64,000 bases of DNA. It comes from Stigmatella aurantiaca DW4/3-1. Its GTDB lineage: Bacteria > Myxococcota > Myxococcia > Myxococcales > Myxococcaceae. This document shows positions 1 to 64,000 of this stretch, piece after piece (the stretch's first letter is position 1; each line of letters starts with the position of its first letter). The position numbers and the translations under genes were made by a program. The stretch lies in the NCBI RefSeq assembly GCF_000165485.1, contig NC_014623.1, positions 1,631,501 through 1,695,500 of the forward strand, given 5' to 3'. Below the pieces are notes generated by a model. It was given only the letters and a program-made list of their open reading frames with translations, made no database searches and was not told where the DNA came from.

Positions 1-390
1 GTCGCGTGCGTGCAGGTAGCGCCCCGCGGCATTCGCCTGCCAGACCTCGACCAACGCGTGACGGACGGGCCGTCCGTTTTCGTCGAGCACGCGGCCACTG
101 ACGATGAGCCGCTCCCCTTGGGGGGCGCCCGCGTGGCCTTGGGTCAGGTCGTCCTCGTGCTCTCCGAGGATGGTGCGTGAGAAGGCCGGGCCGGTGAGTT
201 CCGACGGCGTCGCCGGGATGCGGACCAACGGCTGTGTGGGGCCGCGCAGCAGGGTCGACTGGTAGGGCTCGAACACGTAGTCCGGCTGGGTGTTCCAGAA
301 AGGACGCCGGTAGCCGGGCAGGGGCTCGGGCGGAAGCGGGTTGCGCGGCAGGGCACCCGGGGCGTTCTGTGGTGGCTTGTCTCGGTTCAT
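1..390 (-). CDS. pcaH: Protocatechuate 3,4-dioxygenase beta subunit (partial, 3' end outside window)
   Basis: The 130 N-terminal residues are present; the gene continues past the left edge. The visible part reads as the PcaH N-terminus: a Pro-rich lead, then SELTGP near residue 73, GERLIVSGRVLDENGRPV, and LVEVWQANAAGRY close to the cut. PcaH with PcaG forms the non-haem Fe(III) dioxygenase that opens protocatechuate to beta-carboxy-muconate. The iron ligands (two Tyr, two His) lie in the missing half, so activity cannot be judged. It starts 8 nt after pcaF, as the last visible gene of the pcaIJF-H operon; pcaG is expected next, outside the window. Confidence 0.93.
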   Translation of the reverse strand, partial: MNRDKPPQNAPGALPRNPLPPEPLPGYRRPFWNTQPDYVFEPYQSTLLRGPTQPLVRIPATPSELTGPAFSRTILGEHEDDLTQGHAGAPQGERLIVSGRVLDENGRPVRHALVEVWQANAAGRYLHARD

Positions 391-398
391 GGGGCTCC

Positions 399-1607
399 TC
401 AGACGCGTTCCATGGCCAATGCGATGCCCTGGCCGACACCGATGCACATCGTGACCAGCGCACGCCGACCGTTGCTCACGTGCAGTTGATGACAGGCGGT
501 CAGGGCCAGCCGCGCGCCGCTCATGCCGAGAGGATGGCCCAGGGCGATCGCGCCGCCGTTGGGATTGACGTGCTCTGCGTCGTCGGGAAGGCCAAGCTGG
601 CGCAGGCAGGCGAGTGCCTGCGCGGCGAAGGCCTCGTTGAGTTCGACGACGTCGAAGTCGCTCATCGCCATGCCGAGCCGCGCGAGCAGCTTCCGGGTTG
701 CTGGCACCGGACCGATGCCCATCGTCCGCGGTGGCACGCCGGCGGTGGCCATGCCGAGGACGCGCGCCCTCGGCGTCAGGCCAAACCGCGCCACCGCGGC
801 TTCGGAGGCAATGATCATCGCGGCTGCGCCGTCGTTGATGCCTGAGGCGTTGCCGGCGGTGACCGTCCCCGGCTCGCGGAACGGCGTCTTGAGCTTGGCC
901 AGCCCTTCAAGCGTCGTCTCCGGACGCGGATGTTCGTCCACCAGCAGCTCGATCGTTTCCCCGCGCTTCTGGCCCTGAACCATCACGGGGATGATCTCCT
1001 GGGAGAAATAGCCGGACGCCTGCGCACGTTGGGCCCGCTGCTGGCTGCGGAAAGCGAACGCGTCTTGATCCTTGCGGCCGATGCCGTAGTCGGTGGCGAC
1101 GTTCTCCCCGGTCTCGGGCATGGAGTCGGTGCCGTAGAGCGAATGCATCTTCGGATTGACGAAGCGCCAGCCCATGGTGGTGTCCTCCAGGGTCTGGGCG
1201 CGGCCGAAGGCGCTGTCGGCCTTGCCGACGACGAGCGGAGCACGGGTCATCGACTCGACACCGCCAGCGATCGCGAGTTCGATTTCGCCAGCAAGGATCG
1301 CGCGCGCGGCGCTGCCGACGGCGTCGAGACCCGAGCCGCACAGGCGGTTGAGGGTGGTTCCGGGCACGTGGGGCGGGAGGCCAGCGAGGAGCAGGCCCAT
1401 GCGCGCAACGTTGCGATTGTCCTCGCCGGCCTGGTTGGCGCAGCCGTAGAAGACGTCGTCGATGGCCTCAGGGTCGAGCCGTGGGTTGCGTGCCAGCAGC
1501 GCTCGCATGGGCACGGCGGCCAGGTCGTCGGCACGAAGGCTTGCCAGGATTCCGCCGTAGCGGCCGATGGGCGTGCGGACGGCGTCACAGAGGAAGGCCG
1601 CGCTCAT
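399..1607 (-). CDS. pcaF: Beta-ketoadipyl-CoA thiolase
   Basis: A 402-residue thiolase for the last step of the beta-ketoadipate pathway, cleaving 3-oxoadipyl-CoA to succinyl-CoA and acetyl-CoA. The nucleophilic Cys90 lies in [14 protein letters not shown], His358 in ALGHPLG and the second catalytic Cys388 in MCIGVGQG; the length is normal for the family. The reading frame stays open further upstream, but the real start is the ATG at 1607 ([15 protein letters not shown]), which overlaps the pcaJ stop as ATGA. This implies translational coupling. Other acyl-CoA thiolases look similar; the neighbouring CoA-transferase and pcaH genes decide the assignment. Confidence 0.93.
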
Positions 1608-2392
1608 GACGCCTCGCCCTCCTGGCCCTTGCCGTGCGCCGCTTGGGTGCGTGCGATCAGCGCCCGGAGCGCCTCCAACTCGTGCGCCTCGGGCGCCCGG
1701 GTCTCCACGACCTTCTCGGCGAAGCGGACCGGCCACCCGGTGGCGGCGGTTACCTGCTCACGGCTCACGCCTGGATGCAGGCTGACCACGGTCAGTTCAC
1801 GCGTCGTCGGATCCGGCTCCATGATGCACAGATCGGTGATGACGGCCGTCGGCCCCTTGCCCTTCAAGCCCAGGCGGTGGCGATGGTCGCCGCCCTCGCC
1901 ATGACCGACCGAGGTCACGAAGTCGAGCTTGCGCACGAAGCCGCGCTTGGACTGCTTGAGGATGAGCAAGACTTCCTTGGCGGAGCCAGCGATCTCCGGT
2001 GCGCCACCCGCCCCCGGCAGGCGCGTCTTCGGCTTCGTGTAGTCTCCAATCACAGTCGTGTTGATGTTGGCGAAACGGTCGATCTGCGCCGCGCCGAGGA
2101 AGCCAACGTCGATGCGCTCGCCCTGCAGCCAGTAGCGGAAGATTTCGGGCGTGGGAACCACCGTATCGGCGGTCTCGGCAAGCTCACCGTCACCGATTGA
2201 CAGCGGCAGCACCGAGGGCTTGGCGCCAATCGGACCGGACTCGTAGATGAGTACCGTTTGGGGCGCGTGCGTCAGCCGCGCGAGATTCGCGGCCGTCGAC
2301 GGCAGGCCGATGCCCACGAAGCAGACCGCACCATCGGGGAGGCGCCGCGCGGCGGCGACGGTCATCATCTCAGAAGTCGAATAGGTGCTCAT
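1604..2392 (-). CDS. pcaJ: 3-oxoadipate CoA-transferase, beta subunit
   Basis: A 262-residue small subunit of the heteromeric CoA-transferase that activates 3-oxoadipate with succinyl-CoA. The active-site Glu is Glu51, in YESGPIGAKP, which matches the SENG region of family I CoA-transferases. A later stretch (residues ~110-125) carries GAAQIDRFANINTTVIG, the usual beta-subunit signature. The frame extends upstream without a stop, but the ATG at 2392 overlaps the pcaI stop by four bases (ATGA), and its own stop overlaps the pcaF start the same way, so all three genes are coupled. Confidence 0.92.
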   Translation of the reverse strand: MSTYSTSEMMTVAAARRLPDGAVCFVGIGLPSTAANLARLTHAPQTVLIYESGPIGAKPSVLPLSIGDGELAETADTVVPTPEIFRYWLQGERIDVGFLGAAQIDRFANINTTVIGDYTKPKTRLPGAGGAPEIAGSAKEVLLILKQSKRGFVRKLDFVTSVGHGEGGDHRHRLGLKGKGPTAVITDLCIMEPDPTTRELTVVSLHPGVSREQVTAATGWPVRFAEKVVETRAPEAHELEALRALIARTQAAHGKGQEGEAS

Positions 2393-3249
2393 GCGGCCCC
2401 CTTCGTGCCCTCGGCGTAGACGGTTCGGAAGCCGTTGAAGTCCTCGGTGTCGCGCACGTGGCGCTGGATCCAGGCGGTGAAGCGCTCCCGGTCGCGGGAG
2501 ATCTCGTCCCAGTCGATGTAGAAGCGGTTGTCGCGCGCGGAATAGCCGTGCGCGTAGGACGGGAATGCCCCACCGGGCACATGGCTCACGGCGTTGACCA
2601 CCCAATTCGGCAGGATGCAGGCATTGGGTGGCGCATCCAGGCGGTCGACGATCTCCTCGACCGTGACGATGACCTTGTCGGCCGCCAGCGCGGCTTCCTT
2701 CTGCACGCCGAGGATGCCCCACAGCAGCACGTTGCCTTTGCGGTCGGCTTTCTGCGCGTGGATCACCGTCACATCCGGCCGCACTGCCGGCGACACGGCC
2801 AGACGCTCACCCGTGAAGGGACACTCGATGAAGCGGATATCCGGGTTGTGTTTCGGCAGGTCGGAGCCCGCGTAGCCTCTGAGGATGCCGAACGGCAGCC
2901 TGGAGGCGCCCGCGGTGTAGGCGTTGGCCATGTCGGCGTGGCTGTGCTCGCGCAGTTCGAGTGGACGCGGCCAGCCGTTCTCGACGGCGTCGCGCAACCG
3001 GTGCAGAGAGCCGACGCCGGGATTGCCTCCCCAGGAGAAGCGCAACGCCTTGGCGCATCCGGCGCCGATCAACTGGTCGTAGATCAGGTCTGGCGTCATG
3101 CGCACCAGGCTCAGGTCACGCCGGCCCTGGCGGATGAGCTCATGCCCCGCCGCCATCGGAATCAGGTGGGTGAACCCCTCCAATGCGACGGTGTCACCGT
3201 CTTTCACCAGGCCGGCGACAGCATCTCGCAATGACAGGATGTCCGCCAT
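2389..3249 (-). CDS. pcaI: 3-oxoadipate CoA-transferase, alpha subunit
   Basis: A 286-residue alpha subunit, of the longer CatI/GctA-like type rather than the ~230-residue PcaI of Pseudomonas. The CoA-binding Gly-rich segment KDGDTVALEGF is at residues 16-26, followed by a family-typical body (HAQKADRKGNVLLWG near residue 165). It is the first gene of the operon, facing away from the IclR regulator across a 216-bp gap that carries operator-like repeats. Glutaconate CoA-transferase subunit A is the nearest alternative; pcaJ, pcaF and pcaH next door favour beta-ketoadipate. Confidence 0.9.
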   Translation of the reverse strand: MADILSLRDAVAGLVKDGDTVALEGFTHLIPMAAGHELIRQGRRDLSLVRMTPDLIYDQLIGAGCAKALRFSWGGNPGVGSLHRLRDAVENGWPRPLELREHSHADMANAYTAGASRLPFGILRGYAGSDLPKHNPDIRFIECPFTGERLAVSPAVRPDVTVIHAQKADRKGNVLLWGILGVQKEAALAADKVIVTVEEIVDRLDAPPNACILPNWVVNAVSHVPGGAFPSYAHGYSARDNRFYIDWDEISRDRERFTAWIQRHVRDTEDFNGFRTVYAEGTKGAA

Positions 3250-3320
3250 TCACAACTCCCCTCACTCATGCCGCATCTGCCGCGGTCCACAAGCGTTGCA
3301 AACTAGAGGGGATGGACCTT

Positions 3321-3356
3321 TTGAACAAGTTCGATTATCGAGTTCCTGTTCGATTA
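3321..3356. promoter_or_regulatory. Candidate PcaR/PcaU-type operator between pcaI and the IclR gene
   Basis: Two copies of GTTCGATTA begin at 3329 and 3348. The first continues as GTTCGATTATCGA, which contains the dyad TCGAT-TATCGA, and is preceded by TTGAAC (3321-3326), an imperfect inverted copy of GTTCGA. IclR-family regulators of beta-ketoadipate genes are known to bind such inverted plus direct repeats, and from memory the Pseudomonas PcaR site starts GTTCGATAATCG. The position, in the only gap between the operon and a divergent IclR gene, fits. Binding itself is inferred. Confidence 0.55.
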
Positions 3357-3465
3357 CCGGTATGATCCCCCATTCATTCAGGCCCGGGGCATGCAACGCG
3401 CCGCGTCACTCCAGCAGGGGCACCTACGCCTCGTTTCTTCTCCGTCCTCTTGTCACGGTCCGCCG

Positions 3466-4284
3466 ATGAGCTTGCCCAAGCCCGAGCCCTCCGAAGCCAA
3501 ACGCATCGCGCTGGTCGCGACAGCGCAAGCTGGCGATCCGAGCTTCATGACATCACTGGCCCGGGGCCTGGCCGTCCTTGGTGCCTTCACCAGCCACAGC
3601 AGGGTGCTGACGGGAGCGGAGCTGGCTCGCGAAACCGGGCTGTCACGCGCCGCGGTGCAGCGGTGTCTGCATACCCTGGAGTTGTTGGGGTACGTCGCTG
3701 CAGAGGGCCGCGGCTACGCGCTGCGGCCTCGCGTGCTCGGGCTGGGTCACGCCTATCTGACCTCAGCGTCGCTCGCCCGCATCGCCCAGCCGGTCCTGGA
3801 CGAGGTGCGGGACCAGCTCAAGGAGTCGTGCTCGTTGGGCGTCCTCGACGACGACGAGTTGCTCTATGTCGCGCGCGCGGAGATCTCGCGCATCATGTCG
3901 ATCTCGCTCCATCCGGGGAGCAGGCTGCCCGCCTACTGCACGTCGATGGGACGCGTTCTTCTCGCGGAGCGTCCGCTGGCCGAGCAGCGGGAGTATCTGA
4001 GGAAGCACCCACGTGCCCAGCTCACGGAGCGCACCTGCATCGACGCTGAGCGGCTTCTGGACATCCTCGCCAAGGTGCGAAAGGACGGCTTCTCTCTGGT
4101 GGATCAAGAGCTTGAGCCCGGCTTGCGTTCGCTCGCGGTGCCCATCCGCAACCAGGTGGGTGAGCTTGTCGCGGCCATCAACGTAGGCACCCAGGCTGCG
4201 CGCATCTCGGCTCGCCAGCTCGTGTCGGTGGCGCTCCCCAGCCTGCGTGCAGCCGCCGAGAAGCTGCGGCTGCAGGTCCCCTAG
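3466..4284 (+). CDS. IclR-family transcriptional regulator, PcaR/PobR-like
   Basis: A 272-residue regulator. An N-terminal winged helix-turn-helix covers residues ~25-85 (SLARGLAVLGAF, then LSRAAVQRCLHTLELLGYV), followed by the IclR effector domain (SISLHPGSRLPAYCTSMGRVLL, later PIRNQVGELVAAINVGT). The lead-in DPSFMTSLARGL is typical of the PcaR/PcaU/PobR subgroup, which senses beta-ketoadipate, protocatechuate or 4-hydroxybenzoate. The ATG at 3466 is chosen because it gives the normal length; an in-frame ATG at 3391 would add 25 residues of unlikely sequence. It is divergent from pcaI and probably controls the pca operon. Confidence 0.85.
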   Translation: MSLPKPEPSEAKRIALVATAQAGDPSFMTSLARGLAVLGAFTSHSRVLTGAELARETGLSRAAVQRCLHTLELLGYVAAEGRGYALRPRVLGLGHAYLTSASLARIAQPVLDEVRDQLKESCSLGVLDDDELLYVARAEISRIMSISLHPGSRLPAYCTSMGRVLLAERPLAEQREYLRKHPRAQLTERTCIDAERLLDILAKVRKDGFSLVDQELEPGLRSLAVPIRNQVGELVAAINVGTQAARISARQLVSVALPSLRAAAEKLRLQVP

Positions 4285-4584
4285 AACACCGGCCGGTTGA
4301 TGTTGCGCGGGCTGCGCAGCGTGGCTTTCACGCGAGGAGACATCCTGGGCTCTTTCGTTGATGACGGGCCTTTGCTGTAGCAACACCAACGCCAACCTTC
4401 ATTCTCTGTAAAATCGGCCCTTTGCGGGGTGCGCACAGCGGGCCTGTTCGCTGGAGCGAATGGGCGCGCCGGTTCCACTGTCCTCGATTCGGACAGCGGG
4501 GCGCTTTACGGTGAACGGCCCACCGGGGGGAAGCGGCCCCGGGGCTTGCCGTCTTCGCGCAGGACGCGCAGGGCGTCCTTCCTG

Positions 4585-4983
4585 GCCGTGGCGGCGCAGC
4601 AACTCGTAGAAATGCACCCGGCTGAGCCCCGAGGCCCGGATCGCGGCCGAGGCGTTCCCCTGGTTCGTTTCCAGCAGCCGCTCCAGGGGCAGGGGAGACA
4701 GCGGGACGCGGGCGCCCAGGTCCTCCAGGATGCGTGAGACGAGCAGCGGCATGTCCTCGGCGCGCTCACGCAGGCTGGGCATGCGCACGCCCAGGGTGCT
4801 CAGGCGGAAGAACAGAGCGGAGCGGAAGCGGCCCCGGTTGACCTCGCGCTCCAGGTCGAACTGGGTGGTGGCGATGACGCGCACATCTACCGTCCGCTCC
4901 TGCACTGCGCCGATGCGGCGGAAGCGCCTGTGCTCCAGGATGCCCAGCAACGTGGCCACGCGCATGGACAGGCTGGAGCCCTC
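4585..4983 (-). pseudogene. Remnant of a sigma-54-dependent activator (bEBP)
   Basis: About 130 codons of an otherwise unremarkable open frame match the second half of an AAA+ sigma-54 activator: FRRIGAVQERTVDVRVIATTQ, then EVNRGRFRSALFFRLS and PSLRERAEDMPLL, and finally a Fis-type helix-turn-helix (SAAIRASGLSRVHFYELLRRHG). The Walker A, GAFTGA and Walker B segments are missing upstream, and the linker between the AAA+ lid and the DNA-binding domain is shortened. No start or signal-input domain can be assigned. It is therefore a decayed fragment, not a functional regulator. The flanks 4285-4584 and 4984-5138 hold nothing recognisable. Confidence 0.7.
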
Positions 4984-5138
4984 CAACCGGCCGAAGCGGG
5001 TACGATGAGAGAGGGGGTGCTCGGCGGGCTCGCCCACCGATGCTATTGGCGAGAGTCGATGAGGTCGCCGTGCGCTAAGTGAGCGAAGAGTTCGACCTTG
5101 CCCGAGCGGGCTTTGGCGCAGCGCCCCCTCTGCGGTGC

Positions 5139-6236
5139 TCAGGCTGTCCGGTACCTCTCGAGCCAGTGGGCGTAGGGGGCCGGCAGCACCCACGAGGCCC
5201 GGTTCACGCCGAGCGTCCTGGCGGCGGCATATGGCCAGTGAGGATCGGCCAGGAGCGCCTTGCCAATCATGACAACGTCTACTTTGCCTTCGCGGATGAG
5301 GTGGTCGGCCTGGGAGGCGTTGGTGATGTTCCAACTGGTCGAGCCCGGAAGCCCAGCTTCGCGGCGCACGCGCTCGGCGAACGGTGCGATGAAGCCCGGA
5401 GCCCAGGGGATGTTGGCTGTTGGTGTCGAGAACCCCATGCTGACATCGATGAAGTCCAGGCCATGGGCCTTGAAGCGCCGGACGAGCTCAATCGACTCCG
5501 CGAGTGTCTCCTCGTCACGCCCGTCGAACTCAATCACCCCGAAGCGCGCGGTGAGGGGCCGATCTTCCGGCCAGACTTCGCGCACTGCCGCGAGCGTCTC
5601 CACGAGGAAACGTCCACGGTTCTCGGCACTGCCGCCATAGGTGTCATCGCGTTGGTTGGCGTGGACCGAGAAGAAGCTCTGGGCCAGATAACCGTGCGCG
5701 AAGTGCAGGACGAGCCAGCGGAAGTCGGCCTCCCGGGCGCGCTTGGCCGCCGCGACGAAGTCCTCGCGCACCCGGACGATGTCCTCCTGGGTCATGGCGC
5801 GAGGTGTCTTCGGCAACCCACCACCGAAGGCGATCGCCGAGGGGGAGAGGGTCTCCCAGCCGCGCGGATCACCCTGGGGGATGTGGTCATCGCCTTCCCA
5901 CGGCCGGTTGGCACTGGCCTTGCGGCCCGCATGGCCAAGCTGGATGCCAGGGACGGCACCGGCTGCCTCGATGCTGCGAACGATCGGCGCGAAGGCCTCG
6001 GCCTGCCCATCACTCCAAAGGCCAGTGCATCCGGGCGTGATCCGGCCCTCGGGGGAGACCGCTGTCGCCTCGGCGATGACCAGACCTGCTCCGCCTCGAG
6101 CGAGGCTGGCGAGGTGCACGTGATGCCAGTCATTGGGGATACCCTCCACGGCCATGTACTGGCACATGGGGGAGGCGGCGATGCGGTTGCGCAACGTCAC
6201 GCCCTTGAGCGTGAAGGGGTCGAAAAGGGTAGGCAT
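5139..6236 (-). CDS. NADH:flavin oxidoreductase, Old Yellow Enzyme family (XenA/YqjM-like)
   Basis: A 365-residue single-domain TIM-barrel flavoprotein that would bind FMN and reduce activated C=C bonds of enones or xenobiotics with NAD(P)H. Evidence: LFDPFTLKGVTLRNRIAASP at the N-terminus with the YqjM-class Cys in PMCQY, the QLGHAGRKAS flavin/substrate segment, LHFAHGYLAQSFFS, and DDTYGGSAENRGRF. The usual HxAHGYL reads HFAHGYL, a mild variant. The start at 6236 matches other family members; 31 upstream codons in frame look non-coding. It stands alone, downstream of the activator remnant. The physiological substrate is unknown. Confidence 0.88.
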   Translation of the reverse strand: MPTLFDPFTLKGVTLRNRIAASPMCQYMAVEGIPNDWHHVHLASLARGGAGLVIAEATAVSPEGRITPGCTGLWSDGQAEAFAPIVRSIEAAGAVPGIQLGHAGRKASANRPWEGDDHIPQGDPRGWETLSPSAIAFGGGLPKTPRAMTQEDIVRVREDFVAAAKRAREADFRWLVLHFAHGYLAQSFFSVHANQRDDTYGGSAENRGRFLVETLAAVREVWPEDRPLTARFGVIEFDGRDEETLAESIELVRRFKAHGLDFIDVSMGFSTPTANIPWAPGFIAPFAERVRREAGLPGSTSWNITNASQADHLIREGKVDVVMIGKALLADPHWPYAAARTLGVNRASWVLPAPYAHWLERYRTA

Positions 6237-6745
6237 AGAGAGAGGGCGCTCCAATTCGTCCAATATAGCGGCTTCAATGGGTATGGCGTGACCATTGTTC
6301 GTCACAAGACGATGGTACGGCTGTCCCAATCGGTGGAGTCAGAATAGACCCATGTCAGGGGCTTCATCGGTGGCCGCCGTCAGACCGCCGATGCCGATAA
6401 GCAAGCTTGTCTGCGGCCGCCGAGGACTTGCCATCGGGCGACACGCCGAGGCGGAGTGAGGGACCTGATGATCTTGCCAGGATGGTAGGCATTGTTGCTG
6501 GAGTCGCTTTTGGGGACGGCCGTGGACGGCACGGCGATGCCTGTTGAATCGACTGTTGGGACACCAAACAAACTCCGCGGACAGACAGAATTCAAAGCCG
6601 GTTCAGGAGCGGAGCCCACTGAGCGCGAAGGGTTCACAGCCATTTGTTAGACGCTCTGATCCCAACGCTTTATACAGACACGCACCCACTGTCCGGTTCT
6701 GCACACTCCCATTCCCACGCCGGACGGCGCGGAAAAGGAAAATTC
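6237..6745. other. Intergenic region without recognisable gene
   Basis: About 500 bases between the OYE gene and the large lipoprotein gene. Short open frames on both strands were read and none resembles a known family or has a convincing ribosome-binding site. A TATATT hexamer at about 6270 (read on the minus strand) could be a -10 for the OYE gene, with no good -35. The right end carries the Shine-Dalgarno sequence of the next gene (GGAAAAGGAAA). Confidence 0.5.
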
Positions 6746-9700
6746 ATGCAGCGTCAAAAACCTTCTTTGCCAGGGACGCCTGGCATTTGCCTAAACAGAT
6801 CCACGCCTACCGCCTCGTCTACCTGCTTCTTGATGGCCGCGGCACTGTTTCTCTGGAGTTGTGCCGCTGAGCCGGAAGTGCAGGACGGCGCGCTTCCAGA
6901 AGAACCCACGCTTGGCCACGTCGAGTCTCCGCTGGTGAACAACGGAGGCTTCGAGAATGGCAGCCTGACCGGCTGGTCGGTGGCCGTCAACCTGAATGGA
7001 AGCGGACTGGGTGCCATCCCTCCGGCCAGTCTTTCCGACCTGCGCCTCAGCTCGGGCGGAAGGCACTTGACCGCGGCGGTGTCCGGCACGACAGAAACGC
7101 AAATTCCGGAAGGCCTCAGCTCCAGCGCAACCCTTCGCTATCCGAAATATGGCCAGTGGTCCGCGGTCATCAATCGAGGGGGGGCTGACTACAATGCCAA
7201 CAGCCTGCGTCAGGCTTTTAGTATCACCAACGCAGACATCGATCCAGCGGACGGAAAGGTGCACATCCGCTTCACGCTCGCGCCGATCTTGGAGAACCCA
7301 GGGCATGATGCCAGCATCCAGCCCTACTACTACGTCGTGCTGCGGAATGTTTCGAAGAACAAGCAGTTGCTCTCGAAATTCGCATACTCGAACCAGCCCG
7401 GCGTGCCGTGGAAGACGGATCCCGCGACCGGGGTTCTTTATACCGACTGGCAGATATTCGATGTGGCCCCTGGGAGCGCGGCGCTCGACATCGGGGACCA
7501 GATCGAACTCACCGTCGTCGCTGCCGGTTGCGCGGCGGGAGGCCACTATGGCCAAGTCTATGTCGACAGCTTTGGTGCGTTTCTTCCAGGCCTGTCGATT
7601 GCCGCGAGTGCCCCAGCCCAGGCCAATGCCGGTAGCAACTTGACATATACCTATTTGGTGAAGAATTCTGGCACGGGCTCGGCCAACAATGTGATCGCCG
7701 TGCAGCCGTTGCCCGCGAATACCACTTTTGTGGGGCTCAGTGCACCGGGAGCGGTCTGCACCACCCCTGCGGTCGGTGCGGCGGGAACGGTCACCTGCAA
7801 CCTGGGCACGGTCAATCCCACCGCGAGCACCACGTTCCAGCTAACCGTGAAGATTGCCGCCTCGGCCACGGGGACCGTGAGCAATGGCAGCTATACGATC
7901 AGCGCAACCAGTGTTTCGCCGCTGATTGGGCCACTGGTCGAGACGGCCATCACTCGAAACGTGGTGTACGCGGATCTGGCGATCGAGAAGAGCGACGGCA
8001 TTGCCGCCATCGGCTGGGGCCAACCCGTTCAATACACCATTCATGTCACGAACACAGGCCCCTCGGCGGTGTCCGGGGCGCGCGTGACGGACACCATGCC
8101 GGCGCAGCTCACCTCCGTCACTTGGACGTGTGCCGCGTCTGGAGCCGGAACCTGCGCCACGGCGGCGGGGACAGGCAACATCAATACGACGGTCAGCCTG
8201 CCGGTCGATGCCAAGGCCACCTTCATCGTGAACGCGCTGGTCGTCGGCGGTTCCGGAAGCGGCAGCCTCTCCAATCTGGCCTCTGTAGCCGCCCCATCGG
8301 GTGTGACCGATAACGACACCACCAACAATCAGGACGTCGACACAGATGCGATCGGAAGTCTGCACACGGTCACCGTGAACAAAGACCCTGCCTTCAACGG
8401 CAGAGGAAGGGTGGTGACCAGTCCGGCGGCCATCAACTGCGATGTGAACTGCGCGAGTGCGGCAGCTCAGTTCATGCAGGGCACCTTGGTGAGCGTCACC
8501 GCGACGGCCGCGCCAGGCGACACGTTCGCCGGTTGGACCGGGGCCTGCACCGGCACCGCCAACCCGTGCAACTTCGTGGTCACAGCGGAGACGGTCATCA
8601 CCGCACGGTTCCTCTCGCCGAAGGCGCCCAATGGGGGTACCTGCTCGAATGCCAATGACTGTGCGAGCGGCGCCTGCGTGGATGGCGTTTGTTGTAACAC
8701 CGCCTGCACGGGGCAGTGCACGGCATGCAACGTCCCGGGCAAGGCCGGGACGTGCTCCCCCGTGACCGGTGCGCCCAGGGGCAACCGTCCGGCATGTGCG
8801 TCCGATGGTTCCGTTTGCGGCGGCACCTGCGATGGTACAGGCGTGAGCTGTTCCTATCCGGCTGCGAGCACCCTGTGCCGCGCGGCGAGCTGCGCTGGCA
8901 ATACCGAAACCCACGCGGCGTTCTGCACGGGCAATGGCTTCTGCCCTGGGGCCACTACCACCCCCTGCAATCCGTTCGTGTGTGGTGCGAACGCCTGTCT
9001 CAACCACTGCGAGACCTTCGCGGATTGCTCCACGGGGAACTACTGCAGTGCGCAGGGCCAGTGTCTGTTCGATACCGAGGCGCCCGTGCTGTCGTTGCCT
9101 TCCTCTCTCATCCTTGAAGCGACAGGTCCCGCGGGTGCCCAGGCGAACTTTGCCGCGACGGCAACCGATGCGGTCACCGGCCAAGTTCCGGTGACCTGCA
9201 CGCCGGCTTCTGGAGGGACCTTCGCGCTCGGCACGACAGCCGTCATCTGCTCCGCGAGCGACCCCTTTGGAAACGCCACGAGTGGCTCTTTCCCCATCAC
9301 GGTGGTGGACACCACGCCCCCGGTCCTGCACATCGAGGGCCCCTCCAGCGTGGAGCACGAGTGCGGTACTCCCTACCTGGATCTGGGAGCTACCGCCTCG
9401 GATATCTGCAGCGGGGACCTGAGTTCCGCCATCGTCACCACCCACGGTGTGAGCGGCTTGGAGGTCGGCACGTACACCGTCCACTACAGCGTCGCGGATG
9501 AGGTGGGCCTCACGGCCTCCGGTAGCCGGGAGGTGACAGTCCAGGACACGCTGGCCCCGGTCATCAGCATGAGCCCTGGCCCCTCCGTCCTCGAATGTTT
9601 CGGTACGCCCTATGAGGATCCAGGCGCCACGGCCGTCGATGCCTGCGCGGGGGACCTGACCTCGAGCCTCATCGTTTCCAACAACCTGGATCAATCCCAC

Positions 9701-10546
9701 GCTGGTGAATACACGGTCACCTACCAGGTGAAGGACCCCGCCGGGCATGAGCGCACTGCCGTCCGCCAGCTCAAGGTCGGCTCCTGCTGTTTCAATATTC
9801 GCCTGGGCGACTACACCCTGTTCCTGTTGGAGAACTACACCGGAGGCCATGACGTGGGGGGCAAGGTAGCGGCCGGTGGTAACATCATCCTCTCCGATTT
9901 TGCCATGGGCGCGGCGCTGCCGGACAACGACCTCTCGAACACGCTGGTCGCTGGCGGCGACCTGACCCTCGCGCGCGGCGGTGTCTGGGGCAACGCTTGG
10001 TATGGAGGCAGCTATCACGGCGACCAGACCGTGGCTTATGCCCGCGGCGGGGTGGCCCAGGGCACGCCCATCGACTTCGCTGCCCGGTTCGCCGAACTGC
10101 GGAACCTGTCCGCGAGGCTTGGCCGCGTACCCGCCAACGGAGGGACAGCGAGCGAGCCGTGGGGTGGCATCCGCCTGAGCGGCACGGATCCTTCCTTGAA
10201 CGTCTTCGACATGGATGCTGGCGCCTTCTCCAGCACCAAGTTGTTCAATGTCGATGCGCCGGCAGGCTCGCTGGCAGTGGTCAACATCCGGGGGTCTTCG
10301 GCCACGCTCTCGGGCTTTAGCATCACGTTCAGTGGGGGCATCGATTCGCACGGTGTGCTCTACAATTTCGTGGATGCCACGAGCATCGGCGCCAGTGGCA
10401 TTGGCCTCCGGGGCACGGTGCTGGCTCCCCACGCGCACGTCACGTTCAACAACGGAAGCTGGAATGGCGGCATCTACGCTGTCTCACTGACGGGCAATGG
10501 CGAGGGTCACATCAACCCGCTGAGCAATTACGACGTCTGCCCGTGA
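6746..10546 (+). CDS. Large secreted multi-domain lipoprotein with C-terminal choice-of-anchor-A domain
   Basis: 1266 residues, start set by GGAAAAGGAAA just upstream. A long n-region leads to a lipobox (FLWSC, Cys39), so it is probably lipidated and exported. In order: an N-terminal domain (~45-300), two DUF11-type repeats (NAGSNLTYTYLVKNSGTGSA and a second copy), an InlB-B-like repeat ending DTFAGWTGACTG, a Cys-rich block (GACVDGVCCNTACTGQC), a HYR domain (TDAVTGQVPVTCTPASGGTF), two DUF5011-type Ig-like domains (YLDLGATASDICSGDLSS; YEDPGATAVDACAGDLTS), then the anchor-A domain from LGDYTLFLLENYTGGHDV to the end. A surface or matrix role is likely; the exact function is unknown. The last domain is closely paralogous to the gene at 19551. 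Confidence 0.85.
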   Translation: MQRQKPSLPGTPGICLNRSTPTASSTCFLMAAALFLWSCAAEPEVQDGALPEEPTLGHVESPLVNNGGFENGSLTGWSVAVNLNGSGLGAIPPASLSDLRLSSGGRHLTAAVSGTTETQIPEGLSSSATLRYPKYGQWSAVINRGGADYNANSLRQAFSITNADIDPADGKVHIRFTLAPILENPGHDASIQPYYYVVLRNVSKNKQLLSKFAYSNQPGVPWKTDPATGVLYTDWQIFDVAPGSAALDIGDQIELTVVAAGCAAGGHYGQVYVDSFGAFLPGLSIAASAPAQANAGSNLTYTYLVKNSGTGSANNVIAVQPLPANTTFVGLSAPGAVCTTPAVGAAGTVTCNLGTVNPTASTTFQLTVKIAASATGTVSNGSYTISATSVSPLIGPLVETAITRNVVYADLAIEKSDGIAAIGWGQPVQYTIHVTNTGPSAVSGARVTDTMPAQLTSVTWTCAASGAGTCATAAGTGNINTTVSLPVDAKATFIVNALVVGGSGSGSLSNLASVAAPSGVTDNDTTNNQDVDTDAIGSLHTVTVNKDPAFNGRGRVVTSPAAINCDVNCASAAAQFMQGTLVSVTATAAPGDTFAGWTGACTGTANPCNFVVTAETVITARFLSPKAPNGGTCSNANDCASGACVDGVCCNTACTGQCTACNVPGKAGTCSPVTGAPRGNRPACASDGSVCGGTCDGTGVSCSYPAASTLCRAASCAGNTETHAAFCTGNGFCPGATTTPCNPFVCGANACLNHCETFADCSTGNYCSAQGQCLFDTEAPVLSLPSSLILEATGPAGAQANFAATATDAVTGQVPVTCTPASGGTFALGTTAVICSASDPFGNATSGSFPITVVDTTPPVLHIEGPSSVEHECGTPYLDLGATASDICSGDLSSAIVTTHGVSGLEVGTYTVHYSVADEVGLTASGSREVTVQDTLAPVISMSPGPSVLECFGTPYEDPGATAVDACAGDLTSSLIVSNNLDQSHAGEYTVTYQVKDPAGHERTAVRQLKVGSCCFNIRLGDYTLFLLENYTGGHDVGGKVAAGGNIILSDFAMGAALPDNDLSNTLVAGGDLTLARGGVWGNAWYGGSYHGDQTVAYARGGVAQGTPIDFAARFAELRNLSARLGRVPANGGTASEPWGGIRLSGTDPSLNVFDMDAGAFSSTKLFNVDAPAGSLAVVNIRGSSATLSGFSITFSGGIDSHGVLYNFVDATSIGASGIGLRGTVLAPHAHVTFNNGSWNGGIYAVSLTGNGEGHINPLSNYDVCP

Positions 10547-10576
10547 AACATGAGGTGAGGTGTCGGTAGAAGGAAG

Positions 10577-10604
10577 GGGCCCGGAATCGCAAGGTTCCGG
10601 GCCC
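10577..10604. terminator. Strong hairpin terminator after the large lipoprotein gene
   Basis: A perfect 10-bp stem, GGGCCCGGAA paired with TTCCGGGCCC around an 8-nt loop, begins 30 nt after the stop codon. There is no clean T-run, only TGCTTGT, so termination could be partly intrinsic. Confidence 0.7.
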
Positions 10605-10741
10605 TGCTTGTCTGGGTTGGCGCAAGGCACGGCTGGGTCGCGCGAGGTGCTGTTCACACGGTGTGCGCTCTCTGGGGACTCGCTCTATGCCTTCACCCGG
10701 CGCCAGGGACACCAGAAGGAGGCTTGAGGCCGTGGTGGTGG

Positions 10742-10777
10742 GGTGACTTCAGTCACCAGGGGATGACCAGAGTCACC
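10742..10777. promoter_or_regulatory. Tandem dyad sites, candidate enhancer for a sigma-54 promoter
   Basis: GGTGACTTCAGTCACC (10742-10757) is a perfect 7-2-7 inverted repeat, and GGATGACCAGAGTCACC (10761-10777) is an imperfect second copy of the same half-sites. They lie about 90-125 bp upstream of the -24/-12 element at 10866, the usual distance for bacterial enhancer-binding protein sites. The binding protein is unknown. Confidence 0.5.
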
Positions 10778-10865
10778 ACCGTGTGTCTCCCAAAAGTCCC
10801 GGGTCCGCCTCAAGTTTTCTCAGTAAATACGAGGACTTCCCTGAAGTGATGGAACGTGCTGGGCA

Positions 10866-10881
10866 TGGCACACATTGTGCT
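10866..10881 (+). promoter_or_regulatory. Candidate sigma-54 (-24/-12) promoter
   Basis: TGGCACACATTGTGCT has the invariant GG and GC dinucleotides at the correct spacing and agrees well with TGGCAC-N5-TTGCW; the main deviation is G for T just before the -12 element. A start about 12 nt downstream would give a ~50-nt leader for the gene at 10945. Many myxobacterial developmental and secretion genes use sigma-54. Confidence 0.55.
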
Positions 10882-10944
10882 GATGTGTGGTCCGCTCTCC
10901 GCCCGCAGTGGCGTGTTCCCAACCCTTCGCACAAGGAAGCCCCT

Positions 10945-12336
10945 ATGTCCGTCCGTTCCGTTGGCAACAACAACGCTGCCCCCCTCTCGTTCGTTCAGGA
11001 GATCACCAAGGCCACGGAGACGCCCGCCACCTCTGGCCCATCGGCCGCTACCGGGGGCGCTCGCGCACTCCAAGAATCCAACCCGTACCAGAGCATGTTC
11101 GGCCAGGACTCTTTCGAGTCTTCGGGCACGGGTGGCATGGAGGCCATCGGTGGCTTGCAGGATCTGGCGACCCAGGTCACGCAGCTGGTGGACGCGATGA
11201 CGCAGCTCACGAATCTGCTCAGCGGAGGCGAGGGCGGCGTGGGGGGCGTGCCGGAACTGGGCGGTGCCACGGGTGGCGCCCCCGCGGCGGCGGGTCCCCA
11301 GGCCTCAGCGGGTTCCACGTCCAGCCCTGGTGCTGGTGCTGCCGGAAAGAAGGGCGAGGTCGGCCCACCTCCCGGTTCCATCAATGCCAAGGACTACGGC
11401 GTGGTCGGAGACGGGAAAACCGATGACCAGGCCGCCCTGCAAAAGGCGTTCGATGCCGCCAAAGCCACGGGCAAGCCCCTATACCTGGGGCCGGGCACCT
11501 ACAACCACAGCGGTGTCCTGACGCTGGATGGCGCTTCCTTGGTAGGCAACGGCGACAAGACCGTCCTCAAGGCCACGAATCCTGATCAGGGGGCCATCAA
11601 ACTCACCGGCGACGGTGCCTCGATCTCCAACATGAAGACGGAGTTCGCTTCGGCACCCTCCCGGAGTTCCATGCCAGATGCGGCGGCTGTCCTGGTCCAG
11701 AACGCCTCCGGCGCGTCCGTCTCGAACATGACCATTCAGGGCGCGGCGTCCAACGGGGTCCGGCTCGATAACTCCACCGGCGCGACGGTGTCCAACAACC
11801 TGGTCGTTGGGACCAATGCGGACGGGATTGCCCTGATGAACGGCTCCTCCAGCAACACGGTCAAGAACAACGTCGTCTCCCAGGCCGGTGACGACAGCTA
11901 TTCTGACAATTCCTACAACGGCGATGCCAAGCAGGACGGCGGGAATACGTTTGAAAACAACGTGTCGATGGACAACGCCTACGGGCGGGGCATCGTCCTG
12001 GCTGGTTCCAAGAATGACAAGGTTATCGGCAACACGGTTTCCGGCTCGAAGTGGATCGGCATCTCGGGGGACAGCGATCCGAACAGCGGGACCATGGCCA
12101 GCTCGGGCCACGACATCAAGGGCAACACCGTGATCAACAACCCCAACGGCCCTGCGGTTCAGTACAGCATGGCCGGCGGCGGTGTGGACGGGACGAAGAC
12201 CAGTGGCTCCTTGCCTGATCTGGCCTCGGTTCTCGGTTGGGATCCAGGGGCAATCCCGGCCCGGACGTCCTTCAACCCAGTCTACCAGCCTGGTACTGGC
12301 TCTGGCGCCAACAACAGCGGAGGCAACCGGTCATAG
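10945..12336 (+). CDS. Right-handed beta-helix protein (pectate-lyase fold) with Gly-rich N-terminus
   Basis: 463 residues; AAGGAAG ahead of the ATG at 10945 sets the start. Residues 1-140 are polar, Gly/Ala/Ser-rich and without a signal peptide, with a short amphipathic stretch (LATQVTQLVDAMTQLTNLL) before Gly-rich runs. From SINAKDYGVVGDGKTDDQAAL (~residue 148) a Pectate_lyase_3/NosD-like beta-helix runs to the end, with Asn-ladder repeats such as NSTGATVSNNLVVGTNADGI and SNTVKNNVVSQAGDD. The layout recalls HrpW harpins: Gly-rich N-terminus, pectate-lyase-like C-terminus, no Sec signal. Catalysis is unproven, since beta-helix folds also serve as lyases, epimerases or adhesins. It is preceded by a probable sigma-54 promoter and followed by a strong terminator. 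Confidence 0.8.
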   Translation: MSVRSVGNNNAAPLSFVQEITKATETPATSGPSAATGGARALQESNPYQSMFGQDSFESSGTGGMEAIGGLQDLATQVTQLVDAMTQLTNLLSGGEGGVGGVPELGGATGGAPAAAGPQASAGSTSSPGAGAAGKKGEVGPPPGSINAKDYGVVGDGKTDDQAALQKAFDAAKATGKPLYLGPGTYNHSGVLTLDGASLVGNGDKTVLKATNPDQGAIKLTGDGASISNMKTEFASAPSRSSMPDAAAVLVQNASGASVSNMTIQGAASNGVRLDNSTGATVSNNLVVGTNADGIALMNGSSSNTVKNNVVSQAGDDSYSDNSYNGDAKQDGGNTFENNVSMDNAYGRGIVLAGSKNDKVIGNTVSGSKWIGISGDSDPNSGTMASSGHDIKGNTVINNPNGPAVQYSMAGGGVDGTKTSGSLPDLASVLGWDPGAIPARTSFNPVYQPGTGSGANNSGGNRS

Positions 12337-12390
12337 GGCGACAGAGGATTCGTCCGCCCGTGATGGGTCAGCCAGGAGGAAGTGCGGAGA

Positions 12391-12420
12391 GTCTCTTCAT
12401 CGAGCTTTCGATGAAGAGAC
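12391..12420. terminator. Bidirectional hairpin terminator between convergent genes
   Basis: A perfect 13-bp stem, GTCTCTTCATCGA with its exact complement around a GCTT tetraloop, sits 54 nt after the beta-helix gene and 12 nt beyond the stop of the convergent lipoprotein gene. It can serve both strands. Confidence 0.8.
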
Positions 12421-12432
12421 ATGCTCGTCCCG

Positions 12433-12681
12433 TCAGTCGCACACCACATCGGGACATCCACCCCCCAAGGGGGCGCAGACACCACATCCCGCGTTGCAGC
12501 AAAACGTCCCCTTGCCACAGTAGTTCGTGCCGCAGGGACCACCGCCCGCGATGGACTCGTCGCCAGGCGCCTGCTGGGCGAGCGAGGAGGGCTGCTCGCT
12601 CAGGGATTCCTCATCCTGCACCGGGCCCCCGCAGGCGGCCGCCAGGGTCAACCACGACACCCACATCATTCGCAGCTTCAT
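12433..12681 (-). CDS. Small Cys-rich lipoprotein
   Basis: 82 residues: a short signal ending in a lipobox (LTLAAAC, Cys17), a Ser/Glu-rich spacer, then a cysteine-knot-like module (CGTNYCGKGTFCCNAGCGVC followed by CPDVVC) with ten cysteines after the lipobox. Many small myxobacterial lipoproteins carry this CG..C..G..CCN..C..C pattern. GAGGAGAG upstream supports the start. It probably sits last in a run with the two genes upstream. Function unknown. Confidence 0.8.
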   Translation of the reverse strand: MKLRMMWVSWLTLAAACGGPVQDEESLSEQPSSLAQQAPGDESIAGGGPCGTNYCGKGTFCCNAGCGVCAPLGGGCPDVVCD

Positions 12682-12765
12682 GATGGATCCTCTCCTCTGG
12701 TTAGGGAATGAGACATCCTAGTCAGAAATGACAAAGCCGACAATGGAGGAGCCATGCCCACCGCG

Positions 12766-14220
12766 CTATGGACCCCGGAGGACGGTCAGTCCCAGATCGG
12801 TGACGACAAGCAGCATGCTGGGGGTCACCGTGGGTTCATAGACGAACTGCAAGACGCGCTGGCCAGCCACTTCCTGCACGGGGGCCAGCGTCGTGCCGTC
12901 CGGCTCCAGCCGCCAGAGGCCCGCGCCATTCGTGCCGATATAGAGCGCGCCATCGTCCGTCGCTTTGAGCGCGAGGATGCGATCCGATGGCAGCCCAGCC
13001 AGCTTCGACCAATTTCCCGTGGATCGTGACTTCGGCGTCATCGCCCAGACGCCGAACTCCGCGCTGCCCAGGTAGTAGTGACCCGAGAGGGTTTGCTCGA
13101 AAGCCCGCCAGAAATCATCGGACGCTTGACCATTGAGCTCGTGGTTGAAGCCCTTGAAGGTCCAAGGCGTCGGACCCGCCCAGGTGTTCTCGCGGTCCCA
13201 CTCCGCGAGATGCCCACTGGGAACGAGGACGCCGACCATCTGTTCGTTCGCGACGAGGACATCACCGTTCTTGGCGATGCCGAGCCCGTACATCGGTGGG
13301 CATTGCAGGGACTCGGCCTGAGTTCCGTCTGGATTCGTGGTGATGAGGTACCAGCCTGGATGGCGGTGGCTGTTGTACGTGAGCCCCTGGATGCGGGTCA
13401 CGCCATGGTTCGTCGTGACGTAGAGGTCTCCGCGGTATGGGCCGCGCGTCACTCGAGTGCAGTTCAGGATGCTGCGGTCTTCCTCGTAGTGAAAGTCATT
13501 CGTGTTGTGGATTCCGAGCTGCTTGCCCGCGTTCGATGCGCCAGTGGTGCGCCAGAGGTGTTCCTCGAGCGCGACGGTCCCATCGGGCTGGAGGCGGACT
13601 GCATCGAGATCTCCCTTCTGATACTCGGCGTAACGCTCGGGGGTGTAGTTCGTCTCGCCGGGTCCGGGGATATACGTGCGCTGAGAGATTCCCTCGACCC
13701 GCTTCATCTCGGCAGCGCGGTACCCCACGTATGCGCGTCCGGCCTCCCCGCCGCAGATGACCGTCGAATCGATCGCGAGAGAGTCCCGGCCAAACGGCTG
13801 GCGCGCCTGACCGACGCCCTTGGTCCACGTCGGCCCCGGGTCGCCCGGACGCATCACGCCGATGCGGTCTCCATCGAGGAGCCAGAGGTTCAGCCCCTCG
13901 TCGAGTCCGGCACTCTGTGGGGTGCCGACACCAAACCGCTGCGTGTAATCGAGCACCGCGTCCACCGGCCACGGACCTGCATTGGGCGGTTCGCCGGTCT
14001 CAGGCGTCCTCCCAGGCCCTTCGCCGGGCGGAGGGGCTGGGGGCGGGTCGGGCTCCTCGGAGGGAACAGGAGGGATTTCCGAGGGAACTTCGTTTCCCAG
14101 CGAGGGGCCAGGCTCCTCGGGAGCCTGGGAGTCGATTGTCCGGGGCCGGTCATCGCAACCCACCGCAAGCAATGAAATGACCATGAGCCCTGCCCCCACC
14201 ACGCCTGTGCGAATGCCCAT
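12766..14220 (-). CDS. Beta-propeller lipoprotein
   Basis: 484 residues with a clear lipoprotein signal (SLLAVGC, Cys22), a Pro/Glu-rich linker (~25-75) typical of outer-membrane-tethered proteins, and then repeated blades resembling ligand-binding sensor propellers (GLNLWLLDGDRIGVM; GDLYVTTNHGVTRIQG; DDGALYIGTNGAGLWRLEPDG). AAGGAGGA before the ATG at 14220 supports this start over an upstream ATG at 14253. It follows the DoxX gene by 51 nt and may be co-transcribed. The ligand is unknown. Confidence 0.8.
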   Translation of the reverse strand: MGIRTGVVGAGLMVISLLAVGCDDRPRTIDSQAPEEPGPSLGNEVPSEIPPVPSEEPDPPPAPPPGEGPGRTPETGEPPNAGPWPVDAVLDYTQRFGVGTPQSAGLDEGLNLWLLDGDRIGVMRPGDPGPTWTKGVGQARQPFGRDSLAIDSTVICGGEAGRAYVGYRAAEMKRVEGISQRTYIPGPGETNYTPERYAEYQKGDLDAVRLQPDGTVALEEHLWRTTGASNAGKQLGIHNTNDFHYEEDRSILNCTRVTRGPYRGDLYVTTNHGVTRIQGLTYNSHRHPGWYLITTNPDGTQAESLQCPPMYGLGIAKNGDVLVANEQMVGVLVPSGHLAEWDRENTWAGPTPWTFKGFNHELNGQASDDFWRAFEQTLSGHYYLGSAEFGVWAMTPKSRSTGNWSKLAGLPSDRILALKATDDGALYIGTNGAGLWRLEPDGTTLAPVQEVAGQRVLQFVYEPTVTPSMLLVVTDLGLTVLRGP

Positions 14221-14271
14221 CCGTTCCTCCTTCGACGGTGGGTCTGTTCGCAAGTTCCGGGCCGACGGTGT

Positions 14272-14670
14272 CTAGGTCTTCGCGCCGCGCGCGGCGTCGA
14301 CACTCCAGATCCCCGAGCCGTGCGCGGAGATGTAGAAGAACGCGAAGCAGTACAGCGCGGCGAGCTCGCCCTTGTTCACGAGCGGGTTGAGATTTCCCTG
14401 GGCGGGAATCGCGTGCCCCATGAAGAAGGCGACCGCCATGGTCCCGCTGGAGAGGAAGGCCGCGGGGGCTGCAAACAATCCGATCGCGATGAGCAGGCCG
14501 CCCACGAACTCGATCGAGCCCGCGCCGTAGACAATGAACGCGGGAGCCTCGGGCGGCATGCCCCCGAACATGCCGAAGACCTTCTGCATCCCGTGCAGCA
14601 TGAACATCAGACCGGCGGCGATTCGGAACAGGGCATAGAGGCGCTCTGCGTGGGGCTTCAGGAATCTCAT
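14272..14670 (-). CDS. DoxX-family membrane protein
   Basis: 132 residues with four predicted membrane helices (about 13-31, 44-68, 72-88, 105-122). The first helix region LFRIAAGLMFMLHGMQKVFG is the classic DoxX start, and ALYCFAFFYISAHGSGIWSVD the classic end. The family occurs in thiol/oxidative-stress complexes and in MNIO-peptide clusters, but this copy lies beside two lipoprotein genes, which gives no firm role. CTGGAGAACCTC provides a ribosome-binding site. Confidence 0.87.
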   Translation of the reverse strand: MRFLKPHAERLYALFRIAAGLMFMLHGMQKVFGMFGGMPPEAPAFIVYGAGSIEFVGGLLIAIGLFAAPAAFLSSGTMAVAFFMGHAIPAQGNLNPLVNKGELAALYCFAFFYISAHGSGIWSVDAARGAKT

Positions 14671-15082
14671 GAGGTTCTCCAGGGAAAGAGGAGGGGGGCG
14701 CGCTGCAAGGCGGCAGCACCGCTCCGCAGGGTTCCCTCTCTACTGGCTGCGCCTGCTGCGGTGAAGAGCCCTCTGACGCGAATGGATGTCGGCGCTGCCA
14801 GTGGGGGTCCAGATGGACCCATCCGGACGGGCGTGGCGGGACAGGTCTGGCCAGGTAGGGGCTTCGCCATGGGACCTGCTGCGCCGTGGTGGAGGGGCCT
14901 CGCCCGGCCAGCCAGGCATGCCGCGCCGTGGGAGACGATGGCTTGGGCCGCCGTGAACTCAGGTGTCAGTTATGAGAACACGTTCCTGTGGAACATAGAG
15001 CGACCCCCGACGGGGTACGCTCCCTGAGCTTGCGCTGTGTGCTCGCGTCAGCGCAGGCACTGCTCGCTCGGTCGGCTCCACC
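14671..15082. other. Intergenic region, nothing recognisable
   Basis: About 410 bases between the DoxX start and the kinase pseudogene. It must hold the promoter of the minus-strand DoxX operon and the former promoter of the kinase gene, but no convincing -35/-10 or -24/-12 element or gene was found. Confidence 0.5.
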
Positions 15083-18000
15083 ATGTTGGATATTCCGGGT
15101 TACAAGGTACTGGGGACGATTCGAGCGACTGGCTCGAACGTGCTCTTCTGCTGGAGAAGATTCAAGGCGAACCCCTTTCTGAGTCCTCGGGCCGTCCGCT
15201 GGAGGTCTCCCCGTGTCTCGATGTGGCCATCTCCCTGGCCTCGATCTTGGCGGAGATTCATTGCCGCAATGTCATCCACAAGGACATCAAGCCCTCCAAC
15301 ATCATTCTGGAGTCCTCTGGAGAGGCGCGCCTCATCGATTTCGGGGCTGCCACGCTGCAAAAGGTCGAGCATCTGGATGCCGCTCCTCCCCACCTGATCG
15401 AGGGGACGCTCGCGTATATGTCGCCCGAGCAGACGGGCCGGATGAACCGGGCGGTGGATTACCGAACCGACGTTTACTCCCTGGGCGTGACGCTTTACGA
15501 ACTGCTCACGGGGCAGCGGCCTTTCCAGGGGCGTGACGCGCTCGAGTGGTTCCATGCGCACATGGCTCAGAACCCAAGGCCGCCGCACGAGCTCAACCCC
15601 AGCGTGCCGCAAGCTTTGTCGGCCATCGTGGCAAAGCTGCTGGCGAAGGTGGCCGAGGAGCGCTACCAGAGCGCCGAGGGGTTGAAGGCCGACCTCGAAC
15701 AGTGCCGTGACAGGCTGCGCCAGAACGCGCCAGAGGAATTCACCGCGGGTGCCAACGATACCCCTCACCAGTTCCAGTTGCCCCAGCGGCTTTACGGACG
15801 GGAGACCCAGGTCGTCACCCTGATCCAGGGGTTCGAGCGTGTCATCTCGAGCGGCAGGCCGGAACGCTTCCTCGTCAGCGTCTACTCCGGGATTGGCAAA
15901 TCCTCGGTGGTGCACGAACTGCACAGGCCGGTGGTCCAACGGCGTGGGTTCTTCCTGAGCGGGAAGTTCGACCAGTTCCAGCGGGACATTCCCTACGCGA
16001 CCCTGGCGCAGGCCATCCGGGGGCTGATGCAGCAGTTGCTGGCGGGAACCGATGAAGAGCTGGCGCAGTGGCGCGAGCGCTTGAACCGAGCATGGGACGG
16101 GGACGGCCAAGCGCTTGTGGACCTGGTGCCTCAGCTGGAGGTACTGGCGGGTAAGCAGCCCCCGCTGCAGGAACTGTCTCCCGGGGAGGCGCAGTACCGT
16201 TTTCAGCGGGTGGTTCGCCAGTTTCTCCAGGTGTTCGCCACCCCCGAACACCCGCTCGTGGTGTTTCTCGATGATCTGCAGTGGGCGGACCTGGCCAGCC
16301 TCCAGCTCATCCAGCAGTTGCTGTCCCAGCCGGAGATCCCTCTCGTGCAGTGGATTGGGGCATACCGCGACAATGAGGTGAACCCCTCCCACCCACTGAC
16401 CTCTGTGTTGGAGGAGGTGCACAAGGCAGGGGCACGGATCACTCGGATTCAGCTAGAGCCCTTGAGCTTGGAGCAGGTCGGACAGCTGGTCGCTGATACG
16501 CTCCTGGGGGCCAGCCAGGACATCGCCGTTCCTCTCTCGGCATTGGTGCACGAGAAGGACGCTGAACCAGGATGGCCTGCTGGTGCGTGAGCCCGGCGGC
16601 GGATGGAGGTGGGATGTCGGCAGCGTCCGGGCCAAGGGCTACTCGGACAACATCGTCGAGTTCATGGTGGGCCGGTTGCGCCAGCTGCCTTCCGGGACGC
16701 AGCACCTGTTGAGGCTGGCTGCGTGCGTGGGCAATGCCTTCTCGCTCCCCATGCTCAGAGCCCTGACGGGGCTGGAGGAAATGGGGGACATGGAGCAGGG
16801 GCTCGAGCCTGCGCTCCCATGAGCTCGTCGAGCGGTACAACGTTGCCGCCTGCCGCGCTCAGGCAATCCTCTGCTGGCAGAACGTCAGCTTCTGGACCGA
16901 GCCCTATTCCGCCGTGCACGAGAGCGCCCTCTGTGGTCTCCACCACGCGCTCCAGGTGGGGGGACTTCCAATCCGCGAGCTTTACGTGTGTTTCGTTGCT
17001 GGCAAACCGCCTTGCGCTGGGGCATGACCTGGATGACGTCCACCAGGAGTCGATCTCACGCAAGGAGTTCATGCTCAAGGCGGGGCTCCAGGACAGCCTG
17101 GACATGTTTGTTCTCCTCCAGCGCTACATCCAGCAAATGCGCGGGCACTCGCGTGTATTCGGTTCTCTCGATGGAGAGGGCTTCGATGAGCAGGCGTTCG
17201 AGGCCAGGCTGACACCCGATCGCATCGCCACCCTGCGGTGCATGTATTGGATCGTCAATCTCCAGTCGCGCTTCATGAGCGGCGCTCTGGGGGAAGCCCG
17301 TGAAGCAGCAGGCCACGCGTTGGGGCTGCTCGAATCCATGACTGGAACCATTCCGCTCAAGGATTATCACCTCTTCAGCGCCCTGACCTTGGCCGCGTCC
17401 TTCGATGAAGAGTCCCTGCGGGGGCGGCAGCAGGCCCTGGAGGCCATCCAGGCCATCACCGGCAACTCAAGGAGTGGGCGGAACAGTGCGCCGAGAACTT
17501 CCTGGCCTTGGAGCGGATGGTGGCCGGTGAGCTGGCCCGCATCGAGGGAAAGAGGGATGAGGCGACGAGTGCCTACAAGGAAGCCATCGGCGCGGCGAGA
17601 GAGAGTGGTGCCACCCAATGGGTGGGGCTGGCCAGTGAGCTGGCGGCGAAATTCTGGAGTACGCGCAAGGCGCCCATCGTCACGCGTGTCTTCGCGAGCG
17701 AGGCCCGGGCGGCCTACCTGCAATGGGGAGCCCGGGGCAAGGTCCAGCACCTGAACGTTCGTTGGCCGCACCTCGAAGCCACCTTGCGGGCTGACAGCAG
17801 CAGCACCAGCAGCACGGAGTCGACCCAGATTGACGCACTCACAGTGGTCAAGACCCAGCAGGTCATCTCTGGTGAAATCGTCCTGGAGCGGCTGGTGACC
17901 ACGCTGTTACGGGCGGCCATCGAGAATGCAGGGGCGCAACGTGGAGCCCTGCCGTTGCCAGGGGGGATGCGCTCTCGGTTGTGGCCACTTCCAGCGCTTT

Positions 18001-19185
18001 GCCGGGCCCCCCGTCGTCTTGCCCGGGAAGGACTCGGAGCAGGCGCTGCCATGGACGATCCTCACCTATGTCCGGCGTACGCATGAGCCAGTGTTCATCG
18101 GCGATGCCTCCAAACCCCATCCGTTTTCGTCCGACGAGTACCTGGCGCGCAGCGGGGCGCGCTCCGTGCTGTGCCTGCCGCTGATGCGCCAGGAGCAGTT
18201 CTCCGGAGCGCTGTACCTGGAGAACAATCTGGCCACCAACGCCTTCAGCCCCGCGCGGCTGGCGTTGCTGGGACACATTGCCTCTCAGGCGGCCATCTCC
18301 ATCGAAAATGCAAGACTCTACGCGGACGTGGAGCGCGCCCGGGAACTCACACAGGCCCATGCCCGGCTGGTGGACACTGCCCGCGCGGTCGGCATGGCCG
18401 AGGGGGCCTCCAATGTGCTGCACAACGTGGGCAATGTGCTCACCAGCGCCGTCATCAACCTCGAGATGATGCACCATGCGGTGGGCTCCTCGCGTTTCGG
18501 CCGGCTCAAGCAGGCCACCGCCCTGATTTTGAAGCACCGTGAGGGGCTGGCGGAATTCCTGGCGCCGGGAGCGCGTGGTGGCAACCTGCCGAGCTACCTG
18601 GCCGCGCTGGCCGAAGAGCTGATCGGCGAGCAGACGCGCTTGGTGGAAGACATCGATGCGATGAGTCGGCACATCGAGCATATCCGTGCCATTGTGCAGG
18701 TTCAGCAGACGTATGCCAGAACGTCGCTGATGACGGAGGAATGCGATCTGGCTCAGCTCATCGACGATGCCCTGCGCATCCAGATGGCGGCGCTCAAGCG
18801 TCATGGGGTGGTCCTCCGGTGCGAGATCGCTCCGGTTCCCATGCTGAAGGTGGACAAGCACAAGGTGCTACAGATCCTCATCAACCTCATCAGCAACGCG
18901 AAGCACGCCCTGGATGGAGTCCCCGAAGGAAAGCGCAACCTGTGTGTGCGGTTGGTGGGAGAGGGCAAGCGGGTGCGCATCCAGGTGGTGGACGATGGAA
19001 TGGGCATCGCGCCGGAGGTCCGGGAGAAGCTCTTCACGCATGGCTTCACCACGCGCCCTGAAGGCCACGGCTTCGGCTTGCATTCGAGCGCGCTGGCGGC
19101 GCAGATGCTGGGAGGTCGCCTCACGCTGGAGAGCCAGGGCACGGGGAAGGGCGCCGTGGCGACACTGGAGTTTCCTTTGCCTTGA
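15083..19185 (+). pseudogene. Decayed Ser/Thr kinase-ATPase-TPR-GAF-histidine kinase gene
   Basis: Collinear with the intact gene at 30985-36258 but broken into at least six frames. The start MLDIPGYKVLGTIRATGSNVL is followed by loss of most of the kinase N-lobe and a frame change near 15150. A kinase C-lobe with intact HKDIKPSN and DFG motifs and an AAA ATPase (SVYSGIGKSS) follow to ~16555. A short deletion and frameshift there leads to a frame ending at the TGA near 16822. Further frames cover 16815-17023, ~17000-17490, 17490-17950 (TPR region, start of GAF) and 17975-19185 (rest of GAF, histidine-kinase core with N and G boxes). The last 400 codons are uninterrupted and could still be translated. 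Six separate lesions make sequencing error an unlikely cause. Confidence 0.85.
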
Positions 19186-19550
19186 GGTCGAGGCCGCTCC
19201 CCCGAGGCGGCTCATCCGCCCCTCCACCATGTCACCGGCTTGGCGTTTAAAGCGATTTATTATCGAATTTCGATGAGTGAGAAGGGACTGCGATCCGCGC
19301 CCGGTGCAAAAAGGAACGATTCTTTGCATAGCTTGGCGGTGCCCTGCCTCTTTAGCAGGGCACTGACTTGGCTTGGGCCTCACAGCGCCCTCTTTGGCAA
19401 GCAAGACCAATAAAAGAATTGCTCTTGAAGTCAAAGCCAGAGTAACCAGGCCAACCAGCATCCCTCCGCAGCGGTGAACTTCTCTTTTCGGTCCAAATGA
19501 GAAGCTTGCGCGACGGGTCTTTCAAACCAAGGAAATGCAGACAATCCATT
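19186..19550. other. Intergenic region with one hairpin
   Basis: About 365 bases after the kinase pseudogene. It holds an 8-bp hairpin at 19340-19362 (TGCCCTGC/GCAGGGCA, 7-nt loop), possibly a terminator, and a short dyad ATCGA-ATT-TCGAT near 19263. No gene was seen. The AT-richer stretch 19400-19500 probably carries the promoter of the next gene, but no consensus elements stand out. Confidence 0.45.
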
Positions 19551-20453
19551 ATGGGTATGAATTGCGAGAAGAGTTGGAGGACAGGCGGCGTAATCAGGGC
19601 GCTTTCCCTCGTCATGCTGGCGGCATGCGGAGATATGGCGCAGAGCGCGGGGTCAACTTCCGTGGGGCAGCATTCCCCGGTGAAGACGGAGGAGGCCTGC
19701 ATTGAGGTGGACCTGGGCGGGTACAACCTGTTCCTGCTGGAGGACTACAGCGGGGGCCACGATGTGATGGGCAAGGTGGCGGCGGGAGGAGACATTCACC
19801 TGACGGACTTCGCGGTGGGTGCTGGGTTGAGCGGGGACATCTCCAACACGCTGGTGGCCGGTGGAAACCTGGCGCTCTCGCGAGGAGGAGTGTGGGGAGA
19901 TGCCCGGTACGCGGGCAGCTACAGCGCGGACCAGACGGTGGTCTTCCCCCGTGGCTCGGCCGCACAGGGCACGCCCATCGACTTCGCCGAGCGTGGCGCC
20001 AAGCTGAGGCAGCTCTCTGCCCAGTTGGCGGGGCTGACGGTGAACGGCACCACGGTGCGCGAGAACTGGGGAGGCCTCTTCCTGCGTGGCACAGCGCCGG
20101 ACACCAACGTCTTCGAGGTGAACGCCAGTGCCATCACCGGGGCGAAGCTCTTGTCCATCGAAGCTCCGGCCAACTCGTTGGCGGTGGTGAACATCCGTGG
20201 AGCCTCGGCCACGTTCACCGGCTTTGGCCAGACGTTCAGCGGGGGCATCGACCAGCAGGGGGTGCTGTTCAACTTCGTGGATGCCACCGGCATCGAGGCG
20301 CATGGCTACGGCTTCTGGGGCACGGTGTTGGCTCCCTTCGCCGACGTCACCTTCAATGATGGAAGCTGGGATGGAGGCATCTACGCCAAGTCCCTGACGG
20401 GCAATGCCGAGGGCCACATCAACCCTCTGAAGGACCACGACATCTGCCTGTAG
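19551..20453 (+). CDS. Choice-of-anchor-A family lipoprotein
   Basis: 300 residues: a signal with lipobox (VMLAAC), a ~35-residue linker, then one anchor-A domain (LGGYNLFLLEDYSGGHDVMG, later TFSGGIDQQGVLFNFVDATG and GHINPLKDHDICL). It is paralogous over its whole length to the last ~250 residues of the protein at 6746-10546. The ATG at 19551 is chosen because it gives a normal signal peptide; ATGs at 19497 and 19557 are alternatives and none has a strong ribosome-binding site. Anchor-A domains occur in bacterial surface and biofilm-matrix proteins; the precise role is unknown. Confidence 0.8.
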   Translation: MGMNCEKSWRTGGVIRALSLVMLAACGDMAQSAGSTSVGQHSPVKTEEACIEVDLGGYNLFLLEDYSGGHDVMGKVAAGGDIHLTDFAVGAGLSGDISNTLVAGGNLALSRGGVWGDARYAGSYSADQTVVFPRGSAAQGTPIDFAERGAKLRQLSAQLAGLTVNGTTVRENWGGLFLRGTAPDTNVFEVNASAITGAKLLSIEAPANSLAVVNIRGASATFTGFGQTFSGGIDQQGVLFNFVDATGIEAHGYGFWGTVLAPFADVTFNDGSWDGGIYAKSLTGNAEGHINPLKDHDICL

Positions 20454-20471
20454 GCGCGCGGTTGTGAGGAC

Positions 20472-20509
20472 AAGGAGCCCCCTGTCCCGAGTGGAGACGG
20501 GGGCTCCTT
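20472..20509. terminator. Bidirectional hairpin terminator
   Basis: A perfect 11-bp stem (AAGGAGCCCCC with GGGGGCTCCTT, 16-nt loop) lies 18 nt after the anchor-A gene and 14 nt beyond the stop of the convergent exporter gene. The A-rich/T-rich stem ends let it work in both directions. Confidence 0.75.
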
Positions 20510-20523
20510 CAGGACAGGGTGGG

Positions 20524-21762
20524 TTAGAGCACCCGGCGTGAGGGGACCAGCGCGTTGGCGAAGAGCAGGCCGACGGCGATAGCGACCGCCACCAGGAGCA
20601 TGGAGAAAGCGGTGCCTACCCCCGTCACCACATCCCGCGCCAGCAGGGACTCCAGGCTCCGAAAGCCCAGGCTTCCCGGGACCAGCAACATCATTCCTGG
20701 GACGAGGGTGACGACTGCAGGGCGGTTTCGAAGCCGGGCCATCGCGTTGCTGGCCATGCCGAGCAGGAGCGCTCCGACAAAGGCTCCCAGCTCCGTGCCC
20801 AGGCCGTGGGCTCCCAATCGGGCGCCTCCAAAGGCGAGGGCCCCCGCTGTCACGATCCATCCGATGTCCTCCGGGCGCGCCCGGAAGAGGACGGTCACCG
20901 CGAGCGCCACCACCACCAAGGCGCCCACCACCGTCCAGAAGGGGAGGGGGGAGGGGGAAAGCGGGGGAAGCGGTTCAGGCAACAGTCCGGCCAGTCTGCC
21001 TCCCAGGGCCACGCCAAAGGTGAGCTGTAAGAAGACAAGCACCGCGCCCGTCAGCCGGGAGGTGCCTGAGATGAGGTTGCGCGTGGCCAGCTCATTGATG
21101 GCCACGGTGAGTCCCAAGCCCGGCAACAGGACGATGAGGCCCGAGAGGGTGGCCACCTGGACGGACAGGGGCCCAAAGATGCTCGCTGCCGCCACGGCCA
21201 GGACCGAGGACAGGAGCGCGGCGGCTGATTCCAGCACGCGGGCTGCACGGGAGCCGCGGCGCAGCACCTGGTCGAGCACTCCAATGGAGAGGCTGCTCAG
21301 CCCGGCGACGCACATCTCCCGAGGTCCTCCGCCGAACAACCTCGCGGCAGCACCGGCTGCCAGTGTCCAGCAGAGCAGGGTGACGAGGAGCCCATAACGC
21401 GGGGGGGCTTGGAGAATGGCCTCCACCCGCTGGGTTCCCAGCTCCGGTGAGAGCTTGTCGTGAATGACCTCGTAGGTGAGCGCATCCAGCAGCGTCAGCC
21501 GCTCCAGATCTATCTCCCCGGGCTCCACGCGAATGAGACTCGTCTGGAGCAACTCGGGAGTACCGAACGAGGCGAAGATGGACGTGGGGGTGGAGAAGAA
21601 ACGCGCCTCCACGCCGAAGCGTTCCGACACCTGGCGAAGCTGCTCCTCCAGCCGGTGGGCGGGGGTTCCATACTGGTGGAGGGCTTTTCCCAGCCGCAGG
21701 ATGAATGCCACCACGGGGCCTGGGGGCGTCTGGCGGAATGCAGGGGGAAACTCGGGGGGCAT
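20524..21762 (-). CDS. Threonine/serine exporter (ThrE) family protein
   Basis: 412 residues. The N-terminal half is the ThrE domain (FILRLGKALHQYGTPAHRLEE, then FFSTPTSIFASF), a cytosolic segment followed by five helices. The second half is the ThrE_2 domain with five more helices (VTLVPGMMLLVPGSLGFRSLE), so this is a fused two-domain exporter. Family members export threonine and serine from the cytoplasm. The start at 21762 begins the conserved region; the longer open frame upstream looks non-coding. It stands alone, divergent from the next gene. Confidence 0.85.
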   Translation of the reverse strand: MPPEFPPAFRQTPPGPVVAFILRLGKALHQYGTPAHRLEEQLRQVSERFGVEARFFSTPTSIFASFGTPELLQTSLIRVEPGEIDLERLTLLDALTYEVIHDKLSPELGTQRVEAILQAPPRYGLLVTLLCWTLAAGAAARLFGGGPREMCVAGLSSLSIGVLDQVLRRGSRAARVLESAAALLSSVLAVAAASIFGPLSVQVATLSGLIVLLPGLGLTVAINELATRNLISGTSRLTGAVLVFLQLTFGVALGGRLAGLLPEPLPPLSPSPLPFWTVVGALVVVALAVTVLFRARPEDIGWIVTAGALAFGGARLGAHGLGTELGAFVGALLLGMASNAMARLRNRPAVVTLVPGMMLLVPGSLGFRSLESLLARDVVTGVGTAFSMLLVAVAIAVGLLFANALVPSRRVL

Positions 21763-21959
21763 CACGCGCGGCACATGGCAGAGCCCCTGGAGCGAGTCAA
21801 TCAACGGCGCTCCCTCCTGGAGGGTTCCGTACGGCCAGTACCGGCTGGGCTGCGTGCGGCGGAGGTGATCGCCGCACGCATGAAGGCCGCCTCTCCCTGG
21901 GAGACGGTGAAGCGGATATCCTGCGTGGTGAGGCGCGACCGGTGGTTCTGGAGACACAC

Positions 21960-22556
21960 ATGCAAGGCGAGATCGAATTCTGGTTCGACTTCGCGAGCAC
22001 CTACTCCTACGTGGCGGCGATGCGCATCGAGGAGGCCTCGGCGAGGGTAGGGGCGCGGGTGCTCTGGCGTCCGTTTCTGCTGGGACCCATCTTCGAAGCG
22101 CAACAGGGGATCAAGGATTCGCCGTTCAATGTGAACCCGGCACGGGGCCTCTATATGTGGAGGGACCTTGAACGGCTCTGCGCGAAGTACCGGCTGCCCT
22201 GGCGGCGGCCATCCGTGTTCCCCCAGAACAGTACGCTCGCGTCCCGGATCGCAGCCGTGGCCACCGAGGAGTCATGGGGGCCAGATTACGTGCGCGCCGT
22301 CTTTCGCGCGAACTTCGCCGAGGCGCGGGACATTGCCGCTCGGAGGGTCGTTGAATCGCTGCTCGCCCAGGTGGGAGCAGATCCCCAGGCAGTGTTTGCC
22401 CGGGCGGAGCTATCGGAGAACAAGCCGCGCCTTCGGGAGTTGACCACGCAAGCAGTGCGGCTCGGCATCTTCGGCGCGCCCAACTTCATCGTGAACGGCG
22501 AGCTGTTCTTTGGGCAAGATCGGCTGGAAGACGCGCTCGCGCTTCTCTCGGAGTGA
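21960..22556 (+). CDS. DsbA-family oxidoreductase, 2-hydroxychromene-2-carboxylate isomerase type
   Basis: 198 residues with the GST-kappa/DsbA fold. IEFWFDFASTYSYVAA at the start carries the Ser that replaces Cys in the isomerase subgroup, and GIFGAPNFIVNGELFFGQDRL near the end is the cis-Pro and loop motif. Characterised relatives isomerise hydroxychromene carboxylates with glutathione in naphthalene breakdown; no such pathway is visible here, so the substrate is open. The ATG at 21960 starts the conserved domain; the frame is open upstream but codon use there is poor. Confidence 0.85.
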   Translation: MQGEIEFWFDFASTYSYVAAMRIEEASARVGARVLWRPFLLGPIFEAQQGIKDSPFNVNPARGLYMWRDLERLCAKYRLPWRRPSVFPQNSTLASRIAAVATEESWGPDYVRAVFRANFAEARDIAARRVVESLLAQVGADPQAVFARAELSENKPRLRELTTQAVRLGIFGAPNFIVNGELFFGQDRLEDALALLSE

Positions 22557-22588
22557 CGAGGCGGGTCGGCCGGGAGTCCGACAAGCGG

Positions 22589-23578
22589 TCAGAGGCCGCG
22601 CACGGAGTGGGGTTGATAGGGCGCCTCCAAGGATTTGAGTTCCTCCGGGGTTAGCTTTATCTCCACCGCGCCGATGGCGGCCTCCAAGTGCTCCAGCTTC
22701 GTCGCACCGATGATGGGGGCCACCACGGCGGGCTTGGACAGAAGCCACGCGAGCGACACGGCGGCAGGCGTGTCGCCGCGGGCCGACGCGACCTTCCGCA
22801 CCATCTCCACCACGTCCCAGTCATGAGGGTTGTCGTAGAGCGTTGCCGCGAAGGCATCCGAGCCTGCGCGCGTGGTCGTTTGCTTGTCGTCCAAGGATTT
22901 ACGGGTGCCCGCGAGTAACCCGCGTGCGAGCGGGGACCAGGGGATCACCCCGATGCCTTCCTCTTCACACAGGGGCATCATCTCTCGCTCCTCCTCTCGA
23001 TAGAGGAGGTTGTAGTGGTTCTGCATGGACACGAAGCGTGCCCAGCCGTGGCGCTCGGACAGGCTCAGGGCCTTGGCGAACTTCCACGCGGCAGAAGAGC
23101 TCGCGCCGATGTAGCGCACCTTGCCCTGCCGCACGAGCAGGTCCAGTGCCGCCAACGTCTCCTCGAGAGGGGTGTTCGGATCCATGCGATGAAGCTGGTA
23201 CAGATCGATCGTCTCCACCCCCAGCCGCTTGAGGCTTGCCTCGCACCCCTGCACGATGTGCTTGCGCGACAAGCCGCTCATGTTGGGCCGGTCACTCATG
23301 GGGTTGAAGACCTTGGTGGCAATGACCACCTCCTCCAGCCGCGCATACTGGCGAAGGGCGCGACCGGTGACCTCCTCGCTCATTCCGAGCGAGTACATGT
23401 CCGCCGTGTCGAAGAAGTTGATACCCGCTTCCACGGCTCGCCGGAAGAACGGCTGCGAGGCCTCTTCGTCGAGCACCCAGGGGCGCCACTTGGAACTGCC
23501 ATAGCTCATGCATCCCAGGCAGATGCGGGACACCTTCAGGCCGGTATGTCCGAGATTCACGTAGTGCACGGGCCCCAT
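22589..23578 (-). CDS. Aldo/keto reductase
   Basis: 329 residues, a complete NADPH-dependent AKR barrel of the YajO/Tas-like group. The catalytic tetrad is visible: Asp57 and Tyr62 (FFDTADMY), Lys89 (IATKV) and His130 (YQLHRMD). The C-terminal coenzyme-binding segment VVAPIIGATKLEHLEAA is intact. GGGAGG before the ATG at 23578 sets the start; about 100 upstream codons in frame are non-coding. It is convergent with the DsbA-family gene and divergent from the GH43 pair. The substrate cannot be told from sequence. Confidence 0.88.
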   Translation of the reverse strand: MGPVHYVNLGHTGLKVSRICLGCMSYGSSKWRPWVLDEEASQPFFRRAVEAGINFFDTADMYSLGMSEEVTGRALRQYARLEEVVIATKVFNPMSDRPNMSGLSRKHIVQGCEASLKRLGVETIDLYQLHRMDPNTPLEETLAALDLLVRQGKVRYIGASSSAAWKFAKALSLSERHGWARFVSMQNHYNLLYREEEREMMPLCEEEGIGVIPWSPLARGLLAGTRKSLDDKQTTTRAGSDAFAATLYDNPHDWDVVEMVRKVASARGDTPAAVSLAWLLSKPAVVAPIIGATKLEHLEAAIGAVEIKLTPEELKSLEAPYQPHSVRGL

Positions 23579-23821
23579 TCCTCCCGGGCTTCCCCCCTGG
23601 ACACAAGAGGGAAGCGGCTGATTGCACGGTGATGGACGCTTGGCCGCCACCGGTCTGCCGGTCAGCGGTGGTGGCCGACGCCGGGGACGGGGACGTGCGC
23701 TGGCGCGGGAAGTGGCTGCAACGTGGCACGTGGATGACGCAATGCAGTGCATGAGTAATGCGGCGCGTCGACAAGACAATATGATTTCAGTGTCTTGACC
23801 GCAAACCCGGAAGGAGTTCAC

Positions 23822-23878
23822 ATGGGCGGGCTTCAGACCGCTGATGTTCGACTCGCGGCCTCGTCCCCACCCCCCTGA
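23822..23878 (+). CDS. Possible 18-residue leader peptide
   Basis: GGAAGGAG lies 5 nt before an ATG that opens an 18-codon frame (MGGLQTADVRLAASSPPP) ending in consecutive proline codons and TGA, 90 nt upstream of the GH43 start. The ribosome-binding site is better than that of most genes here. It could be a regulatory upstream frame or chance; no known leader peptide resembles it. Confidence 0.25.
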   Translation: MGGLQTADVRLAASSPPP

Positions 23879-23932
23879 GGAGTCCTGCCCATGCGACAAG
23901 AAAAAACGGAGAACGGTCTGGCCTGTCCCGAA

Positions 23933-23948
23933 ATGTTAGCGCTCACAT
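23933..23948. promoter_or_regulatory. LacI/GalR-family operator upstream of the arabinofuranosidase genes
   Basis: ATGTTAGCGCTCACAT is a 16-bp palindrome with a single mismatch and a central CG, the standard shape of LacI-family operators; sites close to TGTTAGCGCTAACA control plant-sugar genes in several bacteria. It ends 20 nt before the chosen GH43 start, so the bases between 23891 and 23969 are more likely leader than coding. The regulator gene is not in the window. Confidence 0.6.
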
Positions 23949-23968
23949 CCGAGGAGGGAACTCAGTGG

Positions 23969-25273
23969 ATGCGGCCCCGGGAAAGGGCGCCTGGCGTATC
24001 GCTCCTGGCGTTCTGCATGACGGCCTTGGTGACGCTCACGCTCCATTCGGCGCCAGCCTCTGCCGCCACCAACGTGTACACCATGAGCGCATTCACGAAC
24101 TCCAGTGAATCGAACATGTATGTGTACCAGTCGTATAACGGAACCCATTACGGGCTGATGAAAGGGCCCGCCTATACGCCTCCGTCGGGGTTGATCCGCG
24201 ACCCCAGCATCCTCAAGCACACCGACGGGCTGTATTACGTGACCTACACCACGAACTGGGAAGGCAATACGATTGGTTTCGCGACGAGCTCTGACCGCGT
24301 GAACTGGACCTTTCTTCAGAACGTGACGCTCCCGGTCGCGAACCTGCAGAACACCTGGGCACCCGAGTGGTTCAAGGACAGCGACGGCAGCGTCAACATC
24401 ATCGTCTCGCTGCGCACCACCGGTACTTCCAACTTCACCCCCCATGTCATCAAGGCGCGCAACAGCGCACTGACCTCATGGTCGAGTCCTGTTCCCCTCT
24501 CTGGATTGGGTCCCAATTACATCGACACCTTCATCGTCAAGCTTGGGAGCACCTACCATGCGTTCACCAAGAATGAGACGAGCAAGTACATCGAGTACGC
24601 GACGTCTTCCAGCCTGACCGGACCCTACACCTTCAAAGGTACTGGGGATTGGGCTGGCTGGGGGAACTGGCTGGAGGGTCCGGCCCTGGTCCAGGTGGAC
24701 AATGGCTCGTGGCGGATCTTCTTCGACGGATACACGGTCTCAAAATACTACTACAGCGATTCGTCTAACACCTTCGCTTCCTGGTCGGCCAAGAAGGAGC
24801 TTCCTTCGCTCACGGGGTTCGTCCGGCATCTGACCGTGCTGAAAGAAACGGGACAGGCCGGTGACATCCGGCGGCTCCAGTCATTCAACTTCCAGACCTA
24901 CTTCGTCCGCCATTACAACTATCAGGCCCGCCTGGATCAGAATGTCTCCCCGGCCGAGGATTCGCAGTTCCGCATCGTTCCCGGACTGGCCGATGGCAGT
25001 GCCGTGTCGTTCGAGGCGGTCAATCTTCCTGGCTACTTCCTGAGGCATAACGACAACGTGCTGGTGCTGGCGAAGAATGACGGCACGAGTCTGTTCAAGC
25101 AGGACGCCACCTTCCTGGATGTCGCGGGACTGGCGAACTCGAGCTGGACTTCCTATCAGGCGTACAACGTCCCGGGTTCGTATATCCGCCACTACAACTA
25201 CACGCTTCGTATCGAGCCCATCACCACCTCGATCTCGCAGTCGGACGCGACGTTCCGGGAGATCAGCCCATGA
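23969..25273 (+). CDS. Secreted GH43-type arabinofuranosidase with AbfB domain
   Basis: 434 residues. A Sec signal (RRERAP-like basic start, hydrophobic core, SAPASA cleavage) leads into a five-bladed propeller of the GH43 clan. The catalytic base is Asp78 in GLIRDPSILKH and the probable general acid Glu lies in LEGPALVQV; WAPEW near residue 131 is also typical. From DIRRLQSFNFQTYFVRHYN to the end is an AbfB (CBM42) arabinose-binding domain. It should release arabinose from arabinoxylan or arabinan outside the cell. An upstream ATG at 23891 would place a LacI operator inside the coding region; the GAGGAGGGA before 23969 favours the shorter form. It overlaps the next gene by ATGA. Confidence 0.85.
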   Translation: MRPRERAPGVSLLAFCMTALVTLTLHSAPASAATNVYTMSAFTNSSESNMYVYQSYNGTHYGLMKGPAYTPPSGLIRDPSILKHTDGLYYVTYTTNWEGNTIGFATSSDRVNWTFLQNVTLPVANLQNTWAPEWFKDSDGSVNIIVSLRTTGTSNFTPHVIKARNSALTSWSSPVPLSGLGPNYIDTFIVKLGSTYHAFTKNETSKYIEYATSSSLTGPYTFKGTGDWAGWGNWLEGPALVQVDNGSWRIFFDGYTVSKYYYSDSSNTFASWSAKKELPSLTGFVRHLTVLKETGQAGDIRRLQSFNFQTYFVRHYNYQARLDQNVSPAEDSQFRIVPGLADGSAVSFEAVNLPGYFLRHNDNVLVLAKNDGTSLFKQDATFLDVAGLANSSWTSYQAYNVPGSYIRHYNYTLRIEPITTSISQSDATFREISP

Positions 25274-26697
25274 TCCAGGAAGCAAAGAGAGGGTACCCGA
25301 TGGCGAGACACTTGGCGGCGGTGATCATGGCTTTGCAGCTTGCGGCGTCAACCGCTCTGGCTGCACCCCCGCAGTATGCGAACTCCCTGATACTCCAGCG
25401 GGCCGATGCTCACATTTACAAGCACACGGATGGCTACTACTACTTCACGGCGTCTGTTCCGGAGTACGACCGGATCATCTTGAGGCGCGCGACGTCGATT
25501 CAAGGCCTGGCCTCCGCGGCGGAGACGGTCATCTGGCGAAAGCATGCCTCTGGCGAGATGGGAGCGCACATCTGGGCGCCGGAGATCCACTTCATCGGGG
25601 GCAAGTGGTACATCTATTTCGCGGCGGGAGCCTCCAACGATATCTGGAGGATCCGCATGTATGCCCTCGAGAGCAGCAGTGCCAATCCGCTGACTGGCGC
25701 TTGGACCGAGAAGGGTCGCATCTCTTCGGGGCTGGATTCATTCTCGCTCGATGCCACCACATTCGAGCACAACGGCCAGCGGTACATGCTCTGGGCCCAA
25801 TCGAACCCGGACAGCAATGTGTACATCGCGAAAATGAGCAGTCCGACTACGCTGTCGGGAGCCGCCGTGTTGCTGACGAAGCCCGAGTACACCTGGGAGA
25901 CCCAGGGCTACCGGGTCAACGAGGGGCCCGCGGTTCTCAAGAAGAACGGGAAGATCTTCGTCACCTACTCCGCCAGCAAGACCGATGACCGCTACTGCTT
26001 GGGGATGCTGACGGCCTCTGAGAGCAGCGATCTGCTGAATCCGGCTTCCTGGAAGAAGTCAGCAGTCCCGGTGCTCGTCAGCAATGTGAACACGAGTCAA
26101 TACGGACCGGGTCACAACTCTTTCACCGTGTCCGAGGATGGGCAGAGCGATCTTCTGGTCTACCATGCCCGGAACTACAAAGCGATCAGCGGAGATCCGC
26201 TGTACGACCCGAACCGCCATACCCGCGTGCAGAAGATTTACTGGAACGAGGATGGAACGCCCAACTTCGGGATTCCGTTGGCGGATGGCGCCACGCCTTT
26301 CCGGTTCAAGTCGTACAACCAGCCGTCCCATGTGATTCGACACTGGGAGTTCCGGGGGAAGCTTGAGACGAATGTGACCAATCTGGCCGATTCGCAGTTC
26401 AGGCTCGTACCGGGCCTTGCCGCCTCTGGCGCAGTCTCGTTCGAGTCGGCGAACTACCCAGGCTACTACCTGCGTCACAAGAACTTCGAGGTCTGGGTGG
26501 AGAAGAGTGATGGGTCCACCTCGTTCAAGAACGATGCGTCGTTCTACCAGCGCGCGGGATTGGCGGACAGCGGGGGATTGTCGTTCGAGTCGTACAACTA
26601 TCCCGGCCGGTATCTTCGCCACTCCAACTTCCTGCTCTATGTCCAGGCGGTGTCCACTGCCACGGACCGTGCCGACGCGACCTTCATCGCCGATTGA
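25270..26697 (+). CDS. Second secreted GH43 arabinofuranosidase with AbfB domain
   Basis: 475 residues with a Sec signal (LQLAASTALA) and a GH43 propeller: DAHIYKHTDGYYYFTAS for the first Asp, HIWAPEIHFIGGKWYIYF, LDATTF and NEGPAVLKKNGK for the acid region, and GPGHNSF late in the domain. An AbfB domain follows (~340-475; SYNQPSHVIRHWEF, NYPGYYLRHKNFEV). It starts within the stop of the previous gene (ATGA overlap), so the two are translationally coupled; an ATG at 25300 with AGAGAGGG ahead is an alternative start. The two enzymes are only distantly alike in the catalytic part and probably act on different linkages. Confidence 0.87.
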   Translation: MIQEAKRGYPMARHLAAVIMALQLAASTALAAPPQYANSLILQRADAHIYKHTDGYYYFTASVPEYDRIILRRATSIQGLASAAETVIWRKHASGEMGAHIWAPEIHFIGGKWYIYFAAGASNDIWRIRMYALESSSANPLTGAWTEKGRISSGLDSFSLDATTFEHNGQRYMLWAQSNPDSNVYIAKMSSPTTLSGAAVLLTKPEYTWETQGYRVNEGPAVLKKNGKIFVTYSASKTDDRYCLGMLTASESSDLLNPASWKKSAVPVLVSNVNTSQYGPGHNSFTVSEDGQSDLLVYHARNYKAISGDPLYDPNRHTRVQKIYWNEDGTPNFGIPLADGATPFRFKSYNQPSHVIRHWEFRGKLETNVTNLADSQFRLVPGLAASGAVSFESANYPGYYLRHKNFEVWVEKSDGSTSFKNDASFYQRAGLADSGGLSFESYNYPGRYLRHSNFLLYVQAVSTATDRADATFIAD

Positions 26698-27003
26698 ACT
26701 CCGTTGCTGAAGGGGGGCTGCGCAGGGGCTGTCCTGGAGACAGTCCCTGGTGATGTTCTCTCGGCACTCATTGAACCGCTTGACCAGACCGATCTCCATG
26801 CTCGTGCTCGTTCTGGGTTGATGTATGCGCATGTGGTAGTGGACCGCTGCACAAGTGCTTGGGTGAGGAGCCGGAGGTCCTCCTGGTGGTTCAGGCGTGA
26901 AGGGAGAGCGCCACAGAGTAAAAAGGATCGAGCGTGTAACCGCTTTGGCCGTCGTGCGTAGAGCGTTTATCCACCGCGCGGCCCGTGCCGCAGGGAATCC
27001 GAC
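26698..27003. other. Intergenic region with terminator only
   Basis: About 305 bases between the GH43 pair and the YceI gene. Apart from the hairpin at 26724 and the YceI ribosome-binding site (AGGGAA near 26993), nothing was recognised. A half LacI-type site (TGTAACCGCT near 26935) is too weak to call. Confidence 0.45.
26724..26748. terminator. Hairpin terminator after the GH43 operon
   Basis: A 10-bp stem with one G-T wobble (AGGGGCTGTC with GACAGTCCCT, loop CTGGA) starts 27 nt after the stop. No T-run follows. Confidence 0.55.
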
Positions 27004-27636
27004 ATGTTCGTCCGCTCCACCCTCTTGATTCTCGCCGCCCTGCTTCCGCTGGCCGCCAACGCCCAAGCCGTGCCCGCTGCGTCGGCCCAGACATTCATCT
27101 TCAACGACGAACTGCATCGAGACACCGTGGCCTTCATGCTCGATGCTCCGCTGGAGGTCATCAATGGCCTGTCCAACCAGGTGAAGGGCACCGTGGTGGT
27201 GCAAAACGGCAAGGCCTCCGGGAGGTTCTCCGTGCCGGTGAACTCGATCAAGACCGGCAACGACACCCGTGATGGTCACCTGCAGAATGATCGCTGGCTG
27301 GACGCGGCCAAATACCCTGACATTGTCTTCGAGTTCAAGGATGTGGCGCTTCCAGGCGCGTTCGAGCCGGGGAAAGCCTTGAAAGTGCAGACGAAGGGGA
27401 AGTTCACCGTCCACGGTGTGTCACGCGAAGAACCCGTGGAGGTCTCGGCGCAGTTTTTCAAGGAGAGTGCCGAGACGAAGAACCGTGCCCCGGGAGATCT
27501 GCTTCGCGTGCGCGCGAAGTTTCGTATTCCGCTCGAGTCCTACGGCATCAAGCGGACTGAGGCGTTGATCCTCAAGGTGGGAGAGACCGCGGAGGTCTCC
27601 GTCGACGCCTGGGGTTCCACGCAGTTCAAGCTGTAG
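27004..27636 (+). CDS. YceI-family periplasmic protein
   Basis: 210 residues: a Sec signal (ending PLAANAQA), then the YceI lipocalin-like barrel. Matching segments are DTVAFMLDAPLEVINGLSNQ, GRFSVPVNSIKTGNDTRDGH, WLDAAKYPDIVFEF and GKFTVHGVSREEPVEV. YceI proteins bind isoprenoid or amphiphilic ligands in the periplasm. AGGGAA precedes the ATG. The small Cys-peptide gene follows after 47 nt and is probably co-transcribed. Confidence 0.88.
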   Translation: MFVRSTLLILAALLPLAANAQAVPAASAQTFIFNDELHRDTVAFMLDAPLEVINGLSNQVKGTVVVQNGKASGRFSVPVNSIKTGNDTRDGHLQNDRWLDAAKYPDIVFEFKDVALPGAFEPGKALKVQTKGKFTVHGVSREEPVEVSAQFFKESAETKNRAPGDLLRVRAKFRIPLESYGIKRTEALILKVGETAEVSVDAWGSTQFKL

Positions 27637-27683
27637 TTTCCTCCATCGAAGTCACTTCAACGCAGTTGCAAAAGGAAATACCC

Positions 27684-27914
27684 ATGAACGTCAAAGCGTT
27701 TGCCACCCTCGTCGGCGCCCTGTCCATTGGTGCGCTTGCTACTGGCTGTGCCTCCACCAAGGCTGCCGCGACTCCTGGGGCCGAGTCCACGGCCAAGGGA
27801 GCCGACTCCTCCTGCAAGGGGGCCGAGTCCACCTGCAAGGGGACGAAGGCCGCTGAGACCCCGGAGAAGGGCGCAGAGGGCAAGTGCGGTGAGGGGTCCT
27901 GCGGAAAGAAGTAG
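27684..27914 (+). CDS. Small Cys-rich lipoprotein-like peptide with EGKCG motif
   Basis: 76 residues. AAAAGGA sets the ATG at 27684. A signal ends in ALATGC (Cys22), followed by Ala/Lys/Glu-rich low-complexity sequence with paired CKG units (SSCKGAESTCKG) and the tail EGKCGEGSCGKK. The EGKCG repeat is the mark of HvfA-type precursor peptides, whose cysteines are modified by MNIO (DUF692) enzymes to bind copper. No MNIO or DUF2063 partner gene is in the window, so modification is speculative; a simple metal-binding or thiol-rich lipoprotein is the alternative. It lies downstream of the YceI gene. Confidence 0.75.
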   Translation: MNVKAFATLVGALSIGALATGCASTKAAATPGAESTAKGADSSCKGAESTCKGTKAAETPEKGAEGKCGEGSCGKK

Positions 27915-28084
27915 TTCGCTTCCTCATGGCGGGCCTGGGGGTCCTTCACAGGCCTTGCCGCCGCCCCTGAGTCGCCAGGGTTGTTCGGGTTTCGTTCCCG
28001 TGAGCCTTGGCGTATCATGGCGGCGATGGGTGGGGAGCGCCGGGCCGGGAACACGCCCCCTTGATTGTTGAGGGAGTCGCTGGG

Positions 28085-29731
28085 ATGGCCTGGAACAGGA
28101 TCGGTGGATGTTTGCTGGTGATGGTGTGCGCTCTCATCGGATGCACTGAAGATTCACGGCCCACGGATTCTCCCGATGCCGCTGTTCCTGGGGACGATGC
28201 TGGACCTGGGGCAGGGCCGGACGGCGGGGATGCCGGTTCGGACGGGGGAGTGGACGGGGGTGAAGAATGGGATGGCACCTATGTGCCGCTCGAAGAGCTT
28301 GGCAACAGGGTGGATACGGGCCGGTATGCTTCCTGCGGCATCGTCGCCGGCGCCACTCCCTGTGGAGAGTTTTCGAGTTTTGATCTGTCTTCGTGCGATG
28401 GGTCATCCCTCTCCCAGGCAGGTCAGGAGGGCTTGTATCTGTTGGCCCTTCGCCAGGAGACCAGCTCTGGAGTCGGCTCCTACGATTCTGTGACCTCTCT
28501 GCTCCTGAGGACGGACGGGGGGCCACCGCTGCTCAATAATCGGCCCGCCACAGAGGTGCGTCAGGGCAATGCCCGCCTTTTCTCAACGGACCAGCTCTCA
28601 CCGGATGGGGGCGTGCGCCGCGTGTCGATGGTCACTTGCGAGGCGCCACAGGCTCCTGAGTTCAATGGGTGCTACCTGTCCTGTGTCAACGGGAGGCTGT
28701 CCAGCCGAGCCACTTTCAGGTCTGAGCGGATGACCTGGGCCCGGGGCGAGTCTGAAGCCTCTGGCTTGGAGAAGGTGTCCGAACGCGTCGTGGACATCGC
28801 CATGCCAGTGGATGTTTACGTGACGCGGAATCACGCCTACGTGGTGTCCATCTCCCGGAGCGGTCTGCCAGGTGGACTGAGTGTTTTCGACGTGAGCGAC
28901 AAAGCCGCTCCCGTGCTCGTGAAGACCTTCCAATTCCCGGGAGACACGGATTGGAATGGGGTGTGGGCAAAAGATGACGCACTCTATGTGGCCAGTGCGC
29001 ACCGGGGAGTGCTCCTTTTTGACATTCGCAACCCAGGGGATCCTCAATTTCTGCGCAGCTTGCAGGCTGGGAACGGCAGTGTTCACACGGTCTTCGTCGA
29101 GGGCAACCGCCTTTACGCCACCGATCTCTCGGGGATCATTCTCTATGATGTCTCCAATGCTTTGGAGCCCATCGAACTCAACCGCTACGCTCCTTTTCCA
29201 ATCGACAGCCCTCACGACATGTTCGCCATCGGTGACCGGCTCTATGTCAGTTACGCCTCGGATGGTTTCGTCGTCGCGGACGTGAGCAACCCTCAGAGCA
29301 TTGCGACCTTGGGCACCTACAACTTCCGCGACCATTACAGCCATGCGAACGCGGTGGGTGTTTTCGGTGGCCGGACCATTGCGTTCATGGGGGGAGAGGG
29401 GCCGTTCGAGCACCTGCGGATGCTCGACATCTCGGAGCCAGCCCAGATGGTGAAGATCGGGGTGTTCCAGCTGCGGCCCATCGTCTCCATCCACAACATG
29501 GTGCTGGTGGGCAAGCGCCTCTACCTCTCCTGGTACCAGGAAGGGGTCAGGGTCCTGGACGTGTCCAACCCCACTCAGCCCCAGCAGGTGGCGTACTTCA
29601 ACACCTTCCGGGAAAGCGATCCGGGGCGGGGCGGGTACTTTGATGGCTCCATCGGCATCCGAGTTCCGGGCGATGGGTACATCTACACGGTGGACACTTC
29701 GCGGGGTCTGCTCATCTTGAGGGAGAGATAA
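28085..29731 (+). CDS. LVIVD-repeat lipoprotein
   Basis: 548 residues. The signal ends in a lipobox (CALIGC, Cys20), followed by an Asp/Gly/Pro-rich linker (~22-60). A 150-residue Cys-containing domain of unknown type precedes a propeller of LVIVD repeats: GGLSVFDVSDKAAPVLVKTF, GVLLFDIRNPGDPQFL, DGFVVADVSNPQSIATLG, GVRVLDVSNPTQPQQVAYF. Proteins of this kind are surface-exposed in myxobacteria and their function is not established. GGGAG before the ATG at 28085 supports this start. Its end is one base from the stop of the convergent gene. Confidence 0.8.
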   Translation: MAWNRIGGCLLVMVCALIGCTEDSRPTDSPDAAVPGDDAGPGAGPDGGDAGSDGGVDGGEEWDGTYVPLEELGNRVDTGRYASCGIVAGATPCGEFSSFDLSSCDGSSLSQAGQEGLYLLALRQETSSGVGSYDSVTSLLLRTDGGPPLLNNRPATEVRQGNARLFSTDQLSPDGGVRRVSMVTCEAPQAPEFNGCYLSCVNGRLSSRATFRSERMTWARGESEASGLEKVSERVVDIAMPVDVYVTRNHAYVVSISRSGLPGGLSVFDVSDKAAPVLVKTFQFPGDTDWNGVWAKDDALYVASAHRGVLLFDIRNPGDPQFLRSLQAGNGSVHTVFVEGNRLYATDLSGIILYDVSNALEPIELNRYAPFPIDSPHDMFAIGDRLYVSYASDGFVVADVSNPQSIATLGTYNFRDHYSHANAVGVFGGRTIAFMGGEGPFEHLRMLDISEPAQMVKIGVFQLRPIVSIHNMVLVGKRLYLSWYQEGVRVLDVSNPTQPQQVAYFNTFRESDPGRGGYFDGSIGIRVPGDGYIYTVDTSRGLLILRER

Positions 29732-29732
29732 G

Positions 29733-30881
29733 TCACTTCCAGGGGCAGTGGACGACCTGGACGGTGCGGCTGACGGGCAGGGCGGCGTTCCCGCCACTGT
29801 CCGTCAAGGTGTAGACCTTGGTGTAGGTTCCTTCCACCCAGCCATTGACCTCTCCCTGCCATTTCACCTCGGGCCAGATGTATCCGTAGCAGGCGTCGAA
29901 TGCCTCGACGCCGGGATCTTCCCACTGGCTTCCACAGGGATGGGTCATGAAGGCAGGCCCCTTGAGCTTCAGCGTGGGCGGTGTCCGGTCATCCACCCTC
30001 ACCGAGCGGATGGCCTTCACGGTGTAGCCGAGGGCGTTCCAGGCGATGTACTGGACCGGGTAGGTGCCCTCGGCGCACGGGTTGGGCCCAGGTCCGTAGG
30101 GATCGTGGCCCGAGTTGTAGGTGCGCACCGGGACGGCACCGCACGCATCCGTCGCCGAGGCGCCGGGGTCCACCCAGGCATTCACACCACATTCCAACGT
30201 CATGTCGAGTGCGCCGTTGACCACCAGCGAGGGCCAGGATGCATCCACGCAGGTGTTGCTACCGGGGGTGGGGGCCTCGCCTTCGTTGGGGGGCGGGGAG
30301 GCGGGTCCCGGGTCCGGTGTGCAGGCGGTCCCTGCGACACAGAGCACCTGCTCGTGCCCACACGTGCCCTCCGGGGTGCATGTGTCCACCGTGCAGGCGC
30401 TGCCGTCATCACACTCGCTATTCGCTTGGCAAGTGGGCGCGGGCGGCAGCAGCTCGAGGGTCAGCGTGAGGGTTCCCGTCTTGCCCGAGGTGAGAGGGCC
30501 CACGAGGCGCACGGCGAGGGGCGCCCCCTGTCCCGTGACGAGGGAGGTGGACGCGTGGGGAGACGGAAGGGGCTCGGGATGGAACCAATCCACGCCTCCG
30601 TTCACGCTCAACTGGAGCGCCTTGGATGTCTCCACGCCACCGAGAGGGGACCCGTCTGAGAGGGTGAGCCGGTAGCGGAGGCCTGAGACCAGGGTCGCCT
30701 GGGTGAAGACAGGGCCCTTGCTGCCCTCAACGGAATGATCGTGCAGGTCGAGAAAGAAAGTCTCGGAGGGCAGCCCCCGCCCGTGTTGGGGAGAGATTTC
30801 TTTTGGGTCCGTGGGCTGGCAGCCGCTGGTGAGGAGGAGCCCTGCGAGGAGGTACCCAGGAGCTGTGCGTCCTTTTCTCAT
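29733..30881 (-). CDS. Ig-like (DUF5011-type) lipoprotein
   Basis: 382 residues: lipobox LLTSGC (Cys21), an N-terminal domain to ~150, a short Cys block (CQANSECDDGSACTVDTC) common in myxobacterial surface proteins, a Pro-rich linker, then two DUF5011-type Ig-like domains (VDPGASATDACGAVPVRTYN; WEDPGVEAFDACYGYIW) ending in VVHCPWK. GGAGGA before the ATG at 30881 sets the start. It shares the domain type with the large lipoprotein at 6746. It is probably an adhesive or matrix protein. Confidence 0.8.
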   Translation of the reverse strand: MRKGRTAPGYLLAGLLLTSGCQPTDPKEISPQHGRGLPSETFFLDLHDHSVEGSKGPVFTQATLVSGLRYRLTLSDGSPLGGVETSKALQLSVNGGVDWFHPEPLPSPHASTSLVTGQGAPLAVRLVGPLTSGKTGTLTLTLELLPPAPTCQANSECDDGSACTVDTCTPEGTCGHEQVLCVAGTACTPDPGPASPPPNEGEAPTPGSNTCVDASWPSLVVNGALDMTLECGVNAWVDPGASATDACGAVPVRTYNSGHDPYGPGPNPCAEGTYPVQYIAWNALGYTVKAIRSVRVDDRTPPTLKLKGPAFMTHPCGSQWEDPGVEAFDACYGYIWPEVKWQGEVNGWVEGTYTKVYTLTDSGGNAALPVSRTVQVVHCPWK

Positions 30882-30984
30882 AGGTATTTCCTCCCTGGGC
30901 ATGCGCGGGGCGATGGGAAGGAACCTATATGAAGAACGGCGGGACACGGAAGCCTGCGCGTGGTTTTCCGCGTCTTGTCTGCGC

Positions 30985-33900
30985 TCAGCGCCGGGGCAGC
31001 GTGACGATGAACTCCGTGCCGAGTCCAGGCTCGCTCTCGAAGCGCAGGTCTCCGCCATGGCTCTGGACGACGATGTTGTAGCTGAGGGAGAGGCCGAGAC
31101 CGGTCCCCTCGCCGGGTTGCTTGGTGGTGAAGAAGGGGCTGAAGATCTTGCTTCGGGCTTCCGGCGCGATGCCGACCCCATTGTCCCAGATGCGCACCTC
31201 GGCATGGGAGCCCAAGTTCCGCGAGCTCACCTTGACCTGGGGGGGCTCTCCCGGAGCTTTTTGGTACCGGGCGATGACAGCCTGGTAGGCGTTGTTCACC
31301 AGGTTGACGATGACCTGGCCCAGCTCGCCCGGAGACACGCCTACCAGGCCGAGCGTCGCGTCGTAGTTCTCCGTGAGCTGCACCTCCAGCGAGGGCTCTC
31401 TCATCCGCAGTCCCTGGGAAATCAAGCTGACGTGCTCGGCGAGCAGCCGGTTCAGGTCCACTGGCACCCGGGCGGTCCGGCTGCCGGAGGAGTGTTGCCG
31501 CATGGAGTTGATGATCCGATCCACGCGCTTGCCGTGCTCGTCGATCTTCGAGGTGAGCGCCGCCAGATGCTCCGTCATGTCCCGGAGTTCGTCGAGCTTG
31601 TCCGGAGCTGGAGACGGTCCCAGCCTGGCCATCTCGGTCCGTAGCTCACGTGCCTGCTCCTGGGCGAGTTGCGCGAAGTTGTTGATGAAGTTGAGGGGAT
31701 TCTTCACTTCGTGCGCGATGGCAGCGGTCATCGCGCCCAGGGAGGCGAGCTTTTCTTTCTCTACCAGCAACTGCTGGGTCTCCCGCAGCCGGTGGAGGGT
31801 GACGACGAGCTGATCGTTCTTTTCGTTGAGTTCCCGGGTCCGTGCTTCGACCCGTTGCTCGAGGGTGTTGTAGAGCAGGGCGTTCTCGATGGAGATAGCG
31901 GCCTGCGCCGACAGGAGCGTCAGCACCTGGAGCCGGTCGCTGGTGAAGACGTCCGTCGCCAGGTGGTGCTCCAAGTAGAGAAGCCCGACGAGTTTCTTAT
32001 GGGCGAGCACTGGCAGGCACAGGATCGAGCGGGTCTTGTGCGCCATCACATACGGATCGGACTGGTAAGGAGGGGTGCTCAGGGCATCTCTCAGCACCAG
32101 GCTGTCCCGTAAATGCGCCACGTAATTGATGACGGACTTCGGGAGGGATGGGGCCGAGCTGACGGGAATCGACTGCAGGACGGTGGCTTCGGGCTGGTCA
32201 ACGGTGGCCTCGGCTTCGATGAACAGCCCGCTCTCTCGAGAGAGCAAAAGAACCGAGCGCTGAGAGCCGGCATGCTCCATCACGATGCGGATGAGCTTTT
32301 CCAGCAGACTCCGCAGGTGCAACTCGCCCGAGAGCACTTGGGAGGACCAGGTCACCGTCATCAGGTCCAGCACGCTCCCGGTGAGTTCAGCGGAAGCCAC
32401 CGGGGCTTCTTCGCCGCCTGCCGCGCGCCGTCCCAGCAACTCGGGATACCGCGCATCGAGTTCCGCCACGAGGGCTGTTGCTCCCCACCGGGCGTAGGCA
32501 TAGCGGGCCTCGCGCAGATAGCTCTGGGCCACCCGTGTCCGGCCGCCATGCAGGTGGAATCGGCCCGCCAACTCGTTGCTCAAGGCTTCGATGTGGAGAT
32601 AGCCACTGTCGCCCGATGCTTTGACCGCCTCGTCATACAGGGACATGGCCTGAAGGTCCTGCCCGGACAGGCGGGCCAACTCCGCCTGGAGCAAAACCTG
32701 TTGTTGGCGGAAGTTGGCGGGGCAGCCCGTGGCCCAGGATTGAAAATCCTCGATGAACCGGGGGAGCAGCTCACGGGGGTCTTCTCCCTGAGGGCCTCGT
32801 TGGGCCGCGGCAATCGCCAGCGCGAAGTAGAACCGGCTCTCGGGAACCAGGAGCGTTCCAGACGCCGTGGCGGACGTGCTCCGTTCGGACTCGAGGCCTG
32901 CCGCGAGCGCTTCTGGGTACCGGCCCGCCATGTAGAGGATCTTCATTTGATGAAGAGGCCAGAGGGGGGATGGGCGCGCGTTGCCGTGGGCTCCGGGGAG
33001 GCTCCAGGGTTTCTCCAGTTGCCCCTTCAGGCAGCGGATCCAATGGCGGTAGACGAGGAGATCCTGGATGTATTGCGAGTTCTGGCTCTGGCGGACGAAG
33101 TCGAAGTAGCGCTGCAATTCGCCTTCCACCTGCTCCAGCGGATCGCCCCGCACCGCCGCGAGCGAGATGAGGTTGCAGCAGGCATACACGCTGTAGGCGA
33201 GGTCTCCCGATTCGCTCAGCAGCTTGAAGGCCCGGAGCAGATAGGCCGAACTGGTCCGGGCAGGCTGGGTCCAGTGATTGATGAGGCCACCGAAGATGTT
33301 GTAGTTGCGGCGCTTCGACATGTTGAAGCCATGCCGCTCGGCCACCGCGATGGCCAGCTTGCCCAGGGCATGGCCGTTTGCGTAGTCCTTCGTGCAGGCC
33401 AGCAAGTGCGCATAGCTGGCCAGTCCATAGGCCCCCGCGTCCGAGTGCTTCCCCGTCCGGAGAACCTGATGGACCAGCGTGCACGTGATGAGCTGCTCGC
33501 GCTCCTTGCTCTCGAAGCCTTGGAAGAAAGGCGAGATGAGGTAGGCCAGCACCATGCCCAGGGCGAGCCGGTCCGGATCTGTCTCTTCCGGCAGGGCCTC
33601 CAGTTCTTCGAGCTTCCGCCCGCGCAGGTGCGATTCGATCTCCCGCCGCTCGCGCTCCAGTGCGGCGCTCACCGCCGCATCGTCCTCGGGCCAGTCCACT
33701 TCGAAGAGCTTCAGGGCCGCGACGCCGCACCGGCAGGCTTCCAGGTACTTGCCCAGGGTGGTGTAGAGGATGATCTTGGTCGTGTAGACTTGGGTCATCT
33801 GCAGCCGGGTCCGGGCGCGCGCCATCGCCAGGTCGAACAACGCCTCCGCTTCCGGGAAGCGGGTGAGCAGGTACTCGCACTCCGCCAACTCCACCGTGAG

Positions 33901-36258
33901 CAGCCAGAGCAACTCGAAGCGGGTCTGCCAGCCGTCCCACCCGAGGAGCCGGCGGCCGATCCTGAAGTACGCCGCCGCGGAGGCGTACGCGCTGGAAGCC
34001 TTGGCGCGGCGGCCGGATTGCAGGTTCAGCTGGGCGACGGCCTGCCGCTCCTCCTCGTTGTGCAGCACCTCCAACCCAAGGTTGAGCTGATCAATGACGC
34101 AGAAGCCGGGATCGTCAGGGGGCACCTGCTGGCGCCACAGCAGCCGGCCAATCTTCAGGTGGACCGCGGGCCGGTCTTCCACGGCGATCAGCGAGTATGC
34201 GGCCTGCTGTACCCGGTCATGGAGGAAGCGGTAGCGTCCTCTTTCCGGTGTGGGGTGGAGCCTTTCGTGGGCGTCACTGCCCGGAATGAGCAGCCCCTCT
34301 CGGACGGCCTCTCTCAGAAGCGGCTCGATGGTCTCCAGGGAGGTTTCGCTGATGTACGTCAGGGTCAACACGTCGAATGTGTTGCCCACACAGGCCGCCA
34401 GCTTGAGCACTTCCTGGATCTCTCGAGGCAGGCGCCGAAGCTTCTCCGCCATCAGGGCCAGCACGTTCTCCGTGTGAGGGGCCTTCGCGATTGCCTCCAG
34501 CGCCCACTGCCAGCGGCGGGCACCGTGGTCGAAGGAGAGCAGCCCTCTGGCATGCAGCGAGTGGAGAAGCTGCTTGATGAAGAATGGATTCCCCTGGGTT
34601 TTGGCCAGCAGGGTGTTGGCCAGGGCCTCCACCGCTTCTGGCTCCGTCCCCAGTGTTTCCGCCAGCAGCTGGCGGACATCCCTTGGCGCCAAGGGACCCA
34701 CGTGGAGCTCGATGACAGACTGACCTTCCTGGCGCAGTTGGTCCGCCAGCAGCATGAATGGGTGGGCGGGGGAGACCTCGTTGTTCCGGTAAGCGCACAG
34801 CAGCAGCAGGCTCCTGGAGGCTGGGTTCACGAGGAGCTGCTGAAGCAGCGCGAGTGAGGCCGAGTCCGCCCACTGCATGTCGTCCAGGAACAGGACCAAG
34901 GGGTGCTCTGGGCCGGTGAGCGCGGCGATGAGTTGCTCGAACACCCGGTGAAAGCGGGCTTGGGACTCCGTGCAGGGCAGCTCGGGGACGGGGGGTTGGG
35001 GACCCAGCAGCAGCTCCAACTCCGGGAGGAGGTCCGCTAGCAGACGGCCATTGGGGTTGATCGCTTCGATGATGCGGCTCTTCCAAGCGGCCACCGTGGA
35101 GGGTTCCTCGGTGAGCAACACGCGAAGGTGCTGGCGGAACGCCTGGGCCAGCGAGGAATAGGGAACGTTGCGATGGAGCTGATCGAACTTCCCGGAGGCA
35201 ATGGACCCTCGCCGGACCACCAGATGCCTGTGGAGTTCATGGACGAGTGAGGTTTTGCCAATGCCCGCATAGCCTGAAATCAGCAGCAGTTCGACGCTTC
35301 CGCTGGACACCCGTTCCAGCGCCGCCAGCAACTGTTTCAGCTCACGCTCGCGGCCATAGAGTTTCCCGGGGATGGAGAATGCCGAGGAGATGTCCTGCTG
35401 GCCGAGGGGAAAATCTTCGAGCCATGCCGCGCCTTTCAGGCGCCGGGAGGCCTCCCGGAGATCCGCCGCGAGCCCGGAAGCGCTTTGGTAGCGATCCTCC
35501 GCCATCTTGGCCAAGAGCTTGAGCACCATGCGCGAGAGCACGGCGGGACAGCCGGGACGGTGGGCTTCCGGCGGCAAGGGTTGCCGGGCGATGTGGCAGT
35601 GGATCAGCTCGATGGGATCGGCGGCCGCGAAGGGCTTGACCCCGGTCAGCATCTCGTAGAGGACGATGCCCAGCGTATACAGATCGGACCGGGCATCGAC
35701 GGCGCGGTTCATCCGGCCGGTTTGCTCCGGTGAGAGGTAGGCCAGCCGCTCCGCCATGTGCTGAAGGGGGCTTGGTCCTTGAGGGGAGCCCCGCTCCAGC
35801 CGCGTGGAAAGGCTGAAGTCGGTGAGCTTGATGCGGCCCGTCTCCGCATCGACGAGCACGCCTTCGGGGGTGAGGCTCTTGTGGATGACGTCGCGCCGGT
35901 GCAGTTCGCCGAGCGTGTCCGCCAGCGGCAAGGCAATCTGAAGAAACCTCGCGAAGTCCATCGGGCCAACGGTGATGAGCCGCCGCAGGGAGATGGCCGT
36001 GAAGTTCTCGAAGACGAGCGCTGCCCGGTGGTGGCTGTGCGCGAAGTCGAGCGGTTCCAGCACCCCCGGCAGTCTCAGCTCGCGGATGAGCTCGAACTCG
36101 GCCTTCAGCCGGGCAATGGCAGACGGGGAGGGATAGTCCTCCTTGAGGACTTTGAGGAGGACCGGGTGCCCCTTCTCGGCGTGCCTGCCGCGCAGGAGAA
36201 CGGCACCTCGGTACTGGGCGACCTCGTCCAGCAATGTGTATCCAGAGAAGGTGCTCAT
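30985..36258 (-). CDS. Ser/Thr (pseudo)kinase - AAA ATPase - GAF - sensor histidine kinase
   Basis: 1757 residues, complete. Residues 1-270 form a protein-kinase fold; 299-500 an AAA predictor-ATPase with Walker [10 protein letters not shown] (329-337) and [13 protein letters not shown] as Walker B; ~560-1180 a helical TPR-like region; ~1200-1390 a GAF domain ([20 protein letters not shown]); a coiled coil; and a histidine kinase with His1516 ([11 protein letters not shown]), N box ([10 protein letters not shown]) and G boxes ([21 protein letters not shown]). The kinase lobe keeps Lys36 but HKSLTPEG replaces HKDxxPSN (Ser128 for Asp, Gly133 for Asn) and DFS replaces DFG, so phosphotransfer is unlikely. 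No response regulator is adjacent. It is divergent from the YcaO-TfuA cassette. Confidence 0.9.
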
Positions 36259-36265
36259 GGAAGGT

Positions 36266-36298
36266 GCCCAAGCTGGAGAGGGTGCTCAGCGCTTGGGC
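36266..36298. promoter_or_regulatory. Inverted repeat between the kinase and the YcaO cassette
   Basis: GCCCAAGC (36266-36273) and GCTTGGGC (36291-36298) form a perfect 8-bp inverted repeat in the 133-bp divergent gap. It could be an operator for one or both units or a leader hairpin. No -35/-10 pair was found for the plus strand. Confidence 0.35.
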
Positions 36299-36391
36299 TA
36301 CGAAAGCCTTTATTGCTGTACGCGGCAAGCATGGGTAGGCTCCTCACCTACGTCACCTCGGCGGAAACTGTTGCGTGGGAGATGGAAGGCG

Positions 36392-36643
36392 ATGAAGGAG
36401 CTGCAGGTCGTTGGGGAGGATGGCAGGCTTTACCGGGTGCACGTGGAGCAAGGCACGGCACCGGAGGTATTGGCGCAAGGAGAGGGGGGCAAGCCGTCCG
36501 AGCCCCCGCCCAAGCCCGAGGCGCCGAAACCCGGCGTCCCGAAACCGGGCACTCCTGCGCAGGACCCCCAACCGACGAAAGAGCTTGATCAGCCGGGTTT
36601 CAAATCGTCCCCGGTGAGCATCTCGAGCTTCCGGGCGCGCTAG
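36392..36643 (+). CDS. Small Pro-rich protein, candidate substrate of the YcaO-TfuA pair
   Basis: 83 residues, no relative recognised. An N-terminal conserved-looking part (MKELQVVGEDGRLYRVHVEQG) is followed by a Pro/Lys/Glu spacer with PKPGVPKPGTP repeats and a Ser-rich tail (FKSSPVSISSFRAR). The layout of a folded recognition part, a flexible spacer and a short tail suits a RiPP precursor or a modified small protein, and it ends 18 nt before the YcaO gene. It contains no Cys, which is compatible with backbone thioamidation but not with azoline formation at Cys. GGAAG lies 6 nt before the ATG. Substrate status is inference from position. Confidence 0.6.
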   Translation: MKELQVVGEDGRLYRVHVEQGTAPEVLAQGEGGKPSEPPPKPEAPKPGVPKPGTPAQDPQPTKELDQPGFKSSPVSISSFRAR

Positions 36644-36661
36644 ACGCCCTCCCCGAGGCGC

Positions 36662-37885
36662 ATGCTCCGGCTTCCGGCAGGGTGGGCTCAGGCGAGCCCC
36701 TACCGCCCCGTTTCTTCCGAGGAGACGGTCGAGAGGTTGCGCCCGCTGCTCCCGGTGTTTGGCATCACCCGGATCGCGAACGTCACGGGCTTGGACGTTG
36801 TCGGCGTCCCCGTCGTGATGGTGTGTCGGCCGAATTCCCGGTCGTTGGCGGTCTTCCAGGGCAAAGGGCTGGATCTGGCCTCGGCGCAGGCGTCTGGCTT
36901 GATGGAAGCCGTGGAGAACTACCATGCCGAGCGGATTCTCTCGCCGGTCAAGCTCGCCAGCTTCCAGGAACTGCGCTTCACCCATGCGCTCGTGGACGTG
37001 GCGTCCCTGCCGCGAACCTCGGCACGGGATTTCCATCCTCAGCTGCGCCTGCTCTGGATCGAGGGACATGAGCTGCTCAGCGGCACATCGTTGTGGCTGC
37101 CGTTCGAGCTGGTTCACACCAACTATACCCTCCCCTTCCCGCCTGGCAGCGGCACCTTCCTGCCCAGTTCGAATGGGCTGGCTTCGGGCAACCACTGGCT
37201 GGAGGCGGTCTGCCACGGCCTCTGCGAGGTGGTGGAGCGGGACGCGGTCACGCTGTGGTTCCTGAACGGCGCGGAAGGGCGGGCGCGGAGCCAGTTGGCC
37301 CTGGAGACCGTGGCGGATCCAGGGTGCCGTCAGGTGCTTGCCCGCTTCGAAGAGGCCGGTTTGGAGGTGGCCGCGTGGGACGTCACCTCGGATGTGGGTA
37401 TTCCGGCCTGTCTGTGCGCACTGCTGGAGCCAGAGGGTTCTTTGCAGCCGGTGGGCTCCGTGTTCGGGATGGGGTGCCATCCGGCGAGGGAGGTGGCCTT
37501 GCGGAGGGCGCTCACGGAGGCAGCGCAGGTGCGGTTGACCGCCATTACGGGCTCCCGGGATGACTTGCGTCGGCGCCACTACGCGCGCGCCCGGGAGACG
37601 CCCTGGCTGGCGCAGTTGCGCGCGGGGATGGGGACTCAGCCGGGATGTGATTTTCACGAGGTGCCCACCTGGAGGGGCACTTCGCTGGAGGCGGACCTGG
37701 GCTGGATGTTGGAGCGCCTGCGGGGTGCTGGTTTGACACAGGTGGTGGCGGTGGACCTGACCCGGCCAGAGTTCCAGATTCCCGTGGTGCGGGTGGTCAT
37801 CCCCGGCCTCGAGGGGCCGTCCTCGATGCCCATTTACGTGCCGGGAGTCCGGGCGCGCCAGCATCTGGCGAGGCAGGGGGCGTGA
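36662..37885 (+). CDS. YcaO-family ATP-dependent backbone-modifying enzyme
   Basis: 407 residues covering one YcaO domain. The ATP/Mg-binding elements are visible: FQGKGLDLASAQASGLMEAVENYHAE (residues ~62-87, Gly-Lys-Gly then Glu-x3-Glu) and EAVCHGLCEVVERDAV (~181-196). The C-terminus lacks the PxPxP tail of azoline-forming cyclodehydratases. YcaO enzymes phosphorylate a peptide amide oxygen with ATP; with TfuA they install thioamides from sulfide. No E1-like C protein or dehydrogenase is nearby, and the next gene is TfuA, so thioamidation is the best guess. GAGG precedes the ATG. The stop overlaps the tfuA start (GTGA). Confidence 0.88.
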   Translation: MLRLPAGWAQASPYRPVSSEETVERLRPLLPVFGITRIANVTGLDVVGVPVVMVCRPNSRSLAVFQGKGLDLASAQASGLMEAVENYHAERILSPVKLASFQELRFTHALVDVASLPRTSARDFHPQLRLLWIEGHELLSGTSLWLPFELVHTNYTLPFPPGSGTFLPSSNGLASGNHWLEAVCHGLCEVVERDAVTLWFLNGAEGRARSQLALETVADPGCRQVLARFEEAGLEVAAWDVTSDVGIPACLCALLEPEGSLQPVGSVFGMGCHPAREVALRRALTEAAQVRLTAITGSRDDLRRRHYARARETPWLAQLRAGMGTQPGCDFHEVPTWRGTSLEADLGWMLERLRGAGLTQVVAVDLTRPEFQIPVVRVVIPGLEGPSSMPIYVPGVRARQHLARQGA

Positions 37886-39225
37886 AGCTCATCGTGTTCA
37901 CGGGGCCGACCCTGTCCGTGGACGAGGCCCGGGAGGAACTGGAAGCCCTTTACCGGCCTCCCGTCGCGCAGGGAGAGGTGTACCGTGCCGCGCTCGAGCG
38001 GCCGTGGGGCATCGGCATCATCGATGGATACTTCGAGCGCGTTCCGGCTGTCTGGCACAAGGAGATCCTCTGGGCGATGTCCCAGGGGATTCACGTCTTC
38101 GGCAGCGCCAGCATGGGGGCGCTGCGGGCCGCGGAGCTGGCGGCGTTCGGGATGGAGGGGGTGGGTGCCATCTACGAGGCCTTCCAGCGCGGCGCGTTGC
38201 AGGACGATGACGAGGTGGCGGTGGCGCAAGGGCCCGCGGAGCAAGGCCATCGGGCCCTCTCCGAGGCGATGGTGAACATCCGGGCCACGCTGCGGCTCGC
38301 GGAGGAGGAAGCCGTCATCTCCCCTGCGGTGGGTACGGGACTGGAGCGGATCGCGAAGCGCCTGTTCTTCCCCGAGCGGGTGTACCCGCGCATCCTGGCC
38401 GCCGCCACCCGGGAAGGGTGGCCAGAAGGAGAGTTGACGGCGTTTCGAGAGTGGGTTTCCCAGGGGCGCGTCAACCTGAAGCGGGCAGATGCGCTCGCCA
38501 TGCTGCGGGTCATGCGAGAGCGGAGGGAGGTGGCTCCAAGGCCCAAGGAGGTGCAGTTCTCGTTCGAGCACACCGACACATGGGAGGCGTTGAGGCGCGA
38601 GGCGGCGGGGCTTCCGTCCGGTCATGCCTCGGAAGAAGACATACCGCGAGAGGCATTGTTGGACGAACTGCGGCTCGAGGGCCGCTATGCCACGGTGGCT
38701 CGCCTGGCGCTGGCGCGCGCGCTCGCGCTGGATGAGGCCCGGAGGCAAGGGCTTCGGCATGATGAGGCGTCACTTGTGCGAACCGGGCATGCGCTGCGTG
38801 AGGCGCTTGGACTGGTGGATCCAGAGCGGTTCGGAAAGTGGCTGGAAGAGAGCGGGGTGGAGAACTTCCAGCGACTGCTGCGCGATGAGGCTGACGTGCA
38901 TTGGGTCCAGGGCATGTTCGCGCCAGAGCTGGAGCAGGGCCTGTTGGATCACCTGCGAGTCACAGGGGAGTACATGGTCCTGATGGCCCGCGTGCGGGAC
39001 AAGCAACGGGTTCTTCGGGAACAAGGGCTGGATGCGCTGACGTCCGCAGCGGAGAGGATTCCCCCGGGGGAGTCATGGCGCTGGTATTTCGGCACACGGC
39101 TGGGCCGATCCATTCCGGAGAACCTGGAGGTCTATGCACGTGCCGCGGGGTTCGAGGATGCCCAGGCGCTGGAGGCGGCGGTGTCGAGGGAGTGGCTCTA
39201 CGTCTGTGCGCTCGGAGCCAGGTAG
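37882..39225 (+). CDS. TfuA-like protein
   Basis: 447 residues. The first ~220 match the TfuA core: IVFTGPTLSVDEAREELEALY, PPVAQGEVYRAA, GIIDGYFERVPAVWHKEILWAM and VFGSASMGALRAAELAAFGM. A second, helical half follows, ending near WRWYFGTRLGRSIPENLEVYA. TfuA partners YcaO in thioamidation of thioviridamide-type RiPPs and of methyl-CoM reductase, probably in sulfur delivery or activation. The GTG start at 37882 overlaps the YcaO stop, so the two are coupled. Its last 266 bases lie opposite the 3' end of the protease gene. Confidence 0.88.
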   Translation: MKLIVFTGPTLSVDEAREELEALYRPPVAQGEVYRAALERPWGIGIIDGYFERVPAVWHKEILWAMSQGIHVFGSASMGALRAAELAAFGMEGVGAIYEAFQRGALQDDDEVAVAQGPAEQGHRALSEAMVNIRATLRLAEEEAVISPAVGTGLERIAKRLFFPERVYPRILAAATREGWPEGELTAFREWVSQGRVNLKRADALAMLRVMRERREVAPRPKEVQFSFEHTDTWEALRREAAGLPSGHASEEDIPREALLDELRLEGRYATVARLALARALALDEARRQGLRHDEASLVRTGHALREALGLVDPERFGKWLEESGVENFQRLLRDEADVHWVQGMFAPELEQGLLDHLRVTGEYMVLMARVRDKQRVLREQGLDALTSAAERIPPGESWRWYFGTRLGRSIPENLEVYARAAGFEDAQALEAAVSREWLYVCALGAR

Positions 39226-40342
39226 GTTGAGGGAAGTGACGCCACGCCGCCCGCGCGAGCATGAAGAGGAGAAGCCCTTCGAGGGTTCCTTTGCCCCCCG
39301 AGGCTGAACAGCCGCCCTCGGCTGCTTCCACACAAGGAAGCCACAGCTGGCACCCTGCGCCCGTTTTCACGCAGAGGAGCTCGTCCTTGGATTCGGTGCA
39401 GGCGGGCCCGAAACGGCCAGCCTCCAGGCCTGCCACCGCACAGCTCTTCTGCCCCGAAGGGTGGGGGACACAGGCCATCCCGAGGGGACAATCGGCGTGT
39501 TCCTGGCAATGCACCGTGCACGCGTCCACCGACGGATCGAGGGGGGCGCGTGCCGGGGGGGCCCGGGCTGCGTCCTCCAAGGCTTCTTGGATGAACGCTC
39601 CATGCGCGTCGATGCGCGTATTGGTGCCTGTCGTGCAGGCGAGGTTGCCGAAGGACGTGATCCCCGCGAGGGACTCGGTTCCGCCAGTCTCCAGGAACAC
39701 GGGACCGCCACTGTCTCCGCCGCACGACATCCCGGGAGCGGCCACGATGGAGAACGTTCCTGCCTCGACCGAGGTCACCCGCGCGGTGCCACTTCTCCGG
39801 TGCCCGGTTTGGCCTTGATCATCGAGGCCGAACCCCACCACCCGTGCGCCCTGTCCCACCACGTCCCCCGGGAGTGTCCGCTCAACCCAGGGTGCCGGTG
39901 CCACGGGGGCATCCGCGGTCAGGATGAGCGCACCGATGTCATGCTCTCCAGGGCTCCATCCCGGGTGCATCTTGCCCGAGAGGGTGCGCACCCTCTCGGT
40001 GGGAAGCGCCTGGGCTGCGTTGGGTGCGAACACCACCGAGAGAGACCGCGGGTAATCGAGGTTCTCGATGCAGTGCGCTGCGGTCAAGACGACCCGGGGA
40101 GCGATCAGCGTGCCCGTGCAGGTGACGGGCGACGCTTCATCTGGTTCGCCGCAGAGGGGCGAAATCGGGACAATCGCGCCCACCGCGGTCGAGCCCAGCT
40201 CGGGCACACCTCCGGTGATCGCTTTCCGGTCCACCGCGAAGATGGGCTCGGCCGACACGCCGCACGCACTCGCCGCAATGAAGCACATCATGGCGGCGGA
40301 ACGGGGCAGGGACGGCGCGCTCACACCTGCTCGCGGGGGCAC
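38960..40342 (-). CDS. Secreted trypsin-like serine protease (S1) with Cys-rich tail
   Basis: 460 residues from a GTG start: a signal ending near ACGVSA, propeptide-like stretch, then the S1 domain with triad His in LTAAHCIEN, Asp in GEHDIGALIL and Ser in CGGDSGGPVF. A Cys-rich module follows (CTVHCQEHADCPLGMAC), then GGCSASGGKG, a hydrophobic stretch and basic residues (LLLFMLARAAWRH), which resembles a MYXO-CTERM sorting signal. About 90 further residues continue antisense to tfuA with unnatural composition, so a former stop just after the CTERM has probably been lost, or the sequence holds a small error. It follows the YwqK gene by 18 nt. Confidence 0.8.
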   Translation of the reverse strand: MPPRAGVSAPSLPRSAAMMCFIAASACGVSAEPIFAVDRKAITGGVPELGSTAVGAIVPISPLCGEPDEASPVTCTGTLIAPRVVLTAAHCIENLDYPRSLSVVFAPNAAQALPTERVRTLSGKMHPGWSPGEHDIGALILTADAPVAPAPWVERTLPGDVVGQGARVVGFGLDDQGQTGHRRSGTARVTSVEAGTFSIVAAPGMSCGGDSGGPVFLETGGTESLAGITSFGNLACTTGTNTRIDAHGAFIQEALEDAARAPPARAPLDPSVDACTVHCQEHADCPLGMACVPHPSGQKSCAVAGLEAGRFGPACTESKDELLCVKTGAGCQLWLPCVEAAEGGCSASGGKGTLEGLLLFMLARAAWRHFPQPTWLRAHRRRATPSTPPPPAPGHPRTPRHVHRPPGSPEWIGPAVCRNTSAMTPPGESSPLRTSAHPALVPEEPVACPARGPSGPCTPL

Positions 40343-40360
40343 GGGAGACGGCGCACGGAC

Positions 40361-40921
40361 TCACTCCTTCGCGAAGTCACCCTGTGGATCGCCCGAGGGG
40401 TGGCCTTGGGCGTCCCAATAGCTCCACGGCCCCGTCTGCTTGCCCGCTTCGTAGATGCCTTGCGCGGCCAGCACGCCGTTCGGATGCCATTCGGAGTAGG
40501 GACCCTGGGGGCGCTGCCCGACGAGGATGCCTTCGGCCCAGACTTGCCCGTCGGAGCGCCATGCGGTCCACTTCACCTCGTCTGAGCCGCTGGGGTGGAT
40601 CTCCTCTCGGTTCTTCTGGCCCTCCTCGTAATAGAGGGTCCACAGGCCCTGCTTGAGGCCACCCCGGTATTCGCCTTCGAGCTGCTTCACCCCGGTCTCG
40701 AAGTAGCTCACCCAAGGGCCTTCCATCTTGCCGTGGGTGTAACTGCCTTCTGTTTTGAGCTTGCCGTTGGGGTGCCACTCCATCCAACGGCCATGTTTCT
40801 GGCCGTCGGGTTTCGCGCACCATTGCAGGGTCCCCGCCGGTGGTGCGCGGCCATGCAGCCGTGCGTCATCGGGACAGGGGTTGGAGGAGCGGTTGCACGC
40901 GAGGGCCGTGCCCGCGAGCAC
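40361..40921 (-). CDS. YwqK-type (MORN-variant) repeat protein
   Basis: 186 residues, mostly repeats of the YwqK kind: GRWMEWHPNGKLKTEGSYTHG, GPWVSYFETGVKQLEGEYRGG, GLWTLYYEEGQKNREE, GPYSEWHPNGVLAAQGIYEAG and a last GPWSYWDAQGH. They fold as short beta-hairpins like MORN repeats; the family is often labelled antitoxin without evidence. From the GTG at 40921 the signal is only eight residues before a lipobox-like TALAC. Codons upstream would complete a lipoprotein signal (LLLASRSHQLTALAVLAG) but offer no ATG, GTG or TTG, so the true start is uncertain. It lies in an operon with the flanking genes. Confidence 0.75.
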   Translation of the reverse strand: MLAGTALACNRSSNPCPDDARLHGRAPPAGTLQWCAKPDGQKHGRWMEWHPNGKLKTEGSYTHGKMEGPWVSYFETGVKQLEGEYRGGLKQGLWTLYYEEGQKNREEIHPSGSDEVKWTAWRSDGQVWAEGILVGQRPQGPYSEWHPNGVLAAQGIYEAGKQTGPWSYWDAQGHPSGDPQGDFAKE

Positions 40922-40953
40922 GGCCAGCGCGGTGAGCTGGTGGGAACGGGAGG

Positions 40954-41703
40954 CTAGTAGCAGGATCCGACTCCGCTGCAGCTGCAGTTGTTGCTCGCGA
41001 AGGAGTAGTCGTCGGAGGCCGCCGCGAAGCTTCCGAGGCCGTAGTCATGCTTGGCGCAGTCCTGGGTGTACGCGGTGGTGCCCACGCAATTGGGGGTGCT
41101 GGTGATGCCACAGCCCTGGCCGCAGCGGCCCTTACAGCCCTGGCCCGAGCCGCCCGTGCAGCTACATCCCCGGCCCGCTTGACGGGTGTAACCTCCGATG
41201 TTCTGGCTGCCGCAAGAGCACGAGATGTGAACCCAACCGCGCTCCGCGACATACCGGTACGGCGTGAGGGTCTCGCCCACCGGGACGATCTGCATGAAGC
41301 TCGTCTGGCGCATCGCAGCGTCCTCGACGCGCGAGCGTGCCGTGTCCTGCTCGGGCACGGCGTTCGTGATTCCCTCGAGCAGCGGGGTGATCAAACGGGC
41401 CTGGGCCGCATCGAGCGGGCTTCCGCTCGGCATGAAGTGGCCCTCGCCCTGGTTGTAGTCGATGCGGAAGCCGATGACCGGATCCCCGAAGTCATAAGTG
41501 ACCTCCACGACGTTGGGGGCGCTCTCGACCAACATCGCGCGAACGGACGTGCCGCCCGAGTGATACGTGGCCTCGAGCGTGGACGCATCGTGCTTCAGGA
41601 GTGCGAAGCCTTCCGACGCTTCTTCCGCTTGCTCAGGTCCGTTCGAGCAGCCCAGCGCCAAGGTCAGCGCCATCGTGATTCCACACAGGGAGGCCGTTTT
41701 CAT
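40954..41703 (-). CDS. Cys-rich lipoprotein with a C-x2-HD motif
   Basis: 249 residues: lipobox LTLALGC (Cys19), a ~115-residue domain of unknown type, and a Cys-rich end (CSCGSQNIGG, GCSCTGGSGQGCKGRCGQGCG, TQDCAKHDYGLG, NNCSCSG). DCAKHDYGL resembles the Cys-x2-His-Asp catalytic loop of secreted phospholipase A2-like folds, though no Ca-binding loop is obvious. GAGGGTGA precedes the ATG. It heads a three-gene run with the YwqK and protease genes (gaps 32 and 18 nt). Function unknown. Confidence 0.75.
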   Translation of the reverse strand: MKTASLCGITMALTLALGCSNGPEQAEEASEGFALLKHDASTLEATYHSGGTSVRAMLVESAPNVVEVTYDFGDPVIGFRIDYNQGEGHFMPSGSPLDAAQARLITPLLEGITNAVPEQDTARSRVEDAAMRQTSFMQIVPVGETLTPYRYVAERGWVHISCSCGSQNIGGYTRQAGRGCSCTGGSGQGCKGRCGQGCGITSTPNCVGTTAYTQDCAKHDYGLGSFAAASDDYSFASNNCSCSGVGSCY

Positions 41704-41806
41704 TTCACCCTCAATCCAGCTCAGCAGGCCGCGTCAGCGCGCGGCGGGGGAATGCCAAGCTAGAGAAGGAGACCGGGGGATGTCCACAAAAAATGAATAA
41801 GCCGGA

Positions 41807-41825
41807 TTTGACTTAATACGTCAAA
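41807..41825. promoter_or_regulatory. Inverted repeat upstream of the Cys-rich lipoprotein gene
   Basis: TTTGAC-N7-GTCAAA, a perfect 6-7-6 dyad about 105 bp upstream of the 41703 start. Read on the minus strand it also offers TTGACG as a -35 with CTTATT 17 nt further on. An operator-promoter overlap is plausible but unproven. Confidence 0.35.
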
Positions 41826-41974
41826 GTCCACAAGCCAGAAGCGTGAGTCAATGCCGCCACGGAGGGGGGCAAGCCTGACTCACCTTGTTGGCATGTTCCG
41901 TCTTGTCTCATGTTTCCTCCTCGGGGCGAGGAAGCATGGCTCGGGACACGAGCGGCCGGGCCGGCTGTTGCGGC

Positions 41975-42448
41975 TCAGGGGGCCGGAGAAGCCTCGGCTG
42001 GCGCTCCTGTTTGCATGAGCCCCTCCAGGATGGACTGTGTTTTGCGCAGCGCATCTGATCCGGAGAAGTGGTGCCGCAGCCAGCCATCGGCATTGAAGAT
42101 GAGGAACGATGGATGTTTGGTGACGCGGTAGGCTTTCGCCATGGAACCATCGTCCACCGCGATGGGACAGCTCAGCTCATGCTGCCGCGCGAAGGCCTCC
42201 ACGGCGTTGGTGTCGCGCAGCTCCTCGTCCGAGTGGGTGACGTCGACGCCAATGATTCTCAGCCCCCGGGGGCCGAACGCGTCGATCCAGCGTTTCACCT
42301 CGGCGAACTGCACGGCGCAGTCGTGGCAGTTCATGGACCAGAAGTGGAGGAGAATGGGCTGCCCATCGAGTTCAGAGACATGGACAGGGGCATTGACCCA
42401 GCCTCCTTCTGGATCCAGCAGCTTGAGGGGAATCTTGGGCATGGACAT
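41975..42448 (-). CDS. Cytoplasmic TlpA/redoxin-like thioredoxin-fold protein
   Basis: 157 residues with a thioredoxin fold of the TlpA/ResA group: LLHFWSMNCHDCAVQFAEVKRW gives the active site C41-H-D-C44, LRIIGVDVTHSDEE is the insertion seen in peroxiredoxin-like members, and VTKHPSFLIFNADG carries the cis-Pro. There is no signal peptide, unlike periplasmic TlpA. GGAG lies 6 nt before the ATG at 42448; the ATG at 42442 is an alternative. Divergent from the PhoX-like gene. The gap 41704-41974 holds only the inverted repeat above. Confidence 0.82.
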   Translation of the reverse strand: MSMPKIPLKLLDPEGGWVNAPVHVSELDGQPILLHFWSMNCHDCAVQFAEVKRWIDAFGPRGLRIIGVDVTHSDEELRDTNAVEAFARQHELSCPIAVDDGSMAKAYRVTKHPSFLIFNADGWLRHHFSGSDALRKTQSILEGLMQTGAPAEASPAP

Positions 42449-42639
42449 GTGGGCTCCGTGTGTCAAAGCGCCTGGGCGGACCACGCCTCAAGCTATGCAC
42501 GCGGCCCGGGACTCCCCAGGTGGCCGGCTGTCTGCTCGCCCAGCCAGATAGAGGGCGCGAGACCCTGGGGCTGCCCGTCTTCTTCCAGCCGCCGGGAAGG
42601 CTTCCTTCCCATGCCATTCTGCGGGAAAACAGGGGCTCC

Positions 42640-43785
42640 ATGAACCGCCGTCACCTGCTCCACCTCGCGCTCCTGGGAGGAAGCTCGCTTGCCCTGGGGC
42701 CAGCCTTCTGGCGCAACGCCTATGCCGCGCCCATGAAGCCTGGAAAGAGCCCCTACGGGGGGCTCTTGTCCACGCCCGATGCGCAGGGGCTGCTCCTGCC
42801 CAAGGGGTTCTCCTCGCGCATCATTGGGCGGACGGGAGAGACGGTGCCTGGAACGCGCTACGTGTGGCACCCCGCCCCGGACGGAGGGGCGTGCTTTCCG
42901 CTCCAAGGGGGCGGTTGGGCCCTTGTCTCCAACAGCGAGGCGGATCCCGGGGGAGCGTCCGCGGTGCGCTTCAGTGCCAATGGCACCCTCCAGGATGCGT
43001 ACCGCATTCTTCAGGGGACCGATACCAATTGCGCCGGAGGCCCCACCCCCTGGGGCACCTGGCTGTCCTGTGAGGAGACGGGCCGTGGGCGCGTCTGGGA
43101 GTGTGATCCGTCCCGCCCCTCTCAGGGAGAAGCGCGCCCCGCGCTTGGGGCGTTCATGCACGAGGCCGTGGCGGTGGATCCCGTGGGCCAGAGGCTCTAC
43201 CTGACCGAGGACATGCCGGACGGACGGTTCTACCGCTTCACCCCGGCGAAGTGGCCTTCGCTGGAGTCCGGGACACTGGAGGCGGCGCACGTCACCGGAG
43301 ATCCCCTGACGGAGGCCGCTGTGACCTGGGTCAAGGTGAACCAAGACGCTCCCGCTTCGGACCAGGACAACGCGGAGCTCTCGAGCGAGTTCAGCGGGGG
43401 CGAGGGGTGCTGGTACGACAGCGGCACCGTCTACTTCACCACGAAGTACGACAACCGGGTGTGGGCGCTCACCGTGGCCACTGGCCGCCTGGAGATCCTC
43501 TATGAGGCGGCGCGTTACCCTCACTCGCCGCTGTCCGGGGTGGACAACGTCGTCGTCTCGCGCGCGAAGGAACTCTTCGTCTGCGAGGACGGCGGCGATA
43601 TGCAGGTCTGTGTCCTCACCCCGAACCTGGGGGTGGCTCCCTTTCTTCAGGTGACGGGCCATGAGGGCTCGGAGCTTGCTGGCGCGGCGTTCAGCCCGGA
43701 TGGGCGCAGGTTCTACTTCAGCTCTCAGCGAGGGGCAGACGGACGCGGAGTCACCTACGAAGTCACCGGCCCCTTCCGTCGCTGA
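42640..43785 (+). CDS. PhoX-family (DUF839) secreted protein
   Basis: 381 residues. MNRRHLLHLALLGGSSLALGP is a Tat-like signal (twin Arg with hydrophobic core). The body matches the PhoX propeller: GGACFPLQGGGWALVSNSE, GGPTPWGTWLSCEETG, MHEAVAVDPVGQRLYLTEDMPDGRFYRF and GVDNVVVSRAKELFVCEDGG. PhoX enzymes are Ca/Fe alkaline phosphatases; many DUF839 relatives are uncharacterised, and not all metal ligands can be checked by eye. malQ begins 16 nt after its stop, so the two may be co-transcribed. Confidence 0.82.
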   Translation: MNRRHLLHLALLGGSSLALGPAFWRNAYAAPMKPGKSPYGGLLSTPDAQGLLLPKGFSSRIIGRTGETVPGTRYVWHPAPDGGACFPLQGGGWALVSNSEADPGGASAVRFSANGTLQDAYRILQGTDTNCAGGPTPWGTWLSCEETGRGRVWECDPSRPSQGEARPALGAFMHEAVAVDPVGQRLYLTEDMPDGRFYRFTPAKWPSLESGTLEAAHVTGDPLTEAAVTWVKVNQDAPASDQDNAELSSEFSGGEGCWYDSGTVYFTTKYDNRVWALTVATGRLEILYEAARYPHSPLSGVDNVVVSRAKELFVCEDGGDMQVCVLTPNLGVAPFLQVTGHEGSELAGAAFSPDGRRFYFSSQRGADGRGVTYEVTGPFRR

Positions 43786-43801
43786 GCCAGGAAGATCTGT
43801 C

Positions 43802-45325
43802 ATGACCCCTTTGGAGCCCAGTCCGAGGCGAAGTGGCCTCATCCTTCACCCCACGTCGCTTCCGGGCCGTTTTGGACTGGGGGACCTGGGACCGGAGGCA
43901 CGGCGCTTCGTGGATGTGCTGTCGGCCACGGGCCAGCAGCTGTGGCAGATTCTGCCCTTGGGGCCCGTTCACGAGGAGTGGTTCTCGCCCTATGCCGCGT
44001 ACTCCGCGTTCGCCGGCAACCCGTTGCTGCTGAGCCCCGAGGTGCTGTGCGAGCAGGGCCTGCTGAGCGCAGACGCGCTGGAGGAGGCGCCCCCATCCTG
44101 TCTGGAGCGGGTGGATTTTGGTCAGGCGATCGAACTCAAGTGGCGTCTGCTGGCGAAAGCCAGCCAGGCTTTCTTCCGCAGGGCGCCCGCGTCCCTGCGG
44201 CATCAGTTCGAGCAGTTCCAGCATGAGGCACGCGAGTGGCTGGACGACTACGCCCTCTATATGGCCATTCGCCAGGGGCAGGGCCGGGCCTGGCGCCGGT
44301 GGGAGGAGGGGCTGCGGCGCCGGGAGCCGGGCGCGCTGGAGGCCGCTCGCCGCCAGTTGGCGGAGGACGTGCTCCATCAGCAATACCTCCAATTCGAGTT
44401 CCACCGTCAGTGGGGGGCCCTGAAGACATACGCCAACAGCCGAGGGGTGCGGATCCTGGGAGATGTCTCCATCTATGTTTCCCAGAACAGCGCGGATGTC
44501 TGGGCCCACCGGGAGTATTTCCAGCTCTCGCCAGAGACGTTCGCCCCCGCAGTGGAATCGGGTACCCCGCCCGATGGCGTTTTCTCCACTGAAGGGCAGC
44601 GCTGGGGAATGCCTGTCTATGATTGGCAGCGGCTGGCCCAGGAGGAGTACCGGTGGTGGGCTGCCCGGCTCCGCCAGAGCTTCGAGCGGTTTGATCATGT
44701 GCGGCTCGATCATTTCGGAGGGTTCGAGTCGTACTGGGCCATTCCCAGCGGAAGTCCGGCCCGGGAAGGGAGATGGGCGCCAGGGCCTGGGAAAGCTTTC
44801 TTCGATGCCATGCGCCGTCAACTGGGCCCGCTGCCCGTGGTGGTGGAAGACCTGGGCTTCATCACCCCGGCGATGCGGGAGCTGCGTGACGCGTTCGGGT
44901 TCCCGGGGATGTGCGTGCTGCAGTACGCCTTCAAGCAGACACCGGACAATCCCCACCTGCCCTACAAGTGTCGGCCGGGTTGCGTCATCTACACGGGAAC
45001 GCATGACACCAACACCGCCATGGGCTGGTTCCAGGCGGCCTCTGCGCCCGAGCAGCGTGCAGCCCTGGAGTACCTGGGAGGGCCCCCTCCCGGAGCCCTC
45101 CACTGGGCGCTGATCCGGCAGGCCTGGTCCTCGGTGGCCCAGTGGTCCTTGGCCCCCCTCCAGGACGTGATGGGCCTGGGGGCCGGGGCGCGGATGAACC
45201 ATCCGGGCACTGCTGGCCCCCTCAACTGGAGCTGGCGGTTTCGGTGGGAGCAGCTCCCGGACGAGGTCCTGGCCCAGTTGGCTTTGCTCACCAAGACTTA
45301 CGGGCGCTTACCCATCGCGTCCTGA
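43802..45325 (+). CDS. malQ: 4-alpha-glucanotransferase (amylomaltase)
   Basis: 507 residues, a complete GH77 enzyme that transfers maltooligosaccharide units. RRSGLILHPTSLPGRFGLGDLG at the start and GDVSIYVSQNSADVW are typical. Asp303 (VRLDHFGGF) is the expected nucleophile, Glu349 (VVVEDLGF) the acid/base and Asp402 (GTHDTNT) the third carboxylate. AGGAAG precedes the ATG. Its 3' end overlaps the convergent PfkB gene by 28 bases. The acarbose cluster also has an amylomaltase (AcbQ), so here it may build or trim the sugar chain of a pseudo-oligosaccharide rather than serve general glycogen metabolism. Confidence 0.93.
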   Translation: MTPLEPSPRRSGLILHPTSLPGRFGLGDLGPEARRFVDVLSATGQQLWQILPLGPVHEEWFSPYAAYSAFAGNPLLLSPEVLCEQGLLSADALEEAPPSCLERVDFGQAIELKWRLLAKASQAFFRRAPASLRHQFEQFQHEAREWLDDYALYMAIRQGQGRAWRRWEEGLRRREPGALEAARRQLAEDVLHQQYLQFEFHRQWGALKTYANSRGVRILGDVSIYVSQNSADVWAHREYFQLSPETFAPAVESGTPPDGVFSTEGQRWGMPVYDWQRLAQEEYRWWAARLRQSFERFDHVRLDHFGGFESYWAIPSGSPAREGRWAPGPGKAFFDAMRRQLGPLPVVVEDLGFITPAMRELRDAFGFPGMCVLQYAFKQTPDNPHLPYKCRPGCVIYTGTHDTNTAMGWFQAASAPEQRAALEYLGGPPPGALHWALIRQAWSSVAQWSLAPLQDVMGLGAGARMNHPGTAGPLNWSWRFRWEQLPDEVLAQLALLTKTYGRLPIAS

Positions 45326-46218
45326 ACGAGCTGCTCCAGTTCCTCTTCGGTGAGGAAACCGCTGGCCCCTGCCGCCGTACCGATCTTGAAGGCGGCGAAG
45401 GCGACGGCCTTGCGCAGGGCCTGATGAGGATCGCGCGACTGCACATACGCGTGGAGGAAGCAGGAGAAGAGCGCGTCCCCCGCCCCCACGGTGCTGATCA
45501 CGGGCAGGCCCCGCAGGGCGGGAACGTGGAGCGGGGCTGGGTCTCCCAGCACCGAGAGCAGCGCGCCGTCCTCACCCATGCCCACGACGATGATGCCGGT
45601 GCCGTAGCACTCCCGCACTTGGCGGACCCACTCCGCGGGGGCCATCGGTAGCCGCTCATGGCTCATGAAGAGGATGTCCGCGGCGCGCATGAACTCCTGG
45701 TTGTACGGATCCTCCAGATGGGAGACGGTCTGCACGTCCGTGGCAATGGGGATGCCGGCTTCCCGGGCAAGGCGGAGCAGGGGGCGGCAGAAGTTGGCAT
45801 TGCCCACGGCCGCGAGCGTGCATCCCTGGAGGGCTTGCACGAAGCGCTCCTCTGGGTACGCCTGGTCCTGGACGTCCTTCAGGTCGATGTGGATCTGCCG
45901 CCGCCCGTCCCGGTCATAGAGGATGAGAGAGTGGGGCGTGTCCGCCAGGGACTCCAGGGCGAAGTCTGGGGAGAGCCCCTCCTGGGCGAAGGTGTGGTGC
46001 ACGAGCCTCCCGGCGGCATCCCGCCCCAGCAGTGTGGCGCACCGCACGTCATCTCCCAGCGTGCTCAGGGCCCGGGCGACGTTGTACGCCCCTCCCGACA
46101 CGCTGCTTCCAAGAGAGAAGAAGGGATAGCGGACCGGATCGTACTGAAGGGGGAAGGCGTCGATCCGGTAGGTCATCTCCAACGCCACGATTCCCGCGAC
46201 CAGGATGCGCTGTCCCAT
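45298..46218 (-). CDS. PfkB-family carbohydrate kinase
   Basis: 306 residues, complete ribokinase fold: N-terminal SSVSGGAYNVARALSTLGDD, and the anion-hole/base motif ISTVGAGDALFSC with Asp248. The substrate cannot be read from sequence. In acarbose producers a PfkB kinase (AcbK) phosphorylates the finished product at the cyclitol C7 hydroxyl for transport and self-protection, and this gene occupies a comparable place. It is the last gene of the ten-gene minus-strand operon, 17 nt after the ROK kinase gene, and its end overlaps malQ by 28 bases on the other strand. Confidence 0.88.
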   Translation of the reverse strand: MGQRILVAGIVALEMTYRIDAFPLQYDPVRYPFFSLGSSVSGGAYNVARALSTLGDDVRCATLLGRDAAGRLVHHTFAQEGLSPDFALESLADTPHSLILYDRDGRRQIHIDLKDVQDQAYPEERFVQALQGCTLAAVGNANFCRPLLRLAREAGIPIATDVQTVSHLEDPYNQEFMRAADILFMSHERLPMAPAEWVRQVRECYGTGIIVVGMGEDGALLSVLGDPAPLHVPALRGLPVISTVGAGDALFSCFLHAYVQSRDPHQALRKAVAFAAFKIGTAAGASGFLTEEELEQLVQDAMGKRP

Positions 46219-46235
46219 GCCCGGCTCCAGGTGCG

Positions 46236-47252
46236 TCAGGCTGCCCGGGAGCCAGCTTGGGGAGACTGGAGGAAGTAGGCGCCGAGGCCATAGAGGCTGT
46301 GGTCGTCATCGTTCTGGCCCAGGCGGACCATGGCTTGCCGCTCTGTCTCGGACAGGCCGAACAAGTCACACCGGGCAAGCTGGGCCTGCATCCCCGTGAG
46401 GTAGCGTTCGCCCAGCGCCATGCAAAAGCCGCCAATCAGGACGAAGCGCTTCACGCCAATGGCGTTGTAGAGCATGGCCAGGCAGGAGGCGAGGTGCGCC
46501 TGGCCGAAGGCGAGCACGTCGCCTGCCAGCGCGTCTCCCTCCTGGAGGGAGGACACCACCGCATGGGTGTCGATGCGCTCGGCGTCCCCGTTCGTGAGGC
46601 GCCACAACGCGGAGTCCCGGAAGCGGGTGGGCTCCCGGCGGGCCCAGAGCCGCGCCAGCCGTTCGGTGCCTCGGCCGGAGGCAACCGCCCCCAGGTGGCC
46701 GTGGCCCCCGCAGTCGCAGGGCAGGGCATTGTCTCCCTCCACCACCTTGTGATGTCCCAGCTCGCCCCCCAGCCCCTGGTGATTGAGCAGCAGCCGCCCG
46801 CCTGCAAACACCTTGTTGCCAATGCCCGAACTGATGGTGATGACGCCAAAGTCCTCGTTGAACCAAGACTGATAGCGGAACGCGGCCGCGGAGATATCGT
46901 TCATGACGGCCACGGGAACGTCGAGCTCCCGTTGGAGCCGCTCCCCGAGCGGAACGCTTCGCAGCGTGCTGCCCCACAGCGTGGGGGCACTGTGCACCTC
47001 GCCCTGTTCATTGACCGGCCCAGGGAACGAGATGCCGACGCCGGCGATGGGGTGGCGCCCGGCGTGGGCGCGGATGTGGCCGAGCACCTGCTGGAGCAGC
47101 TTGTCGAGGAGCTGCCCAGGTGGCACGCCGGGATTGTTGAGGAAGTTCTCCACGGGCCCTCGGCCGATGTCGAGCAGCTCCTGGGTGGTGCTGTCGAAGA
47201 CGGCGCTCCGGAGGTTGGTTCCTCCAATGTCAATCACCACGTAGCGAGCCAT
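46236..47252 (-). CDS. ROK-family sugar/cyclitol kinase
   Basis: 338 residues: ATP phosphate loop VVIDIGGTNLRSAVFD (Asp8), catalytic Asp119 in VAVMNDISAAA, and the ROK zinc site region GGELGHHKVV followed by CDCGGHGHLGAVASG. Glucokinase is the default, but C7-cyclitol kinases that phosphorylate 2-epi-5-epi-valiolone (AcbM, ValC) belong to this family, and the operon also carries GlgC-, GlgA- and aminotransferase-like genes. The ATG at 47252 begins the conserved domain; an upstream in-frame start is unsupported. It follows the nucleotidyltransferase gene by 13 nt. Confidence 0.88.
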   Translation of the reverse strand: MARYVVIDIGGTNLRSAVFDSTTQELLDIGRGPVENFLNNPGVPPGQLLDKLLQQVLGHIRAHAGRHPIAGVGISFPGPVNEQGEVHSAPTLWGSTLRSVPLGERLQRELDVPVAVMNDISAAAFRYQSWFNEDFGVITISSGIGNKVFAGGRLLLNHQGLGGELGHHKVVEGDNALPCDCGGHGHLGAVASGRGTERLARLWARREPTRFRDSALWRLTNGDAERIDTHAVVSSLQEGDALAGDVLAFGQAHLASCLAMLYNAIGVKRFVLIGGFCMALGERYLTGMQAQLARCDLFGLSETERQAMVRLGQNDDDHSLYGLGAYFLQSPQAGSRAA

Positions 47253-47265
47253 ATGCTCCGTTTCC

Positions 47266-48348
47266 TCATTCCAGGCGGCCGATGAAGTCCGATTCAATCA
47301 CTTCGTCGGTACAGACGATGGAGTTCTTCACATGCACCCCGGCGGCAACCCGGCTGCCGGGCAGGACGACGCTGTTCTCGATGCGGGCGCCCTCGCCGAG
47401 GGTGGCCCCTGCGAAGACGACCGAGTGCTCGATGTGCGCGGGCCCTTCCCTGAGTGCCGTGGGCACGATGGACCGGCGCACCCGGTCCGTCTCCGTGAGC
47501 ACGCACAGCTCGCCGCCGGGCAGGATGCGCGGCATGTCTTCCAACGGAACGCCAATGCCCTGCAGCAAGTTCATGTGGGCCCGGTGATAGCGGTGCGCCG
47601 TGCCAATGTCCTCCCAGTAATCCGGGAAGGGATAGCACTTGATGACTTCGCCTTGGGCCAGCATCCGCGGAATCACATCGCGGCTGATGTCGTGCTGCCA
47701 GGACGTGCCTTGGAAGGCATCCAGGTAGCGGTAGAGGATCTCGTTCTGGAAGAGGCACACCGCGGTGAACACCTTGTCCGAGGTGGGCTGGGGGGGCTTC
47801 TCCACGAAGGCCCGCAGGTTCATCTCGCGATCGACTTCGACCATGCCGAACAGCGAGACGAACTCCAGGGGAATCTGCTGGAACCCGATGGTCAGCGCCG
47901 CGCGCTGCTCGAGGTGGAAGCGGTACATGTCCCGGTAGTCGAAGAGATAGACATGGTCCGAGTGCAGGACGAGGGTATGGCGGTAGGGCGGGGTGTCGAT
48001 GTAGGGCCGGTTTTGGATGAGGGCGTCCGCCGTGCCCTTCTCGTCGGCGCGCTGCACCTCGCGGTACACCTGCTCGGCGGGCTGCTGGTGCAGGGCGTTG
48101 AACGGGCCGAAGTGGATGGGAATCCGGGGGTGCCACGTCTCGCGCAGATAGGTGTGGAGCTGCTGCTCGTTGTACCGGGACATCAGCAGGACTTCATCGA
48201 GTCCCGAGCGCTGGGCGTTGTGCAGACTGAAGTCCATCAGGTGGCAGCGGGTCCCAAACGGGATGACCGGCTTGACCCGGGTGGCCCCGAGCCGCCCCAT
48301 GCGCTTTCCGTATCCGCCGGCCAGCAGGACTGCCCGCAGGTCATTCAT
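47266..48348 (-). CDS. GlgC-like NDP-sugar/cyclitol nucleotidyltransferase
   Basis: 360 residues: nucleotide-binding LRAVLLAGGYGKRMG and KPVIPFGTRCHLMDFSLHNA, then DYWEDIGTAHRYHRAHMNLL, and a C-terminal left-handed beta-helix (ARIENSVVLPGSRVAAGVHV). It resembles ADP-glucose pyrophosphorylase. Its counterparts AcbR and ValB activate cyclitol 1-phosphates as NDP derivatives. The ATG at 48348 lies 7 nt after GGAG and overlaps the stop of the glycosyltransferase gene by eight bases. Ordinary glycogen synthesis is the alternative, but the cyclase-containing context argues against it. Confidence 0.87.
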   Translation of the reverse strand: MNDLRAVLLAGGYGKRMGRLGATRVKPVIPFGTRCHLMDFSLHNAQRSGLDEVLLMSRYNEQQLHTYLRETWHPRIPIHFGPFNALHQQPAEQVYREVQRADEKGTADALIQNRPYIDTPPYRHTLVLHSDHVYLFDYRDMYRFHLEQRAALTIGFQQIPLEFVSLFGMVEVDREMNLRAFVEKPPQPTSDKVFTAVCLFQNEILYRYLDAFQGTSWQHDISRDVIPRMLAQGEVIKCYPFPDYWEDIGTAHRYHRAHMNLLQGIGVPLEDMPRILPGGELCVLTETDRVRRSIVPTALREGPAHIEHSVVFAGATLGEGARIENSVVLPGSRVAAGVHVKNSIVCTDEVIESDFIGRLE

Positions 48349-50314
48349 GGACCGCTCCATCCCAGAACTGGCTGCCATCGGCCAGGGTGACAAGCAGGAA
48401 CAGTGGCTTCTGCTGAGCCGCGGTGGGCAAGAGCGCTTCGAACGTGTCTGCCGAGCGGGTGAGCATCGTTCGTTCGAAACGTCCGCCTTCCCCCTCGAAG
48501 AAGGACTCGACCTGCCTGGCGCCATCCAGGCGGTACTGAATCCTTCGTCCAGCCTCCGCGCGGGTATCGCTCAGCGCGGGCAGCCCTGGCGAGGAGGGCT
48601 CGCGCCGGCGCAGCCCCAGGAGCTCTCCCTCGGTGTGAATCGCGGCGTTCCAGGTCTTCGCGGCCTCTGGCGCTGGACGGGCGCCAGCGGGGCCAGCGCT
48701 TGCGGCCCGGGGCTCCTTCCAGATCCGCTCCATGACCTTGAGGTGGGCCTGCGCGCTCATCCGCCAGGTGAACTCCTGGGCCCGGGCCCGGGCTCGCTGG
48801 GAGAGTTGCTCATAGCGAGGACGGTCCTGGTGCAGCGAGAGCGCTTCTTGCAGCGCATGGACCAGGGAATCCACCAGGGTCTCGTCATTGGCCAGGAAGG
48901 AGCGAATCACATCCAGTCCCGTCACCTGTTCCGGGCTGGCGCAGAAGGCGCGGCTGTGCCGCCAATGCTTCATGCCGAGTTGCCGGCTGGCGATGGGGAC
49001 ACAGCCCGCCAGCATGGCTTCCCCCTGGGCGATGAGGAAGGTGTCCATCTCGAACTTGGAGGGGAAGAGGCCGAAGTCCGCGGCCGCCGCCATGGCGATC
49101 AGGTCCTCCTCGGGCCGGTTGTGCCACTCCAGGCGGACCTGTGCGGGGAAGTCCCGCGCGAGGGCATGGTAGGCCGGGTCTGGGATGCCATTGCCCGACA
49201 GGCAGCGGAGGATGAAGTTGCACTGCGCACCGGCCTCGAGCACCTTGCGCGCGGCGCGCACGAGTTCGTTCTGTCCCTTGTGGTGCACCGCGTAGCGGGC
49301 GTTGTGGAAGAACGTGGGGAGCTCTGGCCGGAGTCCCAGCCCACCCAGGATTTCCTCCCGGCGGTACTTGCTGAAGTCCGTCTGGTGCCAGCGGTCGCTG
49401 ATGGCACACCAGCCCACGAACATCTTCTGTTCATTGCGCTGGGTGACCTCGGCCACACACAGGCGGCGGAACATGGCCTTGAAAGCAGTGCCCTCGAAGT
49501 TCCGGTAGAACTCCAGGTGCCCTTCGGACAGGAAGTCGACGGCGTCGCTGTATTCGAGCAGCAACGGATAGAAGGCGATGTAGTCGTCCTGGTAGGGGTA
49601 GTGCAGGTGGGTCTCGGGCAGGTACCCATTCAAGCAGCGGCTGAAGGCATCGGTCTGCGGCGCATCGTTGAAAGGGGCCAGGTCGACGCGGACATCCAGG
49701 AAGTCCAGCAGCGCCTGCAGCTCGGGCCGGTACACCTTCTTGTTGACCGGCATGTTGCTCTGCACGGTGCTCACCATGCGCTTGGTGGCGTCATCCCGGA
49801 AGGCCAGCGGCAGCAGGTATTGGTAGAAGGGCTCGTGGGCGTGGATGAGCAGCTTCTCATCCGCGAAGAACTCGCGGATGAACAGCACCATGTCCATCTG
49901 GAAGACCAGCGGCTTGAAGAAGCCCAGGTCTTTCCCCTTGCTCTCGTAGGGTGGGTAGAAGGTATCGCTGTAGCGATCCAGCATGTCATTGCACAGGAAG
50001 TAGAGGTCCACTCCCTGGTGGCGGATGCGGTAGGCCCGCGTCTCCAGCTCCAGCTCCTGCCGGGGCTCGAAATCGCGCCACACGCGCGGATCGAGCTGGA
50101 GGGGCAGCTTGTACCGCCGCCGGTAGGGCAGCTCCTCCACGGGGTAGTTCTTTTTGAGGTAGTCGAGACGGCCATGGGCCGCCGTGAGCACGGAGACCCG
50201 ATGCCCCTCGTCGCGGAAGGCGCTGGCCAGGTTCCAGGTGTAGACGGAGATGCCGCCCTTGATGAAGCTGTAATCAAAGCCGCCGCATTCCAGATAGCAC
50301 TCGAGGATGTGCAT
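48341..50314 (-). CDS. Glycogen-synthase-like (pseudo)glycosyltransferase with C-terminal carbohydrate-binding-like domain
   Basis: 657 residues. The N-lobe has FIKGGISVYTWNLASAFRDEGH, the KxGG donor-site motif of GlgA-type GT5/GT4 enzymes; the C-lobe has YAVHHKGQNELVRAARKVL and FGLFPSKFEMDTFLIAQGEAMLAG, with the conserved Glu region. The last ~130 residues are an extra domain (RIQYRLDGARQVESFFEG; LFLLVTLADGSQFWDG) resembling a CBM48/53-type module. In acarbose synthesis a GlgA-like enzyme (AcbS) joins the cyclitol and amino sugar; this protein could play that role. It starts 12 nt after the phosphotransferase gene. Confidence 0.87.
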   Translation of the reverse strand: MHILECYLECGGFDYSFIKGGISVYTWNLASAFRDEGHRVSVLTAAHGRLDYLKKNYPVEELPYRRRYKLPLQLDPRVWRDFEPRQELELETRAYRIRHQGVDLYFLCNDMLDRYSDTFYPPYESKGKDLGFFKPLVFQMDMVLFIREFFADEKLLIHAHEPFYQYLLPLAFRDDATKRMVSTVQSNMPVNKKVYRPELQALLDFLDVRVDLAPFNDAPQTDAFSRCLNGYLPETHLHYPYQDDYIAFYPLLLEYSDAVDFLSEGHLEFYRNFEGTAFKAMFRRLCVAEVTQRNEQKMFVGWCAISDRWHQTDFSKYRREEILGGLGLRPELPTFFHNARYAVHHKGQNELVRAARKVLEAGAQCNFILRCLSGNGIPDPAYHALARDFPAQVRLEWHNRPEEDLIAMAAAADFGLFPSKFEMDTFLIAQGEAMLAGCVPIASRQLGMKHWRHSRAFCASPEQVTGLDVIRSFLANDETLVDSLVHALQEALSLHQDRPRYEQLSQRARARAQEFTWRMSAQAHLKVMERIWKEPRAASAGPAGARPAPEAAKTWNAAIHTEGELLGLRRREPSSPGLPALSDTRAEAGRRIQYRLDGARQVESFFEGEGGRFERTMLTRSADTFEALLPTAAQQKPLFLLVTLADGSQFWDGAVHE

Positions 50315-50326
50315 GAAGTGGTCGCT

Positions 50327-51865
50327 CTATTCGAGCCCTTCCAGGTGGAGCAGGTAGTAGAAGTCGCAGTACTTGAAGAAGTCCCGGTTGTAGCTGTAGT
50401 TGTATTCCAGCTCCTGGAGGAGGCGGCAGACATAGAACAGCCGCGCATAGCTGGGGTGGATGTCCAGGGCGGTGCCGCGCTCGAAGGCCCGAAGGTAGGC
50501 GCGCTCGATGGAGCCGAAGAGTCCCTTGCTCCAATCCGAGAGCAGCGTGAGCTGGGCCTGACAGGAAGGAGGTAGGCCTTCGGGCGCTTCCAGGACGAGC
50601 CGGGTGGCCTCGAGCTGGGTGATGCCCAGAACGTCCTTGATGCCATCCAGAATCTCGTCGAAGGCGAAGTACTGGATGGCGCGCAGCAAGCTGAGCAGAT
50701 CCTGCAACACCGTTTGGGTGAGGAAGGCGGGAGCCTGTGCGTCGAGGCTCCGCGGGGAGACATCGAGGATGGAGAGCAGGGGCGTCCCGCCCGTGGAGGG
50801 GGCCACGAGGATGTGCGAGAGGTGCAGGTCGCCGTGGGCGATGGTGGCGGGCAGCGGAGGCAAGTGGCGGAGCTGCTCCGGCGCGAGGAGGGCGTGGGAT
50901 ACCCGCCGAAGTTGACGCAGGGCCTCGGTGCGAAGCGGGGCGGGGAGGGCTGTGTCCCGCTCCACGGCCGCATGCAACCGCTCCCAGCGGGCCCGGTGGG
51001 TGTCGAGGTAGGGGGCCAACTGGAAGTGGGGGGGCTCACCGTGAGAAGTGGACAGCCCCTGGTTCAGACGCTGGTGGAAGAGCAGCAGTTGCTCACCCAG
51101 CCTGCGGCACAGGGGCTCGAGCTCCGCGAGCGCGTTCCGGGTGAGGGAGCTGACCTCCTGGGGAGCCGCCACCACCTGCGCAATGAGGGCTTTGAGGTGG
51201 TGGCTGAGGGGGAGGTAAATGGGCTCGCCCTCGACCAGCGCCGTCATGGCCCCCAAGGCTTGGAGACCGGTGTCATCCTCGTAGGTGATGGACCCCATCA
51301 GCTCCGGGGCCAGGCCGCTGCCCGCCAGGATCTGCAAGGCCCGGAGTTCATTTCCGCCATCGGTGCTCAGGCGTTTGTAGAGCTTGCAGACCCAGCGATC
51401 CTCACCATGACGGAGTTCACTGAGGCAATTGGACGACATGTCCACTTTGAACGGTGTGACCTGGAGCGGGGGGAGCTCCGTTCGCGGCGTCTGGGCGCGG
51501 CAATGGAGGGCCCGCCGCTTTTCGGTGGTGAGCGTCCGCTGCTCGTGCATGCATTGCAGCAGCGCGGTGATAAACCCTGGGTCATAGGACGCATCGCTCA
51601 GCAGCGTCTCCCGCTCCGCGGTGAAGGTGACGCGCAGGGGAACGAAGTACTGGTGACCCGAGCCATGGAACCGCAGGAGGGTGAGCACGAAGGGGCTGGC
51701 TTCGCCAGGCAGTTGGACGAAGTCCTCGATGTCGAACCCCTCTTCCCGGCCGCTGGGCTCGCTCAGCCAGCGCTGGCCCTGAAGGGATTGGACCAGCCGT
51801 GAGCGGCATGCCTCGAGTTGGGGACGGGAAACCAAACCTGTCATGGCGCTCACCTCGAAGCTCAT
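50327..51865 (-). CDS. Maltokinase-like aminoglycoside-phosphotransferase-fold kinase
   Basis: 512 residues. The N-lobe Lys161 (RWVCKLYKRL) and C-lobe HGDLHLSHIL (Asp346) with ILDVSP (Asp368) in place of the usual IDFEG show an APH-type kinase closest to maltokinase (Pep2/Mak). The N-terminal ~130 residues match the maltokinase cap region. Acarbose synthesis uses an APH-like kinase (AcbU) on the cyclitol C1 hydroxyl, so a cyclitol or oligosaccharide substrate is plausible. The ATG at 51865 overlaps the aminotransferase stop (ATGA); an ATG at 51844 is an alternative. Confidence 0.82.
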   Translation of the reverse strand: MSFEVSAMTGLVSRPQLEACRSRLVQSLQGQRWLSEPSGREEGFDIEDFVQLPGEASPFVLTLLRFHGSGHQYFVPLRVTFTAERETLLSDASYDPGFITALLQCMHEQRTLTTEKRRALHCRAQTPRTELPPLQVTPFKVDMSSNCLSELRHGEDRWVCKLYKRLSTDGGNELRALQILAGSGLAPELMGSITYEDDTGLQALGAMTALVEGEPIYLPLSHHLKALIAQVVAAPQEVSSLTRNALAELEPLCRRLGEQLLLFHQRLNQGLSTSHGEPPHFQLAPYLDTHRARWERLHAAVERDTALPAPLRTEALRQLRRVSHALLAPEQLRHLPPLPATIAHGDLHLSHILVAPSTGGTPLLSILDVSPRSLDAQAPAFLTQTVLQDLLSLLRAIQYFAFDEILDGIKDVLGITQLEATRLVLEAPEGLPPSCQAQLTLLSDWSKGLFGSIERAYLRAFERGTALDIHPSYARLFYVCRLLQELEYNYSYNRDFFKYCDFYYLLHLEGLE

Positions 51866-53154
51866 ACCTTCTGGTCATGCATCTGCTTGAGCACCTGGCC
51901 GAACACGCCGAGCGCCTGTTCCAGCTCCTGCTCGCTCACCGTGAAGGGTGGACCGATCCGGATGATGTGGCCCCCCACGCACGTCTTCACCCCCAGCTCC
52001 ATGCAGCGGCGGAAGAAGAACCGGGCCTTGGCCGCGTCTGGCTCCTTTCCCTGGGGCGTGGTCACGAACTCCAGGGCATAGAGAAGCCCCACACCTCGCG
52101 CGTCTCCCAGGAACGGGAAGTCCGCTTTCAACGCGAGCAGCCCCTCGCGCAGCCTGCCTCCCAGCCGCTTGACCCGGTCCAGCAAGTGCTCGGACTCCAG
52201 GACTTCGAGGGTGGCCCGCGCCGCCGTCATGCTCAGGGGATTGCCGCCAAAGGTGGAGGAGGCGGCGCCCCCCTGGGCGAACTCGCCTTCGTTCAGCAGC
52301 GACTTGCGCCCCGCCAGCATGGAGAAGGGGAAGCCCGAGGAGAGCCCCTTGGCGGCGGCGACGATGTCCGGCTGGACGTTGAAAAGGGAGCATGCGAGGA
52401 ACTCGCCGGTCCGGCCACCCCCCGTGACGATCTCATCCGCGACCAGCAGCACCCCACTCTTGCGGCACTCCTCCTGGATCATCGGCCAGTATTCCAAGGG
52501 GGGGACGATGACGCCCGCCGCACCTTGGATGGGCTCGAAGAACAGGGCCGCGATGTTCTTCTTGTTGCTGATGTGCTTGTTCACGAGCTGGGCGCACTGC
52601 ATCTCGCAACTGGGGTAGGTGCGCCCCAGCGGGCAGCGGTAGCAATACCCCGGATATCCCAGGACCGAGTTGCCGGAGAAGGACGTGGTGCCGACGTCCC
52701 AGTGCACCAGCATGCGGGCTCCCATGGTCTTTCCATGGAAGCCGTACCGCAGGGCCGCCAGGCGCTGGCGCTGCGGGGACACCGCGCCAAACACGGCGCG
52801 GATCGCGGCCTCGATGGCCTCGGCGCCCGTGGTGAAGAAGGCGAAGGTTTGCAAGTGCTCTGGGAAGTGCTGCGTCAGCTTCTCGCACAGGGCGGCCCGC
52901 GCGTCGGTGGGGAAGTCGTGCACGTTCCACAGGCGGTCCAGCTGGCGGTGCATGCTGCTGGTCACGTGAGGGTGGCCATGCCCAGTGGACTGGGTGAAGA
53001 TTCCCGCGGACATGTCCAGGTATTGCTTGCCCTCGGCGTCGAACAGAAGGCTGCCGCGGCCATGGGTGAACGCCACGCCGCCCAGCGCGGCCTCCTCGGA
53101 GATGCCTTGGTTGAGGTAGCGGCGCTCGACCTCCAGGATATCCTCAGTGCTCAC
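51862..53154 (-). CDS. Class III (GabT-type) PLP aminotransferase
   Basis: 430 residues, complete: TTGAEAIEAAIRAVFGA binds the PLP phosphate, Asp240 (LLVADEIVTGGGRTGEF) contacts the pyridine N, Lys269 (AAAKGLSSGFPFS) forms the Schiff base. A Cys-rich loop CYRCPLGRTYPSCEMQC (171-187) occurs in one subgroup of the family. Enzymes of this class introduce the amine in validamycin (ValM, on the cyclitol) and acarbose (AcbV, on the dTDP-sugar). No dTDP-hexose genes lie here, so amination of a C7-cyclitol ketone is favoured. It overlaps the cupin gene by 11 bases and the kinase gene by four. Confidence 0.9.
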   Translation of the reverse strand: MSTEDILEVERRYLNQGISEEAALGGVAFTHGRGSLLFDAEGKQYLDMSAGIFTQSTGHGHPHVTSSMHRQLDRLWNVHDFPTDARAALCEKLTQHFPEHLQTFAFFTTGAEAIEAAIRAVFGAVSPQRQRLAALRYGFHGKTMGARMLVHWDVGTTSFSGNSVLGYPGYCYRCPLGRTYPSCEMQCAQLVNKHISNKKNIAALFFEPIQGAAGVIVPPLEYWPMIQEECRKSGVLLVADEIVTGGGRTGEFLACSLFNVQPDIVAAAKGLSSGFPFSMLAGRKSLLNEGEFAQGGAASSTFGGNPLSMTAARATLEVLESEHLLDRVKRLGGRLREGLLALKADFPFLGDARGVGLLYALEFVTTPQGKEPDAAKARFFFRRCMELGVKTCVGGHIIRIGPPFTVSEQELEQALGVFGQVLKQMHDQKV

Positions 53155-53509
53155 TGTCGCCGTCCTTGCTGACCTGGAATACCACCAGCGTCACATCCTG
53201 GCCGGAGTTGTTGTACAGGGCGTGTTCGCCGGACGGTGGATTCACCAGCACATCCCACGGCTTGACCGGGACACGCTGGTTGCCGAAGAGCATCTCGCAG
53301 TGGCCGTTGATGATGACGTACCACTCCCGGTTGTCGCCATGCCGGTGACGGCCGATGGTGGCCCCCGTGGGGATGATGACGAAGTCGATGAAGTCCACCT
53401 GGACGGGGGAGCCCTGGCGCGAGAAGGCGCGGAAGACATGGATGAACCCCTCGCCTCCATGACACCCATGCTCCTGCTTCATCAATTCCTGCAGCATGTT
53501 CGTGTGCAT
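53144..53509 (-). CDS. Small cupin-domain protein
   Basis: 121 residues, one cupin barrel: first motif RHRHGDNREWYVIINGHCEM (His55, His57, Glu62) and second motif around GEHALYN (His96), a complete 3-His/Glu metal site. GGGAG lies directly against the ATG at 53515 but 6 nt before the ATG at 53509, so the latter is taken as start. Cupins act as isomerases, epimerases or dioxygenases; here it could replace the missing C7-cyclitol epimerase, which is inference. It follows the exporter adaptor gene by ~57 nt and overlaps the aminotransferase gene. Confidence 0.85.
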   Translation of the reverse strand: MHTNMLQELMKQEHGCHGGEGFIHVFRAFSRQGSPVQVDFIDFVIIPTGATIGRHRHGDNREWYVIINGHCEMLFGNQRVPVKPWDVLVNPPSGEHALYNNSGQDVTLVVFQVSKDGDSEH

Positions 53510-53566
53510 TTTCATCTCCCGATCATCGCTCCATGACGCTTTCCCAGCCGGTGGGAGGCGTTGGCT

Positions 53567-54247
53567 TCATCTGGTTTGCCGCCCCAGGCTCTCCACGAAG
53601 AGCCGTCCCAGGGAGACGGGTGGCACTTCGACCTTCACCGTCACCTGGCTGCCTGGAGACAGCGCGTGGCTGCCCGGCACGGAGGCGGCCGCCTCCACGT
53701 GGGGCATGCCCTGGGATTGGGGGTACACGCGATCCACCGAGCCCACCACAGACGCCCGGTCTCCCTCGAGCACGTGCACCTTGGCTCCAGGTGAGATGCT
53801 GCTCCGCCAGCGCCCTTGCAAGGGAAAGCGGACGTTCCAATGCGTGGTGTCGGAGAACTCCGCCACCAACTCGCCCTCGCGAACGGGTCCTGCCGTGCGG
53901 TGGAGCAGGTCAGAGCGGGTCACCACACAACGGCAGGGCGAGGCATAGATCCGGGGCGCCCCGCCTCCATGGGGGGCCACGGTGAACACGGGCTGGCCAG
54001 GCTCGTAGGTCATGCCGAGCTGGAGCTGGTTCTGCTGGATGATGCCATCCGCCTCGCTGTGAAACTGTTCCACGTGTCCGGGCTCGACATGTCCCTCCGC
54101 CGTGTAGACCTCGTGCAAGGGACGGGTGGCCAATATGCCCAGCAAGCCGATGCTGGAGGCCACCACGACGAACGCCAGCAGCAGGGTGCCGCGGTAGTCC
54201 TCGGAGCCCACGTCACGTTCATAAAAGCGGTACAGGAACTCGAGCAC
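53567..54247 (-). CDS. Membrane fusion protein of an ABC exporter (HlyD-like, short)
   Basis: 226 residues: a short cytoplasmic N-terminus, one membrane helix (~21-43), then a beta-rich extracytoplasmic part. GHVEPGHVEQFHSEADGIIQQ is the first biotinyl-lipoyl-like half, and the SPGAKVHVLEGDRASVVGSVDRVYP stretch resembles the HlyD beta-barrel. The long coiled coil of full HlyD proteins is missing, so it is a compact adaptor. It follows the two ABC genes (3-nt gap) and should work with them to export the cluster product. Confidence 0.75.
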   Translation of the reverse strand: MLEFLYRFYERDVGSEDYRGTLLLAFVVVASSIGLLGILATRPLHEVYTAEGHVEPGHVEQFHSEADGIIQQNQLQLGMTYEPGQPVFTVAPHGGGAPRIYASPCRCVVTRSDLLHRTAGPVREGELVAEFSDTTHWNVRFPLQGRWRSSISPGAKVHVLEGDRASVVGSVDRVYPQSQGMPHVEAAASVPGSHALSPGSQVTVKVEVPPVSLGRLFVESLGRQTR

Positions 54248-54250
54248 GGT

Positions 54251-55885
54251 CTACTCCAAGCGCCGAAGGGTGCCATGCGCCAACTGCAGCACCTGGGTGG
54301 CGTAGCGATGCACCAGGGGGCGATGCGAGATGATCAGGATGATGCGGTCCGCTGCTGCTTCCGAGAGGCGTTGAAAGAATGCTTCCTCGTTGCCGGTGTC
54401 CATGCTGGCGGTGGGCTCATCGAACAGCATCACTGGGGCGGCATGATACCACGCGCGGGCCAGGTGGAGCCGCTGCTTCTGCCCGCCCGAGAAGTTCGTG
54501 CCCTCGTTCTCGACTTTCAGGGACGCGGCCTGATCCTCGCTCACGAAGGCGCTGGCGGTGGATCGGTGCAAGGCTTCGGCGAGACGCGCCCGGTCGGGCG
54601 CGCCATCGAAGAGGGTAATGTTCTCCTCGACGGTGCCATCCAGCAACAGGCTCTGCTGCGGACAATACGTCATCCACTGGGACAGCTCCGCGGAAGACAA
54701 GGTGCCCACGTCCCGGCCGTTCCACAGCACCTGCCCCTGGGTGGGTTGCAGGAGCCCCGAGAGCAGGTGGAAGAAGGTGGTCTTGCCTCCTCCGCTGGGT
54801 CCCTGGATGACGTAGATGTGGCCCGGCAGGAACTCACAGTCCACGGAACGCAGCACCTCCCGGTCCGAGCGCTTGAACGTCACGCCCCGCAGCTCCAGCC
54901 GCTCGAGGCGGCCTGGGCTCGGGCCCCTCCCCGCGCGCCGGGAGGACTCGGATAGCAGGGGCAGAACCCGTGCGAATTGGGCATCCGCCTCCGCCAGCGC
55001 CTTGGAGAGCCTGCTCAGGCGGTAGACGGGCTCGTAGGCAAAGCCGATCAACAGCAGGCTCAGGGCCAGATCTCCCGCCGACAGAACTCCCTTGAACATG
55101 GCCAGCGCGCCCGTGGACACCAAGGCCAGGTAGGTCGCCCCGTGGAGCATTTGTTGCCACAGGGCTTGGCCGCTCTCGGCCAGGTCACGCCGGAACGCTG
55201 CTTGATGGAGGGTCCGGTTGTCCTGATCCAGGGATTGCAAGAGAAACTGCTCGGTCCCCGTCAAGGTGATGAGCTTGCGGCCCTTGAAGATGTCGACGTA
55301 GGCGCTGGCCAGTTGCCCCTTGGCGGTGACGTAGCCTGTCGAGAAGCGGCGGCTGGCGGAGTGATGGAGGGCGAAGTTGAGGGCGTGCAGCGTCAGAAAT
55401 CCCAGGCTGATCAGCAGAAAAGCAGGGTTGACCAGATACAGCACCCCCATCACGGCCAGCGATACGAACAGGGCGTAGGCGCAGTAATAGACGAACTCAG
55501 GGAGCAGCATCTGGAAGTTGACGAGAATCAATGAGAGGCGATTGACCAGCTCGCCTTCCCCCAGCGCGGACAGGCGCGCGATGGGCAGGGTGATGACCGA
55601 CTCGAAATAGCGCTTGAGCAACCCCTTTTCGATGAGCTGCCGCAGGCGCAGAAACAGGTAGTCCTGCAAAGCGTTGAGCACGGTGCGGTTGAGCACCATC
55701 AGCAGGACGAAGAGGCTGAACAGGTGGAACTGGCGAGAGGTGCCCCACGGCAGCAGGGAGTCGACCACCACCTTGAAGCTGCTGGGGATCAGAAACGAGA
55801 AGAGGGAGACGAAGGCGATCAGCGCCAGGAGGATCGCCCAGTAGGCCCCATAGCCCGCGTGCAGATAGCGCAGCAGGGCCTTCAC
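54251..55885 (-). CDS. ABC exporter half-transporter (second)
   Basis: 544 residues: six membrane helices (~15-300), then the nucleotide-binding domain with Walker A GPSGGGKTTFF, Q loop YCPQQSLLLDG, signature NFSGGQKQRLHLARAW, Walker B VMLFDEPTASMD and H-loop ISHRP. All catalytic residues are present. It overlaps the end of the partner gene by four bases and probably forms a heterodimer with it. Export of a pseudo-oligosaccharide or its phosphate is inferred from context. Confidence 0.9.
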   Translation of the reverse strand: MKALLRYLHAGYGAYWAILLALIAFVSLFSFLIPSSFKVVVDSLLPWGTSRQFHLFSLFVLLMVLNRTVLNALQDYLFLRLRQLIEKGLLKRYFESVITLPIARLSALGEGELVNRLSLILVNFQMLLPEFVYYCAYALFVSLAVMGVLYLVNPAFLLISLGFLTLHALNFALHHSASRRFSTGYVTAKGQLASAYVDIFKGRKLITLTGTEQFLLQSLDQDNRTLHQAAFRRDLAESGQALWQQMLHGATYLALVSTGALAMFKGVLSAGDLALSLLLIGFAYEPVYRLSRLSKALAEADAQFARVLPLLSESSRRAGRGPSPGRLERLELRGVTFKRSDREVLRSVDCEFLPGHIYVIQGPSGGGKTTFFHLLSGLLQPTQGQVLWNGRDVGTLSSAELSQWMTYCPQQSLLLDGTVEENITLFDGAPDRARLAEALHRSTASAFVSEDQAASLKVENEGTNFSGGQKQRLHLARAWYHAAPVMLFDEPTASMDTGNEEAFFQRLSEAAADRIILIISHRPLVHRYATQVLQLAHGTLRRLE

Positions 55886-57549
55886 GCCGCGGGCTCCCGC
55901 TTGTGCGCCCGCGTGGCCATGCGCACTGTGACGTGCCCCTGCTCGACACGGATGACGTGCTCGAAGCGCTCGACGACATCTGGCGAATGGCTGATGACCA
56001 GGACGATGGCGTCTCGCAAGGAAAGGATGCTGTCCATCACCAGCCTCGCATTGGCCGCATCCAGGGCCGAGGTGGGCTCGTCGAAGACGTAGAGGTCCGC
56101 GGGGGTGGCCAGTGTTCTGAGGAGACAGATCCGTTGCCGCTCTCCGCCCGAAAGCTCGGTGGGGCGCTTGTGGCCCCAGAGGGGAAGGCCCAGCCGGTTC
56201 GCCAGCCGCTGCCAGTCCTCTCCCGGTCTGTGCCTGCCCATCGGGGGCGCGGCGTTGGCGGTGGCACTGCGGTCCAGGAAAACGAAGTTGCCTTGATCAT
56301 GCAGCGCCACCCGGCTCCAGTACCCAGGAAGTTCCTCGGGGGGCAGCGGCTGTCCATTCACGAGCAAGCGGCCCGTGTCCGGGTGGAGCAGTCCCAGGAG
56401 CACATCCACGAGCGTGCTCTTCCCCGCCCCGCTCTCTCCCTGGACGGCATAGTGGTGGCCGCGGCGCAGCTCGAAGGAGGCTTCCCGCAGCACGTTGGGT
56501 TCACCGGGCCGGTAGCGGAAGCTGACGCCGTCCAGCCGCACGGACGTGATGCGGGGCGCTTCGCCCTCCCGGCGGCGGGGCGCGCCTTGCACCGGCGCGT
56601 TCATCAGCTCGTCGAGGGTCTCGTAGTTGGCCTGCATGGACTGGCCGTACACATAGATGCGGTACACGTCGTCCAGCTTGGGGGTGACCATGGTCACGAG
56701 GAGATAGGCGGTGACCAGCTCTCCCAGGGTGATGGTCCCCGCGAAATACAGCGAGCCGCCGATCCAGAGCACCGACAGGAAGCTGAGCAGCGTGAGGGTG
56801 ACCCGGCTGTTGTAAGCCAGATTCCATGTCAGCCATTTCCGCGACTGGTTGATGAAATGCCCGGCGGCGATGTGTGCCAGACGGCGCTCCACGGCCTCCC
56901 GCCCCTTGAAGCGCAGCAGCCAATGTGAGGCGAAAGCCGCCTTGAGAAAGCCGCTGAGGCGGCCCATGGCTTGGGGCTCCTGCCGCAGGTAGGGGGCCGC
57001 CCGGTTGGAGATGAGGATGGGAACCCCACAGGTCAACACCACCGCTGGCACGACGATGAGGACGAAGGCGAAGTGGAAGGAGAGCAGCGCCACGGTGGAG
57101 ACCCCGATGAGGCACAGCGAGCGCAGCAGGTTCCGCAGTGTGTAGAGCTGGTGTTTTTGCAGTACCTCCGTGACATCCGTCAGCGTGCTCAGCAGGCGCC
57201 CTTGCTCCTGGCGCCGGTAGAGCGCGTAGGGCATGTGGAGCAGGCGCTCCCAGCAACGCATCACCAGCCCCTGGGTGATGTGGAAGTTGCATTGTGCCGC
57301 CCATGTGTTGAGCAGGAATTCCAGCAGCGTTCCTGTTACCAAGACGGTGGCGGCCACCGCGGTCAGCACCCACAGAGACGATGTGTCATGGTTGTATCGC
57401 AGGTGTTGCAGCACGGTGCCGAGGTACCAGGCGAACGCGAAGGGGAAGCTGAAGACCGCGCTCCCCGCGCTGAGCAGGAGCAGAAGGCCGCTGGCTCCCC
57501 GGTGCCGGCCCAGCTCGGAGAAGACGCGGCTGAGCCCCTTCAGAGACAC
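55882..57549 (-). CDS. ABC exporter half-transporter (first)
   Basis: 555 residues: six membrane helices, then an ABC domain with Walker A GESGAGKSTLV, signature ELSGGERQRICLLRTL, Walker B LYVFDEPTSALD and ISHSP switch. The GTG at 57549 is chosen as start: AAGGAT lies about 9 nt upstream, and the only further in-frame start (TTG at 57591) lies upstream of the predicted transcription start of the promoter at 57576-57604. It is the first gene of the ten-gene operon. Confidence 0.9.
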   Translation of the reverse strand: MSLKGLSRVFSELGRHRGASGLLLLLSAGSAVFSFPFAFAWYLGTVLQHLRYNHDTSSLWVLTAVAATVLVTGTLLEFLLNTWAAQCNFHITQGLVMRCWERLLHMPYALYRRQEQGRLLSTLTDVTEVLQKHQLYTLRNLLRSLCLIGVSTVALLSFHFAFVLIVVPAVVLTCGVPILISNRAAPYLRQEPQAMGRLSGFLKAAFASHWLLRFKGREAVERRLAHIAAGHFINQSRKWLTWNLAYNSRVTLTLLSFLSVLWIGGSLYFAGTITLGELVTAYLLVTMVTPKLDDVYRIYVYGQSMQANYETLDELMNAPVQGAPRRREGEAPRITSVRLDGVSFRYRPGEPNVLREASFELRRGHHYAVQGESGAGKSTLVDVLLGLLHPDTGRLLVNGQPLPPEELPGYWSRVALHDQGNFVFLDRSATANAAPPMGRHRPGEDWQRLANRLGLPLWGHKRPTELSGGERQRICLLRTLATPADLYVFDEPTSALDAANARLVMDSILSLRDAIVLVISHSPDVVERFEHVIRVEQGHVTVRMATRAHKREPAA

Positions 57550-57575
57550 AGGTTGAATCCTTGCGACACGAGAGG

Positions 57576-57604
57576 ATTTTAGGTGGATCAAATTGCCGTG
57601 TCAA
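57576..57604 (-). promoter_or_regulatory. Near-consensus sigma-70-type promoter of the ten-gene operon
   Basis: On the minus strand TTGACA (57604-57599), exactly 17 nt, then TAAAAT (57581-57576). The predicted start at about 57569 gives a leader of about 20 nt before the GTG at 57549. No other strong promoter is seen down to 45.3 kb. Confidence 0.7.
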
Positions 57605-57665
57605 CGGAAGTCCAGGGCCGTGGGCAGGGCTGGCGAGGGGGAGCAATCTACGGTAGAAGGCGCCG

Positions 57666-58769
57666 ATGAGTCTGGAAAAGGAGAGGCAACAGTCCCAGCT
57701 TGCTTTCCAGGCAAGCGGTCAGCAGATCGAGGTGGGCGACAAGTCCGCTTTGCCGCTGCCCCTGGAACAACTGGCGAGCACCACGGCCCAGAGCGAGTAC
57801 GTGGTAAAGGCTATCGAGTCCGGACTGACGGCCTACGTCTACCGGATCCAGGCGGGGGGACGCCACTGGACGCTCAAGCGCAAGCGGGCCGAGAGCCTGG
57901 TGAAGAACGTGGACGGGCAGACCTCCTTTCTCAACGAAGTTCAGCGCCGCCGCGATATCACCGAGTTGCAGCTCCAGCCGCAGACGGCTCCGTTGTTCTC
58001 CCACATCGTCAAGACCCAGTATGCGTCCTTTCTCGATGGGGTGATTCTCTCGCCCTGGATCGAGGGGGAGCGGCTCCAGCGCTTCGATGGCCGGGTCTAT
58101 GATCAGCTCTTCAGCACCATCGTGAACCTGGAGCTGCATGGCCTCTTCGAGTGGGACTTCTGTCCGGGCAATGTCCTGGACGATGGCCAGCGAATCACCC
58201 TCTTCGACTTCGGGTACATGTACCGCTTCGATCCGCGCCAGCACTACAACAACAACGGCTTCGCGACGCCGCTGTTTCACGGCATCGAGCGCTTCGAGAC
58301 GCGCAACTTCTTCGACCACCTCCTGCGCAACCCCCACGGGCTGGATGCGCAGGGGCTCTTCGGCGTCTACCGGGAGGAGAAGACTTACGCGTTGAAGCAC
58401 TATGAGAACAAGCTGGCCCGGCTGGAGGCCATGAAGGCCGTCGAGCCCGTGTTGCAATGGCAAGGGGCCATCAATCAGCGCTGGCGGCAGGCGTTGCGTG
58501 GCAATGACAGTCTCCATCGGCTGTATCTGATCGAAGGATTCCGGTCCAATGTGCTGGATCTCTTCGATGACTTGCACGGTAAGTCCTGTACGCCCATCAC
58601 GCTCAAGAAGGCCGAGTTCGCCGTGGACACGCTGCGGGAGCACTTCACCCTGCTGCGTGAGGAGAACGGACTCTTCTTTGGCGACGAGACGAAGACGCAG
58701 GAGGAGCTGATTCTCAAGTACAAGGAACTGAGGGCCAAGGCCGTCGAGTATCAGCTCCCCTCGAGCTGA
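57666..58769 (+). CDS. Protein-kinase-fold small-molecule kinase, family not identified
   Basis: 367 residues. A kinase fold is evident: Lys71 (HWTLKRKR), Glu91 (FLNEVQRRR), catalytic loop HGLFEWDFCPGNVL (Asp164, Asn169) and metal loop LFDFGYMYRF (Asp181). It is nearer to lipopolysaccharide/aminoglycoside-type kinases than to Ser/Thr kinases, as the activation segment is short. All catalytic residues are present. It heads the plus-strand operon of the cluster, divergent from the ABC operon, with GTAGAAGG upstream. The substrate may be the cyclitol, the sugar or the finished product; self-resistance by phosphorylation is possible. Confidence 0.75.
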   Translation: MSLEKERQQSQLAFQASGQQIEVGDKSALPLPLEQLASTTAQSEYVVKAIESGLTAYVYRIQAGGRHWTLKRKRAESLVKNVDGQTSFLNEVQRRRDITELQLQPQTAPLFSHIVKTQYASFLDGVILSPWIEGERLQRFDGRVYDQLFSTIVNLELHGLFEWDFCPGNVLDDGQRITLFDFGYMYRFDPRQHYNNNGFATPLFHGIERFETRNFFDHLLRNPHGLDAQGLFGVYREEKTYALKHYENKLARLEAMKAVEPVLQWQGAINQRWRQALRGNDSLHRLYLIEGFRSNVLDLFDDLHGKSCTPITLKKAEFAVDTLREHFTLLREENGLFFGDETKTQEELILKYKELRAKAVEYQLPSS

Positions 58770-58810
58770 AGCCACCGGCCTTCCGGGCCTCACCGTCTGC
58801 GAGCAATCAC

Positions 58811-60130
58811 GTGAGCGGCGCACAGACCAGCCTGTTCATCATGGGAGGCAGCAGCTTCTACACGCTGCTGCTGGTGGAGTCGCTGCACCGCGCGGGAGTA
58901 ACGTCAGGGCTTCGCCGCATCACCCTCTTCGGCAGGGATGAGCCGCGGCTCCAGGCCGTGGCGCGGATGTGCGGTGAGCTGATCCGCCCCCTGGCGCTTC
59001 ACACGGACTTCACCACGGATTTCGAGACGTGCCTGGAGGGGGAATATGGGCTCGTGTTCAACCAGCTCCGGTTCGGAGGGATGGCCGCACGGGATCTGGA
59101 CGAGAAGATCGCCCTCGCCCAGGGGCTGGTGGCCGACGAGACCCTGGGCATGGTGGGCGTCAGCAACGCCATCCGGACCCTCACGGGGCTGACCCCTTTT
59201 CTGGAGACGCTGCGAGGCAAGCAGGGGCCTTACACCCTGGTGAACTTCACAAACCCTTGCAGCATCGTGACCCAGTACATGCTGGAGCGGTTTGGGCTGC
59301 CCGTGGTGGGCATCTGTGATTATCCCGAGGTCCTGCGTTCCGCATATGCCGCGCTGCTCCAGCAGCCTCGCGAGAACCTGAGCATTCAATACTTTGGCGT
59401 CAACCATTTTGGCTTCGTCCATGACGTGCTGTTGTCGGGGAAGAGCATCTTCACCGAGCTCAAGGAGCGCCTCGACGAATGTTCCCTGGCGCCGTCGTAT
59501 CACCGCGCCTTCGAGTCGATCGTCATTCCCGCCTGGGACCTGATCTTCAACCGCAACGCGCTCTGGGAGGGACAGCGGCAGAAACCCAACCGCGCCTCGT
59601 TCTTGTATGCGCTGGAGCAGGAGTTGGCCGAGAAGGTGCGCCGGACTCCCCTGGAGGCGCTGTCTCCGGGGCCCTTCCTGGAACGTCTGGCCGCGCGACG
59701 ATGCGATTGGTACGATCTCATCGTCACCCCTGTGCTCTCCAATTTGCTCCACCTTGCCCGCACCCCGTTGATCCTCAACCTGGGGATCCAGGATCCGTTC
59801 GCCTTGGGCTGCCGGACGTGCGTCATCGAGACGAACGCCGTCATGGGTGCGGAGGGCCATGTGGCGCTTCCTCCCTCCGGGAAGGTGGCCCGCTCTCCCG
59901 AGTTCACGCTGGTCAGGCAGATGAAGCAGGCGGAGGTGGAGTTGCTGGAGGCCGTTCTGGAGCGTTCGCCCCAGCGCGTGCTCCGTGCCTGTTTGCTGAA
60001 CCCGATGATTCAGGACCACCGCGCGGTCCAGTCTTACTTCTCCGCCCTGTCCGAGGTGGACCCGCTCATCGCCGGGCTGATGAAGGCACCGGCGGCGCCC
60101 GCTTCGAAACCCCTACACCCGTTGCAGTAA
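58811..60130 (+). CDS. GH4-family NAD-dependent glycosidase or oxidoreductase
   Basis: 439 residues from a GTG start. FIMGGSSFYTLLLVESL is the NAD-binding Rossmann start of GH4; NFTNPCSIVT (Asn148), CDYPEV (Cys169) and GVNHFGF (His199) provide the substrate and Mn ligands. GH4 enzymes cleave 6-phospho- or free glycosides by transient oxidation at C3. In this cluster it may instead serve as the missing NAD-dependent oxidoreductase on a phosphorylated cyclitol. Both ideas are inference; a true phospho-glycosidase that processes a phosphorylated pseudo-oligosaccharide is equally possible. Gaps are 41 nt upstream and 12 nt downstream. Confidence 0.83.
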   Translation: MSGAQTSLFIMGGSSFYTLLLVESLHRAGVTSGLRRITLFGRDEPRLQAVARMCGELIRPLALHTDFTTDFETCLEGEYGLVFNQLRFGGMAARDLDEKIALAQGLVADETLGMVGVSNAIRTLTGLTPFLETLRGKQGPYTLVNFTNPCSIVTQYMLERFGLPVVGICDYPEVLRSAYAALLQQPRENLSIQYFGVNHFGFVHDVLLSGKSIFTELKERLDECSLAPSYHRAFESIVIPAWDLIFNRNALWEGQRQKPNRASFLYALEQELAEKVRRTPLEALSPGPFLERLAARRCDWYDLIVTPVLSNLLHLARTPLILNLGIQDPFALGCRTCVIETNAVMGAEGHVALPPSGKVARSPEFTLVRQMKQAEVELLEAVLERSPQRVLRACLLNPMIQDHRAVQSYFSALSEVDPLIAGLMKAPAAPASKPLHPLQ

Positions 60131-60142
60131 CCGACGAACGTC

Positions 60143-60874
60143 ATGGAGAGCCCCATGGAGAGCCCATCGGTGGACAACACACGCTGGCTGTTCGACAAGT
60201 CCCGTTTCCAGGCGCAGGGGTTCATTCACCTCCCCTCCTTCGTCCATGGCGCGGACCTGGAGTCCCTGCAGGCCGAGGTGCTGGCGCTCATCTCCAGCAA
60301 GGCGCTGATGGTGCCCCGCGAGGGCTCCGAGCACTTCTTCAAGAAGTACCAGTCGACCAGCTACTGCTACGTGGACCGGCACGAGCACGTTCCCACCCTC
60401 GCCGCGTTGATCAACCACCCCCGCCTGCGCCACATCGTGCGCGAGCTGCTCCCGGAGGAAGGGCTCTTTCATGCCTCCTTGGTGCAGTACCACAAGGCCG
60501 GCGAGGGGCAGGCCATCCCCTGGCATCAGGACATCGACCCAGAGGTCGTCGGCGCGGGGCAGATGTTCAACTTTCTTCTCTACCCGTTCGACACCTCGCT
60601 CGAGTCGGGCGCGCTGTTCGTGGTGCCCGGCAGCCATGGGAACAAGCGTCTTCCGGCCGGTGAGCCCCACGGCGATCTGCCAGGCCAGATGCACCTGTGC
60701 CCCCGGGCGGGTGACATGGTCATCACGGATTGCACCCTGTTCCATAAGGTCAACCACAACACCTCGGGCCGGGATCGCATGTCGATCAACATGCGCTTCC
60801 GCAACGGAGCGTTGGATCGGAAGCAGACCTCCGTGGGCATCTATCGCAATGGGCGAGTGAACTACGGGGGCTGA
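60143..60874 (+). CDS. Phytanoyl-CoA dioxygenase (PhyH) family Fe(II)/2-oxoglutarate enzyme
   Basis: 243 residues with the double-stranded beta-helix core. Fe ligands are His128 and Asp130 (IPWHQDIDP) and probably His205 (LFHKVNHNTSGRDR), with Arg212 for 2-oxoglutarate; SGALFVVPGSHGN is the usual segment between them. It should hydroxylate or desaturate a small molecule. Validamycin clusters also carry a 2-oxoglutarate dioxygenase that hydroxylates the cyclitol product, which suggests late tailoring here. Two Met codons (60143, 60155) could serve as start. Confidence 0.88.
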   Translation: MESPMESPSVDNTRWLFDKSRFQAQGFIHLPSFVHGADLESLQAEVLALISSKALMVPREGSEHFFKKYQSTSYCYVDRHEHVPTLAALINHPRLRHIVRELLPEEGLFHASLVQYHKAGEGQAIPWHQDIDPEVVGAGQMFNFLLYPFDTSLESGALFVVPGSHGNKRLPAGEPHGDLPGQMHLCPRAGDMVITDCTLFHKVNHNTSGRDRMSINMRFRNGALDRKQTSVGIYRNGRVNYGG

Positions 60875-60945
60875 GCCTCTGGACTCCGTGAGCCCGAGGA
60901 CTCCAGCCCCACGAACGAGCTAGCAGGCATTCGAGCGACGACATC

Positions 60946-62166
60946 ATGGCGCATATCAAGGTGGTGGGTGGCGGTACGAGCGTACGGGGCAGCACGTTGC
61001 AGGTCTCCGCGCAAGCGGACTTCGGCTATGGCGTGCACAACGAGGAGGGGCTCTTCGACCCGGGCCAACCCCTCCTGCTCGAGCTCTGCCGCGACGCGCG
61101 CATGCTGGTGTGCATCAGCCCTTCCGTGGATCGCCTGCACGGGGAGCGGATCCGCCAGTATTTTCGCACCCACTTCGCGCCGGAGCAGTACCGTTTTCTG
61201 GTGCTGAGCACCTCCGAGTCGAACAAGTCGATCGAGAACGTGCTTCGCATCTGCGAGGCCGCCAAGGCCTTCTGGCTGGACCGCCACGGGCTCCTGGTCG
61301 CCATCGGCGGGGGCATCGTCCTGGACATGGTGGGCTTTGCCGCGTCCATCTACCGGCGTGGCATCCGGTACATCAAGGTGCCGACCACCCTGGTGGGCCA
61401 AGTGGACGTCGCCGTGGGCGTCAAGACAGGGGTGAACCTGTCGGGCTCGAAGAACCTGATTGGCACGTACTACCCTGCCTACGCGACGCTCAATGACAGG
61501 GGGTTCCTGTCCACCTTGCCAGCCCGGGAGATGCGGTGCGGGCTGGCGGAGATCATCAAGATGGGGCTCGTGTGCGACCCAGAGATCTTCACCGCCCTGG
61601 AAGCGCACTTCCTGCCGCCGGTCAGCAGGCACCTGGAGCACCCCCTGCCTCAGGAGGCGGTGCTGGGGGCCATGGTCCGGATGATCGAAGAGCTGCAGCC
61701 CAACCTGTTCGAGTTGAACCTCGAGCGGCTGGTGGACTTCGGGCACACGTTCAGCATGAGCCTGGAGACGGTCAGTGGGTATGCCCATGCCCACGGCGAG
61801 GCCGTGGCCATGGACATGGCGCTGTCGGCCTGCCTCAGCAACGAGCTGGGCATCCTCGGTGAGGCCGAGTTCGAGCGCATCCTTGCGTTGCTGGAGGTGG
61901 TCGGGTTGCCGGTGTTCGACGAGGCCCTCTGTTCGGTCGATGCCATGTGGCAGGCGCTGATGGAGGTGAACGTGCACCGGGGCCACCGCATCAACCTGGT
62001 GATTCCGGCCCGGATCGGCGAGGGGATGTTCCTGCACAGGTTGGAGGACGTGCCCCGGGACGCGCTGGCGCGGGCCATCCGGCGCATGTCCGTGCTGTCC
62101 CAGCGGCACGCCGTGGCGGCGCTCGGCTCCGCGGGGGAACCCTTGGAGCGCGCTTCGGGCGCGTAG
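60946..62166 (+). CDS. Sedoheptulose 7-phosphate cyclase, 2-epi-5-epi-valiolone synthase type
   Basis: 406 residues of the dehydroquinate-synthase superfamily. NAD-binding [16 protein letters not shown] (119-134) and [21 protein letters not shown] (144-164); Zn ligands Glu202 (LAEIIK), His267 (DFGHTFS) and His283 (HAHGEAV). Three traits point to the valiolone branch rather than AroB: the 406-residue length, [12 protein letters not shown] where AroB has GKNxIGxFxQP, and [22 protein letters not shown], close to the EL-PNLWE pattern of AcbC/ValA. It would make the C7-cyclitol scaffold from sedoheptulose 7-phosphate. The choice among EEVS, EVS and DDGS needs active-site comparison. Confidence 0.85.
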
Positions 62167-62182
62167 CGGTCTTCGTCCTCAT

Positions 62183-62211
62183 TTGACATGCAGATGCAAC
62201 CTGGTTACAAA
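62183..62211 (+). promoter_or_regulatory. Sigma-70-type promoter of rpmB-rpsN
   Basis: TTGACA (62183-62188), exactly 17 nt, then TACAAA (62206-62211). A short stem (AACCTGG/CCAGGTT, 62198-62220) overlaps its 3' half. The predicted start lies about 55 nt before the rpmB ATG. Confidence 0.65.
62195..62209. promoter_or_regulatory. Candidate Zur-type operator in the rpmB promoter
   Basis: TGCAACCTGGTTACA is a 15-bp near-palindrome lying over the spacer end and the first bases of the -10 box. It agrees at 12 of 15 positions with TGCAACTTGATTGCA in front of rpsR. Its place on the -10 suits a repressor; assignment to Zur rests on the genes it controls. Confidence 0.5.
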
Positions 62212-62272
62212 AGCCAGGTTACGTCATTACTTCGCCGTGGCGCGCTCGGGCTGCCGCGGGCAGGAGCAGCGC

Positions 62273-62509
62273 ATGTCGAAGGTCTGTCAGGTCACCGGCA
62301 AGCGGCCGCTTGTCGGAAACAACGTGTCGCACTCCAACAACAAGACCAAGCGCCGCTCGTTGCCCAATCTGCAATGGAAGCGCTTCTGGGTGGAGAAGGA
62401 GAACCGCTTTGTGCGGCTCCGGGTGAGTGCTCACGGTATCCGAATCATCAACAAGCAAGGAATCGAGCGCGTCCTGAGCGCGATTCGCGAGCGCGGCGAG
62501 AAGGTCTGA
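62273..62509 (+). CDS. rpmB: Ribosomal protein bL28, zinc-independent (C-minus) form
   Basis: 78 residues, close to Escherichia coli L28 in pattern ([45 protein letters not shown]). The four-Cys zinc knuckle of C-plus L28 is absent: a single Cys remains. AGGAG lies 7 nt before the ATG. rpsN follows after 28 nt. In bacteria with two L28 copies, the C-minus copy is usually made under zinc limitation to free zinc; the palindrome in its promoter fits that. Confidence 0.93.
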
Positions 62510-62537
62510 AAGCCGCAGCGAGGGAAAGGGAGCGGTT

Positions 62538-62840
62538 GTGGCGAAGAAGAGCAAGGTGGCGAAGAACGAGCAGCGCAAGCAGTTGGCCGCGCGGTACGCA
62601 GCGCGGCGCGAGGCCCTGAAAGAGACCATCCGCACGGCTGCGTCCTTGGAAGAGCGCATGGCGGCGCAAAGCGCGCTGGCGAAGTTGCCGCGCGATTCCA
62701 ATCGCAACCGGATCGTCAACCGGTGCGCGCTCACCGGCCGTCCCCGGGGTTTCCTGCGCCGCTTCGGTCTGTCCCGGATTGCGTTCCGGGAGAAGGCGCT
62801 GTCCGGGGAGATTGCCGGCGTCATCAAGTCGAGTTGGTGA
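62538..62840 (+). CDS. rpsN: Ribosomal protein uS14, long zinc-independent form
   Basis: 100 residues from a GTG start with AAAGGGAG upstream. The long form (~100 residues) without the two CxxC motifs of the 61-residue zinc form is evident: [25 protein letters not shown] has Leu/Ser/Ala where zinc S14 has Cys. Second gene of the rpmB-rpsN unit, followed by a hairpin terminator. Whether the genome has another S14 gene cannot be seen here. Confidence 0.93.
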
Positions 62841-62869
62841 GCGCCGCTCTGCTGGCCATTGCTTCACGA

Positions 62870-62898
62870 GGGAGAGGAGCGCTTGGGCTCCCTCTCCC
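62870..62898. terminator. Hairpin terminator between rpsN and rpsR
   Basis: GGGAGAGGAGC pairs with GCTCCCTCTCCC with one bulge and a 6-nt loop; CTTTTTAG follows about 13 nt later. It lies between two convergent stops and can act for both. Confidence 0.65.
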
Positions 62899-62913
62899 GT
62901 GGGGCTGCGCTTT

Positions 62914-63243
62914 TTAGCCGCCGTGCTGGAGAAAGGGCAGCAGTCCCAGCAGCCGGGCCCGTTTCACGGCCTTGGCGATCTGCCGCTGTTGCTGGGCTGT
63001 CACTCCCGTGAGACGGCGCGGAATGAGGCGGCCTCGCTCGGTGACGAAGTACTTCAAGAGCTGAACGTCCTTGAAATCCAAGGTCCGCACATTGCCCAGT
63101 GGATTGGGTTTCCGGCGGCCCACCCCACTCCGGAAGGGGCGGCGGTCATCTTCGGAACCCCTGACAGGGGGCCGGCCATCATCGGCTCTCAAGGGCGGAC
63201 GGGGGGCGCGTCTCGGTTGGCTGTCTTTTGTTTCTGGTGCCAT
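62914..63243 (-). CDS. rpsR: Ribosomal protein bS18, cysteine-free form
   Basis: 109 residues: a ~45-residue basic, Pro-rich N-terminal extension, then the S18 core (NVRTLDFKDVQLLKYFVTERGRLIPRRLTGVTAQQQRQIAKAVKRARLLGLLPF). There is no Cys at all, so it lacks the zinc-binding pair seen in C-plus S18. The ATG has no Shine-Dalgarno sequence; a GATAAT -10 ends only 8 nt upstream, so the mRNA may be leaderless or nearly so. It is convergent with rpsN, divergent from the gene at 63319. Confidence 0.92.
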   Translation of the reverse strand: MAPETKDSQPRRAPRPPLRADDGRPPVRGSEDDRRPFRSGVGRRKPNPLGNVRTLDFKDVQLLKYFVTERGRLIPRRLTGVTAQQQRQIAKAVKRARLLGLLPFLQHGG

Positions 63244-63251
63244 GGAATTTC

Positions 63252-63288
63252 ATTATCCAGATGGAGTTGTTTTTGCAACTTGATTGCA
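63252..63288 (-). promoter_or_regulatory. rpsR promoter with candidate Zur-type operator
   Basis: TGCAACTTGATTGCA (63274-63288) is a 15-bp palindrome with 5-bp arms, matching the rpmB site at 12 of 15 positions. On the minus strand it overlaps a -35 TTGCAA (63278-63273), followed after 15 nt by GATAAT (63257-63252). It sits midway between two divergent genes and could control both. Confidence 0.5.
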
Positions 63289-63318
63289 CTATTGGGTGGT
63301 ATGGTCTGGGAGGCCGTC

Positions 63319-63537
63319 ATGAACCGGCGTGAGCTGCTGGCGCGGAGGAGGCCGGCCTTGCGTATCTCGTCGGCGCGCCTGCGGTGCCACTTCCGGGAAT
63401 ATGCCCCCCCTGAGCTCATCGACATGGTGGGGGAAGAGGAACTGGAAGCCGAGGAGGCTCCATCGGACGGTCCTCCGAGACACCTGAGCGTGGTGCCACT
63501 TGGCGAATCACCCGCGGGGCATTCTCCTGGTGTGTAA
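63319..63537 (+). CDS. Small basic hypothetical protein
   Basis: 72 residues, family not recognised. The N-terminal half is Arg-rich (MNRRELLARRRPALRISSARLR), the middle acidic (VGEEELEAEEAPSDG). GGGAGG lies 6 nt before the ATG; an ATG at 63301 is an alternative. It is divergent from rpsR across the candidate zinc operator. It may be a real zinc-regulated small protein or a chance frame; codon use is G/C-ending but not decisive. Confidence 0.45.
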   Translation: MNRRELLARRRPALRISSARLRCHFREYAPPELIDMVGEEELEAEEAPSDGPPRHLSVVPLGESPAGHSPGV

Positions 63538-63698
63538 GAGGCGCCAGAGGCTCTCCCTGAAGGCCGAGGTCATGCAGGCGAGCCAACACCCGCGCACGGG
63601 CCGCTTGCCCATGCTCGATTCGATCCGAGGTAGCCTCTCTCTCTGGTCCGGCTCTTCAAGGGAGGGACCTGTTCACATCGCCGTTGGGGGGAGAAGCC

Positions 63699-64000
63699 AT
63701 GAGACACGGAAGCCATCATCACGATGCACATGAGCACCAGCACGCGGGTGGGTGTGGCCATACCGCCATCCAGCATGGGGACCATGTGGACTATCTGCAT
63801 GAGGGGCACCTGCACCGGAAGACAGGCTCGCGGTACGAGGAGTGCCGCATCGAGGCAGGGGCCGCGAACCTCGACCAGTGTACGCCGCACCACCAGTGCA
63901 GTGACCACGTGAAGGACCACCTGCACGGCCCGGCCTGTGGCCATGAGGCGGTGCCTCACGGGGAACACGTGGACTACCTCGTCGGCGGCCACCTGCACCA
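63699..64000 (+). CDS. His-rich metal-binding protein (partial, 3' end outside window)
   Basis: The first 100 residues are visible. The sequence is extremely His-rich (MRHGSHHHDAHEHQHAGGCGH) and holds two copies of a module, CGHTAIQHGDHVDYLHEGHLH at 19-39 and CGHEAVPHGEHVDYLVGGHLH at 80-100, each ending in HLH. Proteins with this CGH-HGDHxDYL-GHLH module are found beside zinc-uptake and Zur/Fur genes and are thought to buffer zinc; they are not well characterised. GGGGGGAGAAG precedes the ATG. Its place next to three zinc-free ribosomal paralogues supports a zinc role. Confidence 0.8.
   Translation, partial: MRHGSHHHDAHEHQHAGGCGHTAIQHGDHVDYLHEGHLHRKTGSRYEECRIEAGAANLDQCTPHHQCSDHVKDHLHGPACGHEAVPHGEHVDYLVGGHLH

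Follow-up and report, generated by a model that had tools for sequence, protein, structure and literature searches.

The close packing of a small open reading frame with genes for YcaO and TfuA in Stigmatella aurantiaca DW4/3-1 raises the question of which substrate the two enzymes act on. In the stretch of 64,000 nucleotides that was analysed (the window), the forward strand carries, in order, an 83-aa candidate precursor and putative substrate (36392..36643), a 407-aa YcaO of the TfuA-associated type (36662..37885) and a 447-aa TfuA (37882..39225), the last composed of an N-terminal TfuA fold (residues 1–218) and an all-helical C-terminal domain (about 232–443). The small gene extends from an ATG at 36392 to a stop at 36643 and is separated by 18 nt from the YcaO ATG at 36662, while the YcaO and TfuA genes overlap by GTGA (37882–37885). 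The original prediction, a thioamidation system acting on the small protein or on a cellular protein, had located all three frames, the spacing and the overlap as they are found here, and its description of a YcaO without a PxPxP tail agrees with a C-terminus that reads RARQHLARQGA.

The identity of the two enzymes is clear. The window YcaO matches PF02624 with 295 bits (Pfam, 8.9e-88) and retains every column that is invariant in a family alignment (A2), in keeping with the ATP motifs previously reported for it; these columns we take to be the ATP/Mg residues. A profile of 20 YcaO proteins, the window's included, matches MJ1094 (6pe3) with an E of 9.6e-57. TfuA is recognised by Pfam (1.5e-46), and in its AlphaFold model (pLDDT 87.4, pTM 0.57) the N-terminal half superimposes on the archaeal thioamidation TfuA 6xp8 with a Z of 30.9 and an rmsd of 1.2 over 216 residues. 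Columns H59, K60 and S77 are invariant across 29 sequences, the lysine and serine presumably being catalytic. By conserved columns and adjacent TfuA fold, the two proteins are thus a TfuA-associated YcaO pair. The fold searches returned essentially N-terminal-half matches, and the C-terminal domain has no clear solved sequence relative (best E 0.14). Its assignment as a SurA-like peptide-binding domain was dropped as suggestive only: SurA_N_3 is matched in 5 of 29 members (E <= 0.1, best 9.1e-05) and has no match in the window's own TfuA. Candidate sulfur carriers are provided by three ThiS-family matches in the genome.

YcaO chemistry is versatile, and the product might be an azoline, an amidine or another YcaO modification rather than a thioamide. 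Four serines among the last 21 residues of the small protein, which has no cysteine at all, could become oxazolines. We consider such a product improbable, since the neighbouring TfuA has the archaeal thioamidation fold in its N-terminal half and no cyclodehydratase partner was detected among the 18 window proteins scanned (22.6–50.3 kb), the same set in which the predicted lack of any other RiPP tailoring gene holds.

The 83-aa protein matches neither Pfam nor any other database family, and its frame is short, which would be compatible with a chance or leader frame unconnected to YcaO. This reading is already disfavoured and very improbable: despite the fact that close orthologs next to YcaO-TfuA are confirmed in two genomes only (G005 and G033), the counterpart in the congener G005 (L007/L081) is 75 % identical and occupies the same position, the dN/dS between the two genes is 0.43 (0.20 for YcaO), and the head is shared with other loci. 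The small frame is a real gene. Three parts can be distinguished in its product, namely a 12-residue head, LQVVGEDGRLYRV (36401..36439), resembling a leader or recognition motif and common to several phyla; a Pro/Lys-rich variable linker, KPSEPPPKPEAPKPGVPKPGTPAQDPQ (36491..36571), which has diverged in G005; and a conserved tail, DQPGFKSSPVSISSFRAR (36587..36640), the candidate core. Along the gene, dN/dS is 0.72 in the head, where changes are few, 0.51 in the middle and 0.13 over the last 18 codons, as measured on this single pair. Matches to the whole protein at E <= 0.01 occur in 14 of 116 genomes, its own included, of which the 11 beyond the window's own, G005 and G033 are weak (E 0.001–0.01). 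The YcaO proteins of the window, L081 and L057 form one clade (support 98), and a small MKELQ-type protein is common to all three loci; that of L057 has a head score of just 16.2 and a tail unlike the window's.

A substrate would be expected to belong to a head family adjoining the same YcaO-TfuA subfamily in several phyla. Such a distribution was found, the family ranging over Azospirillum, myxobacteria, Acidobacteriota and a verrucomicrobial MAG. The window head, which lay outside the seed set, scores 23.9 with the PSSM, compared with 18.6 for the best reversed ORF across 123 loci, and the threshold was set just above the latter, at 18.7. The 123 loci were reduced to 112 by a first sieve and to 107 by removal of five more near-copies (L084, L110/L085, L118/L072, L120/L077 and L189/L069). 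TfuA follows the related YcaO in 105 of these 107 non-redundant loci, and the remaining two are truncated by contig ends. In 60 of the 107 (62/112 in the larger set), YcaO is immediately preceded by a head-bearing protein. This count is partly circular because the seeds were drawn from the same loci, though 23 of the 60, the window's among them, have a non-seed 12-mer. A further nine heads lie elsewhere within the 107 loci, one of them belonging to the adjacent cluster itself. Eighteen other TfuA loci yielded no head above the threshold, the best scoring 17.4. Controls were those of 60 stretches in which no YcaO reached 38 %: L091–L109 for the regulator discussed below (n=19), with L092 included although it is a test locus as well, and these loci minus L092 for the head (n=18). 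In two of the 18, L094 and L107, the stretch contains no YcaO, and L079 (YcaO 34 %, placed elsewhere) is outside both the test and control sets. No above-threshold head stands directly upstream in 47 of the 107 loci. Sixteen of these, from Paracoccus and other alpha-, beta- and gammaproteobacteria, constitute a separate YcaO group (support 90) that seems mostly to use something other than a head protein, and the annotation of a Paracoccus plasmid includes no small gene at that site. The original prediction, which had been made to depend on conservation, thus withstood this check with one limitation: the head family is widespread beside YcaO-TfuA, but close orthologs of the window protein were confirmed in the two other genomes only.

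Behind the head, tails vary between loci and in some consist of tandem repeats: DYxAGRMxIEA in L129 and L144 and SDIIVS in L149, all following a head that lies upstream, GAMAAR in L171, where the head protein is encoded 4.8 kb downstream, and CFAY in L179, where the head score of 17.8 is slightly below the threshold. A constant head with variable or repeated tails is, at the level of sequence, the layout of RiPP leader and core, and the conserved N-terminal head, variable C-terminal part and adjacent tailoring enzyme expected of a RiPP precursor were all found. The commonest core is C-x-L-L-N-L; the tail classes and their tree derive from permissive regular expressions and include near-copies. 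The myxobacterial class I module that bears this core has a TfuA match no more than 8 kb away in 38 of 41 cases, two of the other three being at contig ends, and in class I relatives the substrate candidate has about 90–320 aa. The window protein is outside class I, as it lacks both cysteine and the motif C-x-[LVI]-[LIVM]-[ND]-L, and alignments A1 and A4 have no match in G000. By eye its tail could pass for an eroded class I core, but this view was rejected when 585 of 5000 shuffles were equally good. Because the head family adjoins YcaO-TfuA and the tails vary and repeat in the manner of leader and core, it is likely that the small protein serves as the substrate, as had been proposed.

An unlikely alternative is that YcaO-TfuA modifies another cellular protein, with the small protein as an accessory docking or chaperone factor. 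Known YcaO enzymes do modify proteins (McrA together with TfuA; uL16 in the case of E. coli YcaO, according to an excerpt of PMC13063428), and the class I module may form a domain with a fold of its own, which would suit protein modification equally with a cleaved peptide. Its model is weak (pLDDT 67.5, pTM 0.42), and assignment to a known fold was dropped for this reason. Variable, sometimes tandem-repeated tails behind a constant head fit substrates rather than accessory factors. Moreover, the cellular protein offered as the second target in the original prediction loses weight because McrA is absent: PF02249 has no match in the genome, whereas the control query was positive in two methanogens.

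The designation of the locus as a minimal thioamidation system is not supported as it stands, because most related loci, and the window itself, carry an AAA_16 regulator of the kinase/cyclase type. In the window it is a 1757-aa protein with the Pfam architecture Pkinase – AAA_16 – GAF – HisKA – HATPase (30985..36258, reverse strand), without a Pfam match to TPR; its gene is divergent from the small gene and 133 nt away, and had been overlooked earlier. Large AAA_16 proteins, in most cases containing TPRs together with a kinase or cyclase portion, adjoin 70 of the 107 related loci (73/112 in the larger set) and 0 of 19 control loci, the control stretches being about 7.9 kb long and many of the test loci up to 13 kb. 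Among the L050–L092 loci, which are of control length, such a protein is present in 28 of 39, one gene being counted for both L056 and L056b. Of the 37 loci that lack it among the 107, 17 have less than 4 kb of upstream sequence. A trypsin-like gene is also present in the window on the opposite strand and recurs only in L081 among the compared loci. A defence system was considered and rejected, as PADLOC matches fall on the kinase/cyclase domains of the regulators, and the small protein, YcaO and TfuA are without matches.

The recurrence of the regulator opens a reading that is possible, albeit less probable than not: the thioamidated product would be an intracellular ligand or partner of the AAA_16 protein, switching its kinase, cyclase or histidine-kinase output, and not an exported natural product. 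The regulator's presence at 70 loci is consistent with this, as is the fact that no recurrent protease or exporter (transporter) was recognised among the 18 largest neighbour clusters, few of which were identified. In addition, a module protein in G005 is encoded immediately after a Pkinase-AAA_16-type gene; the next 5.6 kb downstream contain neither YcaO nor TfuA, and the nearest TfuA is 108 kb away, so that the regulator there goes with the precursor. On the other hand, this is a single clear orphan pair, the second (L204) lying where a contig ends; AAA_16 proteins are abundant (G000 has 111 matches, 46 of them above the cut-off); and plain transcriptional control explains the co-location equally well. 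More speculatively, the loci might represent a multi-phylum signalling module, in which a STAND-like AAA_16-TPR receptor with an exchangeable output (Ser/Thr kinase, nucleotide cyclase or histidine kinase) has a ribosomal peptide or protein domain, thioamide-marked by YcaO-TfuA, as its dedicated partner; the thioamide would then be an intracellular switch and not an antibiotic.

The explanation that we favour, with moderate confidence, is that the 83-aa protein is a RiPP-like precursor whose head is read by YcaO-TfuA, whose tail is thioamidated and whose production is tied to the AAA_16 protein. The head (VVGEDGRLYRV) would serve as the leader or docking motif, the Pro-rich part as a spacer, and the conserved tail of about 18 residues would carry the modification site. 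YcaO would activate a backbone amide in an ATP-dependent manner and TfuA would supply sulfide from a sulfur carrier, the predicted conversion of amide to thioamide adding 16 Da. Production would be linked to the STAND-like AAA_16 protein, a putative regulator with kinase, cyclase or histidine-kinase outputs.

Neither the head motif nor the triad is named among the matches listed from the literature on YcaO-TfuA, TOMM kinase/cyclase fusions and Stigmatella. Worldwide mining of TfuA clusters, in which Corallococcus is among the dominant families, is described in an excerpt of PMC8120280, and head-family precursors may lie unnamed within its networks. The related operons point to a family of modified, signalling-linked peptides that has so far gone undescribed, and, with a signalling ATPase so often encoded nearby, thioamidation may also serve regulation. 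Characterised YcaO-TfuA substrates are few, comprising McrA and, according to PMC13174530, four named RiPP classes and the std product. A head motif from which the substrate can be picked out in the sequence itself would provide a handle on many uncharacterised loci, and the host, S. aurantiaca DW4/3-1, is a laboratory myxobacterium, which makes direct testing possible.

Several known systems share features with this locus. The pair that modifies the McrA glycine employs the same two-protein machinery, and its models, TIGR03266 and NF033432, are the best NCBIfam models for the window YcaO and TfuA; nevertheless, both scores are under the curated cut-offs (226.6 bits against 365 and 215.4 against 235.2), the genome has no McrA, and the window pair is accompanied by a small partner gene. 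Thiovarsolins and other actinobacterial YcaO-TfuA RiPPs (excerpt of PMC6511847) likewise have the pair beside a small precursor, which in the thiovarsolin type combines a leader with repeated cores, as in some head loci. The present loci are set apart by taxa and by the company of the AAA_16 regulator, and neither a heme oxygenase nor an amidinotransferase is among the 18 window proteins scanned. In the std cluster of Streptomyces thermodiastaticus, as described in PMC13174530, YcaO-TfuA thioamidates a small precursor in vitro, a similar pairing, whereas its core is SNKEWQE and its MNIO and carbamoyltransferase have no counterpart among the window proteins scanned. Finally, the TIGR03903 TOMM kinase/cyclase fusion and the NHLP-Burk TOMM clusters, which include a large Ser/Thr kinase (excerpt of PMC2887384), also place a giant kinase/cyclase-AAA_16 protein at a YcaO-type RiPP locus. 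The L188 regulator passes the TIGR03903 cut-off of 705.75 (795.3), while the other six of seven tested stay below it at 142–288, the window regulator among them at 142.4; the loci described in that excerpt involve azoles, a cyclodehydratase and NHLP precursors, whereas those analysed here combine YcaO-TfuA with a different precursor family.

Three closely packed genes lie on the forward strand, namely an open reading frame for the 83-residue small protein (36392-36643), a YcaO gene (36662-37885) and tfuA (37882-39225), the last two sharing a GTGA overlap. Both enzymes are clearly identified by Pfam and NCBIfam, and the genes, packing and overlap are as originally predicted. For both, the top NCBIfam models describe the archaeal McrA-glycine thioamidation pair, each matched below its curated cut-off; no McrA was found in the genome. 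A profile built from 20 YcaO sequences aligns with MJ1094 (6pe3) along its length, and the TfuA model (pLDDT 87.4) superposes on Methanosarcina acetivorans TfuA (6xp8) with a Z of 30.9 and an rmsd of 1.2 over 216 residues. Given the established chemistry of YcaO-TfuA pairs, the expected product should, by analogy, be a backbone thioamide; the three ThiS-family proteins matched in this genome are possible sulfur carriers. Among the 18 window proteins scanned (22.6-50.3 kb), no additional RiPP enzyme was found, and the claim that no other tailoring gene is present holds to that extent. The remaining family matches were to carbohydrate enzymes, aldo/keto reductase, YceI, LVIVD repeats, PhoX, trypsin, MORN and AhpC/TSA. 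A putative lipoprotein (40954-41703, reverse strand) has a Cys/Gly-rich C-terminal half (CSCGSQNIGG...GCSCTGGSGQGCKGRCGQGC).

The upstream proteins of very different bacteria share a stretch, xIxGxDGRLYxV (the head), which reads MIRGADGRLYAV in Azospirillum, LMRGADGRLYRI in Niveispirillum irakense, LIYAPDGNVYWV in Myxococcus, VIAADNGKIYYL in Sorangium and QVVGEDGRLYRV in the window. Within the order, 107 of 145 genomes have TfuA. The sample comprised 60 stretches around listed TfuA places, chiefly top-scoring, together with the best 80 of 558 confirmed YcaO loci in named genomes; retaining YcaO at least 38 % identical to the window's and removing near-copies left 107 loci. TfuA directly follows YcaO in 105 of these 107 (partly from the best 80 of 558), while in L149 and L180 the stretch stops at YcaO. 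All ORFs of at least 35 residues on both strands were searched with a scoring matrix of 12 columns built from 34 seeds, with the threshold above the best reversed-ORF score (18.6). In 60 of the 107 loci (again partly the best 80 of 558), a head passing it is encoded immediately upstream in the same orientation, 23 of these with a 12-mer that was not itself a seed; the window, not among the seeds, scores 23.9. Nine more heads occur elsewhere in the 107 loci, some being additional copies or displaced partners (L147, L142, L171) and that of L056b belonging to a neighbouring cluster. No ORF passed in 18 other TfuA loci or in L205, an orphan TfuA locus (best score 17.4). The proposal that the small protein is a substrate is strengthened by this independent test, the head being shared beside related YcaO-TfuA pairs.

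The 83-residue protein itself, unlike its head, appears narrow in range in sequence searches. The congener (G005, L007/L081) has a counterpart in the same position with 75 % identity, and a third member, starting MKELQIVGDDGQVYRM, precedes its own YcaO in genome G033 (L057); the YcaO of all three form a single clade (support 98). Otherwise, a search of 116 genomes gave weak matches alone (E 0.001-0.01, in 11 genomes). As regards conservation of the small frame beside YcaO-TfuA elsewhere, the head is widespread, whereas close orthologues are confirmed in G005 and G033 only. Between window and G005, dN/dS is 0.43 for the small gene versus 0.20 for YcaO, with 0.72 in the head (few changes), 0.51 in the middle and 0.13 in the last 18 codons; the tail, having the lowest value, is the likeliest candidate modification site.

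Several kinds of tail follow the head. A C-x-L-L-N-L-x-S tail characterises most myxobacterial loci and some proteobacterial ones; the proteins concerned measure about 90-320 residues, depending on the starts chosen, and the whole module is sometimes doubled. An AGRMxI tail occurs in Azospirillum and Kiloniellales, with tandem copies in L129 and L144, and other tails are repeated in L149, in L179, whose head falls just short of the threshold, and in L171, there in a protein encoded after TfuA. Tail labels track the YcaO tree (27 changes versus a shuffled mean of 60.5, a figure helped by near-copies). At the sequence level, RiPP precursors are laid out in this way, a constant head being followed by tails that vary or are repeated. 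However, 47 of the 107 loci (partly the best 80 of 558) lack a clear head directly upstream, 16 rows among them forming a YcaO group of their own (support 90), and kinship of the window tail with other cores is not demonstrable, both of which weigh against the proposed RiPP-like substrate. The class I module, with its C-x-L-L-N-L tail, may be a folded domain; this would then be protein modification, for which uL16 provides a precedent (abstract of PMC13063428), and not a classical RiPP. In the congener, a VTCGALNLKSF tail, perhaps a decayed precursor, closely precedes YcaO in the same reading frame (L065, G005:C2:8047022-8054878), with no head-bearing frame ahead of it.

The window TfuA has an extra all-helical domain (residues ~232-443), missing in some relatives (250 versus 450 aa); SurA_N_3 gave weak matches in five of 29 TfuA, a hint of peptide binding. 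Head-bearing partners accompany short TfuA as well, so recognition of the head more probably falls to YcaO or the TfuA core.

The system extends beyond the 'minimal' one originally proposed. Divergent from the small gene, at a distance of 133 nt, is a regulator with Pkinase, AAA_16, GAF, HisKA and HATPase matches (30985-36258, reverse strand); a profile grown from it detected homologous large AAA_16 proteins adjoining 70 of the 107 loci (partly the best 80 of 558): 57 upstream on the same strand, seven downstream and six, including the window's, on the other strand. None was detected in 19 control loci (TfuA without such a YcaO), and the regulator is present in 28 of 39 loci as short as the controls. 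From the 111 AAA_16 matches (46 above cut-off) in the 10.26-Mb window genome, a chance AAA_16 neighbour within 5 kb is expected at ~5 % there. The architectures vary at their ends. Azospirillum, a Kiloniellales MAG and an acidobacterial MAG have Guanylate_cyc-AAA_16-TPR; myxobacterial loci, L134 and an alteromonad MAG have Pkinase-AAA_16, in most cases together with TPR matches. An Azospirillum sp. B510 plasmid is annotated, in order, with an AAA ATPase, RHH (other strand), a 65-aa protein, YcaO, TfuA and Crp/Fnr; an A. lipoferum 4B plasmid is similar, except that the cyclase protein is followed by an IS5 transposase and a hypothetical gene, and both 65-aa proteins contain the head. A Paracoccus plasmid annotation has YcaO-TfuA with no small gene listed. 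In the congener, a class I module protein comes directly after a Pkinase-AAA_16-type gene (L203:106-4392, G005:C2:9136105-9140391); the 10 kb fetched contain neither YcaO nor TfuA, and the nearest TfuA match is 108 kb off.

Other loci were also observed. The orphan TfuA of the window genome (L205:6592-7500 (-), G000:C1:6840840; 302 aa, ~53 % identical to the window's) has no YcaO in the surrounding 14 kb and may partner one in trans. Many of the order's genomes have a second YcaO-TfuA pair whose YcaO is ~31 % identical to the window's (L093, G000:C1:3574922-3582781, and comparable loci among L091-L108); in L093 it is preceded by a 240-aa protein resembling the Myxococcales TIGR02265/V4R type. 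In L092 (G092:C11), YcaO-TfuA comes after what looks like a thiopeptide-type LanB dehydratase and is accompanied by a small frame ending TSICSYCTP; it is perhaps a lanthipeptide-thioamide hybrid.

Overall, the original observation was right and its substrate idea has gained strength, but the system exceeds what was stated. It is filed as a variant of YcaO-TfuA systems in which a head-defined substrate family would be coupled to signalling ATPases, with thioamidation predicted. Among the papers listed in literature searches, no report of such kinase company for YcaO-TfuA was seen. For azole loci a large kinase is already known as a neighbour, a large Ser/Thr kinase being noted beside a group of azole-type precursors in the part of Haft et al. 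(PMC2887384) consulted. NCBIfam names this regulator type 'TOMM system kinase/cyclase fusion protein' (TIGR03903), a model whose cut-off one of seven proteins tested (L188) passed. The repeated tails resemble thiovarsolin-type precursors, whose cores, according to the portion of PMC6511847 consulted, are repeated too.
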